A DNA stretch of 64,000 nucleotides from Synechococcus sp. CCY 0621 (lineage in GTDB: Bacteria; Cyanobacteriota; Cyanobacteriia; PCC-6307; Cyanobiaceae): NCBI RefSeq assembly GCF_019038465.1, contig NZ_JAFKRH010000042.1, positions 1-64,000 on the forward strand, written 5' to 3'. The notes under the pieces are model-generated. The model did not search any database, had not been told where the DNA came from, and saw nothing but the letters and a program-made list of their open reading frames with translations. Numbering within the stretch: position 1 is the first letter of the stretch; each line of letters starts with the position of its first letter. Shown one piece after another: positions 1-64,000 of this stretch. Made by a program: the position numbers and the translations under genes.

Positions 1-52
1 CCGGCATGCGCACGGCAGTGACGGGGTCATCGGGAAGGAAGCGGTAGCGCAT
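1..52 (-). CDS. Possible 5' end of an unidentified gene running off the window
   Basis: Reading the minus strand from an ATG at 52-50 gives 17 open codons (MRYRFLPDDPV...) to the window edge. An in-frame TAA lies six codons upstream, so this ATG is the first possible start. No clear Shine-Dalgarno sequence precedes it. It would be the next gene downstream of the Fur-family gene on the same strand. The fragment is too short to assign; it could also be chance. Confidence 0.3.
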   Translation of the reverse strand, partial: MRYRFLPDDPVTAVRMP

Positions 53-381
53 CGAGGAGGAGCGCCCTTATTGCGAACTGCTCGCAACCTAGACGCCCAA
101 GGGCCCCTTTTGCAAGCGATTCTCAATAGCAGCTGGCGATTGCGAAGCGCCGGCGTCGGCGCGACGTCCAGAGGGTCACGCGCAACGGTCGCGTTCGAGG
201 CCTGGCAACGTGCCATCGGGGACCTTTGCCGTGCCAGGCGCCCCCCAGCCTGGGCTGATTCCTCCGCTTCAGCGCCCCATGCTCCGCATCCGTGGCGACC
301 GGTCCAGCCTGTTGGCGGCCCTGGCGGCCCACTGGGCCGATCAGCAGCTGCAACTGCCGGCGCTCAGCTCCGGCAGCCCCC
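53..381. promoter_or_regulatory. Gene-free stretch with Fur-promoter-like motifs
   Basis: No credible coding sequence is seen between the Fur-family gene and the window-edge gene. The stretch holds an inverted repeat at 71-87 (TTGCGA / TCGCAA, 5-base spacer) and, around 118-128, the string ATTCTCAATAG. Similar strings (TGTTCGCAACA, CTATTGAGA) occur at 864-890 just upstream of the Fur-family gene. This could mean shared, possibly auto-regulatory, control of the regulator and its neighbour. That is inference from motif similarity only. Confidence 0.35.
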
Positions 382-852
382 TCAACCCTGCTCCTCAGCC
401 GCGCAGGTCGGACAGAGGGCCCGCACGTTGAGCACACACTCCAGCAACCGGAAGCCGAAGGCCCCAGCCGCCGCTTCGCCGGCGGCCAGCACGGGGCCGC
501 TCTCGAACTCCTCGGTGCGGCCGCAACGGACACAGAGCAGGTGGTGATGGTCGCGGTGGGCGTCGCCGGCCAACTCGAAGCGACGTCCCCCCTCCGGCAG
601 TTCAAGCTCCTGCAGCAACCCCATCGAGCTCAGCAACCGCAGGGTGCGGTAGACGGTGGCCAGGGACACCCGCTCCTGGCTGCGCACCAGGCGCAGGTGC
701 ACTTCCTCCGCGCTGAGGTGGCTGCCCTCACCGATCCGCTCGAACAGATCCAGCACCCGCTGGCGCTGGGGCGTGAGCCTCTGGCCCCGATCGTTGAGGG
801 TGGTGCGCAGGCTGCTGGGTTGGGCCAGACCGGTGGGGGGAGTGTTCACCAC
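382..852 (-). CDS. Fur-family metal/peroxide-responsive transcriptional regulator
   Basis: 156 residues, normal Fur-family length. The N-terminal winged helix carries RLTPQRQRVLDLF and the recognition segment SLATVYRTLRLL. The C-terminal dimerisation/metal domain carries HRDHHHLLCVRCG and a second CPTC pair, the usual structural-zinc cysteines. The start is GTG (tandem GTG GTG). Fur, Zur and PerR cannot be separated safely from sequence alone. Repressor action at AT-rich palindromic operators is family knowledge. The upstream 864-890 segment contains strings repeated near the downstream neighbour, which suggests autoregulation. Confidence 0.9.
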   Translation of the reverse strand: MVNTPPTGLAQPSSLRTTLNDRGQRLTPQRQRVLDLFERIGEGSHLSAEEVHLRLVRSQERVSLATVYRTLRLLSSMGLLQELELPEGGRRFELAGDAHRDHHHLLCVRCGRTEEFESGPVLAAGEAAAGAFGFRLLECVLNVRALCPTCAAEEQG

Positions 853-863
853 GCGATCCCAGA

Positions 864-890
864 TGTTCGCAACACTAGAACCTATTGAGA
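864..890 (-). promoter_or_regulatory. Candidate operator/promoter segment of the Fur-family gene
   Basis: It lies 12-38 bases upstream of the GTG start. It contains the imperfect palindrome TGTTCGCAACA (864-874) and CCTATTGAGA (881-890). Close copies of both strings occur at 71-87 and 118-128, upstream of the next gene on this strand. Binding of the regulator is inferred. Confidence 0.3.
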
Positions 891-1925
891 AGGGCTGCCT
901 GATGGCGGTGTCGCCACAGGCGGCTGCCGCGCCAGTCGCCGGTCGAGGGCCACCAGGGCGGCGGCCAGCAGATCGGTGAGCGTGACGATCAGGCGGTAGC
1001 TGAGGGCCACCGCCAGCAGGGGGGCCTCCGGCAGGGTGAGCCCCATGCGCAGCAGCAGCACCGCCTCGAACACCCCGAGCCCCCCGGGTGCTCCTGGCAC
1101 CACCAGGCCGGCGGTCCAGGCCAGGGCGAACCCCGCCAGCCAGACGGGGGCATCGCTCCCCAGGGGCAGATCAAAGGCCTGGATGCAGCAGCAGAAGGCG
1201 GCGAAGCGCAACAGCACAAAGGCCAGTTCCGCCAGCAGCGGCTGCCAGGGATAGCCCCTCAGGCTGGAGCGCACCAGGTCCGCCCCCTGCGCCAGCTCCT
1301 GCTGGAGCTCGTCCTCCAGGCCCAGGTCACGGGCGCGGCGCCGCTCGAGCCGCGCCAGCAGGGGATCGAGCCAGCGGGGCAGCAGCAGGACCAGGGGCAG
1401 CAGACACACCAGGCCAAGCCCGCCCTGCCAGCCGCCCAGGGACACCAGGGCCAGGGCCGCCACCACCGCCACCATGGGATCGAGCAGCACCGCCACCAGG
1501 GCCATGCTGGTGCCCACGGGGGCCGCCAGGGGCGCGCCTTCGTTGCGCAGCCGCTCCAACCGTGAGGCCAGGTGCCAGATGCCCCCCGGCAGGAATTTGC
1601 GCAGGTTGGTGGCCACGTGCAGTTCCACCACCGCAGCCCAGACGGGCCGCAGGCCCAGCCAATGCAGCACAACGCCCCAGGCGACGCCATTGATCAGCAG
1701 GCTGAGCAGGCTCACCCCGACGCCCAGCACCAGCCACAGCCAACCCTGGCCATCGAGGCGCAGCTGCACCAGCTGGCGGCCGTGACTGAGCAGGGCCGCC
1801 ATGACGAAACCGAGGCTGCCCAGGGTGATCCAGGGGCGCAGGCCGCCGGGCAGGACCAGCCACTTCGGTGGCGACGGCAGTCGTCGCCGCAGGCTTTCGA
1901 GGCTGGCAGGGGACCAGGGCCTCAT
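882..1925 (-). CDS. UPF0104 / lysylphosphatidylglycerol-synthase-type membrane protein
   Basis: 347 residues with many hydrophobic spans. It has the family landmarks NLRKFLPGGIWH in the first third and AGLVVPGAPGGLGVFEAVLL near the C-terminus, typical of the flippase-like UPF0104/AglD/MprF membrane domain. There is no catalytic aminoacyl-transferase domain, so only the integral-membrane part is present. It is the last gene of a minus-strand operon; its ATG overlaps the larC stop (ATGA). Substrate unknown. A lipid-linked transport role would be inference from the fold. Confidence 0.75.
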   Translation of the reverse strand: MRPWSPASLESLRRRLPSPPKWLVLPGGLRPWITLGSLGFVMAALLSHGRQLVQLRLDGQGWLWLVLGVGVSLLSLLINGVAWGVVLHWLGLRPVWAAVVELHVATNLRKFLPGGIWHLASRLERLRNEGAPLAAPVGTSMALVAVLLDPMVAVVAALALVSLGGWQGGLGLVCLLPLVLLLPRWLDPLLARLERRRARDLGLEDELQQELAQGADLVRSSLRGYPWQPLLAELAFVLLRFAAFCCCIQAFDLPLGSDAPVWLAGFALAWTAGLVVPGAPGGLGVFEAVLLLRMGLTLPEAPLLAVALSYRLIVTLTDLLAAALVALDRRLARQPPVATPPSGSPSQ

Positions 1926-3136
1926 GGCGCTTCCCCCTCAGCCGCCAGGGCGCGGCGGACCTCGTCGCGCACCTCTTCGATGGAGCGACCCAGGCGACCG
2001 GCCAGCTCCACCAGGTCGGCGTGTTCGGCCTTGGCCCGCCGGCGACCGTCGGGAAGGGTGGCCCACTTGATCCGCACCGGACCGAGGGCGGTGGCCAGGG
2101 TGGCACTGCTCCTGGGCAGGATCCAGCGGTTCTGCAGCTGCTCCCGCACTCCCAGCGTCGTGCCGTGGCGCCACCACACCTGGCGCAGCACCGGACCCAG
2201 CTCCGGGGGCATCAGGGCGGTGAGCAGGGTGCCGGTGCGGCCCTTCTTCATCGCCACCGGCTGGCTGAACACGTCCAGGGCCCCGCCATTGCGTAGGGCC
2301 TCCGCCAGGTAGGCCAGGTCCTCGGCGCTGGCGTCGTCGATCTGGGCCTGCTGCTGCAACAGGACTTCGTTCACTTCGTCGGCGCTGCTGGCGCCATCGT
2401 CCCCCAGGGGACGGGCCAGGGTGAGGCGCAGCAGGTTGGCCCGGTCCAGCTGGCGGGTGCCCAGCCCCACCCCCACCCGCAGCGGCACGGCCCCGGGGGA
2501 GGGGCCGAAACGGTCGGCCCAGCAGGCCATCAGGGCCAATCCGGTGGGGGTGGTGAGTTCTCCCGGGGGAAACCCCTCGCTGGAGGCCAGCGGCAGACCC
2601 CGCGCGCGGGCGATCTCCAGCACTGCCGGGGCCGGCAGCGGCAGCGCCCCGTGGGCAGTGGTCACGCTGCCGTGGCCCGCGGGCGGCACGCCACAAACCA
2701 ATTGGTCCACCCCCAGGTGCAGAAGGCCGGCGCAGACACCCACGATGTCCACCAGGGCATCGATCGCCCCCACTTCATGAAAGACAACGGCCTCGGCGGA
2801 GTGGCCGTGGACCGTCGCCTCCGCCTCCGCCAGCAGGCCGAACACGGCCAGCACCTTCTGCCGCAACGCCGGCGCCAGGGGAGCCGCCTGGATCTGCTGG
2901 CGCAACGCCCCCCAGGGGCGATGGTGCGGCTGTACCTCCAGGGCCTCCACATCCAGATGCAGCCCCCGCAACCCACCGCTGCGCCGCTCCTCAATCCGCA
3001 GCCGGTAGCGCCCCTCCAGCCCAAGGGCGGCAAGCGGCGCTTCGATGGTTGCGTCGGGGAGGCCGAGATCCAGCAGGGCAGCCAGCAGCATGTTGCCCGC
3101 CAGGCCGGTGGGGCAATCCAGCAGGGCCAGGGTCAT
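1922..3136 (-). CDS. larC: LarC, nickel-pincer cofactor biosynthesis protein (CTP-dependent nickel insertase)
   Basis: 404 residues. The N-terminal LarC signature (LLDCPTGLAGNMLLAALLDLG) and the histidine-containing block VVFHEVGAIDALVDIVG are both present. LarC catalyses the last step of the nickel-pincer nucleotide cofactor used by lactate racemase and relatives. In Lactobacillus the protein is made by a frameshift joining LarC1 and LarC2; here it is one uninterrupted frame. No larB or larE is in the window. The gene overlaps its neighbours by four bases at both ends, so it is translationally coupled within the operon. Confidence 0.88.
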   Translation of the reverse strand: MTLALLDCPTGLAGNMLLAALLDLGLPDATIEAPLAALGLEGRYRLRIEERRSGGLRGLHLDVEALEVQPHHRPWGALRQQIQAAPLAPALRQKVLAVFGLLAEAEATVHGHSAEAVVFHEVGAIDALVDIVGVCAGLLHLGVDQLVCGVPPAGHGSVTTAHGALPLPAPAVLEIARARGLPLASSEGFPPGELTTPTGLALMACWADRFGPSPGAVPLRVGVGLGTRQLDRANLLRLTLARPLGDDGASSADEVNEVLLQQQAQIDDASAEDLAYLAEALRNGGALDVFSQPVAMKKGRTGTLLTALMPPELGPVLRQVWWRHGTTLGVREQLQNRWILPRSSATLATALGPVRIKWATLPDGRRRAKAEHADLVELAGRLGRSIEEVRDEVRRALAAEGEAP

Positions 3137-3774
3137 GGGGGCGGCCGCCGGCCGAAACGGGGGGCCGCCTGCAGCAGCCGTTCGGCCTCGGCCTCGATCT
3201 CGACGCGGCGGTCCCGCAGGGCCTGCTCCACCTCCCGGCGCGCCCGGCGCTGTTCCATGCGGGCCGTCTCGACATCGAAACCGGAGAGGCCCCAGAGGCG
3301 GCCCAGCAGGGCCCGGTCGTCATCGCCGCCGACGCTGCCGCCGTAGATCAGCGACTCGGCCACCATGCCCGCCTGCAGCACCCGGCTCCAGCGCCGCAGG
3401 TCCTCGGCGGAGAGCTTCACGCTCTCAGGCAGGGCGAACTCGGTGCAGCCGCCGCTGTCGACCCCGGCCCGCAGGCAGGCCAGGCTGCCCACCAGCACCC
3501 GCTGAACCACCAGACCATCGCTGCTTGCGGCCAGGGCGTGGCCGGCTTCATGGATGGCGATGCGGCGCAGGCGCCCTTGGCCTCCGGGCAGGGCTTCGGC
3601 CAGCAGATGGCCGCCGCGTCCGCCAAAGCGGGCCGCATCCAGGGTGAGGGAACCCAGGCCCAGGGCCACGAACACGGTGAGCCACCAGGGGGACAGGCCG
3701 ACCAGTGGGCCCGCCACGGCGCCAAGGCTGACCAGCAGCACCACGACCCCGGCCGTGAGGGCACCGCTGGTCAT
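3133..3774 (-). CDS. FtsH-peptidase-domain-like membrane protein lacking the AAA module
   Basis: 213 residues. Two hydrophobic segments (about 5-25 and 30-47) precede a zinc-protease motif IHEAGHALA (HEAGH at 75-79) and a helical tail with QAGMVAESLIYG, the hallmarks of the FtsH M41 peptidase domain. The AAA ATPase part of FtsH is absent, so energy-driven unfolding would have to come from a partner, or the protein may act as a site-limited or inactive protease. Small FtsH-like proteins of this type are known in cyanobacteria and chloroplasts. Start ATG; it overlaps larC by four bases. Confidence 0.72.
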   Translation of the reverse strand: MTSGALTAGVVVLLVSLGAVAGPLVGLSPWWLTVFVALGLGSLTLDAARFGGRGGHLLAEALPGGQGRLRRIAIHEAGHALAASSDGLVVQRVLVGSLACLRAGVDSGGCTEFALPESVKLSAEDLRRWSRVLQAGMVAESLIYGGSVGGDDDRALLGRLWGLSGFDVETARMEQRRARREVEQALRDRRVEIEAEAERLLQAAPRFGRRPPP

Positions 3775-3775
3775 C

Positions 3776-4456
3776 TCAACGGCCCTGGCGGGTCACGGCG
3801 CGGCCGTGGCCCTTGGGCTTGGCCGGGCCGCCCTTGTCACCGCCGGGCTTGCGGGCGCGGCCGCCGCGGTTGCCCCGTTCCGCCACCGGGCCAATGACCT
3901 CAAAGCGCTCGACGACGAGCTGCTGACCCTGGCGGCGCAGGTCGAGGGAGACGAAGTGACGCAGGTGCTCCAGGGGAATATCGCCGCGCAACTGGAGCTT
4001 GAACGGCACCGGACGGTTGCCGTCGGGGCGGGGCTGCTGCCACACCTTGATGACGAGATCGCCGGTTTCGGGGCGGGTGAAGATCAGTTCGCCGCGGATG
4101 GAGAAATAGTCGTCGCCTTCGGGAAGCTGGTCCGCATCGGGGACAGCGGGGGCGGCCTCCGTGGGAGGGGTCAGGGTGCTGGGTTCCCAGACGCCCACCA
4201 TCTGCAGGTGGAGCTGGTTCTCCTCCCGCGAGCGGGGGTAGACAACCCACAGATGCGGTGTCGCCAGATCGAGATGGCGACGCATCAGCGTCAGCAGGCG
4301 CCCGAGCACCACGGCCTCGATCTCGGTGCCGTCATCCGTGCGGATCAAACCGCGGGTGAGCTGGTCGGGATCGGCAGGCACATAGCAACCGCGCACCACT
4401 CCGATGGCCCGGTATTGCGTCGGCTCGGTGACCGGGGAAATGGGATGCTGGCGCAT
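3776..4456 (-). CDS. Conserved hypothetical protein with basic, Gly/Lys/Arg-rich tail
   Basis: 226 residues, probably the first gene of the four-gene minus-strand operon (its stop is directly followed by the next ATG at 3774). The globular part (about 1-190) has RGLIRTDDGTEIEAVV, HLWVVYPR and an acidic linker rich in Pro/Ala/Glu around 97-112. The last 30 residues are strongly basic (GNRGGRARKPGG..., KPKGHG), which suggests nucleic-acid or ribosome contact. I do not recognise a named family; it looks like a conserved cyanobacterial protein. Confidence 0.7.
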   Translation of the reverse strand: MRQHPISPVTEPTQYRAIGVVRGCYVPADPDQLTRGLIRTDDGTEIEAVVLGRLLTLMRRHLDLATPHLWVVYPRSREENQLHLQMVGVWEPSTLTPPTEAAPAVPDADQLPEGDDYFSIRGELIFTRPETGDLVIKVWQQPRPDGNRPVPFKLQLRGDIPLEHLRHFVSLDLRRQGQQLVVERFEVIGPVAERGNRGGRARKPGGDKGGPAKPKGHGRAVTRQGR

Positions 4457-4525
4457 GGTGGAAGGAAAAACCCCGTGGCGGTGCCTGGAATGGCCCGGGT
4501 CAATGTAAGCAGCAGCGGAAGCGCG

Positions 4526-5425
4526 ATGCCCAGGCCAGACTCGGACGCGACCTTGAGCCTTCTCCGTCAGCGGATGCCCTCCCCGAACCGAAGCCTTCCT
4601 GGCCTCTGGTCGCTGCTGGCGGCCGGCCTGGTCGGGGTGCTGGCCCTCGGGGGGGGCTGGTGGCTGGGCCAGCGTCAGTCGGCCACCCAGGCCAGCGCCG
4701 ACCCGAAGCGAACACTGCTGACCAAGGAGGCCACCCGATTACGGCTGCGGCTCGACGCCGACGAGGCGGGCCCAGCCGACCGCCAACGACTGCTGGAGCT
4801 GCTGGTGGCCCTCGACCGCAAGGCGGAGGCGATCAGCCTGCTGGAGCCGATGGCGGACCGGGAACCCGAACGCTGGTCGCTGCGGCTGATGCTGGCCGAA
4901 CTGCGGCGCGACCAGGGCGACCGCAGCGGCGCCGAGCGCGAGTTGCGCCAGATCCTCAATCTGCGGCCCACCCAGGTGGAGGCCCTGCAACTGCTCAGCC
5001 TCCTGTATCTGGAGCAGGGACGCGGCGCCGCCGCCGAGTCCCGCGTCAAGGCGGCCTATGGCATGGCCATCAAACCGGATGTGCAGCCTGAGGCCCTGGG
5101 CATCGGCCTGCTGCTGGCAGAACTGCAGCTCAAGCGCAACCAGGCCGCCACCGCATCAGCCACCTACCTGCAGCTGGCCAACTTCTTTCCCCAGGACCAG
5201 CGACCGCTTCTCGGTCTGGCGATGCTGCGGCACGACCAAGGTGATGCCAAGGGTTCTCAGGAGGCCCTGGCCCAGGCACGCCTGAGAAGCCCCAACCCTG
5301 ACAAGCCGGACCCCAGGCTCGACAAGCTGGCGGCGAGCTGGGGGCTGGAGCCGCTCAGATCCCCTTCAGTTGCCCCGAAGTCGCCGCCGGTGCAGGCTTC
5401 GGCGCCTTTGCGTCAAAGTCCCTGA
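4526..5425 (+). CDS. Membrane-anchored TPR (tetratricopeptide) protein
   Basis: About 299 residues from the ATG at 4526 (a second ATG at about 4574 is possible). One N-terminal hydrophobic segment (about 28-50, LWSLLAAGLVGVLALGGGWWLG) is followed by helical repeats. These include a clear TPR stretch, DQGDRSGAERELRQILNLRPTQVEALQLLSLLYLEQGR. The longer in-frame open stretch upstream back to 3554 is antisense to the preceding gene and is not taken as coding. Likely a periplasm- or lumen-facing scaffold. Its 3' end overlaps the convergent secreted protein by about 70 bases. Confidence 0.72.
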   Translation: MPRPDSDATLSLLRQRMPSPNRSLPGLWSLLAAGLVGVLALGGGWWLGQRQSATQASADPKRTLLTKEATRLRLRLDADEAGPADRQRLLELLVALDRKAEAISLLEPMADREPERWSLRLMLAELRRDQGDRSGAERELRQILNLRPTQVEALQLLSLLYLEQGRGAAAESRVKAAYGMAIKPDVQPEALGIGLLLAELQLKRNQAATASATYLQLANFFPQDQRPLLGLAMLRHDQGDAKGSQEALAQARLRSPNPDKPDPRLDKLAASWGLEPLRSPSVAPKSPPVQASAPLRQSP

Positions 5426-5732
5426 GGGCCTGATCGATGGCGGAACTGGGGGGGGTGGCGTCGTCCAGAGCCGTGCTGCGCTTCAGCTTGTTCAGCAGGT
5501 CGAGCGGATTGGTGCTGTCCAGAAGCGAGCCGCTGCCGGTCCCTGATTTACCAGGCCCGTAGTCGTAGAGCTGGCGCTCCATCGTGCTGGTACCAAGGGT
5601 CTGGCCATAGCCAGCCTGCTGGGCCGAGGCCTCACCGGCCGGCAGCACGACGAACCCAGCGGCTGGCAGAGCGCTGATCGCCAGTGAGACGACCCGGGCG
5701 GTGCGGGCGCGCAAAGACAGTGATCGGTTCAT
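5355..5732 (-). CDS. Small secreted hypothetical protein
   Basis: 125 residues. The N-terminus has basic residues, then a hydrophobic stretch ending ...PAGEASAQQ, consistent with a cleavable signal peptide (about 1-37). The mature part is Gly/Ser/Asp-rich, with SLLDSTNPLDLLNKLKR and a Pro/Ala-rich C-terminus. No family recognised. The coding strand overlaps the TPR gene tail-to-tail by 71 bases. The signal peptide and the ATG start support it as a real gene. Confidence 0.6.
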   Translation of the reverse strand: MNRSLSLRARTARVVSLAISALPAAGFVVLPAGEASAQQAGYGQTLGTSTMERQLYDYGPGKSGTGSGSLLDSTNPLDLLNKLKRSTALDDATPPSSAIDQALRDFDAKAPKPAPAATSGQLKGI

Positions 5733-5807
5733 GGCTCCTGCCCGTAGATCGAAGAATCATCAGGACCCCATGATAAGGGCCCTTAGCCGGTGGACCGGCC
5801 CGTCGCC

Positions 5808-6647
5808 ATGGCCCTGCGGATCGCCACCTGGAACGTCAACTCAGTGCGCACCCGGCTCGATCAGGTGGGCGCCTGGCTCAGGGCCGAAGCCCCCGAGGTG
5901 CTCTGCCTGCAGGAAACCAAGGTGGCCGACGCGCTGTTTCCGCATGCCGCCTTCGAGGCCCTCGGCTACCGGGCCGTGATCAGCGGCCAGAAGGCCTACA
6001 ACGGCGTGGCCATCCTCAGCCGATTGCCGATCGAGGATGTGCGGGTGGGCTTCGCCGCCCTGCTGCCGGACGATCCGGCGGCTGAGGGGCTGGGCGAACA
6101 GAAACGGGTGATCAGTGCCTCGATCGAAGGGGTGCGGGTGCTCAATCTCTACGTGCCCAACGGATCGGGCCTGACCTCGGAGAAGTACCCCTACAAGCTG
6201 GAATGGCTGGCCTGTCTGCGGCGCTACCTGGAGGTCCAGGAGGCCGAAGCGGAACCCCTGGCCATGGTGGGGGACTTCAACATCGCCCTGGAAGCCCGCG
6301 ACATCCACGACCCAAAGCGCCTCAGCGGCGGAATCATGGCCAGTGACCCGGAGCGGCAGGCCCTGACGGCCGCCCTCGGCGATCGCCTCAGCGACGTGTT
6401 CCGGGTCTTCGAACCGGATGCCGGGCACTGGAGCTGGTGGGACTACCGAACCGGCGCCTGGGACCGGGACACCGGTTGGCGCATCGATCACATTTATCTG
6501 TGCGAGCAGTTGCTGGCCTGCGCCACGGGCTGCGTGATCCACAAGCGGGTGCGGGGCAATGAGCAGCCCAGCGACCATGCGCCGGTGGTGGTGCACCTGG
6601 CCTGGCCGCCCCAGGAGGCCGCCGACGGCGACGAAGACAGCTGGTGA
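5808..6647 (+). CDS. xth: Exodeoxyribonuclease III / AP endonuclease
   Basis: 279 residues from ATG 5808 (an in-frame GTG at 5790 would add six residues). All exonuclease III motifs are visible: ATWNVNSVR, LQETKV, MVGDFNIAL, WSWWDYR and the catalytic NEQPSDHAPVV. The enzyme repairs abasic sites and removes 3' blocking groups in base-excision repair. It ends 15 bases from the convergent fibrillin gene. Confidence 0.95.
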   Translation: MALRIATWNVNSVRTRLDQVGAWLRAEAPEVLCLQETKVADALFPHAAFEALGYRAVISGQKAYNGVAILSRLPIEDVRVGFAALLPDDPAAEGLGEQKRVISASIEGVRVLNLYVPNGSGLTSEKYPYKLEWLACLRRYLEVQEAEAEPLAMVGDFNIALEARDIHDPKRLSGGIMASDPERQALTAALGDRLSDVFRVFEPDAGHWSWWDYRTGAWDRDTGWRIDHIYLCEQLLACATGCVIHKRVRGNEQPSDHAPVVVHLAWPPQEAADGDEDSW

Positions 6648-6661
6648 CGGCCCCCGGGGCC

Positions 6662-7264
6662 TCAGCCCAGGAACGCCGCCAGCTCGAGGTCCGGCCGCCG
6701 CACCAGGGCAAACAGGGTGCCGGCATGGCCCCGGCTCACCCGCAGCTCGTCATCCAGAACGGTGACATCAAGCCAGGCGGGAAACCCCTGCTGCACCTCC
6801 CGGAACAACTGCAGCCGCCGTTCTCCCACCTGGGGTCCCAGCCAGCCGCCCCGCTCGAAGCACACCGAGACCCGCTGGTGGGGCGGCTCGGGCTCCACGG
6901 CGATCCGGGCCTGCACCCCGATCCCTGCGACGGGCCCGAGCGGGCCGGCCAGACGCAGCAGGTTGAGGGCGCGGCCACTGGCGGGATCGAGCAGCTGCAG
7001 ATTCTCCAGCCAGGGCCGGACCGCCAGATAGGGCTGGGAACTGCTGCTCCAGCGCAGTTCCCACACCCCCGCCAGCTGGGCGGCCTGGACGGAGAGATCG
7101 GCGGGCTGCAGCTGCTCCAACCGCTCGATCAGGGCCTCGATCCGCTCGGCGGCCTGGCCAGGGGAGCCGGGACGCAGCAACCCAAGCAGTTCCTGCCGGC
7201 AGGCCTGTGTCTCGCCGGCAGCAGCGATCGGGCCATCGGCCATGGCAAGGGAAGCTTCCGACAC
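6662..7264 (-). CDS. PAP/fibrillin family protein
   Basis: 200 residues. It carries the plastid-lipid-associated (fibrillin) pattern: a helical N-terminal lead, then LAGVWELRWSSSSQPYL, a middle beta-barrel segment and the C-terminal LDVTVLDDELRVSRGHAGTLFALVRR. Family members bind lipophilic molecules in or near thylakoid membranes. The exact ligand cannot be told from sequence. Several possible starts exist in the first ten codons. Confidence 0.78.
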   Translation of the reverse strand: MSEASLAMADGPIAAAGETQACRQELLGLLRPGSPGQAAERIEALIERLEQLQPADLSVQAAQLAGVWELRWSSSSQPYLAVRPWLENLQLLDPASGRALNLLRLAGPLGPVAGIGVQARIAVEPEPPHQRVSVCFERGGWLGPQVGERRLQLFREVQQGFPAWLDVTVLDDELRVSRGHAGTLFALVRRPDLELAAFLG

Positions 7265-7377
7265 CGGTTCTCACCCGCAGCGCGGGGGCGCATCAGGACC
7301 CATGCTGTCAGGGGCAGGAGGCCATCGGATACCGTGTCGCCCGGCCTGATCGCCGATCCGATCCAACGGCAGACCCC

Positions 7378-8865
7378 GTGACGCTGACCACCGTCGATGT
7401 GACCCTGGTGGGGGCGGGAATCATGAGTGCCACCCTGGGCACCCTGCTGAAGCAGCTGCGGCCGGAACTGCGCATCCTGCTGCTCGAAGGGCTCCCCAGG
7501 GAGGCCCAGGAAAGCTCCAGCGCCTGGAACAACGCCGGCACGGGCCATGCGGGGAACTGCGAGCTGAACTACACGCCAATGGCGGCGGACGGCTCGATCA
7601 GCCTCGCCAAGGCGCTCGACATCAACGAAGCCTTCGATCTCTCGCGCCAGTTCTGGACCCACCTGGTGCGGGACGGGGCCCTGGGCTCCCCGCAAGCCTT
7701 CATCCAGGGTGTCCCCCACATGAGCTTCGTGCTGGGGGAGGAGCGGCGGGCCTTCCTGCGCGAACGCCACCGGCTGATGGGCGCCCACCACTGCTACCGG
7801 GGCATGGCCTACAGCGAGGAGCCGGCCCAGGTGGCGGACTGGGCGCCACTGTTGATGGAAGGACGGGATCGGGGCCAGGCGATCGGCGCCACCTTCATCG
7901 CTTCCGGCACCGATGTGAACTTCGGGGCGCTCACCAGCCAGCTGCTGAATCACCTGCGGGCCAGCCCGCCGTTTGAGACGCGATTCTCCACGGCGGTGAC
8001 AGGCCTGCGGCGCCGGCAGGAGGGGGGCTGGCGGCTGGAGAGCCGCGATCAAGCCAGTGGCGAAACCCGACTGATCGATACCGGCACCGTCTTTCTCGGG
8101 GCCGGTGGCGGCGCCCTCTCGCTGCTGCAGAAATCGGGAATCCCCGAAGGACGCGGCTATGGCGGCTTTCCCGTCAGTGGTCTGTGGCTGCGCTGCGGCG
8201 ATCCGGCCGTGGCCAGCCGCCACCACGCCAAGGTCTACGGGATGGCGGCCGCCGGTTCGCCGCCGATGTCGGTGCCGCACCTCGACACCCGCCTTGTCGA
8301 TGGCCGTCACTGGATCCTGTTCGGGCCTTACGCGGGGTTTTCCAGCAAGTTCCTTAAAAGCGGTTCCCTCTGCGACTGGCCCGGTTCCCTGCGGCCCGGC
8401 AACCTGCTGCCCCTGCTGGCGGTGGCCCGCGACAACCTGCCCCTGACCAAATACCTGATCGGCCAGGTGTTCGCCAGCCCCGAGCAGCGCTTCGCGGCCC
8501 TGCGGGACTTCTACCCGAACGCCCGGCCCAGCGACTGGAGCCTGGCCGTGGCCGGCCAGCGGGTGCAGATCATCAAGGGTCACCCCAGCCGGGGCGGGGT
8601 GCTCCAGTTCGGCACCGAGGTGGTGCACGCCGCCGATACCTCGCTGGTGGCCGTGCTGGGGGCCTCACCGGGCGCCTCCGCCGCCGTGTCGATCAGCCTG
8701 GAGATCCTGCGCTCCTGTTTCCGCGACAAGCTGCCCGAAGGCTGGGAGCGGACGCTGAAGCGGATCCTGCCCTCCTACGGCGAATCGATCCGCCACGACG
8801 CCAACCTGTGCCGGCGAATCCGCAGCCAGAGCGCCGAGGTGCTGGGGCTGCCGGCAACCGACTAG
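7378..8865 (+). CDS. mqo: Malate:quinone oxidoreductase (FAD-dependent)
   Basis: 495 residues from a GTG at 7378; the frame is open further upstream, but the FAD-binding motif DVTLVGAGIMSATLG fixes the N-terminus here. Other landmarks are NNAGTGHAGNCELNYTP, FLGAGGGALSLLQ and the C-terminal LLGASPGASAAV-like segment, all standard for Mqo. It oxidises malate to oxaloacetate and feeds electrons to the membrane quinone pool. It overlaps the convergent lycopene cyclase gene by four bases. Confidence 0.95.
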   Translation: MTLTTVDVTLVGAGIMSATLGTLLKQLRPELRILLLEGLPREAQESSSAWNNAGTGHAGNCELNYTPMAADGSISLAKALDINEAFDLSRQFWTHLVRDGALGSPQAFIQGVPHMSFVLGEERRAFLRERHRLMGAHHCYRGMAYSEEPAQVADWAPLLMEGRDRGQAIGATFIASGTDVNFGALTSQLLNHLRASPPFETRFSTAVTGLRRRQEGGWRLESRDQASGETRLIDTGTVFLGAGGGALSLLQKSGIPEGRGYGGFPVSGLWLRCGDPAVASRHHAKVYGMAAAGSPPMSVPHLDTRLVDGRHWILFGPYAGFSSKFLKSGSLCDWPGSLRPGNLLPLLAVARDNLPLTKYLIGQVFASPEQRFAALRDFYPNARPSDWSLAVAGQRVQIIKGHPSRGGVLQFGTEVVHAADTSLVAVLGASPGASAAVSISLEILRSCFRDKLPEGWERTLKRILPSYGESIRHDANLCRRIRSQSAEVLGLPATD

Positions 8866-10094
8866 GGCTGGCGCGGCGGCAACAGCAGGCCGGCCCGCAC
8901 GTCCCAGGGCGACAGGGCGAACAGGCGGAGCATGGCCACCAGCAGCTCCGGCACGGCCAGGGTGTTGGCCAGAAAGCCCGACCACTGCGGGCCGCTCAAG
9001 CGGAAGAAGCTGGCGAAGAACTGGCGCAGCTGGGCTTCGGAAAAACCCATCAGCTTCCCCAGCCCGAACTGGTACAGGGCGTGCTTGCAGCGCAGCTCCG
9101 GGGACCAGAGGGCCCGCCAGCCCGCCCGGGCCAGCAGCTCCGAAGGAGCCCCGGGCTCCGCCATCGCCGCCGCCACCGCCGCGGCCACCGCCGGCGCCCG
9201 CCGCAACAGGGCGCCCACCATGTAGCCCGAGGCCGGATGCACCATCGAGGCGGCCCCGCCGAAGGCCAGCACCGGCTGCTGCAGATCCGGCAGGGGCAGG
9301 TTCATCGGGAACAGGCAGAACTCTTCGTGCTCCACCTCCAGCACCTGCACGCCGCGCTGGGCCAGGCGCCGGTGCAGGCGTTGCTGGAGCCGCTCAAAGG
9401 GCACCGGGGGAGCCAGGGCCAGCGACGTCTCCTCGACGAAGAAGCGGCCCCCGCCCAGGTCCATCGCGTACAGGAAGGTGGGAGGCTCGGCCCGCTCCGC
9501 CTCGCTGAGGTGGTCGCAGCGGTAGTCCATCAGCACGAACTGATCGGTCTGCACCGGAGGCGCCGAGAAGCGGCCGACAACCCCATAGGCCGACTGCCCC
9601 GCCACCGGGCCCCGGTCGGGCCGCCGCACCAGCGCCGCCTGATGGCCGGTGGCGTCCACCACCAGCCGCGCCTGCCACCGGCTGCCATCCGCCCCCACCA
9701 CTTCACTCAGGGCACCAACGGCCTCACAGCCCGTGGCCAGGCCCTGAAGCAGCTCCACTCCGCCGCGTTCACAGGCGGCCAGCCAATGCTGCTGCAGGGC
9801 CTCACGGTTGAACAGGCCGTAATCGCGGCCATGGCGCGTGGGGCGGTTGGCAGCCGCCGCTGGGTCAGGATCCCCCACGCCGAAGTAACTGACCGTGTCG
9901 CTCCAGCGGTGCTCCAGCAGGTGACCCAGGCCGAGGGCATCCACCTCATCCCCCCAGATGCCGTAGGTGTTGGGCCAGGGGGCGCGCAGGTCCTGGGGCG
10001 CCAGCAGGGCCACCTGGAGCCCCTCGGCCGCCAGGGCCGCCGCGATACAAAGGGCGGCGGGGCCGCCTCCGAGCACCAGCACGTCCGTCGCCAT
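8862..10094 (-). CDS. crtL: Lycopene cyclase (CrtL type)
   Basis: About 410 residues from the ATG at 10094; an in-frame upstream ATG at 10118 would add eight residues. The Rossmann motif VLVLGGGPAALCIAAALAAEG, the lycopene-cyclase block NTYGIWGDEVDALGLG and SYFGVGDPDP are clear, as is the C-terminal MVHPASGYMVGALLR. It cyclises lycopene ends toward carotenes. Beta versus epsilon specificity is not decided by what I can see; beta is the default. The next gene upstream on the same strand is gyrA. Confidence 0.92.
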   Translation of the reverse strand: MATDVLVLGGGPAALCIAAALAAEGLQVALLAPQDLRAPWPNTYGIWGDEVDALGLGHLLEHRWSDTVSYFGVGDPDPAAAANRPTRHGRDYGLFNREALQQHWLAACERGGVELLQGLATGCEAVGALSEVVGADGSRWQARLVVDATGHQAALVRRPDRGPVAGQSAYGVVGRFSAPPVQTDQFVLMDYRCDHLSEAERAEPPTFLYAMDLGGGRFFVEETSLALAPPVPFERLQQRLHRRLAQRGVQVLEVEHEEFCLFPMNLPLPDLQQPVLAFGGAASMVHPASGYMVGALLRRAPAVAAAVAAAMAEPGAPSELLARAGWRALWSPELRCKHALYQFGLGKLMGFSEAQLRQFFASFFRLSGPQWSGFLANTLAVPELLVAMLRLFALSPWDVRAGLLLPPRQP

Positions 10095-10167
10095 CTCGCC
10101 GGTACGGTGATGGCACATCCTGCATCACGGCCCCGTCAGGCCAGCGCTGACCCCCCGCCTGGAGGGC

Positions 10168-12810
<2,643 letters not shown>

Positions 12811-12843
12811 GCAAGACCGTATGGGGCACAACCCACTCTATCG

Positions 12844-13998
12844 ATGACCCTGCCGGCCCGTTGTGAATCCGCCCTGCGCGAGCGTCAGCGCAAGGGGGTG
12901 CTGCGGGTGCGGGCCGCCGCCGATTTCCGCGCGCTGGTGGCCGAGGCCGGGCTGGCGGAGGCCTACGACAGCACCGACGTGGTGGTGGCCGCCAATGCCG
13001 AGTTCACCGACCAGGGCTCGCTTCACCTCAACATCGGCCCCTGCGATCCACCGATCCGATTCCGGGAGGCCCAGCTCGAAGCCCTCGCGGCCCAGAGCGG
13101 CGGCGGTGGCGGCGACCTGGTGCTGCCCATCGGCGGCGGCCTCGGGGAGAACCAGCGGCAGGGGGGAGCCCATCTGCTCGACCGGCTGCTGAAGGGCGGC
13201 TCCCTGACCCTCACCGCCACCGGGGAGGTCACCGCCCTGCATCCGCGGCGGGATCTGCAGGCCCAGCTCGACCTGGAGCGGATCGGTTCCGGCCGGCTGC
13301 TGCTGCATCGGGCCATCAGCGAAAACGGCATGGTGGCCGTGAGCAGCGCCGAAGGGGTGCTGCGCAGCCCCTGGGGGCCCGTGCTGGGGCCGTTCGGCAA
13401 CGCGCTCTACGGCTGCGGCGGCGCCGGCAGCATCGGCCTCACGATGCCGGGGTTGGCGCTGCTGGGGCCGGGCTCACCGGTGCTGGTGGCGGGGGCGATC
13501 GGCTGGGTGGTGGGCAGCGGCAGCGGCCACCAGCCGGGGGTGCGTCGCTCCGCCAGCGGCCACGCCCTCAGCCCGGGGGCGGTGGCGGCGGTGAGTGTGG
13601 ATCTGCATGGCCTGCGGCCCGAATGGTTGCGGCCCTGCTTCTTCGAAGGCCATGGGGCCGGCCTGCTGGTGGGCCTGGCGGCCCCGGTCCCCCTGATCAA
13701 CGAAGCCGTGGCCCGCCAGGCCGCCTGCAGCGACGGGGAGCTGGAGGCGCCCGTACTGGATATGGCCATTCCGCGGCGCCTGCGGCCCCGCTTCGGCTCG
13801 GTCAGCTACGCCCGGCTCAAATCCGGCCTGATCCAGGTGGAGGGGCGCCGCGTCACCGCCGCTCCGGCCCACAGTCCACGGCTGGCCGAAGCCGTCGCTG
13901 CGGAGCTGATCGCCTGGCTCCAGGACGGTCGCTTTCCACTGCAACTGCCCGTCAGGCCGCTGTCGGAGCGGGGCGGCCTGATTCCCATCGACAGCTGA
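12844..13998 (+). CDS. COG1900/DUF39 homocysteine-biosynthesis-type protein
   Basis: 384 residues. Family features include ANAEFTDQGSLHLNIGPCDPP (Cys67), LYGCGGAGSIG (Cys191) and GAIGWVVGSGSGHQP. In methanogens and some anaerobes COG1900 proteins make homocysteine from aspartate semialdehyde and a sulfur donor, usually with a small NIL/ferredoxin partner; the two cysteines are the likely reactive residues. No partner gene is adjacent. Function in a cyanobacterium is inferred from the family only. Divergent from gyrA. Confidence 0.78.
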   Translation: MTLPARCESALRERQRKGVLRVRAAADFRALVAEAGLAEAYDSTDVVVAANAEFTDQGSLHLNIGPCDPPIRFREAQLEALAAQSGGGGGDLVLPIGGGLGENQRQGGAHLLDRLLKGGSLTLTATGEVTALHPRRDLQAQLDLERIGSGRLLLHRAISENGMVAVSSAEGVLRSPWGPVLGPFGNALYGCGGAGSIGLTMPGLALLGPGSPVLVAGAIGWVVGSGSGHQPGVRRSASGHALSPGAVAAVSVDLHGLRPEWLRPCFFEGHGAGLLVGLAAPVPLINEAVARQAACSDGELEAPVLDMAIPRRLRPRFGSVSYARLKSGLIQVEGRRVTAAPAHSPRLAEAVAAELIAWLQDGRFPLQLPVRPLSERGGLIPIDS

Positions 13999-14071
13999 AG
14001 TCAAGGGCCTCCCTGGGGGAGGTTCCGGAAAACAGCCGTAAGCTCCGCCGTGAGCTAACGGCGCCAGAACA

Positions 14072-14641
14072 ATGGCCGAGACCCCCTTCAGCCCCGAATC
14101 CCCCTTCACCCCTGAGCCCCCCGCCAGCCCCGAGGCTCAGGAGAACGGACCGTCGACCCAGCCATGGCCGACGGAGCCGGCTGAGGTGACATCGGAACCC
14201 GGAAGCCCTGAGCCGGAACCGATCCTGGCCGGGCCGGATCCCGAGGCCGACGTCCCAGAGCCCGGCATCGTGGCCACATTTGAGGTGCCCCCCCTGGAGG
14301 GCTCCCCTGATCCAGCCGAAGACGGGGGCGGGGAGTTTGAGCTGCTGCTGCAGAAGATCAAGGACTGGCTCGGCAGCGGCGAGCTCCAGGCCCAGTGGCA
14401 GCGGTTCCGCGGCCCCCTCAAGGGCCTGGCGATCCTCGTCGGCGTCGTCCTGCTGCTGCGGGTCTACGCGTCCCTGATCGGCACCCTGGACAGCCTGCCC
14501 CTGGTGGGCGGACTGCTGGAGCTGGTGGGCCTGATCGCCGTGACCCGTTTCACCGTCACCAAGATGGTGCGCAAGAGCGACCGGGAGCAGGTCTTCGCCG
14601 ACTGGAGCCGCCGCTGGAACGATTTCCGGGGCAGGGAGTGA
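14072..14641 (+). CDS. CAAD-domain / CURT1-like thylakoid membrane-curvature protein
   Basis: 189 residues. The N-terminal 85 residues are Pro/Glu-rich and disordered-looking. The C-terminal 100 residues are an amphipathic helix, two membrane helices (LKGLAILVGVVLLLRVYASL, LVGGLLELVGLIAVTRFTV) and a final charged helix (DREQVFADWSRRWNDF). That is the CAAD/CURT1 layout. Such proteins bend thylakoid edges in plants and cyanobacteria; related domains are also found fused to cyanobacterial aminoacyl-tRNA synthetases. The long acidic leader is unusual relative to minimal CurT. Confidence 0.8.
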   Translation: MAETPFSPESPFTPEPPASPEAQENGPSTQPWPTEPAEVTSEPGSPEPEPILAGPDPEADVPEPGIVATFEVPPLEGSPDPAEDGGGEFELLLQKIKDWLGSGELQAQWQRFRGPLKGLAILVGVVLLLRVYASLIGTLDSLPLVGGLLELVGLIAVTRFTVTKMVRKSDREQVFADWSRRWNDFRGRE

Positions 14642-14713
14642 TCTCCCGACCGTGATCGGGACGGGTCCATCGCGGCCCGGTTGATAGTTTGTGCCCACTG
14701 TGTCCGTCCAACG

Positions 14714-15877
14714 GTGAACATTCAGCTCGGTCGCTCCAGGACCGTCCGCCGCGCCTACGGCATCGACGAAATCGCCCTGGTCCCAGGCGGCCGCACCGTC
14801 GACCCGGAAGTGACCGACAGCAGTTGGAGCCTGGGGGGCATCCAGCGGGAGATTCCCATCATCGCCAGCGCCATGGACGGCGTGGTGGATGTGGGCATGT
14901 GCATCGAACTCACCCGGTTGGGGGCCCTGGGGGTGCTGAACCTGGAGGGCGTCCAGTGCCGCTACGACGATCCCGAACCGATCCTGGACCGCATCGCCTC
15001 GGTGGGCCGGGAGGAGTTCGTGGGTCTGATGCAGGACCTTTACAGCCAGCCGGTTCGCGAAGACCTGGTGCGTCAACGGATCGCTGAGATCAAGGCGGGC
15101 GGCGGCATCGCGGCGGTGAGCGCTACCCCGGCGGCGGCCCTGCGCTTCGGGGCGGCCGTGGCCGAATCGGGCGCCGACCTGTTCTTCGTGCAGGCCACGG
15201 TGGTCTCCACCGAACACATCGGCCCCGAAGGTCGCCAGACCCTCGACCTGGCCGCCCTCTGCCGCGACCTGGGCGTGCCCGTGGTGATCGGCAACTGCGT
15301 CACCTACGACGTCACCCTGCAGCTGATGCGGGCTGGCGCCGCCGGCGTGATGGTGGGCATCGGCCCCGGCGCCGCCTGCACCTCCCGGGGCGTGCTCGGC
15401 GTCGGCATTCCCCAGGCCACGGCCGTGGCTGACTGCGCCGCCGCCCGGGACGACTACGAACGTGAAAGCGGCCGCTACGTGCCGGTGGTGGCTGATGGCG
15501 GCATCGTCACCGGCGGGGACATCTGCAAATGCCTGGCCTGCGGCGCCGATGCGGTGATGATCGGCTCCCCGATCGCCCGGGCCGCCGAAGCGCCCGGCCG
15601 CGGCTTCCACTGGGGCATGGCCACCCCCAGCCCGGTGCTGCCCCGCGGCACCCGCATCAAGGTGGGCACCACCGGCAGCCTCGAGAAGATCCTGCGCGGC
15701 CCGGCCGGCCTCGACGACGGCACCCAGAATCTGCTGGGCTGCATCCGCACCTCCATGGGCACCCTGGGGGCCCGCACCCTCAGGGAGATGCGCGAGGTGG
15801 AGGTGGTGGTGGCCCCGTCCCTGTTGACCGAAGGCAAGGTGTACCAGAAGGCTCAGCAGCTGGGCATGGGCAAGTAG
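14714..15877 (+). CDS. guaB3: GuaB3-family IMP dehydrogenase-related protein
   Basis: 387 residues from GTG 14714 ([16 protein letters not shown]), the usual GuaB3 length. The frame is open upstream to 14681, but the family N-terminus matches here. It is a TIM barrel with the IMPDH/GMPR loop [23 protein letters not shown] (catalytic Cys) and [27 protein letters not shown]. The CBS pair of classical GuaB is absent. Work on cyanobacterial GuaB3 supports an IMP dehydrogenase role; GMP reductase-like activity is the alternative. Confidence 0.9.
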
Positions 15878-16001
15878 CACGCCACGGCTCGCCGAGGAGC
15901 TGGCCGCGTCGTCGCAGAGCTGGACAACACTGCCTCAAGGCGAGATGGAGGCTAACCTTTTGATGTGGGGGCTCCGGCTCGCACACTCCTCACACCCCCC
16001 G

Positions 16002-16023
16002 GCCCGGCGTGTCCGGGCTTTTT
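16002..16023 (+). terminator. Intrinsic terminator downstream of guaB3
   Basis: A perfect 6-bp GC stem (GCCCGG at 16002-16007, CCGGGC at 16013-16018) with a 5-base loop is followed immediately by five T. It lies about 125 bases after the guaB3 stop and before trxA. The rest of the 283-base gap (15878-16160) shows no gene. Confidence 0.8.
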
Positions 16024-16160
16024 GTCTTTCCCAACCGTTCCATCGCCAGCCCCCACGCCTGGGGCTGCCGGTTCCGCTACGGCCTGCAACGCTGACTCCA
16101 TCGCAGGGGAGAGCGGCCGAACCCGGTTGCTAGATTCATTTCATCCCGAGTCTGCAAGGA

Positions 16161-16484
<324 letters not shown>

Positions 16485-17576
16485 TTCCGTTCCGCTGACG
16501 CCGCCCCTCTCCCCGAATCCAGTACCGGCGGCGGGCAGAAGCCCACTGCAGGCACTCGCCGACGAGCTCCATGGACACCCCCAGCGCCGCCAGATTGAGC
16601 GGGCGGTGGTGTCCCTGCTGCAGGTGGCGCGCCAGGAGAAGGAAGAGGAGGAATGGCGGCTGATCGCGGGCTGCCTGGCTGACATCAGCGAGGCCCTGGA
16701 GGTCTTCCGTCCACGCCGCGCCGCCCGCAAGATCAGCGTGTTCGGCTCGGCTCGCACCCGTCAGAGCGATCCCTGCTACCTCCTGGCCGAGGCGGTCGCC
16801 CGGCAGGCGGTGCAGGCCGGTTTTGAGGTGATGACCGGTGCGGGGGCCGGCGTCATGGAGGGCGCCAACAGCGGTGCCGGTTGTGAGCACAGCATCGGCC
16901 TCAACGTGGATCTGCCCTTCGAGCAGCATCCCAACCCCTACGTCAGTGCCTGCGACGGCCGCCTGCTCTACTTCCGCTACTTCTTCACCCGCAAGCTGTT
17001 CTTCCTGATGGAGAGCGATGCCCTTGTGGTGATGCCGGGGGGATTCGGCACCCTCGATGAACTGTTCGAGTGCCTCACCCTCATCCAGACGGGCCGCACG
17101 TCACCGATCCCGCTGGTGCTGCTCTGCCCGCCGGGCGACGAGTTCTGGAAGGTCTGGAAACGCAACGTGCATCAGGAACTCGCCACCCGGGGGCTCATCT
17201 CCCCGGAGGATGTGGATCTGATGGTGGAAGCCTCCGATGCCGAGGAAGCCGTGGCCCACATCTGCCGGTTCTATCGGGTGTTCCACAGCGCCCAGCTGGG
17301 GCAGGACCGCATCGAGCTGCTGCTCAACGCCGAGGTGCCACGTGCCCTGCTGCCGGAGCTGAACCGAAGCTTCGCCGATCTGCTGGAGGAGGGCGCCATC
17401 CAGACCGGCGAGGGGGTTGACGACAACGGTCTGCTGCGGCCCTGCCTGTGGCTGCGCTTCGACAAACGCCGCGTCGGCCGGCTCTACCAGTTCATCGACC
17501 ACCTCAACGGCCTCGACCTGCCGGCCTCACCGGCCCTGGAGCATCCGGCCGAGCGGGTCCCGAGCGTCAGCCAGCC

Positions 17577-18200
17577 ATGAGTCGCATCGGCCTGATCGAC
17601 TACGGCATGGGCAACCTGCATTCGGTGCAGCGCACCTTCGGGCGGCTCGGTGCCGAGCTGGTGAGCGTGCACGGCCCGGCGGATCTGGAGGCCTGCGACG
17701 CCCTGGTGCTGCCGGGTGTCGGCGCCTTCGATCCGGCCATGGAGCGGCTGCGATCGGCCGGGCTGGAGCCGGCTCTGCGCCGCTCCTGCGCCAGCGGCAG
17801 GCCGCTGCTGGGAATCTGTCTGGGGTTGCAGTTGCTGTTTGAAGCCAGCGAGGAGGGCCGAACCGAAGGGCTGGGCGTGCTGGCCGGCCGCGTTCGCTCC
17901 CTGCCGCGGCTGGCGGGCCACCCCCTGCCCCACATGGGCTGGGCCCCCCTGATCCCGGCCACCGCCAGCCCCCTTCTGCCGGCAGCCACCCCGGAGGCCT
18001 GGGTCTACTTCGTGCACTCCTTCGCCGCCGAGCCGGCCGAGGCCACGGCCACCACGGCCCTCGTCGACTACGGCGGCACCCCGGTGACGGCGGCGGTCTG
18101 GCAGGGGACCATCGCCGCTTGCCAGTTCCACCCGGAGAAGTCCGGCCCCGTCGGCGAAGCGATGCTGCGTCGCTGGATCGACTGGGTCGGCTCTCTGTGA
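17577..18200 (+). CDS. hisH: Imidazole glycerol phosphate synthase, glutamine amidotransferase subunit
   Basis: 207 residues from ATG 17577, which overlaps the previous stop (ATGA). The class-I amidotransferase triad is present: the Cys in LLGICLGLQLL, and the His and Glu in ACQFHPEKSG. The N-terminus IGLIDYGMGNLHSV is diagnostic. It supplies ammonia to HisF in histidine synthesis; hisF is not in the window. Confidence 0.96.
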   Translation: MSRIGLIDYGMGNLHSVQRTFGRLGAELVSVHGPADLEACDALVLPGVGAFDPAMERLRSAGLEPALRRSCASGRPLLGICLGLQLLFEASEEGRTEGLGVLAGRVRSLPRLAGHPLPHMGWAPLIPATASPLLPAATPEAWVYFVHSFAAEPAEATATTALVDYGGTPVTAAVWQGTIAACQFHPEKSGPVGEAMLRRWIDWVGSL

Positions 18201-18796
18201 CGCTGCGGCTGAGCGGCGGCCGCCGGCTGCAGAGCCCCCCGGGCAGCACCGCCCGGCCCACCCCTGCCCGGGTGCGGCTGGCGGTGATGAACCTGCTGGC
18301 CGCCGACGTCCCCGGCAGTCGCTGGCTGGATCTCTGCTGCGGCAGCGGCGTGATGGCCTGCGAGGCCCTGCAGCGCGGCGCCTCCGAGGTGGTGGCCGTG
18401 GAGCGGGATCGCCGCATCGCTGCAGTGGCCAGGGGAAACCTGGAAGCGACCCTCGCCGGCCGGCCGGCCCAACGGGTGGAGGTGGTGCAGGCGGATGTGT
18501 TGCGCTGGCTGGCGACAAGGCCGAACTCCACCCCGCCCATCCGCTTCGATCTGATCTACGCGGATCCTCCCTACGCAGCTGGGCTGCACGGGCCGATCGC
18601 CGCCGCGGTTGGGGCGGGACGCTGGCTGGAGCCGGGCGGCACCCTGGTGTGGGAATGCGCCTCGGACGGCGTTCCGCCGGACCCTCCGGGTTGGCAACGG
18701 CGGGACTGCCGCCGCTATGGCGGCACTACACTGGTGTTACTTCAGGAGCCGCCTGACCAGGACGGACCCTCCAACCTGGAAGGTTCCAACCCCTGA
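18197..18796 (+). CDS. rsmD: 16S rRNA (guanine(966)-N2)-methyltransferase RsmD-type
   Basis: 199 residues from GTG 18197, overlapping the hisH stop. The SAM-binding motif is WLDLCCGSGVMACEALQRGA, then VVAVERD, and the catalytic motif is DLIYADPPY. The N-terminal RLSGGRRLQSPPG and RPTPARVRLAVMNLL match RsmD. It methylates N2 of a guanine in the small-subunit rRNA. The 3' end approaches the convergent petG gene. Confidence 0.9.
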   Translation: MTLRLSGGRRLQSPPGSTARPTPARVRLAVMNLLAADVPGSRWLDLCCGSGVMACEALQRGASEVVAVERDRRIAAVARGNLEATLAGRPAQRVEVVQADVLRWLATRPNSTPPIRFDLIYADPPYAAGLHGPIAAAVGAGRWLEPGGTLVWECASDGVPPDPPGWQRRDCRRYGGTTLVLLQEPPDQDGPSNLEGSNP

Positions 18797-18833
18797 CCAC
18801 CCACTGCGTCCATTCCAGGCCAAAAGCCCAGGA

Positions 18834-18947
18834 TCAGCCCCCGAGGGCACTGCCCCGGCGGTACTGGTTCCAGGCCGCCACGAACAGCCCCACCAGGGTG
18901 ACAGGGATCAGTCCAAGCACGATGCCGCAGAGGAGGGGTTCGATCAT
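18834..18947 (-). CDS. petG: Cytochrome b6f complex subunit PetG
   Basis: 37 residues, beginning [15 protein letters not shown] and ending [11 protein letters not shown], a near-perfect PetG. It has a single transmembrane helix (about 5-25). PetG is an essential small subunit at the b6f periphery. Divergent from the cytochrome c gene starting at 19023, so both share a 75-base control region. It lies tail-to-tail with rsmD. Confidence 0.96.
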
Positions 18948-19022
18948 GGAGAGGCGGAAGCGTCAGTCGATGCACAATTCTTCCACGACCCCCCCCGGCC
19001 ACGCGAGACCCACCGCAGCACT

Positions 19023-19448
19023 GTGATCAGCCCGTCCCCCACACCCCCCTTCGCCGTGACGCCCGCCACCGTCAGCGAGGCCAGCCAGCCCCCCGCCCAG
19101 CGCCGCAGCCTCGTGGCGGCCCTGGCGACCCTGGCGGCGGTGGCCTGCATCCTGCTGGTGGTGGTGGTGTTGCCGGCGGCCCACAGCGATCCCTACACCC
19201 GCCAGACCCTCGCTCTCACCGGTTCGGCCACGGACGGCGGTCACCTGTTCCGGCTCAACTGCGCCGGCTGCCATGGGCTGGCCGCCCAGGGGCTGGTGGG
19301 CCCCAACCTGCACGGCGTCGATCGACGCAAGAATGATCGCCAGCTGATCCAGCAGGTGGTGAGCGGCCGCACCCCACCGATGCCGAGCTTCCAGCCGGAA
19401 CCCCAGGCCATGGCCGATCTGCTGGCGTTTCTGCACGCGCTGCCTTGA
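19023..19448 (+). CDS. cytM: Membrane-anchored c-type cytochrome (cytM-like)
   Basis: About 141 residues from GTG 19023. It has an uncleaved-looking N-terminal hydrophobic helix (VAALATLAAVACILLVVVVLPAA), one haem site CAGCH, a GPNLHGVDRR segment and the axial-Met region TPPMPSF. Size, anchor and position next to petG fit cytochrome cM. CytM proteins are small alternative electron carriers that tune respiratory versus photosynthetic flow. The assignment rests on architecture rather than on a unique motif. Confidence 0.78.
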   Translation: MISPSPTPPFAVTPATVSEASQPPAQRRSLVAALATLAAVACILLVVVVLPAAHSDPYTRQTLALTGSATDGGHLFRLNCAGCHGLAAQGLVGPNLHGVDRRKNDRQLIQQVVSGRTPPMPSFQPEPQAMADLLAFLHALP

Positions 19449-20188
19449 GCCCCAAGCTGGTCCTGGTCGAACCGGCCGGGCCCCTCAACGTGGGCAGCGT
19501 GGCCCGGCTCTGCCGCGCTTACGGCATCGAGGAGCTGCGGCTGGTCGCCCCCCGCTGTGATCCCCTCAGCGACGAGGCCCGGCTGATGGCCGTCAAGGGG
19601 TTGCCCCTGCTGCAGCAGGCGCGCCTGTTTCCCACCCTGGCCGCCGCCCTGGCCGACTGCGGCCGGGTGGTGGCCACCAGTGGCCGTCCGGAGGGGGAGC
19701 CCCTGCCCCTGGAGGATCCCGATGATGCCCTGGCCTGGCTGCTGGCCAGCGATCCGGTGCTGCCGTCGGCTCTGGTGTTCGGCCGGGAAGACCGGGGCCT
19801 GAGCAACGACGAACTGCTGCAGGCCGGCCGGCTGCTGCAGATCCCCACCCCCACGCCCCACGGCTCCCTCAACCTCTCCCATGCGGTCGCCGTGGTGCTG
19901 CACGACCTGCACCGGCTGGCCCGGCAAGCACCGGCACCGGCCGTGGCCGCCGTTGCCGAGGCCCCCTGCCCCCGGGGGGTGCTCGAAGCCATGCTCAGCG
20001 ACGCCGAGGAGCTGCTGCTGGAGGTCGGGTTCCTGCTGCCCCACACCGCCCATGCCCGGATGGCCAAACTGCGGGCCCTGCTGCAGCGCGGCCAGGTCAG
20101 TGCCCCGGAGGTGGCCCTGCTGCGGGGCCTGGTGTGCCAGTTGCGCTGGGCGAGCCGTCGCCCTTTCCCTTCTTCCCAGGACCACTAG
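19445..20188 (+). CDS. TrmH/SpoU-family RNA methyltransferase (TrmJ-like)
   Basis: 247 residues from a TTG that overlaps the previous stop. SPOUT motifs: LVEPAGPLNVGSVARLCRAYG at the N-terminus, ALVFGREDRGLSNDELLQAG (motif 2) and GSLNLSHAVAVVLHDL (motif 3 of the trefoil knot). The C-terminal helical extension matches group 1 (TrmJ/LasT) proteins, which 2'-O-methylate tRNA position 32 or a related site. The exact target is not decidable here. Confidence 0.85.
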   Translation: MSPKLVLVEPAGPLNVGSVARLCRAYGIEELRLVAPRCDPLSDEARLMAVKGLPLLQQARLFPTLAAALADCGRVVATSGRPEGEPLPLEDPDDALAWLLASDPVLPSALVFGREDRGLSNDELLQAGRLLQIPTPTPHGSLNLSHAVAVVLHDLHRLARQAPAPAVAAVAEAPCPRGVLEAMLSDAEELLLEVGFLLPHTAHARMAKLRALLQRGQVSAPEVALLRGLVCQLRWASRRPFPSSQDH

Positions 20189-20219
20189 CGTCGAGACATT
20201 GCCCCAAAGCCCTTTTTCC

Positions 20220-21287
20220 GTGAGTGCTGGCCGTCCATCCCGTCCCCCTGGCAACCCCTGGCTTCGCCCTGTGGGTCTGGTGCTGCGCCTGATCGTGCTG
20301 GGGGTGGGTCTGGGCGTGATCGTGGGCACCGCCCTCAAGCTGCTGGAGCCACGCCTCGTCAAGGGGGCGATCGGTACGCCTGCACCGGGCTCAACGCCGA
20401 TGGTGAAGAAGCCCGGCACCGGGGCGATGGCCCTGGGACGGTTCGAGCCGCGCCAGGAGCTCGTCGGCCTCAGCCAGCAGTGGACGCGGCTGGCCGCCGC
20501 CCAGAAGGATCTGACCGCCAGCGGCTTCCTGCTGGTGCTCGACGACGGTCGCTTCGCCCAGATGCAGCCGGATCTGGCTCTGCCGGCGGCCAGTGCCATC
20601 AAGGTGCCGATCCTGCTGGCCAGCCTGGAGGACCTCGATGGCGGCAAGCTGCGCTGGAACGAGCCCATGCCACTCACCAAGGAGGTGGTGGGGGGTGGGG
20701 CCGGCTGGATGGCCAACAAGCCGCTGGGCACCCGCTTCCCCTTCTTCGAGGCCGCCACGGAGATGATCCGGGTGAGTGATAACACCGCCACCAACCTGCT
20801 GATCCGCCGGCTGGGCGGCAAGACCACCCTCAACAGCCGCTTCCGCAGCCTCGGCCTGCCCGCCACGGTGGTGAACAACTGGCTGCCTGACCTTGACGGC
20901 ACCAACACCACCAGCGCCCGTGACCTGGCCCGCTCCATCGCCCTGGTGGACACCGGCGACAAGCTCACCCCCCGGGCCAGGGATCTGTTCCGGGAAATCA
21001 TGGCCACGTCCCGCACCAACACCCTCATCCCCCTCGGCCTGCTGATGGGGATGGGCAAGGATGCCCCCGATCCCGACAGTGAACTGCTGCCCAAAGGCAT
21101 CACTGTTTACAACAAGACCGGCGACATCGGCATCGCCTACGCCGATGCCGCCCTGATTCAGCTGCCCGATGGCCAGCGGGCCGTGGCGGCCTTCATGGTG
21201 AAGGGTCCCTTCAACGATCCCCGTTCCGCCGAGCTGATCCGGGCGATGGCCGGCGCCGTCGCCAAAACCCTCGTCAAAAGTCAATGA
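20220..21287 (+). CDS. Class A beta-lactamase-fold serine hydrolase (membrane anchored)
   Basis: About 355 residues from GTG 20220 (a TTG at 20199 is possible). One N-terminal membrane helix (about 18-38) precedes the domain. Penicilloyl-serine motifs are present: S125-x-x-K128 (SAIK), S186-D-N and K299-T-G. The general-base Glu of the omega loop (ExxLN) is not evident in WLPDLDGTNTTSARD. This could be a peptidoglycan-related hydrolase rather than a true beta-lactamase. Its stop overlaps the next start. Confidence 0.8.
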   Translation: MSAGRPSRPPGNPWLRPVGLVLRLIVLGVGLGVIVGTALKLLEPRLVKGAIGTPAPGSTPMVKKPGTGAMALGRFEPRQELVGLSQQWTRLAAAQKDLTASGFLLVLDDGRFAQMQPDLALPAASAIKVPILLASLEDLDGGKLRWNEPMPLTKEVVGGGAGWMANKPLGTRFPFFEAATEMIRVSDNTATNLLIRRLGGKTTLNSRFRSLGLPATVVNNWLPDLDGTNTTSARDLARSIALVDTGDKLTPRARDLFREIMATSRTNTLIPLGLLMGMGKDAPDPDSELLPKGITVYNKTGDIGIAYADAALIQLPDGQRAVAAFMVKGPFNDPRSAELIRAMAGAVAKTLVKSQ

Positions 21288-22753
21288 GAGCCGTCATCCC
21301 CGCCCTGCTGCTGCCGTGGCTGACCGCTCTTGGTAGTCCCCTGCTGGCCCAGCCGCAGCCGTCTGCAACCCCGAAGCCCGCCCCGAAGCCCCCCGTGCTT
21401 CGCCCGGGCACGGTGGCGCCCCTGCCCGGCCGGCTGGATGCGGTGCCGATGCTGAACGACAACAACCCCGAGGTGATCAAGGGCCCCGGCATCCTGCTTT
21501 CCACCTTCGATGGCCAAAGGGGCTACGCCGGCCGGCCCCTGGGTGAGCCCTCGGCGCACCTGAACACAGCTGTCAGCGGCCCCTTCGAACTGTTCAGCCA
21601 CCACATCTACGCCGGCAGTCCGGAAAGCCTCGATTCCACCCTCTGGCTGGCGGTGGTGGCGGCCCCACGGGGCCAGGCCCCGGTGAAGCTGCGCACGGTG
21701 GCCGGCTCCACCGCCCTGTCCCAGTCGGTGAACCCCGAACAGCCCTCGGCCCCCTTCCTGCCCCTGCCGGCCCTGATGGAGCAGGGCAGCACGCCGATCT
21801 GGGCCGGCCCCGGCAGCCGGGTGGCCACCGAGCTGCTGGCCCGGCAGCGCAGTCCCCTGGTGCCGGAGGGCTGGACCCTGCCGCCGGGACAGCTGAGCAC
21901 GCTGATGGTGCTGCCGCTGCCGGTGCGCGGCCTTGATCCCTTGCTCAACGGCCTCAACCTGCAGCTGCGTCTCAACAGCGACGGGCCGGTGGATGTGGCC
22001 ACCCTGGCGGCCTTCGGTCCGGTCGACCGGCCCCCGGATCCCGCCGTCTGGCAGCGCCTGCTGCAGGGCGGCCTCAGCCCGAAGGAGCACAGCCCCAGCC
22101 CCCGGGGGGCCAGCGGCCCGATGGTCTATTCCCGGGTCAGCGGCGTGCAGGTGGGCAGCGCCTGGCAGGGGCGGATCAGCGATCCGGGTCGCCCGACCCT
22201 GTCGGTGAGCCGGGCGCCGATCTCCTGGCCGATCAGTTCCCTGGAGCGGGGCACCCTCGGCACCGGCCAGGTGCAGACGGCCCCCCTCCGCTCCTTCTAT
22301 CCCGGCACCGCCTGGGCCGCCCACGGCAACTACGGCGTCACCTACGACCTCAGCCTGCCGCTGCGCAACGACACAGGCCAACCGACGCGGCTCGCCCTGG
22401 CCCTGGAATCGCCGATCAAGACCGAGCAGCCCCTGGGCGGCCTGCGCTTCAACACCACCCCGGCGCGGGCGGTGATGTTCCGCGGCACCGTCGAGGTGAG
22501 CGGCCTCGACAACGACGCGGGTGGTCCCGGCGGACGGCGCCGCTTCCACCTCGTGCTGCGGGCCGGTCAGGAAGGGCCCACCCTGGGCACCGTCAGCCTG
22601 CGCCCTGGCCAGGAGCGGCAGCTGCGGGTGCGGTTGATCTATCCGGCCGACGCCACCCCGCCCCAGGTGCTGTCGCTGATCCCCGTGGCCCCGGAGGTGG
22701 CCCCAGGGGCGGCTGTGAAACAATCCGGGGCTACGCCCGCAACCAGCCCGTGA
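21284..22753 (+). CDS. Secreted DUF3370 family protein
   Basis: 489 residues. An N-terminal signal peptide (about 1-22, ending LLAQPQ) and a Pro/Ala linker are followed by VAPLPGRLDAVPMLNDNNPEVIKGPGILLSTF and FELFSHHIYAG, matching the cyanobacterial DUF3370 family as I recall it. No catalytic motif is visible; the C-terminal part looks all-beta. Function unknown, probably periplasmic. It overlaps its neighbours on both sides, so it is transcribed with the hydrolase and chlI. Confidence 0.72.
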   Translation: MRAVIPALLLPWLTALGSPLLAQPQPSATPKPAPKPPVLRPGTVAPLPGRLDAVPMLNDNNPEVIKGPGILLSTFDGQRGYAGRPLGEPSAHLNTAVSGPFELFSHHIYAGSPESLDSTLWLAVVAAPRGQAPVKLRTVAGSTALSQSVNPEQPSAPFLPLPALMEQGSTPIWAGPGSRVATELLARQRSPLVPEGWTLPPGQLSTLMVLPLPVRGLDPLLNGLNLQLRLNSDGPVDVATLAAFGPVDRPPDPAVWQRLLQGGLSPKEHSPSPRGASGPMVYSRVSGVQVGSAWQGRISDPGRPTLSVSRAPISWPISSLERGTLGTGQVQTAPLRSFYPGTAWAAHGNYGVTYDLSLPLRNDTGQPTRLALALESPIKTEQPLGGLRFNTTPARAVMFRGTVEVSGLDNDAGGPGGRRRFHLVLRAGQEGPTLGTVSLRPGQERQLRVRLIYPADATPPQVLSLIPVAPEVAPGAAVKQSGATPATSP

Positions 22754-23835
22754 CGCCAACCAGGAAGCGCAGGGTCTTCCCCTTCACCGCCATCGTGGGG
22801 CAGGAGGAGATGAAGCTGGCGCTGCTGCTCAACGTGATCGACCCCCGCATCGGCGGGGTGATGATCATGGGGGATCGGGGCACAGGCAAATCCACCACCA
22901 TCCGCGCCCTCGCCGATCTGCTGCCCGCGATCGACGTGGTGGCAGGGGATCCCTACAACAGTTCGCCCAGCGATCCCGACCTGCAGAGCAGCGAGGTGCG
23001 CCAGAGGGTCGAACGGGGCGAGCAGCTGCCCATTGAGGCCCGCCAGGTGCCCATGGTCGACCTGCCATTGGGAGCCACCGAGGACCGCCTCTGCGGCACG
23101 ATCGACATCGAGAAGGCCCTCAGCGAGGGCGTGCGGGCCTTTGAGCCGGGACTGCTGGCCAAAGCCAACCGGGGCCTGCTCTACGTCGACGAGGTGAATC
23201 TGCTCGACGACCACCTGGTCGACGTGTTGCTGGATTCGGCCGCGTCGGGGTGGAACACGGTGGAACGGGAGGGGGTGTCGGTGCGGCACCCGGCCCGTTT
23301 CGTGCTGATCGGCTCCGGCAACCCGGAGGAGGGGGAGCTGCGCCCCCAGTTGCTGGATCGCTTCGGCATGAGCGTCGAGGTGCGCACGGTGCGCGATCCC
23401 GAGCTGCGGGTGCAGGTGGTGGATCAGCGCACCAGCTTCGATGCCGACCCCGACAGCTTCAGCGACCGGCTGCAGAGCACCCAGGAGGCCCTGCAGGCCC
23501 GGGTGGTGGAAGCCCAGGAGCGGCTGCCCCAGGTGGCCATCGACGACGACCTGCGCATCCGCATCTCGGCGGTCTGCGGCGAACTGGACGTGGACGGCCT
23601 GAGGGGCGACATCGTCACCAACCGGGCGGCCCGGGCCCTGGCGGCCTTCGAGGGCCACCTGGAGGTGAGCGACGACGACGTGGCCCGCGTGGTGGCCTGC
23701 TGCCTGCGCCACCGGCTGCGCAAGGACCCCCTCGAGCAGATCGACTCCGGCGATCGGGTGGTGAAGATGTTCTGCAAGGTGTTCGATCACGCCGGAGGCG
23801 ACCCCACCGCCTTCCAACTGGCCCTGGCGGGGTGA
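22750..23835 (+). CDS. chlI: Magnesium chelatase ATPase subunit I
   Basis: 361 residues from GTG 22750. An AAA+ protein: [23 protein letters not shown], Walker A GDRGTGKS (41-48), Walker [18 protein letters not shown], and the sensor/insert [24 protein letters not shown]. It drives Mg2+ insertion into protoporphyrin IX with ChlD and ChlH, the first committed step of chlorophyll synthesis. Next to ruvC. Confidence 0.97.
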
Positions 23836-23845
23836 GAGGCGCAGG

Positions 23846-24328
23846 GTGAGGATCCTTGGCATCGACCCCGGCCTCGCCCGTGTCGGCTATGGGGTGATCG
23901 ATGTGGAGGGTCGCTCGGCCAGCGGCGATGGCCACCAGCGCCTGCTCGACTGCGGCATGATCCGCACCGAACCCGGCCGCAGTGACGGCGACCGCATGGT
24001 GGAGATCGCCCGTGACCTGCGGGTGATCGTGCGCCGCTGGCGGCCCCAGCTGGCGGCGGTGGAGAAGTTTTTCTTCTACCGCTCCAGCACCACCATCGCG
24101 GTGGTCCAGGCCCGGGGGGTGGTGATGATGACCCTGGCCCGCTTCGCCATCCCGGTGGTGGAGTACCCCCCCATGCAGATCAAGCTGGCTCTGGCGGGGT
24201 CCGGGCACGCCGAGAAGGACGAGGTGCTGGCGGCGGTGATGCGGGAGCTGGATCTGCAGATCCCCCCCCGCCCCGACGACGCCGCCGACGCCCTGGCGGT
24301 GGCCCTGACCGGGTGGTTTCAGCGCTGA
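23846..24328 (+). CDS. ruvC: Crossover junction endodeoxyribonuclease RuvC
   Basis: 160 residues from GTG 23846. The RNase-H-like acidic residues are in place: Asp7 in [15 protein letters not shown], Glu73 in LAAVEKFFF and the C-terminal [12 protein letters not shown]. It cleaves Holliday junctions bound to RuvAB. Eleven bases downstream of chlI. Confidence 0.95.
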
Positions 24329-24458
24329 ATGGGCCTTGCACTGGGCGACGCCACCGGATCGAGGGCCAGGAGTTGCCAGGGCGCGGACTGTGGGGATAAT
24401 CCCTCCGTCAGCACCATGAACATTGCCGGTCACCCGCGTCCGTTCAGCTCCCTGGTCC

Positions 24459-25358
24459 ATGGCTGACATTCCTGACCAGACCGGACGTCTGGCCCTTGTC
24501 ACGGGTGCCAGCAGCGGCCTGGGCCTGGAGACCGCCAGGGCCCTTTCCGCGCGGGGCGCCACGGTTGTGCTGGCCTGCCAGACGATGGAGCTGGCCGAGC
24601 AGACCTGCAGGGCCCTGCGGGAAACGAGCCCAGGAGCACTTGAGCCCCTCGAACTGGATCTGGCGGATCTCGGCTGCGTCCATAGGGCCGCTCAGACGGT
24701 GGCCTCCCGATGGCCGGATCTCGATCTTCTGATCAACAATGCCGGGGTGATGGGGCTGCCCCGTGCCATCACCCGCGACGGTTTCGAGCGCCATTTCGGG
24801 ATCAATTATCTCGGCCATTTCGCGCTGACCCGTGCCCTCCTGCCCCTGCTCGAGTCGCGCCCCTCCGCCCGGGTGGTGACCGTCACCTCCACCTGGCACT
24901 ACCTCGGCCGCATCAATTTTGATGACCTGCAGGGCGAGCGGCGCTACGACCGCTGGCGGGCGTATGCCCAGAGCAAACTGGCAAATTCCATGTTCTCCCT
25001 GGAACTGCACCATCGCCTGGCGGCGGCCGGCAGTCGGGTGATTTCCGTGGCCGCCCATCCAGGGGTGGCCCGCACCGGCATCCAATCCGCGTCGGTGGCC
25101 GCAAGTGGCGATCACGTGGAGGCGTTGATGGTGCGCCTGATGAGCCCCCTATTCCAGGATGCCGCCACGGGTGCCTCCTGCCAGCTGTTCGCGGCCACAA
25201 CCTCCGGGGTGCAAGGTGGGCAGGTCTATGCACCCAATGGCGTGGGACAGCAACGCGGATCTCCCACCCTGCGCCGCTTTCCGCGGGCGGCCCTTGATCG
25301 GGGACAGCGGCAGCGGCTCTGGAGCCTCAGTGAACAGATGTGCGAACGGACCACATGA
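24459..25358 (+). CDS. Short-chain dehydrogenase/reductase (retinol-dehydrogenase-like)
   Basis: 299 residues from ATG 24459. Classical SDR motifs are TGASSGLG, NNAGVMG, catalytic Ser in VTSTWHYLG and YAQSK (YxxxK), with NYLGHF in between. The length and the C-terminal PLFQDAATGASCQLFAAT resemble the retinol-dehydrogenase/protochlorophyllide-reductase-like branch, but the light-dependent protochlorophyllide reductase signatures are missing. NADP(H) use and substrate are not resolved. It precedes a carotenoid-type glycosyltransferase, so a lipid or isoprenoid substrate is possible. Confidence 0.85.
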   Translation: MADIPDQTGRLALVTGASSGLGLETARALSARGATVVLACQTMELAEQTCRALRETSPGALEPLELDLADLGCVHRAAQTVASRWPDLDLLINNAGVMGLPRAITRDGFERHFGINYLGHFALTRALLPLLESRPSARVVTVTSTWHYLGRINFDDLQGERRYDRWRAYAQSKLANSMFSLELHHRLAAAGSRVISVAAHPGVARTGIQSASVAASGDHVEALMVRLMSPLFQDAATGASCQLFAATTSGVQGGQVYAPNGVGQQRGSPTLRRFPRAALDRGQRQRLWSLSEQMCERTT

Positions 25359-25525
25359 CCAGGGACGGGGGAACCTGAGGGGGCCGAACCCCTCGGATGG
25401 AAAGCGCCTAGGGAGATATCGATCAGAAGCGATTCATGCCATGATCAGTCATTCAAACGATTCCAGACCCAAAGGCTTAATCCCAAAACTTCACCAAGAA
25501 CCTCAATCCCATCACCGAAGATTCC

Positions 25526-26863
25526 ATGCAAGTGTCACTTTGGCTCCAAGGCATTCATGGGGCAACCTTGATCGCTTCGCTACTGGCAATCGTGCCCTGG
25601 ATCATCTTCATCAAACTGAGACAAGATCAGCGCGATCTCCTCAGCCTTGAGGCTTCTGGTCATCAGAAACATCATCGCCAGCCGCCTGGCTCAGCACGTG
25701 GCGACGAAAGCCAATCGCTGCTCGGGCTACTGACGAAAAACCAACGGCAGCGCAGCCTGAGCAGCGGGGCGGAAGAGAATGGCTGGGACCTTGAAATCAT
25801 CATACCCGCCTACAACGAAGAACTGAACATCAAGACCTGCATCGAAACCATCTCCCGCAGCGCCCTTTTCCTGTTCCGGCAGCATGGTCTGCGGACGCGG
25901 CTGATCGTGGTGGATGACAGATCCAGCGACTGCACGCATGCCATCGCAGCAGCCTGCCGCCAGAGCCTGGTCGATGCACTGGCTTGCCATGGCGATGGAG
26001 CCGGGCAAGGAGAATTCAAAACACCCGTGTCCATCACGCTGCTGACGAGCGAAGAGAGGCCAAGGAACGAAATCTGGCTTGGAAAGAGTTGGGCCAGTCA
26101 TACGGGATATCTTGAATCAAAGGGGCATCACCTCTTTTTCATTGATGCCGATGTTTCCATGAAGGAACCCTTTCTGAGCGAGTTCCTACAAACCCTCCAT
26201 CGCCACTACGAGTTTGCAGGATTCTTCCCAACCCTCATCTGCAAATCTCTCGTCGATTATATCGTTCAACCCAATGTTGCCCTTTCCACTCTCATCCTCA
26301 ACAAGATCAGTACGGCACTGGATCCGGACACAAAAAAACCCCATGCCTTCGGTCAGTGCGTTTATCTCTCACGGCGCGCCTATGAGATCACCGGTGGCTA
26401 CGAAGCCGTTAGGGAAGATTCCATGGAAACCAAAGGCCTGTCAGCAAACATCGTCCGCTCGGGAATTCTGGCCAAGAACATTGCAGGGGGAGATCTGATT
26501 GAAGTGTATATGTATCACGATGCCAGGTCATTGTGGGAGGGATGGACAAAAAATTTCTTTGTCTCCGTCGACAAAAGCATTTTCAATGCGATCAAGAGCG
26601 TCATCCTGCTGCTGATCCTCTTCGACGTACCGTTGATCTCCCTTCTGTTCCCGAATACGGCCCTGCCCATCCTGGTTTTCATCACTGGGCATCTGGCGAT
26701 CAGGGTTCTGGTCCTACGCGTCTACAAAATCCCGCTTCGGGGATGGTTCCTGTTCCCGGTGGGTGGCCTTGCCATGTCGGCTCTGATGATCGGATCGGCC
26801 TACAAGGTGCTGTCAGGCCAGAACTGGACGTGGAAAGGACGCAGCCTGGCCACCAATCCCTGA
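25526..26863 (+). CDS. Family 2 glycosyltransferase, CrtQ/HpnB-like, membrane-bound
   Basis: 445 residues. An N-terminal membrane helix (about 14-32) and a basic linker lead to the GT-A domain: IIIPAYNEELNIKTCIE, VVDDRSSD, FIDADVSM and AFGQCVYLSRRAYEITGGYEA. Then come an acidic EDSMET block, the GWTKNFF motif and a C-terminal membrane bundle. This layout matches the diaponeurosporenoate (CrtQ) and hopanoid-associated (HpnB) glycosyltransferases. The DNA here is visibly AT-richer than its surroundings, a sign of acquisition. Sugar and acceptor unknown. Confidence 0.82.
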   Translation: MQVSLWLQGIHGATLIASLLAIVPWIIFIKLRQDQRDLLSLEASGHQKHHRQPPGSARGDESQSLLGLLTKNQRQRSLSSGAEENGWDLEIIIPAYNEELNIKTCIETISRSALFLFRQHGLRTRLIVVDDRSSDCTHAIAAACRQSLVDALACHGDGAGQGEFKTPVSITLLTSEERPRNEIWLGKSWASHTGYLESKGHHLFFIDADVSMKEPFLSEFLQTLHRHYEFAGFFPTLICKSLVDYIVQPNVALSTLILNKISTALDPDTKKPHAFGQCVYLSRRAYEITGGYEAVREDSMETKGLSANIVRSGILAKNIAGGDLIEVYMYHDARSLWEGWTKNFFVSVDKSIFNAIKSVILLLILFDVPLISLLFPNTALPILVFITGHLAIRVLVLRVYKIPLRGWFLFPVGGLAMSALMIGSAYKVLSGQNWTWKGRSLATNP

Positions 26864-26879
26864 AAACCGAAGCGGAGCC

Positions 26880-27818
26880 TCAGGCCTCCTCAGCCTCGGC
26901 CCTCCAGTCGATCCAGGCCCTAGCGACCCGATCAGGCTGCTCCCACTGGGGGACATGGCCACAATCAGGAATCTCGCGGAGTCGCGCTCCCAGAATCGCC
27001 CTCACCAGCTCTTTCTGGCGTGGGCTGAGCAGGTGATCCCGGGCACCCAGCAGACCCAGGATCGGCTGCGGGGGCAGAGGATCCTGGCTGGCACCGAAGC
27101 CGCCCGAGCGCGAAAAGCGCTGTAGACCCCAGGCCCAACCGGGCATGCCCACATGGGAGGTCATCATTTCCCGTTCCTTGTACCCGAAGGTGCGATCCGG
27201 CACGGCGTGCATGAACCGATGCAAAGCGAATCGTGTCAGCCACAGGCTGAGGAGGAAGGTGGTGAGCGTCTCGATCAAGGGCGGCAGGGGAAGGGGAAGG
27301 GGCGGTTCCGTCAGGCCCGCAGGGGACAGCAACATCAGACACTCGACCCGATCCGGACGTCGGCGCGCCAGTTCCAGAGCCACCCGGGCCCCCATGGAGG
27401 CTCCTACGACCCCCAACGGCGCAGGTGGGAGGGACGCCGCTCTCCCTCGCGTCGCCAGGTGATACGCGGGAGAGTCGATCAGCGCCTCCAGATGACGCAG
27501 GATGACGTCCGGGGAAATATCGAGATCTCTGGGTCGCGGACAGAAACCAAAACCGCAGAGATCAGGGATCAACACGCGATACCGGCTGGCCAGAAGCGGG
27601 GCGAGCAATTCAAAATCCAGGAATGATGTATCGAATCCCTGCAATAACAGCAGCGGAGGCCCGTCACCAAGCACCGCCACGGGCCATCGCTCCGGAAAAC
27701 CGGGTAACTCCCACCACTGCACAGAAGACGCCAGAAGCCTGCCTTCCTCGCTGCGCAGGCGCCCGGCAGCCTTTTCAAGCAGATCCCGGGCCCCTACCCA
27801 CAGTGCAGACTGTTGCAT
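26880..27818 (-). CDS. Alpha/beta hydrolase
   Basis: 312 residues. Oxyanion-type strand PPLLLLQGFDTSFLDFELL, then VLIPDLCGFG, nucleophile elbow GVVGASMGARVALEL, an acid in LLGARDHLLSP and the His in IPDCGHVPQWEQP give a complete triad. Cap-domain helices lie between about 170 and 230. Probable carboxylesterase or lactonase type; substrate unknown. Convergent with the glycosyltransferase (16-base gap). Confidence 0.85.
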   Translation of the reverse strand: MQQSALWVGARDLLEKAAGRLRSEEGRLLASSVQWWELPGFPERWPVAVLGDGPPLLLLQGFDTSFLDFELLAPLLASRYRVLIPDLCGFGFCPRPRDLDISPDVILRHLEALIDSPAYHLATRGRAASLPPAPLGVVGASMGARVALELARRRPDRVECLMLLSPAGLTEPPLPLPLPPLIETLTTFLLSLWLTRFALHRFMHAVPDRTFGYKEREMMTSHVGMPGWAWGLQRFSRSGGFGASQDPLPPQPILGLLGARDHLLSPRQKELVRAILGARLREIPDCGHVPQWEQPDRVARAWIDWRAEAEEA

Positions 27819-27890
27819 AAGAAATCCAGATGCACGAACATCGTTGCAGGAACTCCATGGTTTGACGATGTTCAGTCCTGGATGGAGGGC

Positions 27891-28466
27891 ATGGACAAAG
27901 CCGAACTACGCCGGCATTACCGTCGGCTGCGCCAGCGCAGCCTTCCCGATGCCTCTGCGGGGATCGCTGCGACCGCCTGCCGGGAACTCCGTGATCGTGT
28001 ACCACTTGGTCAGTGGCTCGGGCTCTACTGGCCGCTGAACCATGAACCCGATGTGAGGATTCTGGCCGAAGACCCGCACCGGCAGGTGGCCCTGCCGGCT
28101 GTGTGGCCTGGGTCCGGCCTCGTCTACCTTCCCTGGGGGCCCCAACACCGCCTCGGACCAGACGCCTGCGGCATTCCGGCCCCCCGAGAAGGCTCGCCGC
28201 TGGCTCCAGAAGCGCTGGCCTTGCTGCTTGTGCCCGCCTTGGCGGTCACCCCCGATGGCTTGCGACTGGGTTCCGGAGGTGGTTGGTACGACCGGCTGCG
28301 CGCCGATCCCCGTTGGCGGGCAGTGCCGGCCCTGGCGGTTCTGCCAGCCGCCTGCGTTGCCCCGACCCTGCCCCGTGACGCCTGGGACATCCCCTTCTCC
28401 GGCTGGCTGGATGAAAACGGCGTCCACTGGATCGAAACCGCATCCAACAGCATTTCAACCGTTTAA
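27891..28466 (+). CDS. 5-formyltetrahydrofolate cyclo-ligase family protein
   Basis: About 191 residues from ATG 27891 (ATG 27882 also possible). N-terminal DKAELRRHYRRLRQRSL and the nucleotide/folate site LRLGSGGGWYDRL (GxGxGxYD type) identify it. The C-terminus AWDIPFSGWLDENGVHWI is typical. It converts 5-formyl-THF to methenyl-THF using ATP. Divergent from the hydrolase gene. Confidence 0.9.
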   Translation: MDKAELRRHYRRLRQRSLPDASAGIAATACRELRDRVPLGQWLGLYWPLNHEPDVRILAEDPHRQVALPAVWPGSGLVYLPWGPQHRLGPDACGIPAPREGSPLAPEALALLLVPALAVTPDGLRLGSGGGWYDRLRADPRWRAVPALAVLPAACVAPTLPRDAWDIPFSGWLDENGVHWIETASNSISTV

Positions 28467-28550
28467 GGATCCCCGCGCCCACAGCGCATCTTGTTCCGCC
28501 CTTTGCCAGGATCCATCAGTTGACGCGTAGCTTCATTGGACCTGACCTCG

Positions 28551-28742
28551 ATGAGCTTCCGCTCCTTGGCCCACACCAACTGGAGCGACGACATCAGCGC
28601 ACCAACGGCGGCGGAGCGGGTGCTCGCCGCCGAACTCCAGGCCCGCGGCAATGAGAGTGATGCCCTTTCGATGATGGTGGCCTCGATGGCCAGGATGGTC
28701 CAGTCCGGCAAAGCGAGCGATAGTCGGTGGAAATCCAGCTGA
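28551..28742 (+). CDS. Small hypothetical protein
   Basis: 63 residues from ATG 28551 (an in-frame TTG at 28536 would add five). Mostly helical composition: TAAERVLAAELQARGNESDALSMMVASMARMV. No membrane segment or known domain. It sits eight bases ahead of the next ATG on the same strand, which supports it as a real gene in a short operon. Function unknown. Confidence 0.5.
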   Translation: MSFRSLAHTNWSDDISAPTAAERVLAAELQARGNESDALSMMVASMARMVQSGKASDSRWKSS

Positions 28743-28749
28743 GGTCGTG

Positions 28750-29265
28750 ATGACCCGAACCACTGTCCTGTTGGCCCTGCTCGGCGGGGCTGCCCTTGTT
28801 CTGCCCTCGGCCCTGTTTCCCAGCCCGGCGAGGGCCCACAGCATCCAGAGCACGCTCGAACGAATCTCCACCACCCTCAACGGTTCCAGCGGGATCGAGA
28901 AGCTGGAGATCCATAGCAGTTTCTCCAGTGGGGTTCCTGCCGGCGACGCCAATGTCCGCCTGCTGCCGCTGGCTGGCGGTGACCCCATCGAACTTGGGCG
29001 CACCGGAGCGGATGGCCGTCTCACGTTCGTCCTGCCGCCAGTCGCCCGGGGGGGAGGGGAGATCCAAGTGGATGCAGGTCCCGGCCATCGGGATTTCCTG
29101 GAACTTTCCGATATCGAACCCACCGGACCCGCCAAGACTCCGACCACCCAGGCCCACCGCCACACTCCTCGGCAGCCCTGGCCCTGGCAGGCCTCGACGG
29201 TCCTCATCGGGATGGGCCTAGTGGGTGGTGCGGGTCTGTTCGGCCTTCTGCGCCGGGATACCTGA
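28750..29265 (+). CDS. Secreted, C-terminally anchored beta-domain protein
   Basis: 171 residues from ATG 28750 (a GTG sits directly before it). Signal peptide to about 30 (ALFPSPARAHS). A small carboxypeptidase-regulatory-like beta domain follows (IEKLEIHSSFSSGVPAGDANVRLLP, RTGADGRLTFVLP). Then a His/Pro linker and one C-terminal membrane helix (STVLIGMGLVGGAGLFGLL) with a basic end. The shape resembles proteins that accompany periplasmic metal uptake (CbiL/NikL type), but no transporter gene is adjacent. Function not assigned. Confidence 0.6.
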   Translation: MTRTTVLLALLGGAALVLPSALFPSPARAHSIQSTLERISTTLNGSSGIEKLEIHSSFSSGVPAGDANVRLLPLAGGDPIELGRTGADGRLTFVLPPVARGGGEIQVDAGPGHRDFLELSDIEPTGPAKTPTTQAHRHTPRQPWPWQASTVLIGMGLVGGAGLFGLLRRDT

Positions 29266-29282
29266 GTCGTTACGATCAGCTG

Positions 29283-29720
29283 ATGGATACCGGCAGTCCT
29301 GCTCTCGATCGGATCGTTGATCGGCTCGGCAGTACGGGGGATGCCAAGCGCCGTTATGAATACATTCTCTGGCTGGCCAAGAAGCTTGCCCCGCTGCCCG
29401 ACGACCTCAGACAGGAGGCCTTCAAAGTGAAGGGTTGCGTCTCCCAGGTGTTCGTGGTGGGTCGACTGGTGGAAGGAAAACTTCATTGGCAGGGTGATTC
29501 CGACGCCCAGATCACCAAGGGATTGCTGGCGTTGCTGATCGAGGGCCTTGAGGGCTTGACGCCGCGTGAAGTGGCTTCGATCGATCCGGCCTTCATCGCG
29601 GCCACGGGGCTCCAAGCGAGCCTCACCCCATCCCGGGCGAACGGGTTTCTGAACATTCTGCGCATGATGCAGGCCCAGGCCCAACAGTTCGAACGATCCA
29701 GAACAGGGGCCGATTCCTAG
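29283..29720 (+). CDS. sufE: SufE-family sulfur-transfer protein
   Basis: 145 residues. The family core is LAKKLAPLPDDLRQEAFKVKGCVSQVFV, with the persulfide-carrying Cys52, and the distal ITKGLLALLIEGLEGLTP. It stimulates cysteine desulfurase SufS and accepts its sulfur for Fe-S cluster assembly. The start at ATG 29283 is 17 bases past the previous stop. Nine-base gap to the homoserine dehydrogenase frame. Confidence 0.92.
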   Translation: MDTGSPALDRIVDRLGSTGDAKRRYEYILWLAKKLAPLPDDLRQEAFKVKGCVSQVFVVGRLVEGKLHWQGDSDAQITKGLLALLIEGLEGLTPREVASIDPAFIAATGLQASLTPSRANGFLNILRMMQAQAQQFERSRTGADS

Positions 29721-29744
29721 GATCAGGCTTTGAGGATGCAGCCC

Positions 29745-31052
29745 ATGACCATCGGCGTTGGCTTGCTCGGTCTGGGCACGGTAGGGAGTGGCGTAGCGGC
29801 GATCCTCGCCAGCCCCCAGGGTCGTCACCCGTTGGTGGCGGCACTGGCCCTGCGCCGCGTGGCGGTGCGCGACCCGGCTCGACCGCGCTCTGTGGACCTG
29901 GATCCGGCTCTGCTGGTGACCGATCCGGCAGCGGTGGTGGACGATCCGGACGTGGACATCGTGGTGGAGGTGATGGGCGGACTGGAGCCGGCCCGCACGC
30001 TGATCCTGAGGGCAATCGCCGCCGGGAAGCCGGTTGTCACCGCCAACAAGGCGGTGATCGCTCGCTATGGCGAGGAAATCGCGGCGGCGGCAGAGAAGCA
30101 GGGGGTCTACGTGCTGATCGAGGCGGCCGTCGGCGGTGGCATTCCCATCATCGAACCCCTGAAGCAGTCGCTCGGCGGCAACCGCATTCATCGGGTGAGC
30201 GGCATCATCAATGGCACCACGAACTACATCCTCAGCCGGATGGCCGAGGAGGGGGCGGCCTATGGGGATGTGCTGGCCGACGCCCAGCGCCTTGGCTATG
30301 CCGAAGCCGATCCGGCCGCCGATGTGCAGGGTGGGGATGCGGCCGACAAGATCGCCATCCTTGCCGGCCTCGCCTTCGGCGGCCCCGTTCCGAGGGCCGG
30401 CATCCCAACAGAAGGGATTGACCGGCTGAAGGCCCGCGACGTGACCTACGCGGCTCAACTGGGATTCGTGGTGAAGTTACTGGCGGTGGCAGAGCGCATC
30501 AACGAGCACGACCAGGCCGAGGGCATCCAGCTCGACGTGCGTGTGCATCCAACCCTTCTGCCCAAGCACCATCCCCTGGCCGGCGTCCACGGGGTGAACA
30601 ACGCGATCCTGGTCGAAGGCGAACCAGTGGGCCAGGTCATGTTCTTCGGGCCAGGCGCAGGAGCAGGACCCACGGCCTCGGCCGTGGTGGCCGACATTCT
30701 CAACATCGCGGGGATCCGGCAGGTGGGTGGCGCGGATGCTGGACTGGATCCCCTGCTCGCAGCCAGCAGCTGGCGTCCAGTAAGCCTGGCTGATGCCTCT
30801 CTCGCAAGCCACCGCAACTACGTTCGCCTCCAGACACGCGATGAAGCCGGTGTGATCGGCCGCATCGGCACCTGCTTCGGCACCAGAGGGGTTTCGATCC
30901 AGTCGATCGTCCAGTTCGAAGCCACTGAGGGATCCGCCGAGATCGTGGTGATCACCCACCAGGTGCGGGAATCGAGCTTCCGCGACGCCCTGGCCGCCAT
31001 CACCGCTCTTGAGGAAGTGCAAAGGGTTGCTGCCTGCCTCCGCACGTTGTAG
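29745..31052 (+). CDS. hom: Homoserine dehydrogenase
   Basis: About 435 residues from ATG 29745; a GAGG at about 29732-29735 suits this start (ATG 29736 is the alternative). NAD-binding IGVGLLGLGTVGSG, KPVVTANKAVIARYG, catalytic SGIINGTTNYILSRM and GGDAADKIAILAGLAFG are all present. A C-terminal ACT domain (TRDEAGVIGRIGTCFGTRGVSIQSIVQ) implies amino-acid feedback. It makes homoserine for Thr and Met synthesis. Confidence 0.96.
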   Translation: MTIGVGLLGLGTVGSGVAAILASPQGRHPLVAALALRRVAVRDPARPRSVDLDPALLVTDPAAVVDDPDVDIVVEVMGGLEPARTLILRAIAAGKPVVTANKAVIARYGEEIAAAAEKQGVYVLIEAAVGGGIPIIEPLKQSLGGNRIHRVSGIINGTTNYILSRMAEEGAAYGDVLADAQRLGYAEADPAADVQGGDAADKIAILAGLAFGGPVPRAGIPTEGIDRLKARDVTYAAQLGFVVKLLAVAERINEHDQAEGIQLDVRVHPTLLPKHHPLAGVHGVNNAILVEGEPVGQVMFFGPGAGAGPTASAVVADILNIAGIRQVGGADAGLDPLLAASSWRPVSLADASLASHRNYVRLQTRDEAGVIGRIGTCFGTRGVSIQSIVQFEATEGSAEIVVITHQVRESSFRDALAAITALEEVQRVAACLRTL

Positions 31053-31507
31053 CAGAAGATCAAGCCAGCCCAGAGATGCGACTGATAAAGCCAACTTCTG
31101 CTTCAGAAGGGCTTGGTTGATTGACGAACCTGAAGATTTCCGCAGGAGTATCGTTCCAGTTCCTTGGAAGCACAGAACGCAATCCTGGAATCCGATGAGA
31201 GCGTCTTTGCTAAGGCGATTGGCACAGCCTTCTCAACCAGCAGACCTGAAGTCCATCACCGCATGAGCAGAAAGGAATGGCGATCCATGAGCCACCTTGG
31301 AGCTTGATGTTGGCGCTGGGAGCCTGGGGCATCGTCAGGACTGGCGAAGATCATCGTGCCAAAGCAGTTGGTGCAAGGGTTCTTACCTGCCTGCCATCAG
31401 GGCTGAGCTGATGAAAGCAGACCAACAGGGAGAAAGCCAGTGGTGAGACAAAAGACACACGCTGGCCTCTGCCGCAGCTCTTCGGCAACGGAGGGGCCTA
31501 AGCGCCT

Positions 31508-31780
31508 GTGGGAGGCGAACGCATTGTCGGCATCAGCCATGAATCATCAGAAGCTGATGCAGGTCGTGAAGACGAGCCACAGGAACAGGATTCTCGAAGC
31601 AGTACTCCCAACCAGGGCCACAATCAGGGCCACAATCAGGGGACAACCGAAGCAGGACTTGACTTCATGCAATCGGTGAATCAGATGAACAGACAACTTT
31701 CGCCTCATGACAACCAAACCTTCCTGAAAGCATTTATTAAAGAAACAAGGCAGGACTGCGGTTATAAGGCTATGCTATAG
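31508..31780 (+). CDS. Doubtful short ORF with NQGH repeats
   Basis: 90 codons, Glu/Gln/Ser-rich in the first half and more ordinary at the C-terminus (NRQLSPHDNQTFLKAFIKETRQDCG). The NQGHNQGHNQG run is encoded by a short 12-base tandem repeat. No family recognised and no convincing ribosome site. It may be a gene remnant. Confidence 0.2.
   Translation: MGGERIVGISHESSEADAGREDEPQEQDSRSSTPNQGHNQGHNQGTTEAGLDFMQSVNQMNRQLSPHDNQTFLKAFIKETRQDCGYKAML
31613..31642. repeat. 12-base tandem repeat
   Basis: CAGGGCCACAAT occurs twice head-to-tail (31613-31624, 31625-31636), followed by a degenerate third start (CAGGGG). The 12-base unit keeps frame and encodes NQGH in one frame. Confidence 0.7.
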
Positions 31781-31842
31781 ACGTCATGCATCGTGGGAAC
31801 CGAAAGAGTGGCTAGGCTGGATTTATCAGCTTCAGGTCCAAC

Positions 31843-32946
31843 ATGCATCCCACTCCTGACAAGACAAGCCTGGAGAAGATCAAAGAAGGACTCGACAAAG
31901 GTGGTTACCAATGCGACCAATTAATCGCTTCAGTAGCAGCAAAAAAGCTCTCTTTCAGGGGTTTTTCCTACTACTGCAAGGATATTCCAGTTGCAACTCC
32001 TGACATCACTCCCACCCTCTTTGTGAGCGGCGCCTTTCAGAGCATGCCCTCCTGGCATCGGTTCGCCAGGCTTTTTCTGGGGCGAGGAAAGCCTGTCATC
32101 ATGGTGGATCTGCCAGGAACTGGTCGCGCTGACCCCTTACCCACCGAGTATGGGTTGGATTACCTTGCCGCGACCATCAAACATATGCTGGATGAGCTCG
32201 GACATCACAAGGTGGCTGTCGTTGCCGCCTCCTACGGAACACCGATTGCCTTCCGGTTCGCTGAGCTCCATCCATCCATGGTGGAGAGCCTGGTCCTTTG
32301 TGGAACGATGAAAGAAGTCCCCCATCACATCCATGGCGATCTGGCCCATTCCTTTCAGACTCTTGAAGAAGGGAAAATGGAGCAGTTCGCCAATGAGCTG
32401 CTCGGTGTTTCGGGCCCTCAGCAGGGCTGCGGATTAATCTGCACAGATCCAGAGAAGCCCATCGCCAGAAGGAAGCTGGCCCATCGTCTTCTCTATTCCC
32501 AGTTAATCAACATGAATGCCGCAGATCGTGAAAAGTATGTCATCAACACAAAACGCCTGCTGAACCACGGCCAGATCGCGCTCGGGAGCCCACCTGCCGT
32601 GCGAACGCTTGTTTTCACCGGCGAGCATGACTGTTTCACACGCCCAGAATTCTGCCGTGAAATTGCCAGCGCGTTTTGCAAAGCCACGTTCACGACCATC
32701 CAGCAAGCCGATCACCTGTTTCACATCGAACAGTTCGATACCACGGCCGAGTTGTTGTTCCGGTTCAGCTACAACCAGCCCATTGATGACATTCCCATGC
32801 TGAACGCTATCGAACTGGTCGGCAGAAAGATCAAGAAAAGGTTCAGCCTCCAGAAGGCTCAAACCAGTTCCAATCTCCACTGCCAGAAAAAGTTCAACCA
32901 GGCGACAATGCCAAAGGGGCGCTCATCCTTGGCCCTCACCCCATAG
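31843..32946 (+). CDS. Alpha/beta hydrolase, tandem paralogue 1
   Basis: 367 residues. PTLFVSGAFQSMPSWHRFARLF forms the oxyanion region, followed by VIMVDLPGTGRADPLP and the nucleophile elbow VVAASYGTP (Ser130; Ala replaces the first Gly of GxSxG). The acid is in FTGEHDCFTRPEFC and the His in QADHLFHIEQF. The C-terminal 60 residues are Lys/Gln-rich and diverge from the second copy. The AT-richer DNA and the duplication suggest acquired genes. Substrate unknown; no acyl-carrier or synthase gene lies next to it. Confidence 0.8.
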   Translation: MHPTPDKTSLEKIKEGLDKGGYQCDQLIASVAAKKLSFRGFSYYCKDIPVATPDITPTLFVSGAFQSMPSWHRFARLFLGRGKPVIMVDLPGTGRADPLPTEYGLDYLAATIKHMLDELGHHKVAVVAASYGTPIAFRFAELHPSMVESLVLCGTMKEVPHHIHGDLAHSFQTLEEGKMEQFANELLGVSGPQQGCGLICTDPEKPIARRKLAHRLLYSQLINMNAADREKYVINTKRLLNHGQIALGSPPAVRTLVFTGEHDCFTRPEFCREIASAFCKATFTTIQQADHLFHIEQFDTTAELLFRFSYNQPIDDIPMLNAIELVGRKIKKRFSLQKAQTSSNLHCQKKFNQATMPKGRSSLALTP

Positions 32947-33126
32947 ATTCAGACATTTCACCGCCTTCAATCACCATCCCGCAAGCCTGCCAGATCCTGC
33001 TTGTAGCCGCCTTAACAACTGCCTGCCATAGGCTGGGGCATGGATGGTGGCGTGGATAGAGTGAAATCAAGTTTCTTCTCAACATTGTCTTTGTCTTTTT
33101 CAGGCAGTGGCAACGTTGAATGAGCC

Positions 33127-34185
33127 ATGCTCCACCTGCATAATTTTCAGAGCACAAACAAAGACCAATTGAATCCTTGCATCATTGCATCGGCCCCAAC
33201 CAAGCGGCTGATCCATTGCGGGTTCCATTTCAGCTACAAACACATCCAACCTGGGGCCGCTCAACACATCCCGACCCTGTTCGTCAGCGGTGCGTTCCAA
33301 TCCATGCAGTCGTGGTACCGCTTCGCCAGGTATTTCATCGAGCAAGGAAAGCCCGTCATCATCGTGGATCTACCTGGCACGGGTGCCTCTGATCCCCTGC
33401 CCACCAGTTTCGGACAGGATTTTCTGGCAGAAACCATTGGAGTGATGCTGGACGACGCCGGGATTGAACGTGTTTCTATCGTTGCCGCCTCTTACGGCAC
33501 ACCAACGGCCTATTGTTTTGCCCAGTTTTTTCCCCACAGAGTTGACAATCTCGTACTGTGCGGAACCATGAAGGAAATCCCTGAGCACCTGCGTGCGGGT
33601 GTTGCCCACACGCTGATACCGCTCAGAAATGGAGACATGGGACAATTTGCTAATGAAGTGCTCGGCATCTCCGGACCCCAAAAAGGCAACGGGCTCCTAT
33701 GTACCGATACAACCAAAAGAGTGGAGCGGCATAAACTTGCCAAGCGTTTACTTTATTCGCAACTAGTGAATATGAACAAACTCGATAGACATAAGTACGA
33801 GCTCAACACTCTACGTCTGCTCCAGCACGGAAAAATCAATCTCAATTCCACCCCATCCTGTAATACCTTGATCTTCACTGGCGAGCACGACTGCTTCACT
33901 TTGCCTGCTTTTTGCAAGGAAATTGCTGATGCTTTCCCTGCCTGCACATTCACAACGATTCGCCATGCCGATCACCTGTTTCATATTGAGCAGTTTGAGA
34001 CAACATCTGAGCTTCTCTATAGATTCTCTTACAATCTACCTATCGAGAAGGTGCCACAGCTGAACCAAATCGAACGCGTCGGCAAGATCTATCGGACGTC
34101 GCAGGGATCCGCCCAACCAGCCAACAACCCCCCGCAGCGCCAACCCCAACCTGTCAACAATCACAGCTTCTCAGAAGCGGCTTGA
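33127..34185 (+). CDS. Alpha/beta hydrolase, tandem paralogue 2
   Basis: 352 residues, clearly homologous over its whole core to the preceding gene. Shared blocks include PTLFVSGAFQSM.SW, VDLPGTG..DPLPT, VAASYGTP (Ser122), LVLCGTMKE, FTGEHDCFT and ADHLFHIEQF. The N-terminus is shorter and the C-terminus is Gln/Pro/Asn-rich. A 180-base spacer separates the two, so they may have separate promoters. Divergence is large enough that the duplication is not recent. Confidence 0.8.
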   Translation: MLHLHNFQSTNKDQLNPCIIASAPTKRLIHCGFHFSYKHIQPGAAQHIPTLFVSGAFQSMQSWYRFARYFIEQGKPVIIVDLPGTGASDPLPTSFGQDFLAETIGVMLDDAGIERVSIVAASYGTPTAYCFAQFFPHRVDNLVLCGTMKEIPEHLRAGVAHTLIPLRNGDMGQFANEVLGISGPQKGNGLLCTDTTKRVERHKLAKRLLYSQLVNMNKLDRHKYELNTLRLLQHGKINLNSTPSCNTLIFTGEHDCFTLPAFCKEIADAFPACTFTTIRHADHLFHIEQFETTSELLYRFSYNLPIEKVPQLNQIERVGKIYRTSQGSAQPANNPPQRQPQPVNNHSFSEAA

Positions 34186-34237
34186 CCATCCAATGGGATG
34201 TTGAGCCGAATTGCAGCGCAACGCCTCTCCACAAACG

Positions 34238-34270
34238 AAAAAAGGATGCATTCTTGATGAATGCATCCTT
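34238..34270 (-). terminator. Intrinsic terminator for the VPGPLPL protein gene
   Basis: A perfect 12-bp stem (34242-34253 with 34259-34270) and 5-base loop. On the minus strand the stem is followed by six T (34243-34238). It lies about 40 bases after the stop of the minus-strand secreted-protein gene. It also separates that gene from the convergent hydrolase. Confidence 0.85.
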
Positions 34271-34311
34271 GATGGAACGATTCCCCAGAAGAGGGAAAAG
34301 AACCCAGTGAA

Positions 34312-35064
34312 TCAGGCCTGCACTGGCTTGGAGGCGACACCTTTCACCCGCTTCCGGAGACGCCGGCTGTAGCCGAAGGCGGCGCCTGCACCAAGCAGAG
34401 GCAGAGGACCGGGGACCTTCTCCGCCTGAATGGAGATGCTCTGGCTGCCGAAGACAGACGTCTGAATCAGGGAAGGCAGGGTGGGGTCCGTGGAGACGAG
34501 GGTGTTGCCACCGATCGTGATCGAGATCAACGAGCCCAGGAGATCGGCGTCTCCATTGTTGGGAAGGGAAGCACCGACATCACCGACGATAGGACCACCG
34601 ATCGCGAAGACAGGTGCTCCACCGACAATCCCCTGGCCGGGGGCGGCGGTCAATGTGATCACGAACTGGTTGGTGACACCACTACCGATGGCAGGAGCGC
34701 CTGGCACCAGCAGGGGAGCTGTGGCACAGGAGAACAAGGGATTGACGAAACCGTTGCAGGCATCAATCGAGCTCTGCTGGGGCACCCACTCCGAGGCATC
34801 GAAAGACAGGACGTACTGGAATGCCGTCACGTCCTGACCAGCAAATCCGACCGCACCGAGCAGAGGCAGATCGAGGTTGAACTGGAAGGGCTGGGTGCTG
34901 CCGGGCTGGAGAACCAGATCATTGATAGGATCTGAATCAATCTGGGAACCTGGAGGCGTGAAGAACACCGCAATGGCATGGGCCTTGTCGGCCGTGCCAA
35001 AAAGGAGAGCGCCTGGGACCAAGGCCAGCGTGGCAGCTCTGGCGAGAAGTTTAGGGATTTTCAT
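34312..35064 (-). CDS. Secreted protein A with VPGPLPL (PEP-CTERM-like) C-terminal sorting signal
   Basis: 250 residues from ATG 35064 (the frame is open to 35124, but a signal peptide starts here: MKIPKLLARAATLALVPGAL...KAHA, cleavage about residue 30). The mature part is Gly/Pro/Leu-rich and beta-looking, with DACNGF...LFSCAT as a possible disulfide pair. The C-terminus has the tripartite sorting layout: VPGPLPLLG (about 217), a short hydrophobic AGAAFGYS and a basic cluster SRRLRKRVK. This resembles the cyanobacterial exosortase substrate tail. Its own terminator follows. Divergent from an HpsJ-like gene. Confidence 0.8.
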   Translation of the reverse strand: MKIPKLLARAATLALVPGALLFGTADKAHAIAVFFTPPGSQIDSDPINDLVLQPGSTQPFQFNLDLPLLGAVGFAGQDVTAFQYVLSFDASEWVPQQSSIDACNGFVNPLFSCATAPLLVPGAPAIGSGVTNQFVITLTAAPGQGIVGGAPVFAIGGPIVGDVGASLPNNGDADLLGSLISITIGGNTLVSTDPTLPSLIQTSVFGSQSISIQAEKVPGPLPLLGAGAAFGYSRRLRKRVKGVASKPVQA

Positions 35065-35491
35065 GTGGGTAGTGTAGCTCCTAGAGACGTGAGCACTTGT
35101 GCAGCTGCCAGACAGCTCCACCAACCATAATAGTAGCAGAAATCCTTAAAGGGTGGTTAGCGGCGCCGAACTATGCAACGAAGACCCACAAATGTGTCGA
35201 TTTCTTAACTTTCGTCCCGGCGCCTAAAACCTTCCTTGGCCGGTTCCGCAAGCCTAGCGGGCTTCCCAATCGTCTCTTTCAACCGGTCGGGTCCCCGAGT
35301 TGGGGAGCACCAACGGGACTCATGAGTAATCTTGGCCCAAAGGAGGAGCCAAGATCGGCTTGGAGGGTCTGCCGAAGGAGCATGGGCCGTTTCGACCGCC
35401 TCGGTCGCTGGCCTCCACAGATTTCAGGCTTCCATGGGACGCTACCTTTCGATCGCTTTTCTCTGTCCTCAAAAGACATGTCTGCCCTGCG
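35065..35491. promoter_or_regulatory. Divergent intergenic region of module A
   Basis: 427 bases between the signal-peptide start of protein A and the first HpsJ-like gene. The left part (35100-35240) is AT-rich and probably holds the divergent promoters. At 35329-35355 there is a perfect 8-bp hairpin with an 11-base loop containing AGGAGG. Open frames across it show no protein-like character. Confidence 0.5.
35329..35355 (+). promoter_or_regulatory. Hairpin in the leader of the HpsJ-like gene
   Basis: ATCTTGGC (35329-35336) pairs with GCCAAGAT (35348-35355); the loop carries AGGAGG. There is no T run, so it is not a simple terminator. It could be an RNA element or protein site in the leader, 137 bases ahead of the ATG at 35492. 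Speculative. Confidence 0.35.
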
Positions 35492-36298
35492 ATGATCGAC
35501 CACTTCACTGATCAAGGCGACAATCCCAACAACGACCCCAAAGAAAAACTCAGGGTCGTCAGTGATTTTCTTGCTGCAACGGCGACCGGCCTTTTCCTCG
35601 TTTTCCTGGCGTACGTCCTGTTCGATTCCCTGCCCCTCCAGCTACTGCGATCTGACTGGCAGCTGAAATTAGTGGCTCGCCTGATGGCCCTGGGCTCACT
35701 GCCCCTGGTGGGTCTTGCCTGCCTGCACATCGCTTCGATCTTGCATCCATCCCCCCATGCCTATCGACAACGCCTCGCCAATGTGCGCCAGTGGGCCATC
35801 GCTGTTGCCATCGGATTTCTGCTGCTCATTCCACTCCAGGGCTTCGCCACCTTGACGTCCTATAAAGAGGCAAAGGTGATCCAGAATACGCAGTTGCAAA
35901 CGGCCAACAGGCGTCTCGCCCCGCTGAAGCAGGCGATCGCTTCGGCCACCAGCACGGCAGACCTCCAGAAGAAGATCTCCGCCCTCAAGGATTTCCAGAT
36001 CCAGCTCCAGCCTGCTGACCTTGCCCAACCCCTGCCACTGGTCAAGAAAGGCATCCTGGACAATCTTGCACGGGCGGAAAACATCTATGCCGACCGCGTT
36101 GGAGGCCCCACTCCAGCCCAGTTATGGACGGCGGGTCAGTCTGCGTTGCGCACCATTCTCGGTTCCATCGGCTATGCCTACGCCTTTGCCGCTGGTGCAC
36201 AGGGGAAGAACTCCTCCCTCACCCTCCTGGATACGTTGTCACGCCGCTGGCAGACCCTGACCAGAGCACGTCACAGGAAACAGAGGATGCCCTATTGA
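35492..36298 (+). CDS. HpsJ-like integral membrane protein, copy 1
   Basis: 268 residues from ATG 35492. Predicted spans lie at about 27-47, 64-84, 101-121 (WAIAVAIGFLLLIPLQGFATL) and 219-237, with a long charged helical region (about 125-200) between spans 3 and 4. It shares FLVFLAYVLFDSLPLQLL, RQWAI, PLQGFAT, RVGGPTP..LW and AFAAGAQ with copy 2. The layout matches HpsJ-type proteins, which in filamentous cyanobacteria belong to hormogonium polysaccharide export and are often found with cyanoexosortases. I recognise the family only by general resemblance. Confidence 0.68.
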   Translation: MIDHFTDQGDNPNNDPKEKLRVVSDFLAATATGLFLVFLAYVLFDSLPLQLLRSDWQLKLVARLMALGSLPLVGLACLHIASILHPSPHAYRQRLANVRQWAIAVAIGFLLLIPLQGFATLTSYKEAKVIQNTQLQTANRRLAPLKQAIASATSTADLQKKISALKDFQIQLQPADLAQPLPLVKKGILDNLARAENIYADRVGGPTPAQLWTAGQSALRTILGSIGYAYAFAAGAQGKNSSLTLLDTLSRRWQTLTRARHRKQRMPY

Positions 36299-36369
36299 TG
36301 TCACCCCGTCGATGACGCCGAAGCCTGGCCTCTCCGGTTTTTCTCAGCGTTCATTCCTCTGCAGCCCCG

Positions 36370-36620
36370 ACGCCTGACTACTCAGCCAGTCGCGAGGAGT
36401 ATGTCGCCGGATTCAGCCGCCTGTCCGCCTGAAGCGGTGGAGAGATGCTGCTGGATTCTTCAGTCTTCGTGCTGGTCGATTCCCTACCCCTCCAGCTACT
36501 CAATCCGGCCTGGCCACTGCGCTACAGCAACAGCATGGTCATCACCTCACTGCTGACCCGCTGGGTTTGCTGCTGCTGCTCTTGGTGCTGTTCATCGAGC
36601 TCGCCTGGGGGACATCGTCG
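36370..36620 (+). pseudogene. Decayed, truncated HpsJ-like copy
   Basis: Aligns codon by codon with the N-terminal 80 residues of copy 2 (PDYSASRE..., FVLVDSLPLQLLNPAW.LR). The start has become ACG (36370). A tryptophan codon has become TGA (36430-36432). One base is missing at about 36556-36580, shifting the frame. Homology ends just before the stop of the opposite-strand gene at 36626, so the last two thirds are gone. Not expected to make a protein. Confidence 0.82.
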
Positions 36621-36625
36621 TGATG

Positions 36626-37456
36626 TCAGCGCACCTGCCGGAGCCGCTGCCTCAGGCGGCGGCTGGACCGCCAGGCGATGGCCACACCGGCCAGGGGCAG
36701 GGGGCCGGGAACCGAGGCCGGATCGGGCCCCTCTGCGGCGTGAGCATCGCCTGGGCCCTCAGGCCATTCGCCGGCCAAGTCATCGGAGGGTGCCCCTGGT
36801 GGGAGGGGTTCAGTGCCCTGGGGCAGCAGGGCGGTTTCGAACACCTCCCCAGCCTGCCTCTGGCCGGGATCCTCGCCGGCGGGCTCGGCGGCAATGGCAA
36901 GCTCCGAGGGGTCAGAGGAGGATTCGTCCGACTCCGAAGCGCCAGCGGGAACGATCCGGAAAGGGACGAAGCCACCGGTGGCCCCGTTGAAGACGTTGTC
37001 GAACAGAGTGCCCGCCTGCCAGGTGAGCTGCGCCTCAGGAGTGGAGGAGGTGCCCGCCCAGCGGAAGGCGAGGGGGCTGCTCAACCGGAACAGGCTGTCG
37101 CCTGAGGCGGCACCGGAACGCGCCAGAAAGAAGCCAGAGGGCACAACAAAACCATCAACGCTCACCTCATAAGGGGCAACGCTGTAGTGGAAGGGCGGCA
37201 CGACCAGGCCCGTGGAGGAGTTGGCCAGGCGGATCCCGCCGGCCCCGACCAGGTAATCGGGCGAGACACCGAATCCCGGAGTCAGGAGCTCTCGCAGCTC
37301 CTCCAGGTCTCCCAGGCTCTCGTGGGGATGGCTGCCCACGGCAGGAGCAGCGGTACTGGCGACCAGGCAGGTGAGCAGCAGCAGCGGGGGGTAAAGGTGG
37401 ACCGAGGGGCGGAAACGGCCCAGGGAGAGGGCACCGAGACGGAGGGGGCGTGCCAT
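36626..37456 (-). CDS. Secreted protein B with VPGPLPL (PEP-CTERM-like) C-terminal sorting signal
   Basis: 276 residues. An N-terminal hydrophobic signal segment ends ...STAAPAVGS (about residue 42). The mature domain includes VPPFHYSVAPYEVSVDGFVVPSGFFLARSG and LTWQAGTLFDNVFNG. An acidic Ser/Glu/Asp/Pro spacer follows (about 175-245). Then come VPGPLPLAG (249), a short hydrophobic stretch and a basic end SSRRLRQRLRQVR. The sorting tail matches protein A although the rest differs, so both look like clients of the same sorting enzyme. Divergent from HpsJ-like copy 2. Confidence 0.75.
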   Translation of the reverse strand: MARPLRLGALSLGRFRPSVHLYPPLLLLTCLVASTAAPAVGSHPHESLGDLEELRELLTPGFGVSPDYLVGAGGIRLANSSTGLVVPPFHYSVAPYEVSVDGFVVPSGFFLARSGAASGDSLFRLSSPLAFRWAGTSSTPEAQLTWQAGTLFDNVFNGATGGFVPFRIVPAGASESDESSSDPSELAIAAEPAGEDPGQRQAGEVFETALLPQGTEPLPPGAPSDDLAGEWPEGPGDAHAAEGPDPASVPGPLPLAGVAIAWRSSRRLRQRLRQVR

Positions 37457-37639
37457 GGAGGCCTAAGGATATTTCACCAATCTATCAGGCGATATTCAGG
37501 AAGCACGCATTCCTCCTTAAGCGGCGCTGGCAGGGTGGTCGTGTTGCCCTCTGACGCGGAGCCCGTGACGCCACTGGTCAGCCCCCCTAAGGTCTGGGCC
37601 GCTGGTTCGCTCCCGCCACCTTCCCCGTCCCGAGCACGG

Positions 37640-38422
37640 ATGCCTGATTACTCCGCCAGTCGCGAAGACCACATCGCCAGCTTCGGCCGCCTGTTCGCCT
37701 GGAGCGGCGGCGGGCTGCTGCTGGTGTTTCTGGGCTTCGTTCTGGTCGATTCCATGCCCCTGCAGCTGCTGAATCCCGCCTGGCAACTGCGCTTCACCAA
37801 CCGCATGGTCAACACCTCCCTGCTGGCCCTGGTTGGGTTTCTGCTGTTGCACCTGGGTCTCTACATCGAGCCCGCCAACGGCTTCCTGCGGGCCCAGGTG
37901 GCCACCGCCCGCCAGTGGGCCATCGTCGTGGTCTTCGCCTTCCTGCTGCTGGTGCCCCTGCAGGGTTTCGCCACCTGGCGTGTCCTCTCCCAGGCGCAGG
38001 GCAACGAGGCGATGCAGCGCAACGTGCTCGGCGAGCGGGTGACGATGATCCGCCAGGCCATCGAAGCGGCCACCAGCCCGGAGGACCTGCAGGCCCGTTT
38101 CTCCCGACTGCGGGCCCCCCGACCCGAGCTGCCTGCGGCCGCCCTCAGCCTCCCCCTTGGCGAACTGAAGCGCAGCCTGCTCGATGAACTCCAGCGGACC
38201 GAGACCCGTGCCAACAACCGGATCGGCGGCCCCGCCCCCACCGACCTCTGGGCCCTTGGACAGGGGGCAGCCAGGGTCAGCATCGCCGCGCTGGGCTTCG
38301 CCGTGGCCTTCGCCGCTGGTGCCCAGCGGCCGGGTGCCTCCCTCACCCTGCTCCAGCAACTGAGCAGGCAGGTGGACATCCTGCTGGGGCGACGTCCGAA
38401 GCCCAACCGACGCGCCCCCTGA
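37640..38422 (+). CDS. HpsJ-like integral membrane protein, copy 2
   Basis: 260 residues from ATG 37640 (the open frame upstream is antisense or intergenic). Membrane spans lie at about 22-44, 59-78, 92-112 and near 220-240, with a charged helical loop carrying AQGNEAMQRNVLGERVTMIRQAIEAATSPEDLQ. Shared with copy 1: DSMPLQLL, RQWAI, LLLVPLQGFAT, NRIGGPAPTDLW and AFAAGAQ. Paired divergently with secreted protein B (183-base gap), the same arrangement as copy 1 with protein A. Confidence 0.7.
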   Translation: MPDYSASREDHIASFGRLFAWSGGGLLLVFLGFVLVDSMPLQLLNPAWQLRFTNRMVNTSLLALVGFLLLHLGLYIEPANGFLRAQVATARQWAIVVVFAFLLLVPLQGFATWRVLSQAQGNEAMQRNVLGERVTMIRQAIEAATSPEDLQARFSRLRAPRPELPAAALSLPLGELKRSLLDELQRTETRANNRIGGPAPTDLWALGQGAARVSIAALGFAVAFAAGAQRPGASLTLLQQLSRQVDILLGRRPKPNRRAP

Positions 38423-38484
38423 CCACCGCCAGCCAGCAGCCCGCGGGCTGGCCGCTTGAATGGGCCCCACCGGATCGCAAGATC

Positions 38485-40104
38485 TTGCCGACGACCAGGG
38501 GTAGAGATGGACGCCGACCAACCGCGATCGCGGCCAGCCTCGCCTCCCTGCTGCTGGCACTGCCGTTGCTGGTGGCCTGTCAGCCGAGGCGATCCAGCCC
38601 GTCCCTGATCGTGGCCACCAAGAGCCGCATCGATTCCCTCGATCCGGTGCAGGCCTCCCGCGTCGGCGTGATGCAGGTGCTCAGCGGCCTCGGCGACCCC
38701 CTCTATGCGATCGACAGCAACGGCCGCCTCGAGCCGCGGCTGGCCACGGCCCTGCCGGAGCTGAGCGGCGATGGGCTGCGGGCCCGGATCCCCCTGCGCC
38801 GCGGGGTGCTCTTCCATGACGGCACCCGCTTCGATGCCGCCGCCATGGCGTTCTCCCTGCGCCGCTTCATGGCGATCGGCACCCTCGGCTACCAGCTGAG
38901 TGAGCGGGTTGAAAGCGTGCAGGTGACCGCTCCCTATGAGATCGAGCTGGTGCTGAAGCGCCCCTTCAGCCCGCTGCCGCGGCTGCTCAGCGCCATCTTC
39001 CTCACGCCCGTCTCCCCCACCGCCTACCGGCGGCATCGCGACAAGCCCCTCAACGACCGCTTCGTCGGCACCGGCCCCTATGCCCTGGCCTTCTTCGGTG
39101 GCCAGCAACAGCGCCTGAAACCCTGGCCCCGCTACTGGGGGCGGCGTCCGGCCAACGGGGGCATCGACCTGGTGACCCTGAGCAACTCCACCGCCCTGTT
39201 CGGTGCCCTGCGCAGCGGCGAGGTCGACCTGCTGCTCAACGGCGGTCTGGAGATCGACCATCAGCAGGCCCTGCACCGCGACGCCGCGGCCGGCCGCCTG
39301 CGGGAAGCCGTCGGCCCCGCCATGGAGATCTCCCTCGTCTCCCTGCTGAGCGACCAGCCGCCGCTGAACCGGTCCGGCCTGCGCCAGGCCGTGGCCCGCA
39401 GCCTCGATCGGGACACCATCGCCCGGCGGGTGACCCTGGGGCTGCGTTCCCCCCAGCGGCAACTGATCCCTCCGGACCTGCCGGGTTCCGATCCCAGCGC
39501 CTGGCCGGCCTACGACCCCGCCGGGGCCCGCGCCCTCTACCGCCAGGCGGGCTATTGCCGGGGGCGGGTGCTCACCCTGCCGCTCACCTATCGCTCCGAC
39601 ATCCCCACCGACCGTCTGTTCGCCCTCACCTGGCAGGCCCAGCTGCGCCGTGACCTGGGCGATTGCGTGACCCTGGAGGTGAGCGGCATGGAGTCGACCA
39701 CTGCCTACTCCCAGCTCGACAAAGGCGCCCTGACGATGCTCTTCTACGACTGGATCGGCGACTATCCCGATGCGGAGAACTTCCTGATGCCACTGCTGTC
39801 CTGCAGCAAGGCCGAGGGGGACCGCTGCCTGAAGGGCAACAGTGTGCTGGGCGGCAGCTTCTGGACGGCGCCGGGGCTGGAGGCGGATCTGCAGCGCAGC
39901 AGCCAGCTGGTTGGTCCCGAGCGGGTCGCCCTGCTGGTGGCCATCCAGCGCCGCGTCGCCGCCGCCAGCCCCTACGTGCCGGTGTGGCTCAGTGCCCCGG
40001 CGGCCTGGGGCGGCCTGGACCTCAGCCAGCCCCAGTTCGACGGCTCCGGCCGGGTGATGCTGGGCGAGCTGCGCCGTCTGCCCGCCGGAGCCCGGCTGCC
40101 ATGA
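38485..40104 (+). CDS. ABC transporter substrate-binding lipoprotein, peptide/nickel (family 5) type
   Basis: 539 residues from a TTG at 38485, the only in-frame start before the signal sequence. The lipobox is LLVAC (Cys about 32). Family-5 features include IDSLDPVQASRVGVMQVLSGLGDPLY, RIPLRRGVLFHDGTRFDAAAMAFSLRR and VGTGPYAL. It would bind a peptide or similar solute in the periplasm for the adjoining permease. ATPases and the second permease are not in the window. Confidence 0.88.
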   Translation: MPTTRGRDGRRPTAIAASLASLLLALPLLVACQPRRSSPSLIVATKSRIDSLDPVQASRVGVMQVLSGLGDPLYAIDSNGRLEPRLATALPELSGDGLRARIPLRRGVLFHDGTRFDAAAMAFSLRRFMAIGTLGYQLSERVESVQVTAPYEIELVLKRPFSPLPRLLSAIFLTPVSPTAYRRHRDKPLNDRFVGTGPYALAFFGGQQQRLKPWPRYWGRRPANGGIDLVTLSNSTALFGALRSGEVDLLLNGGLEIDHQQALHRDAAAGRLREAVGPAMEISLVSLLSDQPPLNRSGLRQAVARSLDRDTIARRVTLGLRSPQRQLIPPDLPGSDPSAWPAYDPAGARALYRQAGYCRGRVLTLPLTYRSDIPTDRLFALTWQAQLRRDLGDCVTLEVSGMESTTAYSQLDKGALTMLFYDWIGDYPDAENFLMPLLSCSKAEGDRCLKGNSVLGGSFWTAPGLEADLQRSSQLVGPERVALLVAIQRRVAAASPYVPVWLSAPAAWGGLDLSQPQFDGSGRVMLGELRRLPAGARLP

Positions 40105-41120
40105 GCCGCCGTTCCGACCTGGCGCGCTACCTGGCCTCCCGGCTCGCCCTGGCACCGGTCATGCTCTGGCTGATCGCTTCGCTGGTGTTCCTGCTGCTGC
40201 GCGTGGCCCCCGGCGATCCGATCGATGCGCTGCTGGGCACCCGTGCCCCGGAGGCGGCCCGCGCCGCCCTGCGGGCCCAGCTCGGCCTGGATCGCCCCCT
40301 GGCCGAGCAGTACGGCCGCTTCCTGGGCCACCTGCTGCAGGGCGATCTGGGCCAGTCCCTCACCAACGGCGAACCGGTGACCCGCCTCATCCAGGACAGC
40401 CTGCCGGCCAGCCTGGAGCTGGGTCTGGTGTCGCTGCTGCTGGCCGCCATCCTGGGTCTGGCGGTGGGGTTCAGCGGCATCGCCCGCCCCGAGGGGCGCC
40501 TCGATCTGGCCGGCAGGCTCTATGGCATCGGCACCTACGCCCTGCCCCCCTTCTGGGCGGCCATGGTGGTGCAGCTGGTGTTCGCCGTCTGGCTGGGCTG
40601 GCTGCCGGTGGGGGGGCGCTTCCCCGCCACCCTGATGCCGCCGCAGGGCACGGGCTTTTACCTGCTTGACAGCCTCAGGGCCGGCGACTGGCAGCAGCTG
40701 GCCGGCAGCCTGCGCCACCTCGTGCTGCCGGCGGCCACCCTGGGCCTGCTGCTCAGCGGCATCTTCACCAATGCCCTGCGGCTCAACCTGCGCCGTGCCC
40801 TCGGCTCCGATTACGTGGAGGCCGCCCGCAGCCGGGGCCTGAGCGAACGGCGTGTGGTGCTGCACCATGCCCTGCCCAACGCCCTGCTGCCCGTGCTCAC
40901 GATCACCGGCATCACGGTGGCCTCCCTGATCGGCGGCGCCCTGCTGATCGAAGTCACCTACTCCTGGCCCGGCATCGCCTTCCGCCTGCAGGAAGCCATT
41001 GCCCAGCGCGACTACCCCCTGGTGCAGGGCATCGTTGTTGTCGTCGCGGCCCTGGTGGTGCTGGTGTCCGTGCTTGTCGACCTGGTGGTGGCCCTGCTCG
41101 ACCCACGCATCCGCTTCTGA
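40101..41120 (+). CDS. ABC transporter permease, OppB/DppB type
   Basis: 339 residues from ATG 40101, overlapping the previous stop (ATGA). The N-terminal RYLASRLALAPVMLWLIASLVFLLLRVAPGDP, the middle YALPPFWAAMVVQLVF, the EAA-loop DYVEAARSRGLSERRVVLHHALPNALLPVLT and the C-terminal EVTYSWPGIAFRLQEAI are diagnostic. It needs a DppC-type partner and ATPases that must lie elsewhere. Confidence 0.92.
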   Translation: MSRRSDLARYLASRLALAPVMLWLIASLVFLLLRVAPGDPIDALLGTRAPEAARAALRAQLGLDRPLAEQYGRFLGHLLQGDLGQSLTNGEPVTRLIQDSLPASLELGLVSLLLAAILGLAVGFSGIARPEGRLDLAGRLYGIGTYALPPFWAAMVVQLVFAVWLGWLPVGGRFPATLMPPQGTGFYLLDSLRAGDWQQLAGSLRHLVLPAATLGLLLSGIFTNALRLNLRRALGSDYVEAARSRGLSERRVVLHHALPNALLPVLTITGITVASLIGGALLIEVTYSWPGIAFRLQEAIAQRDYPLVQGIVVVVAALVVLVSVLVDLVVALLDPRIRF

Positions 41121-41122
41121 GT

Positions 41123-42727
41123 TCAGGGCTCCAGGCCCGCTCTCCAGCGCCGGGCGGCGGCGGCATCGAGCACGTCGAGCGTGACCCCCTGATGCACCCG
41201 CCGCTGGGCAGGCAGCAGCAGGGGCTGGTCCAGGGTGTGGAGGTACTCGGTGGTGAGGCGCAACAGCGCCGATTGCACCCTGGCCGGATCCACCCCCACC
41301 AGCTCCGCATCAAGCCGGAAGAGCACCTCATCGGTGGGCATCAGCCGCACGGGGGAGAAGTGGCTGCCGCCCTCCACCATCACCAGGCGACTGCGGGGAT
41401 CCCGCCCCTGGAGAAACAGCCGCAGCTGCTCCTCCAGGGGCGGCGTCACCAGATCGAGGCTGCCCCCCACCATCAGCACCGGCACCCCAAGCGAGGCCAG
41501 GCCCCGACGGGGCCAGAGCAGGCTGCCGAAGCCGTTGAGCAGCACCAGCCCGCGCAGGTCGGCGGGGGCGGCGGAGCGCTCCGGCAGCTGGGTGCTGGGA
41601 AGCTGGCACTGCAGCAGCCGGGAAGGGTTGGCGATCGGCAGCCGATCGAGGGCCTTGCGGCAGCGCTCCCCCAGGCCGGGTTCCGGCACCACCCCGGCCG
41701 CCAGCAGGGCGGAGAGACCCCCCATCGAATGGCCGAGCAGCACCACGCCCTTGCCCTGCACCGGCAGCTCACCCCGGCGCTGGGCCGCGAGCACGGCCTT
41801 GATGTCGGCCAGGCGGATGGCCAGGGTTTCGGCTCCCGGCGGTGGCCGCTGGCCGTCGAGGGCGGCCTTGAGGGCGGGGCCATCGCTGCCGGGGTGCTGC
41901 ACCACCACCACAGGCCAGCCGCGTTCGGCCAGCTCACCGGCCAGCCAGCCGAGCTGGTCGGCATTGCCCCCCAGCCCGGGCATCATCAATAGCCAGGGCC
42001 GGTCTGGGGCCACGCTCCGCCGCAGACCCGCCGGGGACGGCACCGACCAGATCTCCAGGGGAAGAGGCTGGGGGCGGTGCGCCACCAACAGCCCCTGCCG
42101 GCGGGGCCTCAGGGAGGTGCGTTCGCCGAAGGCGAAGGGAACGGTGCGGCGCTCCGGCAGCGCCAGGGCCTGGAGGCGCCGCAGGGCCTGGCGCTGCAGG
42201 TCGATCTGCTGGCGCCACTGCAGGGCCAGGTCGTAAAGGCCATCGAGCTGGAGGCTGAGCCGCTGCACCGGCAGGGCCCGCAGCAAGCCAATGGTGGAGA
42301 CATCCTGACGGGTCTCCAGCAGACGCCGGAGGGTGGTCTGCAGCACCGCGGTGGAACTTCTGCCGTCGGGGGTGGTCAGCAGGTCGCCCAGGCGGGCCAG
42401 CATCTGGCTTCCCGCCCAGCTGTCCAGCAACTGCTGGCCGAAGCTGGTGTCCCGCAGCAGGGGGGCACGCAGCAGGATCTTCAGGTCCTGGCGACTGCGG
42501 GGATCCAGCAGATCCAGCCAGACCGCCAGGTCGCCGCCGGCGGCGGAGCGCCCGTTCGGGCTCCTGGACCAGCCATCGAGCTGCTCCAGGTTCACCGGCA
42601 GCTCCAGGCCATCGAACCGCAGCTCCAGCAGCTCCGCCGCACCGGCCGCCGGCGCCAGGCCCGGCGCCGTGATCAGCAGACTGGCCAGCAGACCTTTGAG
42701 TTGGCGATGGCGGCGTGAGACAGGCAC
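41123..42727 (-). CDS. Secreted DUF1400 / alpha/beta hydrolase protein
   Basis: 534 residues. Signal peptide to about 30. A DUF1400-type N-terminal domain follows (LELRFDGLELPVNLEQLDGW, ...LLRAPLL). The C-terminal hydrolase has LLMMPGLGGNADQLGWLAGELAERGW, nucleophile elbow LLGHSMGGLSALL, acid VGGSLDLVTPP and His EGGSHFSPV. This two-part design is common in cyanobacteria. Substrate unknown (perhaps a lipid or platelet-activating-factor-like ester). Its start overlaps that of the divergent MFS gene by 13 bases. Confidence 0.85.
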   Translation of the reverse strand: MPVSRRHRQLKGLLASLLITAPGLAPAAGAAELLELRFDGLELPVNLEQLDGWSRSPNGRSAAGGDLAVWLDLLDPRSRQDLKILLRAPLLRDTSFGQQLLDSWAGSQMLARLGDLLTTPDGRSSTAVLQTTLRRLLETRQDVSTIGLLRALPVQRLSLQLDGLYDLALQWRQQIDLQRQALRRLQALALPERRTVPFAFGERTSLRPRRQGLLVAHRPQPLPLEIWSVPSPAGLRRSVAPDRPWLLMMPGLGGNADQLGWLAGELAERGWPVVVVQHPGSDGPALKAALDGQRPPPGAETLAIRLADIKAVLAAQRRGELPVQGKGVVLLGHSMGGLSALLAAGVVPEPGLGERCRKALDRLPIANPSRLLQCQLPSTQLPERSAAPADLRGLVLLNGFGSLLWPRRGLASLGVPVLMVGGSLDLVTPPLEEQLRLFLQGRDPRSRLVMVEGGSHFSPVRLMPTDEVLFRLDAELVGVDPARVQSALLRLTTEYLHTLDQPLLLPAQRRVHQGVTLDVLDAAAARRWRAGLEP

Positions 42728-43938
42728 AGGGATGGGCCAGGGCGCGGTCCTGGTTCACCCAGTTTCCAGCAGCCCTGCGCGAAGTCGCCCTGATCCGCAC
42801 GATCGCCATGCTGGGAGCCGGTGGCGTGCTCTATCTGACGCCGATGGTGTTCCACCAGGCGCAGTTCAGCGCCGGTCGCGTTACCGAAGGGCTGGCCCTG
42901 GCGGCGGTGGCGGGCACCCTGGGCCGGATCCTGAGTGGGGTGCTGCTGGATCGGGGCCTGAACTGTTCGGTGCCGGTGCTGCTGGCGGCCCTGATGGCCA
43001 TCGCCGGCGATGTCCGGCTGATGGGCACCGGCTCCTTCGGCGGCTACCTGCAGGGGCAGGTGCTGCTCGGCATGGCCATGGGGTTCTACTGGCCTGCGGT
43101 GGAACTGGCGGTGCCGCTGAGTTGCTCGCCGGTGAGCTCGGGGCGGGCCTTCGCCCTGACCCGCAGCGCCGATGCCCTCGGCATCGCCACCGGTGCCCTG
43201 GTGGGGGCCGTGCTCGCCGATCGGGGATGGCTGCGGGGCATCTATGCCGTGGACATCGTCTGCATGCTGGTGTTGCTGCTGGTGCTGCGGCGCAAGGGCC
43301 TGCCGGATCCCAGACCCAGGGAGGTCCTGGCCCACCCCAGCCCCTGGGGCCACTGGATCCCTGGGCTGGCGCCGCTGCTGGCCGTCGCAGTGCTGGCCAC
43401 GGCGATGCCGGCCCTGATGCAGAGCGCCCTGCCGCTGGAGCTGGTGCGGGGCAGCCTGCAGCGGCGTGCCCTGCCGGTGAGCCTCGGCGCCCTCACCATC
43501 GGCCTGCAGCTGGGCCTGGTGCTGCTGCTCCAGTGGCCGGTGGGTCAGGCCCTGGCCCGGCGGCCGGTGACAACCGGTCTGAACCTCAGCCTGCTCAGCT
43601 TCGCCGCCGGCAACCTGCTGCTGGCGGCCTCGGCCTTCAGCGAGCGGGGCCTGGCGCTGCTGCTGCTGGCCCAGCTGCCGCTGGCCTTCGGGGTGACCGC
43701 GTTCCTGCCCACCGCCACGGAAGCAGTGGTGGAACGCTGCCCACTGGAGCACCAGGGGCTGGCCATGGCCCTGCTCTCCCAGTGCTTCGCCATCAGCGGT
43801 TTCGGGGCTCCACTGCTGGCCGGTCGGCTGCTCGACGGCCAGGGGCACGGGGCCGGGCTTTGGCTGCTGATGGCCCTGGCCTGCCTGGGGGGTCTGCCGC
43901 TGGTGCGGGAGCTAGGTCCCCGCAGGACGTTCGGCTGA
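42715..43938 (+). CDS. Major facilitator superfamily transporter
   Basis: 407 residues from GTG 42715, with about 11-12 hydrophobic spans. The MFS cytoplasmic loop between spans 2 and 3 reads GTLGRILSGVLLDRG (G-x-x-x-D-R type). The second half has GFGAPLLAGRLLDGQG. Substrate not predictable. The 3' end overlaps the small convergent gene by 27 bases. Confidence 0.88.
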   Translation: MRQAQGWARARSWFTQFPAALREVALIRTIAMLGAGGVLYLTPMVFHQAQFSAGRVTEGLALAAVAGTLGRILSGVLLDRGLNCSVPVLLAALMAIAGDVRLMGTGSFGGYLQGQVLLGMAMGFYWPAVELAVPLSCSPVSSGRAFALTRSADALGIATGALVGAVLADRGWLRGIYAVDIVCMLVLLLVLRRKGLPDPRPREVLAHPSPWGHWIPGLAPLLAVAVLATAMPALMQSALPLELVRGSLQRRALPVSLGALTIGLQLGLVLLLQWPVGQALARRPVTTGLNLSLLSFAAGNLLLAASAFSERGLALLLLAQLPLAFGVTAFLPTATEAVVERCPLEHQGLAMALLSQCFAISGFGAPLLAGRLLDGQGHGAGLWLLMALACLGGLPLVRELGPRRTFG

Positions 43939-44133
43939 GGCGGCCGCCTGCTTCTCGACCCAGGCCTCGTGGGGCAGGGGCTCGGTGCCGTACTCCCAGT
44001 CGTCGTAGTCCGGATCGTTACGGATGCGGCGGTGGATCTCCTTCTGGGCCTCGAAGTTGTGGGGGTGCTCGGTGGCCTCGCCCGCGGCGTCGGGCAGGGG
44101 AGACGGGGTCTCGGGATGCTCGGTTGCTGCCAT
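43912..44133 (-). CDS. Small conserved acidic protein
   Basis: 73 residues from ATG 44133 (MAATEHPETPSPLP). It contains NFEAQKEIHRRIRNDPDYDDWEYGTEPLPHEAW, a compact, very hydrophilic conserved-looking block. Open frame upstream to 44247 is antisense to the next gene's coding region and not used. No known function. Confidence 0.6.
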   Translation of the reverse strand: MAATEHPETPSPLPDAAGEATEHPHNFEAQKEIHRRIRNDPDYDDWEYGTEPLPHEAWVEKQAAASAERPAGT

Positions 44134-44167
44134 GGCCCTGCGCTCCTGATGGAGCCATCCTCGCCGA

Positions 44168-45337
44168 TCATCCACCCCGCAGACTGTCGAGGCGGTCGGC
44201 ATAACCGGTGAGTTCGCCGTAGCCCCGACCCCGCAGCGGTTGCTCACCGCGATGGCCCCCGTAGCGCAGGGCCCCCTCCCAGTAGGTGGCCGAGGCGGTG
44301 CTCAGCTCCTGGTCGGCCATCTGGGGAGTGATCACCAGCTCCAGGTCCAGCCGCGGGATGGCGAGCGTCCAGGCCGCGGGGTAACGGGCACCGCTGCGGG
44401 GGCTGCGCCAGGTGGCCGTGACCGCGAGGTCGTAGTCCTCGGCGCCCAGCTCCACCTCCCCATCGCCATCGATCCAGCGGCCACCGCTGAACGGTTCCTT
44501 GCCGCCATCCTCCCGGCGCAGGCCGTAGAGCATCAGGGCGGAGCCATCCTCAAACTGGGCGGAGAACCAGTCCCAGCCGACGGTGCCCGGGCTCAGGGCG
44601 CTGGTGGAGAACTCATGGTCCTTCCAGCTGACACCGTGAACGGCATGGTCGAGGCCCGCCACCGTGATCGTTCCCTCGGTGGGCTGCTGCACCAGGGAGT
44701 AATAGTGCGAGGCGTTGCCCGGTTCGGGCCCCTTGCGGCTGAGCCCGCCCTGGCCCTGGAGCACGGGGGGCCGGCTCTGGTGGAGGGTCAGGTCGATGGC
44801 CATGGACCCGGTGGAGGCCTGCAGCCGCACCCGCTCGGGGCCCTCGGCGCTGATGCGCCAGTCGTTGAGCCAGACCGCATAGGGATCGGCCTCGGCCCCG
44901 GCCAGGCCCTGGGCGCCGCGGGCGAAGCGCTCCTCCTGCAGGAAGGTGTCGGTGGCGATGTCGCTGACCGTGAAATGGGCGGAATACACCTGGGGAGTGC
45001 GCCAGGCCGACCCGCGGCTCCCGGAACCCTTCTCCGGGGGCGCCTCGGGCACCAGGGCCTGACGGAAGATCGTGAACTGATAGCCGAAGGCCCGTCCTGC
45101 CTCGGTTTCCAGGTTGCCCGTGTAGTACCACCACTCGGTCCGGTGGTCGGGATGGGCGCCGAAATCGGCGGGGAAGCGCCATTGGCGGGGGGTGAGGGCC
45201 CGGGCGAAGCCCTGGGGCGCCGGCACCTCCCCCCATTCGATGCGGCTGCTGGCCCCGGCTGGGGTGGGGCCGGCCAGGCCGAGCAGCAGGACGGCCGCCA
45301 GGGCCAGCAGGGAACGCAGGGGGTGGCGGTGCGTCAT
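44168..45337 (-). CDS. AttH/CrtC-fold (lipocalin-like) secreted protein
   Basis: 389 residues with a signal peptide (about 1-30, ...GPTPAGASS). Family landmarks: FPADFGAHPDHRTEWWYYTGNLE, GYQFTIFRQAL, VYSAHFTVSD, HGVSWKDHEFSTS and GWDWFSAQFEDGSALMLYGLR. These are shared by carotenoid 1,2-hydratase-like and AttH proteins. The adjacent FtsX permease and ATPase genes (overlapping reading frames) match the AttEFGH arrangement. Likely acts with them in lipid or lipophile export; hydratase activity is not implied. Confidence 0.85.
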   Translation of the reverse strand: MTHRHPLRSLLALAAVLLLGLAGPTPAGASSRIEWGEVPAPQGFARALTPRQWRFPADFGAHPDHRTEWWYYTGNLETEAGRAFGYQFTIFRQALVPEAPPEKGSGSRGSAWRTPQVYSAHFTVSDIATDTFLQEERFARGAQGLAGAEADPYAVWLNDWRISAEGPERVRLQASTGSMAIDLTLHQSRPPVLQGQGGLSRKGPEPGNASHYYSLVQQPTEGTITVAGLDHAVHGVSWKDHEFSTSALSPGTVGWDWFSAQFEDGSALMLYGLRREDGGKEPFSGGRWIDGDGEVELGAEDYDLAVTATWRSPRSGARYPAAWTLAIPRLDLELVITPQMADQELSTASATYWEGALRYGGHRGEQPLRGRGYGELTGYADRLDSLRGG

Positions 45338-47954
45338 TCCTGCCGCAACGCCTCACTGATGTTCATCCGAGCAAGCCGCTGGGCCGGATAGAGGCCCGCC
45401 AGCACGGCGGCCCCCACCGCGATCAGCAGCGATTGGATGAAGAAGCGCGGCTCCAGGGCGATCTGCAGGGTCCAACCGAAGGAGCGAACGTTGATCACAT
45501 GCACCAGCACCCAGGCCAGCACGAAGCCCAGGGGCATGGAACAGGCACCGGCCAGCAGCCCCATCAGACCGGTCTCCAGCAGGGTGAGACGCCCCAGCTG
45601 CCGGGGTGTCATGCCGGTGGCCCGCAGCACGGCGAACTCCCGGCCCCGCTCCAGTTGCAGGCTCATCAGGGTGCTGAAGATACCGATGAAGGCCACCACC
45701 ACCGTCAGCAACTGCAGCGCGCCGGTGATGGCGAAGGTGCGATCAAAGATTTCCAGTGAGCCCTGGCGCAGGGAGCTGTTGGTCTGCACCAGCAGGCTCT
45801 GGCGGGAACCGAAGCCCTGCCGCAGCTCTGACGCCACCGCATCGGCATCGGCGCCAGGGGCCAGGAACAGGCCGAGGGAGGCCACGCTGTCGTCGTGCCA
45901 GAGCTCCGCCACCTGGGCGCGGTCCATCAGCACGCTGCCGCGGTCGGAGGAATAGTCGTAAAAAACGGCGATCACCGGGAAGCTCCTCTCGCCCTCGGGG
46001 GTTTCAAGCCTGACCTGCACGGGGATGGCGCTCTGGCCGTCGCGCAGGTAGACGGCCTCGGAAAGGATCACCCCCTCTCTGGCCTCCAGGGCGGCGAAGG
46101 GGTCGCCAAGGCCCGGGCGGACCCAGGCGTAGGGACGGCGGCCGGCGGACACATCGCCCCCGGCGGCGATCAGGGTGATGTCCCGGTCCTGGTCGACCAG
46201 GTGCACATCGAAATTGTTGTAGGTGACCATGGCCCGCAGGTCGGGACGCTCGGCGATGGCACCGACGATGGCGGGGTCCACCTTGCCGAGCACCCGGTTG
46301 GCCGTGGTGCTGGGGGGCGAGACGAACAGATCGGCCTGGAGGGTCTGGTCGAGCCAGGTGACCACCGTCCCCCGGAAGGAGCCGATCATGATCGAGAGGC
46401 CCACGATCACGGACACCGCCACCATCAGGGCCGCCACGGCCACCGCCGTGCGGCTGAGGGAGCGCAGGATGTCGCGGGGGGCGAGGCGGGCCACCACCCC
46501 CAGGCCCCGGCTGGCCCAGCCCAGGCCCTGCATCGCAGTGACCAGCACCGGCGGCATCAGCAGGGCCGCACCCATCAGCAGGGCGAACAGGCCGGCGAAG
46601 GCGGGCACCAGGCCGCGGCTGTCCCAGCGCAGCAACACCACCCCCAGGCTGGCGCAGAGGAGCGCCGCCAGCAGGAACCAGGGCAACAGCCGCTGCCAGC
46701 CTGCCTCCAGGCTGGAACGCTGCAGGGTCATCTGGGGCGGTGTGGCCATCGCCTCCCAGGCGGGCAGGGCTGAGGCCAGCAGCGCCGAAGCCACCCCCAC
46801 CAGCATCCCCTTGGCCAGGGTGAACCCCGACAGGCTGATCTGCCGCACCGAGACCACGAAGTAGAAGTCGTTGATCGTCTGGGTGATCAGGCCGACGACG
46901 CTGCGCCCCAGCAGCACCCCCAACGCCAGCCCCAACAGGGACCCCACCAGGCTGAACAGGGCCGCCTCGCCCAGGATCAGGGTGAACAGCTGGACCCGGG
47001 TCACCCCCAGACAGCGCAGCACCCCGAACAGGCCGCGGCGCTGCACCACGCTGAAGGTGACCGTGTTGTAGATGAGAAAGATGCCCACCACCATCGCCAG
47101 CAGGCTCATGGCGGTGAGGTTGAGTTCAAAGGCGGCGGTCATCTGCTGCACGGCATTGCCGCGGGCCGCCGCCGGCTCCAGCTTCAGCCCAGCGGGCAAC
47201 CAGGTGCGGATGGACTGCTCCTGGGCGGGGCCCTCCAGGATCAGATCGATATGGCCCACCGCCGGTACCGCCTCAGCGCCGGTGGGGTCGAGCAGGTCCT
47301 GGGCGGTGGCGATGTCGACCAGCAGCAGCGTTTCCAGACCGCGGCGCTCAAGGGAAGAATCACTGCTGACAAGGCCCACCAGTTGCAGCTCCGTCGTCCG
47401 TCCGGCCAGATCGAGATGCAGGCTGCCGGAGCCGTCGCTGGCGCCGGGATGGAGGCCGAAGCGCTCGGCGGTCTCGGTGGCGATGACAGCCGTGCCGGGT
47501 TCGGTGAGGAAGGGCACGAAGCCGTTGCCGCCACTCTTCTGACGACCTCCGTCGCCGCCTAGAAAGCCACGGAAGGGGGCCTCGCTGAACAGATCGACAC
47601 CCACCAGCCGCACCAGTTCACCATCCAGTTCCTCGGCCCGGCCGTAGGCCTCAATCACCGGGGCGGCGGGAATCTCCGGGAAGTGGCGGCGCAGCTCCAC
47701 GACGGTGCCGTCGGGGACGCCACCGGGCCCGATCGCCACCAGTCGATGGGTGGTGCGGCCGGTGATCGCGTCGGTGGACAGGGAAAAGGCCCGCTGGGCT
47801 GAGCCACTGGCCAGATCAATCGACACCAGCATCGCCACCCCCAGGGCGATGCCCAGGATGCAGAGCAGGTACTGCAGGGGACGACGACGCCAGCGGCGGG
47901 CGGCCAGGCGCCAGAGGGGGCCGTTGCGGACCACGGGCAAGGGACTGGCTGCGC

Positions 47955-47958
<4 letters not shown>
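45334..47958 (-). CDS. FtsX/MacB-type ABC transporter permease (double-repeat)
   Basis: 874 residues, two FtsX-like modules in tandem: N-terminal LCILGIALGVAMLVSIDLASGSAQRAF, a periplasmic domain, then a four-helix cluster (about 270-430), a second periplasmic domain and C-terminal LQLERGREFAVLRATGMTPRQLGRLTLLE with three helices. The length matches the large AttF/AttG-like or LolE-like fused permeases. Four-base overlap with both neighbours shows one operon. Confidence 0.92.
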
Positions 47959-48674
<716 letters not shown>

Positions 48675-48784
48675 CGCAGCGCGTTATCGGTGTACTTCCA
48701 GCAGGAGCGGACCCAATGCAAGCAAACTCCCTTGCCAGCAAACTAAAGCTAGGTACTTCAGCGGCCGGGTCGAGAGCCAAGCCC

Positions 48785-49789
48785 TCATCCGCCGAAGCGT
48801 GTCACCCTCAACAGGAGCTGCAGCGATCTCTGCATCAACCGGGAGGTCTTCCTGAAGATGAACCGAGCACCGCGATAGAGCAGGTCATTGAGCCCATCGA
48901 CGCGATGCATGACGGACTGCCTTATCCGAAGCAGCGAGAGCTGCAAAGGCTGAGGGAAAAGTGACTTAGGCTCATACAACCTTGCATAGGAGATGCCAAT
49001 TCGGTTGAATTCAGCCAATAGGGCCGGCGCCCTCTCCCAGCCTTCAGGGTTAAGAAATCGTCGAACGTAATCAAACTTTCCCTCGAGCAGGTCTTCAGCA
49101 CAATGATGGTTGAAGTCCTGCTTTTTCTGGTAGGCCCGCAGCGATCTCCTGGAGAAATCTGTCAACACACACGAAAGATGCTGCCTACTGCTGACTCTGT
49201 GCAGCCTGTAGGGCTTGTAATGAAACTCGAAATAGATGATGTTGGTGGTGACTTCGCCTGACCCGAGGCGCGATTTGGCGTGGTGATAACCATGGTCCAG
49301 AGAGCCGCAAGCGCCTTGAGCAAAAAAACATTTTGGACTGGAATTCGTAACGGAGTAAAGATGCATTCTGCAAGGGTTATGCCAGAACTTGTGCCGAATG
49401 AGAAGCACATCTCTGCTCCCTATGTACGGCTGCAGGACCCTTTCGATATCACGCCTTTGACAGGATATTCCCGAATCCGTCTGACACGCCAGAAACTCGT
49501 CGCAATCCAGTAAAAAATAAAAATCAAAGGGATTAGAATGATCTAACTGTTGAATGAAATTGGCGATCAGGGTTCCACGCTCGCGGTATTCATGTCGACT
49601 TGAATACTCCCATATGACATTGGCACCGTTGCGCCTTGCACGCTGAAGTGACTGGATGACAGAAGTAGACTTTGATCCATTATCGAAGATGAATAGATTC
49701 TCAGGACCCAACAGATCAGCATGATAAAAAAACCAAGGATCAAACAGGATCGTCTCATCCTTTTGCATCATTACGCAGGCGATTCTCAT
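48785..49789 (-). CDS. GT92/GT2-like glycosyltransferase
   Basis: 334 residues. N-terminal IACVMMQKDETILFDPWFFYHADLLGPENLFIFDNGS is typical of the GT2_4/GT92 group; FYFLLDCDEFLACQ supplies the metal-binding acidic motif; KFWHNPCRMHLY and FHYKPYRLHRV are shared features. The gene is much AT-richer than its neighbours (runs of AAATAAAAATCAAA), which points to horizontal transfer. It stands alone between an ABC operon and a dehydrogenase. Confidence 0.8.
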   Translation of the reverse strand: MRIACVMMQKDETILFDPWFFYHADLLGPENLFIFDNGSKSTSVIQSLQRARRNGANVIWEYSSRHEYRERGTLIANFIQQLDHSNPFDFYFLLDCDEFLACQTDSGISCQRRDIERVLQPYIGSRDVLLIRHKFWHNPCRMHLYSVTNSSPKCFFAQGACGSLDHGYHHAKSRLGSGEVTTNIIYFEFHYKPYRLHRVSSRQHLSCVLTDFSRRSLRAYQKKQDFNHHCAEDLLEGKFDYVRRFLNPEGWERAPALLAEFNRIGISYARLYEPKSLFPQPLQLSLLRIRQSVMHRVDGLNDLLYRGARFIFRKTSRLMQRSLQLLLRVTRFGG

Positions 49790-49876
49790 GTCGATTCACC
49801 CTCTCCTTTGGGTTGAAGGATAATCAAAAGGTGAGCATGCAGCCAGCCCTGGCCTGACAAGCGGCTGAAGCACGGA

Positions 49877-50770
49877 TCAAAACGGCTCCAAGAACCAGCG
49901 GGCCAGGGCCGACACATCCTCGTCGCCGTGGCCGGCCGCGATCAGGTCGTCCTCCATCGCCGCCACCTGCCGCGCCACCGGCAGCTCCAGGCCTCCGCTG
50001 GTGGCGGCCTCCAGGGCGATCGCCAGATCCTTGCGGTGCAAACGCAGCCGGAAGCCGAGCGGGAACTCGCCCTGCAGCATCGAACCGCCGCGGTGCTCCA
50101 GGGCCCAGGAGCCTGCGGCCCCGCCGAGCAGCGCCTGACGGACCGCCTCCATCGGCAGGCCCAGGCGCTGCCCCAGGGCCAGGGCCTCCGCCACCGCGGC
50201 GTAGCTGCCCGCCACCAGCACCTGGTTGACGGCTTTGGCCTCCTGGCCGGCCCCCACCGGGCCGAGGTGGGTGACCGTTCTGCCCACCGCCTGCAGCACG
50301 GGACGGGCCCGCGCAAGGTCGGAGGCCTCACCCCCCACCAGCACCGACAGGGTTCCCGCCCGGGCCCCCTCGGTGCCACCGGTTACGGGCGCATCGAGAT
50401 AGGCCACGCCACGCTCGGCCAAAGCGGCAGCCATGGCGCGGGAGGACGCCGGCGCGATGGTGGAGAAATCGATCACCAGGGAACCGGGCCGCAGGCCCGC
50501 CAGGGCAGCATCGTCGGCAACACCCCCCCGCCCCAGCAGCACTTCCGCCACGGCGGTGTCGTCGCTCAGGCAGAGCGCCAGCACGGCGGCGTCCTTCGCT
50601 GCCTCTGCGGGCGTGACGGCCCTCCGGGCCCCGGCGGCGGCCAGGGGCCATTCCCGCTCCCGGTGGCGGTTGTGGACCGTGAGCGCAAAGCCCTTCGCCA
50701 GAAGGTTGGTCGCCATCGGAGACCCCAGCTCCCCCAGGCCGATGAAAGCGACGGGTAAGGCCACGGGCAC
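49877..50770 (-). CDS. Beta-hydroxyacid dehydrogenase (3-hydroxyisobutyrate/GlyR1 type)
   Basis: 297 residues. NAD(P) motif VAFIGLGELGSPMATNLLAKG, substrate block YLDAPVTGGTEGARAGTLSVLVGG and catalytic-lysine region GAGQEAKAVNQVLVAGS. It oxidises 3-hydroxy acids or reduces succinic/glyoxylic semialdehydes; which one is not clear. Six-base gap to ychF on the same strand. Confidence 0.9.
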   Translation of the reverse strand: MPVALPVAFIGLGELGSPMATNLLAKGFALTVHNRHREREWPLAAAGARRAVTPAEAAKDAAVLALCLSDDTAVAEVLLGRGGVADDAALAGLRPGSLVIDFSTIAPASSRAMAAALAERGVAYLDAPVTGGTEGARAGTLSVLVGGEASDLARARPVLQAVGRTVTHLGPVGAGQEAKAVNQVLVAGSYAAVAEALALGQRLGLPMEAVRQALLGGAAGSWALEHRGGSMLQGEFPLGFRLRLHRKDLAIALEAATSGGLELPVARQVAAMEDDLIAAGHGDEDVSALARWFLEPF

Positions 50771-50775
50771 TCCGC

Positions 50776-51867
50776 TCAGACGTTGAACAGGAACTCCATC
50801 ACATCCCCCTCGGCCACCACGTACTCCTTGCCTTCGCTGCGCAGCCAGCCCCGGTTGCGGGCCTCGGCCAGGGTGCCGGCCTCCAGCAGCTGGCCGTAGG
50901 CGACGGTCTGGGCCCGGATGAAGCCCCGCTCGAAATCGGTGTGGATCACACCGGCGGCCTGGGGGGCCGTCATGCCGGCGGTGATCGTCCAGGCGCGGGT
51001 TTCCTTCTCGCCGGTGGTGAAGTAGGTGCGCAGACCCAGCAGGCGGTAGGTGGCACGGATCAGGCTCTGCAGGCCGCCTTCATTCACCCCCAGCCCGGCC
51101 AGGTAGTCGGAGCGCTCCTCGGCAGCCAGGTCGACCAGTTCGGCCTCCACCTGGGCGGAGATGCGCACGGCTTCGGCCCCCTCCCGGGCGGCCAGCGCCT
51201 CCACGGCGCTCACCCAGGCGTTGCCACCGGCGAGGTCGTCCTCGCTCACATTGGTGGCGTAGATGATCGGCTTGGCGGTGAGCAAGCCGAGGTTGCGCAC
51301 CAGGGCCTGCTCCTCCTCGCTCAGGGACACCCGGCGGGCGGCGCCGCCCTGCTCCAGTTCCGCCTGCAGCCTGGCCAGGGCGGCGTCTTCGGCGGCAGCC
51401 TCCTTGCTGGTGCGCATCTGTTTCTTGAGCCGGTCGCGCCGCTTCTCGATCTGGGCCAGATCCGCCAGCCCCAGCTCCAGGTTGATGATCTCGGCATCCC
51501 GCTCCGGATCGACGCTGCCGGAGACGTGGATCACATCGTCGTCATCGAAGCAACGCACCACGTGGACGATGGCGTCCACCTCACGGATGTTGGCCAGGAA
51601 CTTGTTGCCCAGCCCCTCCCCCTGGCTGGCCCCCTGCACCAGGCCGGCGATGTCCACGAATTCAACGCGCGTCGGCACGATCTCCTTCGAACTGGAGAGG
51701 TCGGAGAGCTTCTGCAGGCGCTCATCGGGCACCGCCACCACCCCCACGTTGGGCTCGATGGTGCAGAAGGGGAAGTTGGCCGCCTGGGCCTGGGCGTTGG
51801 CCACCAGGGCATTGAAGAGGGTCGATTTGCCCACGTTGGGCAGCCCGACGATTCCGGCTTTGAGCAT
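50776..51867 (-). CDS. ychF: Redox-regulated GTPase/ATPase YchF
   Basis: 363 residues. G1 motif [41 protein letters not shown], and a C-terminal TGS-like domain ending [10 protein letters not shown]. YchF/Ola1 proteins are ribosome-associated ATPases with a role in stress response. Confidence 0.96.
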
Positions 51868-52037
51868 CGGCGAAATCTAGGGGTCACCGTGCCAGGGCCC
51901 GTTCGGTCTCCCGCCGTCCACAGCAGCTGCCCAGGCAAGCGAAACTGTCGGTAGCGAAACGCCGGCCCATTCCCGCCATCACTCCCCTGCCGCCGGCTCC
52001 CACTCCGACCCGGAGCCCGGCGCCGCCGGCCGCCCCC

Positions 52038-53144
52038 GTGGCGGCGAAGCGTCGTTCCCGTCGTCGCCTCTGGATCGGCCTGGCAGTGGGGCTGGCCCTG
52101 CTGGCCTCCGCCGGGATCTGGCAACGGCAACGGATGCAGGCCGGCCGCGACCTGGCCCCCTTCACCGTGGTGGCCCGCGAAGGATCCCTGCCCGGGGTGA
52201 TCACCGCCAGCGGTGAACTGGATGCCGTCCAGAGGGTGAACGTCAGCCCCAAGCGTCAGGGCATCCTGCTGCAGTTGCTGGTCGACGAAGGCGACACGGT
52301 GCGAAAGGGTCAGCCCCTGGCGCTGATGGATGACGGCGACCTGCGCGACCGGTTGATGGAACTGCAGGCCAACGTGCAATCAGCGGAGTCGGAACAACGT
52401 CGCAGCGACAGCGAACTGCGCCGCAACGAACCCCTCTTCGGCCAGGGGGCCATCAGCCTCGACACCATGAATCGCTTCCGCTCCGAAGCGGAGGTGCGGC
52501 GGCTGGCCACCGCCGCGGCCCGCCAGCGGTTAAGGCAGCGGATGGTGGAGAAGAACGAGCTGATCGTGCGGGCCCCCTTCGACGGGGTGATCAGCCAGCG
52601 CTACGCCGAACCCGGCGCCTTCGTCACCCCCACCACCACCGCGTCGGCCACGGCCGGCGCCACCAGCTCCTCGATCGTCGAGCTTTCCGAGGGACTGGAG
52701 GTGGTGGCCAAGGTGCCAGAGAGCGACATCGGCCGGCTGAAGGTGGGCCTGCCCGCCAGCGTGCGGGTCGATGCCTTCCCGGACCGTCGCTTCCAGGCCC
52801 GGGTGCGCCAGATCGCCCCCAGGGCCGTCAAGACCAACAACGTCACCTCCTTCGAAGTGAAGCTTCAGCTGGTCGATCCAGCGCCGGAACTGCGCATCGG
52901 CATGACCGCCGACATCGACTTTCAGACCGGCACCCTCCAGGCCAGGACCGTGGTACCCACCGTGGCGATCGTCACGGAGGACGGCCGTCCTGGTGTGCTG
53001 CTGGTGGGCAAGGGTCAGGAACCCACCTTCCAGCCGGTGGAGCTGGGAGCGAGCAGCGGCAAGGACACCCAGATCCTCACGGGCCTGGAGAGCGGCACCA
53101 GGGTGTTCATCGATCTGCCCCCCTGGGCCAAGAAGCGCCCCTAG
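52038..53144 (+). CDS. HlyD/RND-type periplasmic adaptor (membrane fusion protein)
   Basis: 368 residues from GTG 52038; no earlier ATG is in frame. Membrane helix at about 11-26, barrel-sandwich lead GVITASGELDAVQRVNVSPKRQG, a helical hairpin (about 100-160) with many Gln/Glu/Arg, lipoyl half FDGVISQRYAEPGAFVTP and C-terminal beta-barrel. The transporter it serves is not adjacent; a MacB/DevCA-type exporter elsewhere is likely. Confidence 0.85.
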   Translation: MAAKRRSRRRLWIGLAVGLALLASAGIWQRQRMQAGRDLAPFTVVAREGSLPGVITASGELDAVQRVNVSPKRQGILLQLLVDEGDTVRKGQPLALMDDGDLRDRLMELQANVQSAESEQRRSDSELRRNEPLFGQGAISLDTMNRFRSEAEVRRLATAAARQRLRQRMVEKNELIVRAPFDGVISQRYAEPGAFVTPTTTASATAGATSSSIVELSEGLEVVAKVPESDIGRLKVGLPASVRVDAFPDRRFQARVRQIAPRAVKTNNVTSFEVKLQLVDPAPELRIGMTADIDFQTGTLQARTVVPTVAIVTEDGRPGVLLVGKGQEPTFQPVELGASSGKDTQILTGLESGTRVFIDLPPWAKKRP

Positions 53145-54262
53145 GCGGCGCCCATGCCCAGGTAGCGGCGCGCCGCCTCCACGATCCGGCCGCTGGCCGC
53201 GCCATCACCGAAGGGATTGTGGGCATGGGCCATGGCCTGGTAGGCCTCCTGGTCCTCCAGCAGCCGGCTGCCCTCCGCCAGGATCTCGCCACTGTCGGTG
53301 CCGATCAGCTTCGCGGTGCCGGCCGCCACCGCCTCGGGCCGTTCAGTGGTGCGGCGCAGCACCAGTACGGGCTTACCCAGGGCAGGTGCCTCTTCCTGCA
53401 GGCCGCCGGAATCGGTGAGCAGCAGGGTGCAACCGCGCATGGCGGCAACGAGCCGGTCGTAATCGAGGGGTTCGGTGAGGAAGGCGCGCGGATGGGAGCC
53501 GAGCAGGGCCTGCAGGGGCTCGCGCACCGTGGGGTTGCGATGCAGCGGCAGCAGCAGGGCGGTGTCGGGGAAGCGCTCCAGCAGCGAGAGGAAGCCTTGG
53601 CCGATGTCGAGCAGCCGCTCGCCCCAGTTCTCACGCCGGTGCACCGTGGCCAGCAGCACCCGCTGGTTCTGCCAGTCGAGCCCGGGCAGGTCCCAGTCGG
53701 GAGCGGTGCGGGCCATCAGCAGCAGGGCATCGATCACCGTGTTGCCGGTGGTGAGAATCTCGCCCACCACCCCCGAGGCCTTCAGGTTCGCCGCCGACTG
53801 GGTGGTGGGGGCGAAGTGGAGGCGGGCCAGTTGGGAAATCAGGCGCCGGTTGGCTTCTTCAGGGAACGGATCGAGCAGGTCGTTGGTGCGCAGGCCGGCT
53901 TCCACATGGCCAACGGGGATCTGCTCGTAGAAGGCGGCCAGGGCACTGGCGAACGCGGTGGTGGTGTCGCCCTGGACCAGGACGAGGTCGGGACGGTGCG
54001 CCTCGAACTCCTGCTTCAGCCCCTGCAGCGCCGCGCAGGTGACATGGGTGAGCGTCTGTTTCGGTGCCATCAGGGCCAGGTCGTGGTCGGCGCTCAGGCC
54101 GAACAGCCGCATCACCTGGGTGACCATCTCGCGGTGCTGCCCCGTGAGCACGACCCGAGTGCGGAACTCCTGGGCCCGCTGAAAAGCCAGGATCACCGGC
54201 GCCAGCTTGATGGCCTCCGGGCGCGTGCCCAGAACGATGCTGACCAGGGGCTGTGGGGACAC
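53141..54262 (-). CDS. wecB: UDP-N-acetylglucosamine 2-epimerase (non-hydrolysing)
   Basis: 373 residues. VSIVLGTRPEAIKLAPVILAF, VLTGQHREMV, VQGDTTTAFASALAAFY, GHVEAGLRTNDLLDPFPEEANRRL, and LLTDSGGLQEEAPALGKPVLVLRRTTERPEA are full family signatures. It makes UDP-ManNAc for envelope polysaccharide. Convergent with the adaptor gene (4-base overlap). Confidence 0.95.
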   Translation of the reverse strand: MSPQPLVSIVLGTRPEAIKLAPVILAFQRAQEFRTRVVLTGQHREMVTQVMRLFGLSADHDLALMAPKQTLTHVTCAALQGLKQEFEAHRPDLVLVQGDTTTAFASALAAFYEQIPVGHVEAGLRTNDLLDPFPEEANRRLISQLARLHFAPTTQSAANLKASGVVGEILTTGNTVIDALLLMARTAPDWDLPGLDWQNQRVLLATVHRRENWGERLLDIGQGFLSLLERFPDTALLLPLHRNPTVREPLQALLGSHPRAFLTEPLDYDRLVAAMRGCTLLLTDSGGLQEEAPALGKPVLVLRRTTERPEAVAAGTAKLIGTDSGEILAEGSRLLEDQEAYQAMAHAHNPFGDGAASGRIVEAARRYLGMGAA

Positions 54263-54428
54263 GGGCCTAAGCGGGTGATTCGATCCTAGGGAGCCCCCGA
54301 TCGCCCCTCTCCAACGGCAGAGGCCGCAGCTCCACGCTGATGTTCACAGAGGCGAATCCGCACCTAGAGTTTTGGCTTAGAACCGAGCCCTTCAACTGGA
54401 TCGCCCGTCCGTTTTGTCGAGTTCTTCC

Positions 54429-55586
54429 ATGCCACAGGCGCCACCTCCACCCCCTCCCGTGGGCGTCAATCCGGCGATGGCGGTCGGGTCGGTCCAGGGT
54501 CCGCCGATGGCCGCCGATGGGGAATCTCCGCCGACACTGGAGCAGATCGTTCGGGTGGCCTTCGAACGCAATTTCTCCGATGTTCACCTTGGCGTTGGTG
54601 AACAACCCAGATTCCGCTATCGCGGCGACATGATTCTGGCCGGTTTGGATGTAACCGATGCCGGCACATTCCGAGACTGGCTGCGGGAGATCATGGAACC
54701 CGCACAGATCGACCGCTTCGTCCAGCAGAAGGAGCACGACGGATCCTTCGCTTTCGGCTTCGTGCGGGTAAGGATCAACCTGCTTGAATCGCTGCAGGGC
54801 CCGGCGATGGTTCTGCGGTTGATTCCGCAGAATGTTCCCACCATTGACGAGCTCAACCTGCCGCAGGTGCTCAAGGATCTGGCCCAGCGGCCGAAGGGCA
54901 TGCTCCTGGTCACCGGACCCACCGGTTCAGGTAAGAGCACGACCCTGGCGGCGATGATTGACCACATCAATCGCACGATGAAACGCCATATCCTCACCAT
55001 CGAGGATCCCGTCGAATTCGTGCATCAGAGCCGTGAGTCCCTGATTCGCCAGCGTGAACTGGGCACCCACACCAAGTACTTCAAGACAGCCCTGCGGGCG
55101 GCGCTCCGGGAGGATCCCGATGTGATCCTGGTGGGAGAGATCCGCGACCAGGACACCCTCACCACCGCGATCGAAGCCTCCCAGACAGGCCACCTGCTGC
55201 TGGGGACCCTGCACACCAACTCAGCCGTGCGCTCCGTCGAGAGGATGCTGGGGATGTACCCACCCGATGAGCAGGATATCGTCCGGCGGGCCGTGGCTGA
55301 TTCACTGCTGGGTGTGATCTCCCAGGGACTGATCAAAACGGTGGATGGCAAGCGGGCGTCATACCACGATGTGTTCATCAACACCGACGCCTGCAAGGAC
55401 TATATCCTGAGGGCCAATCTTGATGAAATCGAAGCGATCATGACCCGCAGCGGTTTTGAAGGCATGATCACTGCCAATCAATACCTGGCCAATCTGGTTT
55501 CAGCCGGAAAGGTGAACCCAGAAGAAGCTCTGGCGGCCAGCCTCAGACCCAGTGAACTGGCCCAGACCCTGCGGGGTCGGACCTGA
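54429..55586 (+). CDS. pilT: PilT-type twitching-motility ATPase
   Basis: About 385 residues from ATG 54429 (TTG 54414 is an alternative). A 35-residue Pro-rich leader, then the PilT/VirB11 N-domain (FSDVHLGVGEQPRFRYRG), Walker A GPTGSGKS (163-170), Asp box ILTIEDPVEFVH, His/Walker B REDPDVILVGEIRDQDT and ASQTGHLLLGTLHTNSA. It powers type IV pilus retraction; the remaining pil genes are elsewhere. Confidence 0.93.
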   Translation: MPQAPPPPPPVGVNPAMAVGSVQGPPMAADGESPPTLEQIVRVAFERNFSDVHLGVGEQPRFRYRGDMILAGLDVTDAGTFRDWLREIMEPAQIDRFVQQKEHDGSFAFGFVRVRINLLESLQGPAMVLRLIPQNVPTIDELNLPQVLKDLAQRPKGMLLVTGPTGSGKSTTLAAMIDHINRTMKRHILTIEDPVEFVHQSRESLIRQRELGTHTKYFKTALRAALREDPDVILVGEIRDQDTLTTAIEASQTGHLLLGTLHTNSAVRSVERMLGMYPPDEQDIVRRAVADSLLGVISQGLIKTVDGKRASYHDVFINTDACKDYILRANLDEIEAIMTRSGFEGMITANQYLANLVSAGKVNPEEALAASLRPSELAQTLRGRT

Positions 55587-55590
55587 GGCC

Positions 55591-55788
55591 TCAGCCCCCA
55601 GCCAGGCGTACGAGCAACAGAACACCCAGACCCACGGAGAGCCCAAGCATGGCCAGGCGGCCATTCCAGATCTCGGCCTGGGGGGTGAAGCCGCGACGCC
55701 AGGCGTTGAGTTCCTGCTGGGACACGGGTTCCGTGTCGCTGAGGGACGTTTCAACCTGCTCGATGGGCAGGGGGTTCGCGGGGGCCAT
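55591..55788 (-). CDS. hli: High-light-inducible protein (HLIP)
   Basis: 65 residues with one membrane helix carrying the chlorophyll-binding pattern EIWNGRLAMLGLSVGLGVLLL (ExxNxRxAMLG). The N-terminal half is acidic. HLIPs bind chlorophyll and carotenoid and protect the photosystems under excess light. Convergent with pilT. Confidence 0.93.
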   Translation of the reverse strand: MAPANPLPIEQVETSLSDTEPVSQQELNAWRRGFTPQAEIWNGRLAMLGLSVGLGVLLLVRLAGG

Positions 55789-55827
55789 GGGGCCGGACCA
55801 TCAAGCGATCCACCCACATTAAGGGCA

Positions 55828-56883
55828 TCAAAAGGGAGGTTGTGGCGCATAGAGGGTGCCGGCCTGCTCCAGGGGGAGCCGGGCCGCCACCCCCAGGGCG
55901 ATCCCGCTGCGCTCGCCGGCGTCGAAGCGCTCGATCGCCGCCAGGCCCACCATGGCGGCGTTATCGGTGCAGTAGGCCAACGGCGCGACACGCCAGGAGA
56001 GACCGCGGGCGGCGGTGGCCTCCGCCATCAGGCGGCGCAGGCGCCGGTTGGCGGCCACCCCCCCCACCAGCACGATGGTCTGGAGGCCCGCTTCGACGGC
56101 GCAACGGCAGCTGCGCTCCACCAGCACCTCGGCCACCACCTGCTCGAAGCTTGCTGCCAGGTCGGCCACCGGCAGGCTGCCCCCCTCTTGGCTGAGGGTC
56201 TGCACCTGGCGCAACACGGCCGTCTTGAGGCCGCTGAAACTGAAGTCGTAGGGATGGAAGCCCCCCTGGGGCAGGGAGACCCTCCCCTTAGGAAAGCGGA
56301 AGCGGCCCGGATCGCCGTTCATCGCCGCCGCCTCGATCGCCGGCCCACCCGGGTAGCCCAGCCCAAGCAGGCGGGCCACCTTGTCGAAGCATTCCCCGGC
56401 GGCATCGTCACGGCTGCGCCCCAGGCGGACGTAGCTCCCCGGAGCCTCGACCCTCACCAGCTCGGTGTGGCCACCACTCACCAGCAGCACCAGGTAAGGC
56501 CCCTCCGGCAGCGGCTCACCCAGATGCACCGAGCAGAGGTGGCCCTCCAGGTGATGCACCCCCAGGAACGGCTTGTCATGCAGCCGCGCCAGGGTGCGCG
56601 CCGTCACCGACCCCACCAGCAGGGCCCCCGCCAGGCCCGGGGCGACCGTGGCGGCGATGGCATCGAGGTCGGCCATGGCCAGACCGCTCTGCTCCAGCAC
56701 CTGGGCGATCAGGGCCGGCAGCGCCTCCACATGGCGACGGGAGGCGATCTCCGGCACCACCCCGCCCCAGCGGGCGTGCTCCTCCATCTGGGAGGCCACG
56801 GCCCCCGCCAGCACCCGCCGTCCGGACACGATCGCCGCCGCCGACTCGTCACAACTTGTTTCGAGGGCCAGAACCGTGCTCAT
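55828..56883 (-). CDS. tsaD: tRNA N6-adenosine threonylcarbamoyltransferase TsaD
   Basis: 351 residues. [16 protein letters not shown], the metal site [22 protein letters not shown] and [13 protein letters not shown] are the TsaD (Gcp/Kae1) signatures. It transfers the threonylcarbamoyl group onto A37 of tRNAs reading ANN codons, with TsaB and TsaE. Divergent from psaF. Confidence 0.97.
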
Positions 56884-56956
56884 GCTCCCTGGAGAGCTCC
56901 CCTACTGTCCGCACGAGCCATCCTGCCCCGCGGCAGTTCCACCGCGGCCCCTCTCC

Positions 56957-57466
56957 ATGCGCCGTCTTCTCTCCAGTCGTTCCTTCGCCATCAGGGCCTT
57001 CGCCCTTGCGGCGTCCGTGTTCCTGCTCTTCGGCTTCGCCCCCTCGGCCCGGGCCGACATCGGCGGACTCACCCCCTGCAGCGAGACTCCCCGGTTCCAG
57101 CAGCGCGCCGCCGCAGCCAGCACGGACCAGGCCAAGGCCCGGTTCGCGTATTACGGCCAGTCCCTCTGCGGCACCGATGGCCTGCCCCACCTGATCACTG
57201 ACGGCCGCTGGAGCCACGCCGGTGACTTCACCATCCCGGGCCTCCTCTTTCTCTACATCGCCGGCACGATCGGCTGGGCCGGCCGTGGCTACCTGATCGC
57301 CATCCGCGGCAGCAAAGACGCCACCATGCGTGAGATCCAGATCGATCTGCCCCTGGCGTTCAAAACCACCCTGGCCGCCGCTGTCTGGCCCCTGGCGGCC
57401 CTCAAGGAGTTCACCAGCGGAGCCATGGTGGAATCCGACTCCAAAGTGACCGTTTCCCCCCGTTGA
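56957..57466 (+). CDS. psaF: Photosystem I subunit III (plastocyanin/c6 docking)
   Basis: 169 residues from ATG 56957. Signal peptide to about 33 ([12 protein letters not shown]). It carries the luminal [23 protein letters not shown] and a membrane segment [23 protein letters not shown]. PsaF docks soluble electron donors to PSI. Psa F-J is a classic operon; psaJ starts 11 bases after its stop. Confidence 0.97.
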
Positions 57467-57477
57467 TTCCAAGAGCC

Positions 57478-57594
57478 ATGAAAAAATTCCTCACCACCGC
57501 ACCCGTCGTGGCCGCCGTCTGGTTCACCCTGACCGCAGGCATCACCATCGAGGTCTTCCGCTTCTTCCCCGATCTGATCATCCATCCCCTCTGA
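57478..57594 (+). CDS. psaJ: Photosystem I subunit IX
   Basis: 38 residues, reading [16 protein letters not shown] to the end [10 protein letters not shown], a single-helix PsaJ. Stabilises PsaF in PSI. It follows psaF after 11 bases and is followed by a strong intrinsic terminator. Confidence 0.96.
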
Positions 57595-57625
57595 AGCGTG
57601 CAGCAGGGCTGATCAACGTTCCCCG

Positions 57626-57650
57626 GCGGCCCGTCCAAGGGCCGCTTTTT
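57626..57650 (+). terminator. Intrinsic terminator of psaF-psaJ
   Basis: A perfect 7-bp GC stem (GCGGCCC at 57626-57632, GGGCCGC at 57639-57645) with a 6-base loop, then five T. It lies 31 bases after the psaJ stop, between the operon and the convergent gmk. Confidence 0.9.
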
Positions 57651-57677
57651 CATGGTTGCTTCTCCCTGGCTGGGGTG

Positions 57678-58253
57678 TCAGACGGCGTCGGGGCATCCCA
57701 GCAGCAACTCCAGCTCCTGCAAGGCCAGATCAAGGTTGCCGTTGACCAGCACAGCATCGAACTCGGCCTCCGCCTCCAGTTCCTCCCGGGCCCGGGCAAG
57801 GCGCCTCTGGATCGCCTCCTCGTCATCGGTGCCCCTACCCCGGATGCGGCGCTCCAGTTCCTCAAAGCTGGGCGGCTTGATCAGCAGCTGGAAGGCCGCC
57901 GGAAACGTGCGCCGCACCTGACGGGCCCCCTCCAGTTCGATCTCCAGCAGCACCGGCTGGCCTTGGGCGAGATGCTCTTCCACCGGCCCCCGGGGGGTGC
58001 CGTACAGGTGTCCGGCGAAGGCGGCCCATTCCAGAAAGCCGTCCGTGGACACCCTTTGCTCGAAGTCGGGCCGGGTCAGGAAGAAATAGTGCTGGCCATC
58101 GATCTCCCCGGCGCGGGGGGCCCGGGTGGTGGCTGACACCGACAGCCAGAGACCCGGATGGCGCTGCAGCAGCCTGGCCACCAGGGTGCCCTTGCCCACC
58201 CCGCTCGGGCCGGTGATCACCGTGAGTCGACCGGAGGCGGGGGGGGCAGGCAT
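57678..58253 (-). CDS. gmk: Guanylate kinase
   Basis: 191 residues from ATG 58253; the frame continues open upstream but is antisense to the next gene. P-loop [40 protein letters not shown] and [15 protein letters not shown] are diagnostic. Converts GMP to GDP. Convergent with psaJ. Confidence 0.96.
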
Positions 58254-58329
58254 GGATCGCTGGCGCTGGGGCGCACAGTAGGGGTGGACCGCATTGGAGG
58301 CGATGGCCCCATCCCCGCCCATCCAGGCC

Positions 58330-60006
58330 ATGGATGTGACCAGCCTGCGCGCCGTGCTGGTCGAGATGCGCCGCGGCCTGCTGCCCAGCCGCTTCGAGAA
58401 GGCCCAGCAGCCCGATGCCCATCGGTTGCAGCTGGGCCTGCGCAGCCTGCAGGGAACCCTGTGGCTGGAACTCAGCTGGCTGGCGGAGGCGCCACGCCTG
58501 CTGGCCGTCGAGCCGCCGCTGCGGCTGGGGGATGGCAGCACCCTGGCCCAGCAACTGCAACACGGCCTGCGGGGGCTGGCCCTGGTGAGCCTGGAGCAGC
58601 ACGGCTGGGAGCGGGTGGTGGACCTGGGCTTCGCCCCCAGACCCGGAGAGCCGATCGCCAGGCAGCTGGTGCTGGAGGTGATGGGGCGCCACAGCAACCT
58701 GTTCCTGCTGGATGAGGACGGGCGGGTGATCACCCTGGCCCGCCAGGTCCGCCAGGACCGGTCGCGCCTGCGGCCGATCGGCACCGGCGATGCCTACGTG
58801 CCGCCGCCGCCCATGGCCGGCGAACCTCCGCGGCTCCAGGAGGATTTCGCCTCCTGGCAACGGCGCCTCAGCCTGTTGCCCCAGACGGTCGGCCAGGCGC
58901 TGATGGGCGCCTACCAGGGGGTCGGCCCAGCCCTGGCCCGCCAGTTGGCAGACGCCTGGCTGCCCTTGCCGGTGCAAACGCTCCAAGTCGCGCAGTGGCA
59001 ACAGCTCTGGCAGCGGTGGCGCCTCTGGCTGGAGACGGTGGAGCAGGAACGGTTCGCCCTGAGCTGGGGCGGCCCGAGCGACTACCGCTGCTGGGATCCC
59101 GGAGCAGCGGCGACCGCGGCCACCCCCTGGGTGATCAACCGGGGACTGGCGGGCTACTACGACGATCGGCTGGGCCATCGGGAGCTGGAACAGCGGCGGG
59201 CAAGCCTGCGGCAGCGCCTCCAGACCGCCGCGGCACGGGAGCGCCGCAACGCCGACCAGCAGCAGGCCCTGCTGGCGGCGGTGCCCGGCAGCGAGGCGAT
59301 GCAGCGCCGGGCCGATGGCCTGCTGAGCCTGCCGGCGCCCTCCAGGGATCAGATCGAGGAGGCCCAGCGCCTCTACCGAGCGGCCCGCAAGCTGCGTCGC
59401 TCCGTGGCCGCGATCACCCCCCGGCTGGAGCTGCATCAGCAGCGGCTGGCCGCCATCGACACCAGCCTCACCTTCCTGGAGCAGGCGGAGAACGGGGCCC
59501 AGCTCACCGCTGTCGAGGAGGACCTGCCCGCCCTGCTCCCCTGTCGGGACGGCCAGGGGCCCGGGCCCTCCCGGCGCCAGCGGCGGGGACCGGCCGGCAG
59601 CGCCCCTGCTCCCCTGGAACTGCGCAGCAGCGGTGGCCTGCGCCTGCAGGTGGGCCGCAACCATCGCCAGAACGAGTGGATCAGCCTGCAGCAGGCCCGG
59701 CGCGGCGATCTCTGGTTCCATGCCCAGGAGTGCCCGGGCAGCCATGTGGTGCTGAAGGGCTCAGAGGGCACCCCCAGCGACGAGGACCTGCGGGAGGCGG
59801 CCGACCTGGCGGCCCACTTCAGCCGGGGCCGGGCCAACGGCCGGGTGCCGGTGGTGATGGTGCCGACCAGCGACCTGCAGCGCATCGCCGGTGCCGGCCC
59901 CGGCACGGTGCGCCACCGCGGCGGCACGGTGCTGTGGGCGGTACCCGATCGGGCCGCTGGCCTGCTGGCGGAGCCCCCTAGGCTGCCGGGATCGGAACAG
60001 CCATGA
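58330..60006 (+). CDS. rqcH: NFACT/RqcH (Rqc2) family ribosome-quality-control protein
   Basis: About 558 residues from ATG 58330 (ATGs at 58294 and 58303 are alternatives). The N-terminal NFACT-N domain has [22 protein letters not shown] and [20 protein letters not shown] coiled coil (about 300-385) and the C-terminal NFACT-R domain with [29 protein letters not shown] follow. RqcH adds alanine tails to stalled nascent chains on large ribosomal subunits. The NFACT-R His/Gln/Pro/Gly motif is intact. Overlaps the tatC start. Confidence 0.9.
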
Positions 60007-60761
60007 GCGACTCCATCCCCGAGGACAATTTCCCCGGCGAGGTGCAGATGAGCCTGGTGGAGCACCTTGAGGAGCTCCGCCGTCGCGTCCTGCGCAGCCT
60101 GCTGGCGGTGGTGGTCGGTGCCGCCGTCTGCCTGGTGGTGGTGCGGCCGCTGGTGAAGCTGCTGGAGGTGCCGGCCGAAGGTATCCGCTTCCTGCAGCTG
60201 GCCCCGGGCGAATTCCTGTTTGTGTCCTTGAAGGTGGCTGGCTACGCAGGACTCACCCTGGCCCTGCCCTACGTGCTCTTCGAGACCCTGGCCTTTGTGC
60301 TGCCGGGGCTCAGCCGGCGGGAACGTCGGCTGGTGGCCCCCGCCGTCGCCGGCTCCACGGTGCTCTTCGCCGCCGGTCTGGCCTTCGCCTGGTGGGCCCT
60401 GGTGCCGGCCGCCCTGCGCTTCCTGGTGTCCTACGGCGCCGATGTGGTGGAGCCGATCTGGTCAATCGAGCGCTACCTCGACTTTGTGCTGCTGCTGATG
60501 GTGGCCACGGCCCTGGCCTTCCAGCTGCCGGTGCTGCAGCTGCTGCTGGGCGCACTGGGGCTGATCAACTGGCGCACCATGCTGGGCGCCTGGCGCTGGG
60601 TGGTGCTGGCGGCGGCCCTGGCTGGTGCGGTGCTGACGCCCTCCACCGATCCGATCACGATGCTGCTGCTCACCGGGGCGATCACGGCCCTGTACCTGCT
60701 GGGGGTGGCGCTGGTGGCCCTGGCCGAGGGGCTGCGGCCCACCCCGTCGCCCTCCACCTGA
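60003..60761 (+). CDS. tatC: Sec-independent translocase subunit TatC
   Basis: 252 residues with six membrane spans. The N-terminal MSLVEHLEELRRRVLRSL is the TatC signature; the second half has FVSLKVAGYAGLTLALPYVLFE and PSTDPITMLLLTGAI. TatC binds twin-arginine signal peptides; the Rieske protein PetC nearby is a known Tat client. Confidence 0.96.
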   Translation: MSDSIPEDNFPGEVQMSLVEHLEELRRRVLRSLLAVVVGAAVCLVVVRPLVKLLEVPAEGIRFLQLAPGEFLFVSLKVAGYAGLTLALPYVLFETLAFVLPGLSRRERRLVAPAVAGSTVLFAAGLAFAWWALVPAALRFLVSYGADVVEPIWSIERYLDFVLLLMVATALAFQLPVLQLLLGALGLINWRTMLGAWRWVVLAAALAGAVLTPSTDPITMLLLTGAITALYLLGVALVALAEGLRPTPSPST

Positions 60762-60770
60762 GGCTCCGGC

Positions 60771-61100
60771 TCAGAGCATGAACTCGCTGGCGCGCCCCGC
60801 CGGCAGCTCGAGGGGCAACGACAGGGCCTTGCCCAGACGGGGCTTGTCCGTGGTGGTCTGGAGCCAGTGGCGCACCTGGGCGGCAACGCCGAGGCCGTTG
60901 AGGGAGCCCACCAGCTCCTCAAGGTGCTCATCGAAGGCCTGGGGCGTGAGTGGGAAGGACTGCTGCTCGAGGTAGCCCCACATCACATGCAGATACAGGC
61001 GACCACGACGCTGAACCAGCTGCAGGTCGTAGGTGGCCTGCCAGCGCGTTCGCAGCAACTCCAGCAGTTCCTCCCGGCGAAGCGGCTCAGCTGAGGTCAT
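60771..61100 (-). CDS. DUF3067 family protein
   Basis: 109 residues from ATG 61100 (an in-frame start at 61127 is possible). [44 protein letters not shown] and a C-terminal [15 protein letters not shown] match DUF3067, a small soluble family of oxygenic phototrophs. Role unproven. Divergent from petC. Confidence 0.85.
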
Positions 61101-61226
61101 GGCGGCAGGCGCACTCCACAACAGCATGTTGCAGCCGGCCTGCGGCGGGTGCGACTCGGACCCGGGCCGGGAAGGGCAAGGTTCATAATGGGCGCCACGT
61201 CAATCGGTCACACCGCGCCGTTCCCT

Positions 61227-61784
61227 ATGACCCAGATTCCTGCGGCCTCCTCGAACGGCGGTGGTGCTGATGTGCCTGGAATGGGCCGCCGGCAGTTCAT
61301 GAACCTGCTGACCTTCGGCTCCGTCACGGGGGTGGCCCTGGGTGCCCTCTACCCCGTGGTGAACTACTTCATCCCGCCGAAAGCCGCCGGCAGCGGAGGC
61401 GGCGTCACCGCCAAGGACGAGCTGGGCAACAGCGTCACCGCCACCGGCTGGCTGGCCACCCATAAGGAAGGTGACCGCAGCCTGGTGCAGGGTCTCAAGG
61501 GTGACCCCACCTACCTGCTGGTGGAGGGTGGCGAGGCCATCGGCGACTACGGCATCAACGCCATCTGCACCCACCTGGGCTGTGTGGTGCCCTGGAACAG
61601 CGGCGCCAACCGGTTCATCTGCCCCTGCCACGGCAGCCAGTACGACGCCACCGGCAAGGTGGTGCGCGGCCCTGCGCCCCTCTCCCTGGCCCTGGCGCAC
61701 GTCAGCGTCGAGAACGACAACGTGTTCCTCAGCCCGTGGACCGAAACAGACTTCCGCACCGGCGAGAAGGCCTGGTGGGCGTGA
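61227..61784 (+). CDS. petC: Rieske iron-sulfur protein of cytochrome b6f
   Basis: About 185 residues from ATG 61227. A Tat-type N-terminus ([31 protein letters not shown]) anchors the protein; the [2Fe-2S] boxes are [10 protein letters not shown] and [12 protein letters not shown]. It carries electrons from plastoquinol to cytochrome f. petA follows after 58 bases. Confidence 0.97.
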
Positions 61785-61842
61785 TCGGCGCCTGAATCTC
61801 CCTCCCCCGCTTCCCTCTCCGACGCCCGCCACCTCCACCCCC

Positions 61843-62784
61843 ATGCGCCGCTTCCTCTCCCCCCTGTTCGGCACCCTCCTCACCCTCTGCCTTTCGGTGG
61901 GCGTGCTGCTCCTGGGGGCCAGCCCCAGCTGGGCCTATCCCTTCTGGGCCCAGCAGAACTACGCCTCCCCGCGTGAAGCCACCGGCAAGATCGTCTGCGC
62001 CAACTGCCATCTGGCCAAGAAGGCCACCCGGGTGGAAGTGCCCCAGGCGGTCTTCCCCGACACGGTCTTCAAGGCGGTGGTCGAAATCCCGTATGACACC
62101 TCGGTGCAGCAGGTGTCCGGCAACGGCAGCCCCGCCGGCCTCAACGTGGGCGCCGTGGTGATGCTCCCCGACGGCTTCACCCTGGCGCCCCAGGACCGGC
62201 TCAGCGATGAGCTCAAGGAGGAAACCGCTGGGGTCTACTTCACCCAGTACAGCGACGATCAGCCCAACATCCTTCTGGTGGGACCGATCCCCGGTGACCA
62301 GCACCAGGAGATCGTCTTCCCGATCCTGTCCCCCGATCCGGCCACCGATAGCGCCATCCACTTCGGCAAGTACCAGGTGCATGTGGGTGCCAACCGCGGA
62401 CGCGGCCAGGTGACCCCCCAGGGTGAGAAGACCAACAACACCGTCTACACCGCTCCCGCGGCTGGCACCGTCAGCGCCATCACCACCGGTGACGACGGCA
62501 GCACCGTTGTGGAGATCACCGGGGCCAACGGCGCCGTCACCGAAACCGTCCCCGCCGGACCCAGCCTGACCGTGGCCGTCGGCGATGTGGTGGAGGCCGG
62601 TGCCCCCATCACCAACGACCCCAACGTCGGCGGCTTCGGCCAGATCGATGCCGAAGTGGTGCTTCAGAACCCGGTGCGCATCTACGGCCTGCTGGCCTTC
62701 TTCGCCGCCGTGGCCCTGGCCCAGATCATGCTGGTGCTCAAGAAGCGCCAAGTCGAGAAGGTCCAGGCGGCGGAGGGCTTCTGA
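61843..62784 (+). CDS. petA: Cytochrome f
   Basis: 313 residues from ATG 61843. Signal peptide ends SWA with the mature N-terminus [17 protein letters not shown], whose Tyr is the haem axial ligand; haem site CANCH. C-terminal membrane helix [20 protein letters not shown]. Electron carrier of b6f. The stop overlaps the presumed lgt start. Confidence 0.97.
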
Positions 62785-63641
62785 GCGCCCTTCTCGGCCT
62801 CTTCACCTCCCCGGGACCCCTGCTCTTTCAGCTGGGTCCCGTCTCCGTTCGCTGGTACGGCCTGCTGATCGCCCTGGCGGTGCTGCTGGGGCTGCTGCTG
62901 GCCACCCGTCTTGGACGCAGCAGGGGCATCGATCCCGGCCTGATCGCCGATCTCCTGCCCCTGATGGTGCTGGGGGCCTTGGTCGGCGCTCGGACCTATT
63001 ACGTGGCACTGGAGTGGCGCCAGTTCCACACCAACTGGCTCGATGCCTTGGCCATCTGGCGTGGGGGCATCGCCATCCACGGCGCCCTGATCGGGGGAAC
63101 TGTGGTCACCCTGCTCTTCTGCCGCTGGCGCCGCCAGCCCTTCTGGCCGTTGCTTGATGTGCTCGTTCCCGCCGTGGCCCTGGGCCAGGCGATCGGTCGC
63201 TGGGGCAACTTCTTCAACTCCGAGGCCTTCGGGCTGCCCACCAATCTCCCCTGGGCCCTCACCATTCCGATGGCCAACCGGCCCTCTGAGTTCCTGGAGC
63301 AGGCCTCCTTCCACCCCACCTTTCTCTACGAATCCCTCTGGAATCTGGGGGTCTGCGGCCTGCTGCTGGTCCTGTTCCGCCTGGGCAGCCAGGGCCGTCT
63401 GCGGCTGCCCGCCGGAGCGCTCAGCTGCGTTTACCTGATGGCCTACAGCAGCGGCCGCTTCTGGATCGAGGGGCTGCGGCTCGATCCCCTCTGTCTGTTC
63501 TCCCAGCCGCCCTTCTGCGCCGGTGGTCTGCGCATGGCCCAGCTGATGAGCCTGCTGCTGATCGCCTTGGGGGGAGCGGGGCTGCTCTGGCTCTACCGCT
63601 TCCGACGTCCCCTCCCCGACCCCTCCGGCCTGACCGCATGA
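62781..63641 (+). CDS. lgt: Prolipoprotein diacylglyceryl transferase
   Basis: 286 residues if translation starts at CTG 62781, whose last two bases overlap the petA TGA. No ATG, GTG or TTG lies in frame before [18 protein letters not shown]; the first is GTG 62880, which would cut off the conserved N-terminal block. Other landmarks: [26 protein letters not shown] (catalytic region), [14 protein letters not shown]. Adds diacylglycerol to lipobox cysteines. A GGAGGG sits just upstream of the CTG. Confidence 0.9.
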
Positions 63642-64000
63642 CAGCCACCGTTCAGATCGTCGGAGCCGGCCCCGGCGCCCCGGACCTGCTCACCCTGCGG
63701 GCCGCGCGGGCCATCGAATCGGCCCAGGTGCTGGTCTGGACCGACTCCCTGGTGAGCCCCCAGATCGCCGCCCTGGCGCCGCCGGACTGCGAAAGCGTCC
63801 GCACCAGCACCCTCACCCTCGAGGAGGTGATGGCCGTGGTGGTCGAGCGGGCCAAGGCGGGACGGCGGGTGGTGCGCCTCCACGACGGCGATCCCTGCCT
63901 CTACGGCGCCCTGCAGGAGCAGATCTGCCGGCTGGCCGATGCCGGCCTGGCGGTGGAGGTGGTGCCGGGCCTGAGCGCCTACCAGGCCACTGCCGCCGCC
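63638..64000 (+). CDS. cobM: Precorrin-4 C11-methyltransferase, partial (5' end)
   Basis: The first 121 codons to the window edge. [35 protein letters not shown] and [19 protein letters not shown] and [10 protein letters not shown] are the tetrapyrrole-methylase motifs of CobM/CbiF. A cobalamin-pathway enzyme. ATG overlaps the lgt stop (ATGA). Confidence 0.92.

Follow-up and report, generated by a model that had tools for sequence, protein, structure and literature searches.

The closest described relatives of the locus examined here are the PEP-CTERM/exosortase systems (Haft et al. 2006, PMC1569441; CrtB of Nostoc, PMC12188702), in which, according to the portions of these papers that we drew on, proteins combine a Sec signal with a C-terminal motif followed by a hydrophobic stretch and a basic cluster, as do the proteins described below. 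As here, the passengers of these systems are unrelated to one another and the exosortase is encoded among polysaccharide genes, so far as the same portions describe them. The motif here is PGPLP with a short hydrophobic stretch, rather than the PEP of PEP-CTERM, and many substrates have a membrane partner of their own, unlike those in the accounts cited. The EpsI/TIGR04153 cyanosortase A-associated protein is presented, in the excerpts covered, as a small partner encoded directly 3' of the exosortase.

NCBIfam names HpsJ-like membrane proteins as associated with cyanoexosortase A (NF050013) and cyanoexosortase C (NF050019), and the name of a further model, NF050014 (HpsJ_like_B), refers to hormogonium polysaccharide. 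The family is called after the locus for this polysaccharide; a table of PMC10581220 lists hpsJ as Npun_F0077. In the literature examined, in part as excerpts, we found no function ascribed to HpsJ or to the other exosortase-associated proteins; a search with subscription journals mostly outside its scope returned no publication treating PEP-CTERM together with HpsJ, and the word hpsJ has no occurrence in the available text of PMC12188702. Here, we report an analysis of a cyanobacterial region that we read, with rather more confidence than doubt, as two modules, each a substrate with its partner, of a cyanoexosortase A-like system, in which the HpsJ copies would act as dedicated membrane adaptors to one exosortase.

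The window, that is, the whole stretch of 64,000 nucleotides of Synechococcus sp. CCY 0621 that was analysed (contig NZ_JAFKRH010000042.1, positions 1 to 64,000), contains two minus-strand open reading frames of similar layout: substrate A (34312..35064; VPGPLPLLGAGAAFGYSRRLRKRVKG), with a passenger of no known family, and substrate B (36626..37456; VPGPLPLAGVAIAWRSSRRLRQRLRQ). By eye, both translations show an N-terminal signal peptide, called by inspection alone, then the passenger, VPGPLPL, a short hydrophobic stretch and a basic cluster. The sorting tails, located by pattern and HMM, lie at 34342..34416 in A and 36635..36712 in B, both on the minus strand. Within the window, the V-P-G-P-L-P DNA pattern is found at these two tails and nowhere else, with 0.08 occurrences expected by chance, and the tail model A2, built from nine tails of this genome of which that of A is one, matches A with E 3.7e-15 and B with E 5.1e-14. 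When the nine tails are aligned, 12 of 26 columns are invariant; VPGPLP is present in all nine and a Pro-Glu-Pro motif in none. The earlier note had described unrelated middles with nearly the same tail, and BLASTP of A against B bears this out, with the tail alone rising above noise (15 residues, E 0.04; E >3 for the remaining segments).

Neither A nor B matches any model in NCBIfam and Pfam, and the PEP-CTERM models TIGR04155 and TIGR02595 give no match to them; TIGR04155 weakly matches two of the six other substrates of this genome that were submitted, out of seven (11.9 and 11.4 bits, cut-off 21.6). Among the matches listed for A in relatives, most cover the tail end and some 20 weak ones reach 80-130 residues. 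The one long match, in genome G023, spans residues 14-244 at 34% identity; a pairwise check of this match gave only 119 residues at 35%. In each of G004, G013 and G023, a homologue of the B passenger adjoins a gene resembling HpsJ2.

Each substrate gene stands head-to-head with a plus-strand gene for an HpsJ-family membrane protein, as the earlier note had seen: HpsJ1 (35492..36298, ATG at 35492) is divergent to A and HpsJ2 (37640..38422, ATG at 37640) to B. Measured from these ATGs, upstream of which the program-listed reading frames extend further, the starts of the paired genes are separated by 427 and 183 bp. The two proteins are 42% identical over 221 residues. The same note had called both HpsJ-like, and HMM searches place them with the HpsJ and cyanoexosortase A-associated families at scores below the curated cut-offs: against NF050013 (HpsJ_like_A, cut-off 140), HpsJ1 scores 48.5 bits (E 8e-13, positions 13-206 of 217) and HpsJ2 68.1 bits (E 8e-19, positions 4-206), and against NF038305 (HpsJ_fam, cut-off 60), 45.9 and 50.2 bits, respectively. 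Model A1, which contains both proteins, returns them with E 5.1e-101 and 3.1e-98.

The AlphaFold2 model of HpsJ2 has a mean pLDDT of 93. Foldseek found no informative fold match for it (best E 0.24, TM <0.4 in the rows shown), and the best result of a second structure aligner, a designed helical repeat with Z 9.6, is at the usual level for helical proteins. Compared with solved structures, the HpsJ sequence profile hit mostly designed coiled coils and similar proteins (best E 0.0046) and, weakly, translocon-associated protein gamma (E 3.6). The residues L, A, P, G, F, W and Q make up most of the conserved positions, with no catalytic-looking residue set. Between the two modules lies an N-terminal relic of a third HpsJ (36379..36555, plus strand; E 9.4e-6 in the A1 search, with an internal TGA in the frame translation), which the earlier note did not mention.

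Linkage of HpsJ genes to tail genes extends well beyond the window. In this genome, an NF038305 search, which is blind to tails, found 11 HpsJ matches (5 of them above the 60-bit cut-off), of which 10 lie near a tail gene, one of these being degraded. Across seven genomes of the genus, a tail gene lies within 2.7 kb of 60 of 62 HpsJ matches, with about 1.8 expected, and within 2.5 kb of 59; among the 62 are the relic described above and a gene of G004 matched in two pieces. Because A1 was built from the 10 HpsJ proteins of this genome that have a tail neighbour (C15:146983 being left out), the own-genome share of this A1 count is partly by construction, which does not apply to the other six genomes. 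With this genome excluded, 49 of 51 matches are still paired, so that the two gene types do co-occur in relatives, as the earlier note had expected.

The pairing is thus real, yet the repeated module that the note envisaged is not strictly one-to-one: for 39 of the 95 tails in the seven genomes, no HpsJ lies as close as 2.5 kb, and of the 89 HpsJ reading frames in another set, which overlaps the first, 30 lack a canonical tail within that distance. Nor is divergence the rule, being the layout relative to the nearest tail in only 12 of 60 cases; most often (38 of 60), both genes run in the same direction and the tail gene lies upstream. At the locus corresponding to the window in two relatives, L092 and L093, the HpsJ genes are kept and the tail genes are absent. 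A single peptide pattern served to collect a set of 79 relative loci, and the marked conservation of the matching stretch in the resulting alignment (A3) reflects this choice; 17 of the 79 are identical to stretches of the other genome set.

The membrane partners are also tied to exosortases. Among the 29 best-scoring exosortase loci of relatives, five have an HpsJ-like gene following the exosortase and one small gene, and 24 have no HpsJ-like reading frame within flanks of about 1.5 kb; the main exosortase loci of this genome and of G004, G013 and G023 likewise have no adjacent HpsJ match. HpsJ lies beside an exosortase in L074, L075, L077 and L090, where its identity was checked against NCBIfam, and in L171, and a second exosortase gene of G004 overlaps an HpsJ gene. 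In two other families, the order is cyanoexosortase A, TIGR04153, HpsJ: L074 has CrtA (302.7 bits), TIGR04153 (169.7) and NF050013 (206.9), and L075 has a PEP-CTERM protein, CrtA (325.9), TIGR04153 (133.6) and NF050013 (257.3), all above the cut-offs. HpsJ is a gene separate from TIGR04153 in the same operons, and it is HpsJ, not TIGR04153, that adjoins substrates. The NF050013 proteins belong to the same membrane-protein family as HpsJ1 and HpsJ2, but their systems have one HpsJ, in the exosortase operon, whereas in the present case the copies are numerous and diverged, and almost all of those counted adjoin substrates.

Among the matches listed for 250 genomes of the order, with a strict HpsJ cut-off (1e-20) and the two lists compared by eye, an exosortase is present in 34 of 34 genomes with this HpsJ type and in 15 of 216 without it. 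Outside the genus, all nine HpsJ-positive genomes are exosortase-positive (Fisher 3.8e-10, relatedness ignored). By gene linkage and co-occurrence, as read from the genomes, HpsJ is a genuine exosortase partner. The same co-occurrence would also arise if both proteins served the extracellular matrix and HpsJ acted on exopolysaccharide instead of the tail, each pair then consisting of a matrix protein and a membrane helper for making or exporting an attached polysaccharide. The origin of the family name in the hormogonium polysaccharide locus (the table in PMC10581220), a weak TIGR03025 match of HpsJ2 (E 0.017) and the polysaccharide genes around exosortase loci, such as the UDP-GlcNAc 4,6-dehydratase-like gene adjoining the main G004 exosortase near a Wzc-like tyrosine kinase, fit such a role. 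We nevertheless hold it to be fairly unlikely, given that what recurs next to HpsJ is a secreted protein with a tail and that the 28 passenger clusters described next have the tail in common.

These clusters were obtained from 71 distinct modules in 26 genomes. Of these modules, 54 have a passenger with homologues elsewhere, and for 46 of the 54 the HpsJ that matches best in another genome is itself accompanied by a homologous passenger, with 3.3 expected, so that HpsJ and passenger are inherited jointly. Simple synteny makes up most of this: of the 126 pairs drawn from different genomes within a passenger cluster, 94 have a flanking gene in common, and a missing shared flank can reflect a short contig. 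Substrate and hpsJ could accordingly be linked by descent only, having been duplicated together and kept without working together, an account that agrees with this synteny, with the tandem HpsJ/substrate arrays at C25 of this genome and in G008 and G013, and with the persistence of orphan HpsJ genes scattered on the tree. Pairing across many separate loci and 28 passenger clusters, together with exosortase co-occurrence outside the genus, makes this account improbable in our judgement.

Variable passengers in one-to-one pairs, and orphan HpsJ genes of the kind expected of orphan immunity genes, might also bring to mind a surface-displayed toxin with HpsJ as its membrane immunity protein. We give this very little credence: within the pairs it is the passenger that varies and HpsJ that is conserved, relatives of HpsJ occur in exosortase operons, and the domain hints, obtained for three of the nine other passengers scanned that are linked to HpsJ (cistern-like, DUF1194/VWA and DUF642/choice-of-anchor C), are not toxins.

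Under the reading that we favor, dedicated adaptors serving one exosortase, A and B would be exported by Sec and then held in the inner membrane by the PEP-CTERM-like tail, consisting of VPGPLP, the hydrophobic stretch and an arginine cluster. HpsJ would bind the tail or pre-protein of its neighbour within the membrane, using its transmembrane helices and a helical domain that is mostly periplasmic, keep the bound substrate from aggregating or escaping, and present it to the exosortase and to the linked machinery for polysaccharide export; there, the tail would be cut off and the passenger anchored or released. In this genus, the HpsJ family has expanded, and almost all counted copies adjoin single substrates; the matches listed number 4 to 23 per genome, and the exosortase is usually single-copy. 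We infer a substrate-specific partnership of HpsJ with a cyanoexosortase and, more tentatively, as a possibility somewhat short of even, suggest that one exosortase is served by a fleet of paralogous HpsJ adaptors, each having evolved for a single client next to which it is encoded, such that the choice of adaptor, and not that of enzyme, would determine which protein undergoes sorting, and at what time and place. Eag chaperones of type VI effectors are likewise encoded beside each client and bind its membrane-inserting segment; the likeness would be one of function only. The layout with usually one exosortase and many HpsJ copies beside substrates looks new. With a fleet of copies, most of them beside a likely client, the role of HpsJ becomes a simple genetic question of one copy and one protein; adjacency to HpsJ could serve as a marker for exosortase substrates with tails that the standard models overlook, and the modules offer a route to how freshwater picocyanobacteria diversify their surfaces.

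The earlier note had proposed a cyanoexosortase encoded elsewhere, and an exosortase gene was found in the genome at C10:168118-168813 (PF09721, E 1.2e-27), the sole exosortase gene detected there. It is nearest to cyanoexosortase A, the part before an in-frame TAG scoring 99.7 bits against TIGR03763 (cut-off 150); the exosortase of the genus relative L090 is also below this cut-off, at 127.9 bits. The active-site residues of exosortases are Cys, Arg and His. The motifs GPCNGL and CNTLRI are present, and the TAG falls between CNTLR and FDFFH, ahead of what we take to be the catalytic histidine. Because the gene reads as interrupted, the system may be inactive in this strain, or the base call may be wrong.

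Loss of the exosortase with decay of the modules, that is, a system dying in this strain, would account for the TAG in the only exosortase found, for the HpsJ relic in the window and for a degraded passenger at C25. The gene is otherwise intact, however, being identical to that of G004 at 260 of 265 residues before the stop and open again after it; no stop occurs at this position in the six aligned relatives (of 15 relative loci, those that passed a motif filter). Both window modules are open, a single base may be an assembly error, and relics also fit ordinary turnover. We therefore consider a dying system unlikely, although it deserves more weight than any of the alternatives above. Neither absence of an exosortase, nor lack of co-occurrence in relatives, nor membership of another family was cleanly found, and the reading of the region in the earlier note as a dedicated sorting/anchoring system is thus supported.

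As for expression signals, a sigma-70-like promoter scan of 34000-38700 returned no site, so that we propose no promoter common to the divergent genes, and a consensus scan picked out a terminator-like hairpin 3' of A (34242..34270, minus strand), with 12 pairs followed by a T run.

Protein A (34312-35064) and protein B (36626-37456), both on the minus strand, begin with what resembles a signal peptide and carry a C-terminal tail in which VPGPLPL is followed by a short hydrophobic stretch and then a basic cluster; this tail is the sole segment of the two that aligns above noise. Each is encoded divergently from a membrane protein, HpsJ1 (35492-36298, plus strand) and HpsJ2 (37640-38422, plus strand), which share 42% identity over 221 residues. 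The earlier note's description of these partners as HpsJ-like stands insofar as both match the NCBIfam models NF050013 ('HpsJ-like protein, cyanoexosortase A-associated') and NF038305 ('HpsJ family'), although with scores below the curated cut-offs. Between the two modules, a remnant HpsJ N-terminus interrupted by a TGA (36379-36555, plus strand) seems to be what is left of a third HpsJ copy. Directly upstream of the modules lie two tandem alpha/beta hydrolase genes (31843-32946 and 33127-34185, plus strand), a duplication with 60% identity over 318 residues.

Two occurrences of the tail pattern fall in the window, where chance would give 0.08, and the whole genome has seven; two more substrates carry the variants VPGPLPV and VPGPLPI. 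A genome search with NF038305, which is blind to tails, yielded 11 HpsJ matches, 10 of them near a tail gene, one of these degraded; near the eleventh, a short outlying paralogue at C15:146983, no tail was found. On contig C25 (L018:1080-3200), an intact HpsJ gene adjoins a passenger gene that looks frameshifted and whose tail is degraded (E 1.5e-5); this is a third module in a tandem array and lies near a gene that, by eye, resembles arginyl-tRNA synthetase.

The pairing extends across the genus. With an HpsJ model built from this genome, and in this genome plus six few-contig genomes of the genus, a tail lies no more than 2.7 kb from 60 of 62 HpsJ matches and no more than 2.5 kb from 59, where about 1.8 would be expected at 2.7 kb; leaving out the source genome, the count is 49 of 51. 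The two gene types do co-occur in relatives, but mostly not in the divergent arrangement: the nearest tail is upstream on the same strand in 38 cases, divergent in 12, convergent in eight and downstream on the same strand in two, so that the layout in the window is the rarer form. By layout and spacing, divergent pairs resembling B/HpsJ2 are present in two relatives (G008 and G018).

Substrate and HpsJ are inherited together. Grouping the 71 distinct modules of 26 genomes by passenger gives 28 clusters, 11 of them with two or more members, and for 46 of the 54 modules with a homologous passenger elsewhere, the best HpsJ match in another genome also carries a homologous passenger (3.3 expected). 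This joint inheritance is mostly synteny, because 94 of 126 cross-genome pairs within passenger clusters have a flanking gene in common. The B/HpsJ2 pair is kept in G004, G013 and G023, and A forms a single-member cluster.

Viewed from the tails, the association is looser: in the seven genomes, an HpsJ lies within 2.5 kb of 56 of the 95 tails, and the other 39 lack one. A second set comprised 79 loci from Cyanobium, Synechococcus, Aphanothece and uncultured cyanobacteria, 17 of which are identical to stretches of the genomes analysed here; of its 89 HpsJ ORFs, 59 lie within 2.5 kb of a canonical tail, and the remaining 30, some of them near contig ends, are unpaired at that distance. The window's own locus retains two HpsJ genes in Cyanobium sp. 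CACIAM 14 and one in Microcystis elabens FACHB-917, with the tail genes absent from both. A phylogenetic tree built from 82 HpsJ proteins has its 12 orphans scattered among substrate-linked copies, with 12 label changes, as for shuffled labels, a pattern that fits repeated substrate loss; of the five copies linked to an exosortase, four lie apart from these at moderate support. Cyanobacterial-type HpsJ genes are present on contigs (L125, L145 and L155) of a metagenome-assembled genome titled Bifidobacterium breve; these are probably mislabelled or contaminated.

For the cyanoexosortase that the earlier note supposed to be encoded elsewhere, the genome has a single exosortase match (C10:168118-168813), closest to cyanoexosortase A though below the cut-off (99.7 bits; cut-off 150). 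Its gene (L001:1500-2370) is open on both sides of an in-frame TAG located between GSW and FDFFH, and the part before the stop is identical to the G004 protein at 260 of 265 residues. Six aligned relatives have W (four) or L (two) at this position and none has a stop; among the matches listed, this exosortase is the only one with an internal stop. Loss of the His just after the TAG, which we presume to be catalytic, would kill the enzyme; alternatively, the TAG could be an assembly error. At the matching locus of G004, a UDP-GlcNAc 4,6-dehydratase-like gene directly precedes the exosortase and a Wzc-like tyrosine kinase is nearby; this genome also has a second, diverged exosortase gene that overlaps an HpsJ gene.

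All 37 genomes of the genus contain tails and HpsJ, with one exosortase match in 28, two or three in six and none in three. Across 250 genomes of the order (HpsJ threshold E 1e-20; lists compared by eye), exosortase is present in 34 of 34 HpsJ-positive genomes versus 15 of 216 others, and in 9 of 9 HpsJ-positive genomes outside the genus. The 29 exosortase loci with the best scores in relatives were surveyed with flanks of about 1.5 kb: in five, an HpsJ-like gene follows the exosortase and one small gene, and in 24 the flanks contain none. Two of the five, from other families of the class, score above all cut-offs, with the orders cyanoexosortase A (CrtA), cyanosortase A-associated protein (TIGR04153), NF050013 (L074) and the same preceded by a PEP-CTERM protein (L075).

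The exosortase/PEP-CTERM system is established (PMC1569441 and PMC12188702), and NCBIfam already ties HpsJ-like families both to cyanoexosortase A and to cyanoexosortase C; a literature search that most subscription journals lay outside found no publication covering both HpsJ and PEP-CTERM. The proteins described here are related to the cyanoexosortase A-associated type, and the novelty appears to lie in their redistribution to substrate neighbourhoods: genomes of the genus have 4 to 23 HpsJ among the matches listed and usually one exosortase, and nearly all HpsJ in the seven genomes counted lie beside a substrate.

In the confidently predicted structure of HpsJ2 (pLDDT 93), two long helices are followed by a 63-residue helix that is expected to extend beyond the membrane, then by a helical domain and a final long helix. 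The hydropathy profile has three clear hydrophobic cores plus a fourth, weaker one, and K+R per sequence averages 0.7 in the first loop, 3.0 in the loop following the second core, and 2.3 and 2.4, respectively, immediately before and after the last helix; together, these features tentatively suggest an N-in, C-in topology with a periplasmic helical domain. Conservation in the HpsJ alignment falls mostly on hydrophobic residues or on P, G, W or Q, and no candidate catalytic residue set was found; we therefore favour a putative adaptor or escort role, in which HpsJ would keep the tail of its client within the membrane and hand it over to the exosortase. The tail, as the feature common to the passengers, is the likely contact point.

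Seven genomes (G001, G019, G024, G027, G031, G032 and G034) have 31 to 50 tails each among the matches listed, far exceeding their HpsJ counts; G031 has 50 tails and 4 HpsJ among these matches and no exosortase match. Enzymes, too, may use the tail as a sorting signal, since a GDSL lipase-like protein (PF00657; L181:4982-6151), on a contig with no HpsJ match, bears the same tail.
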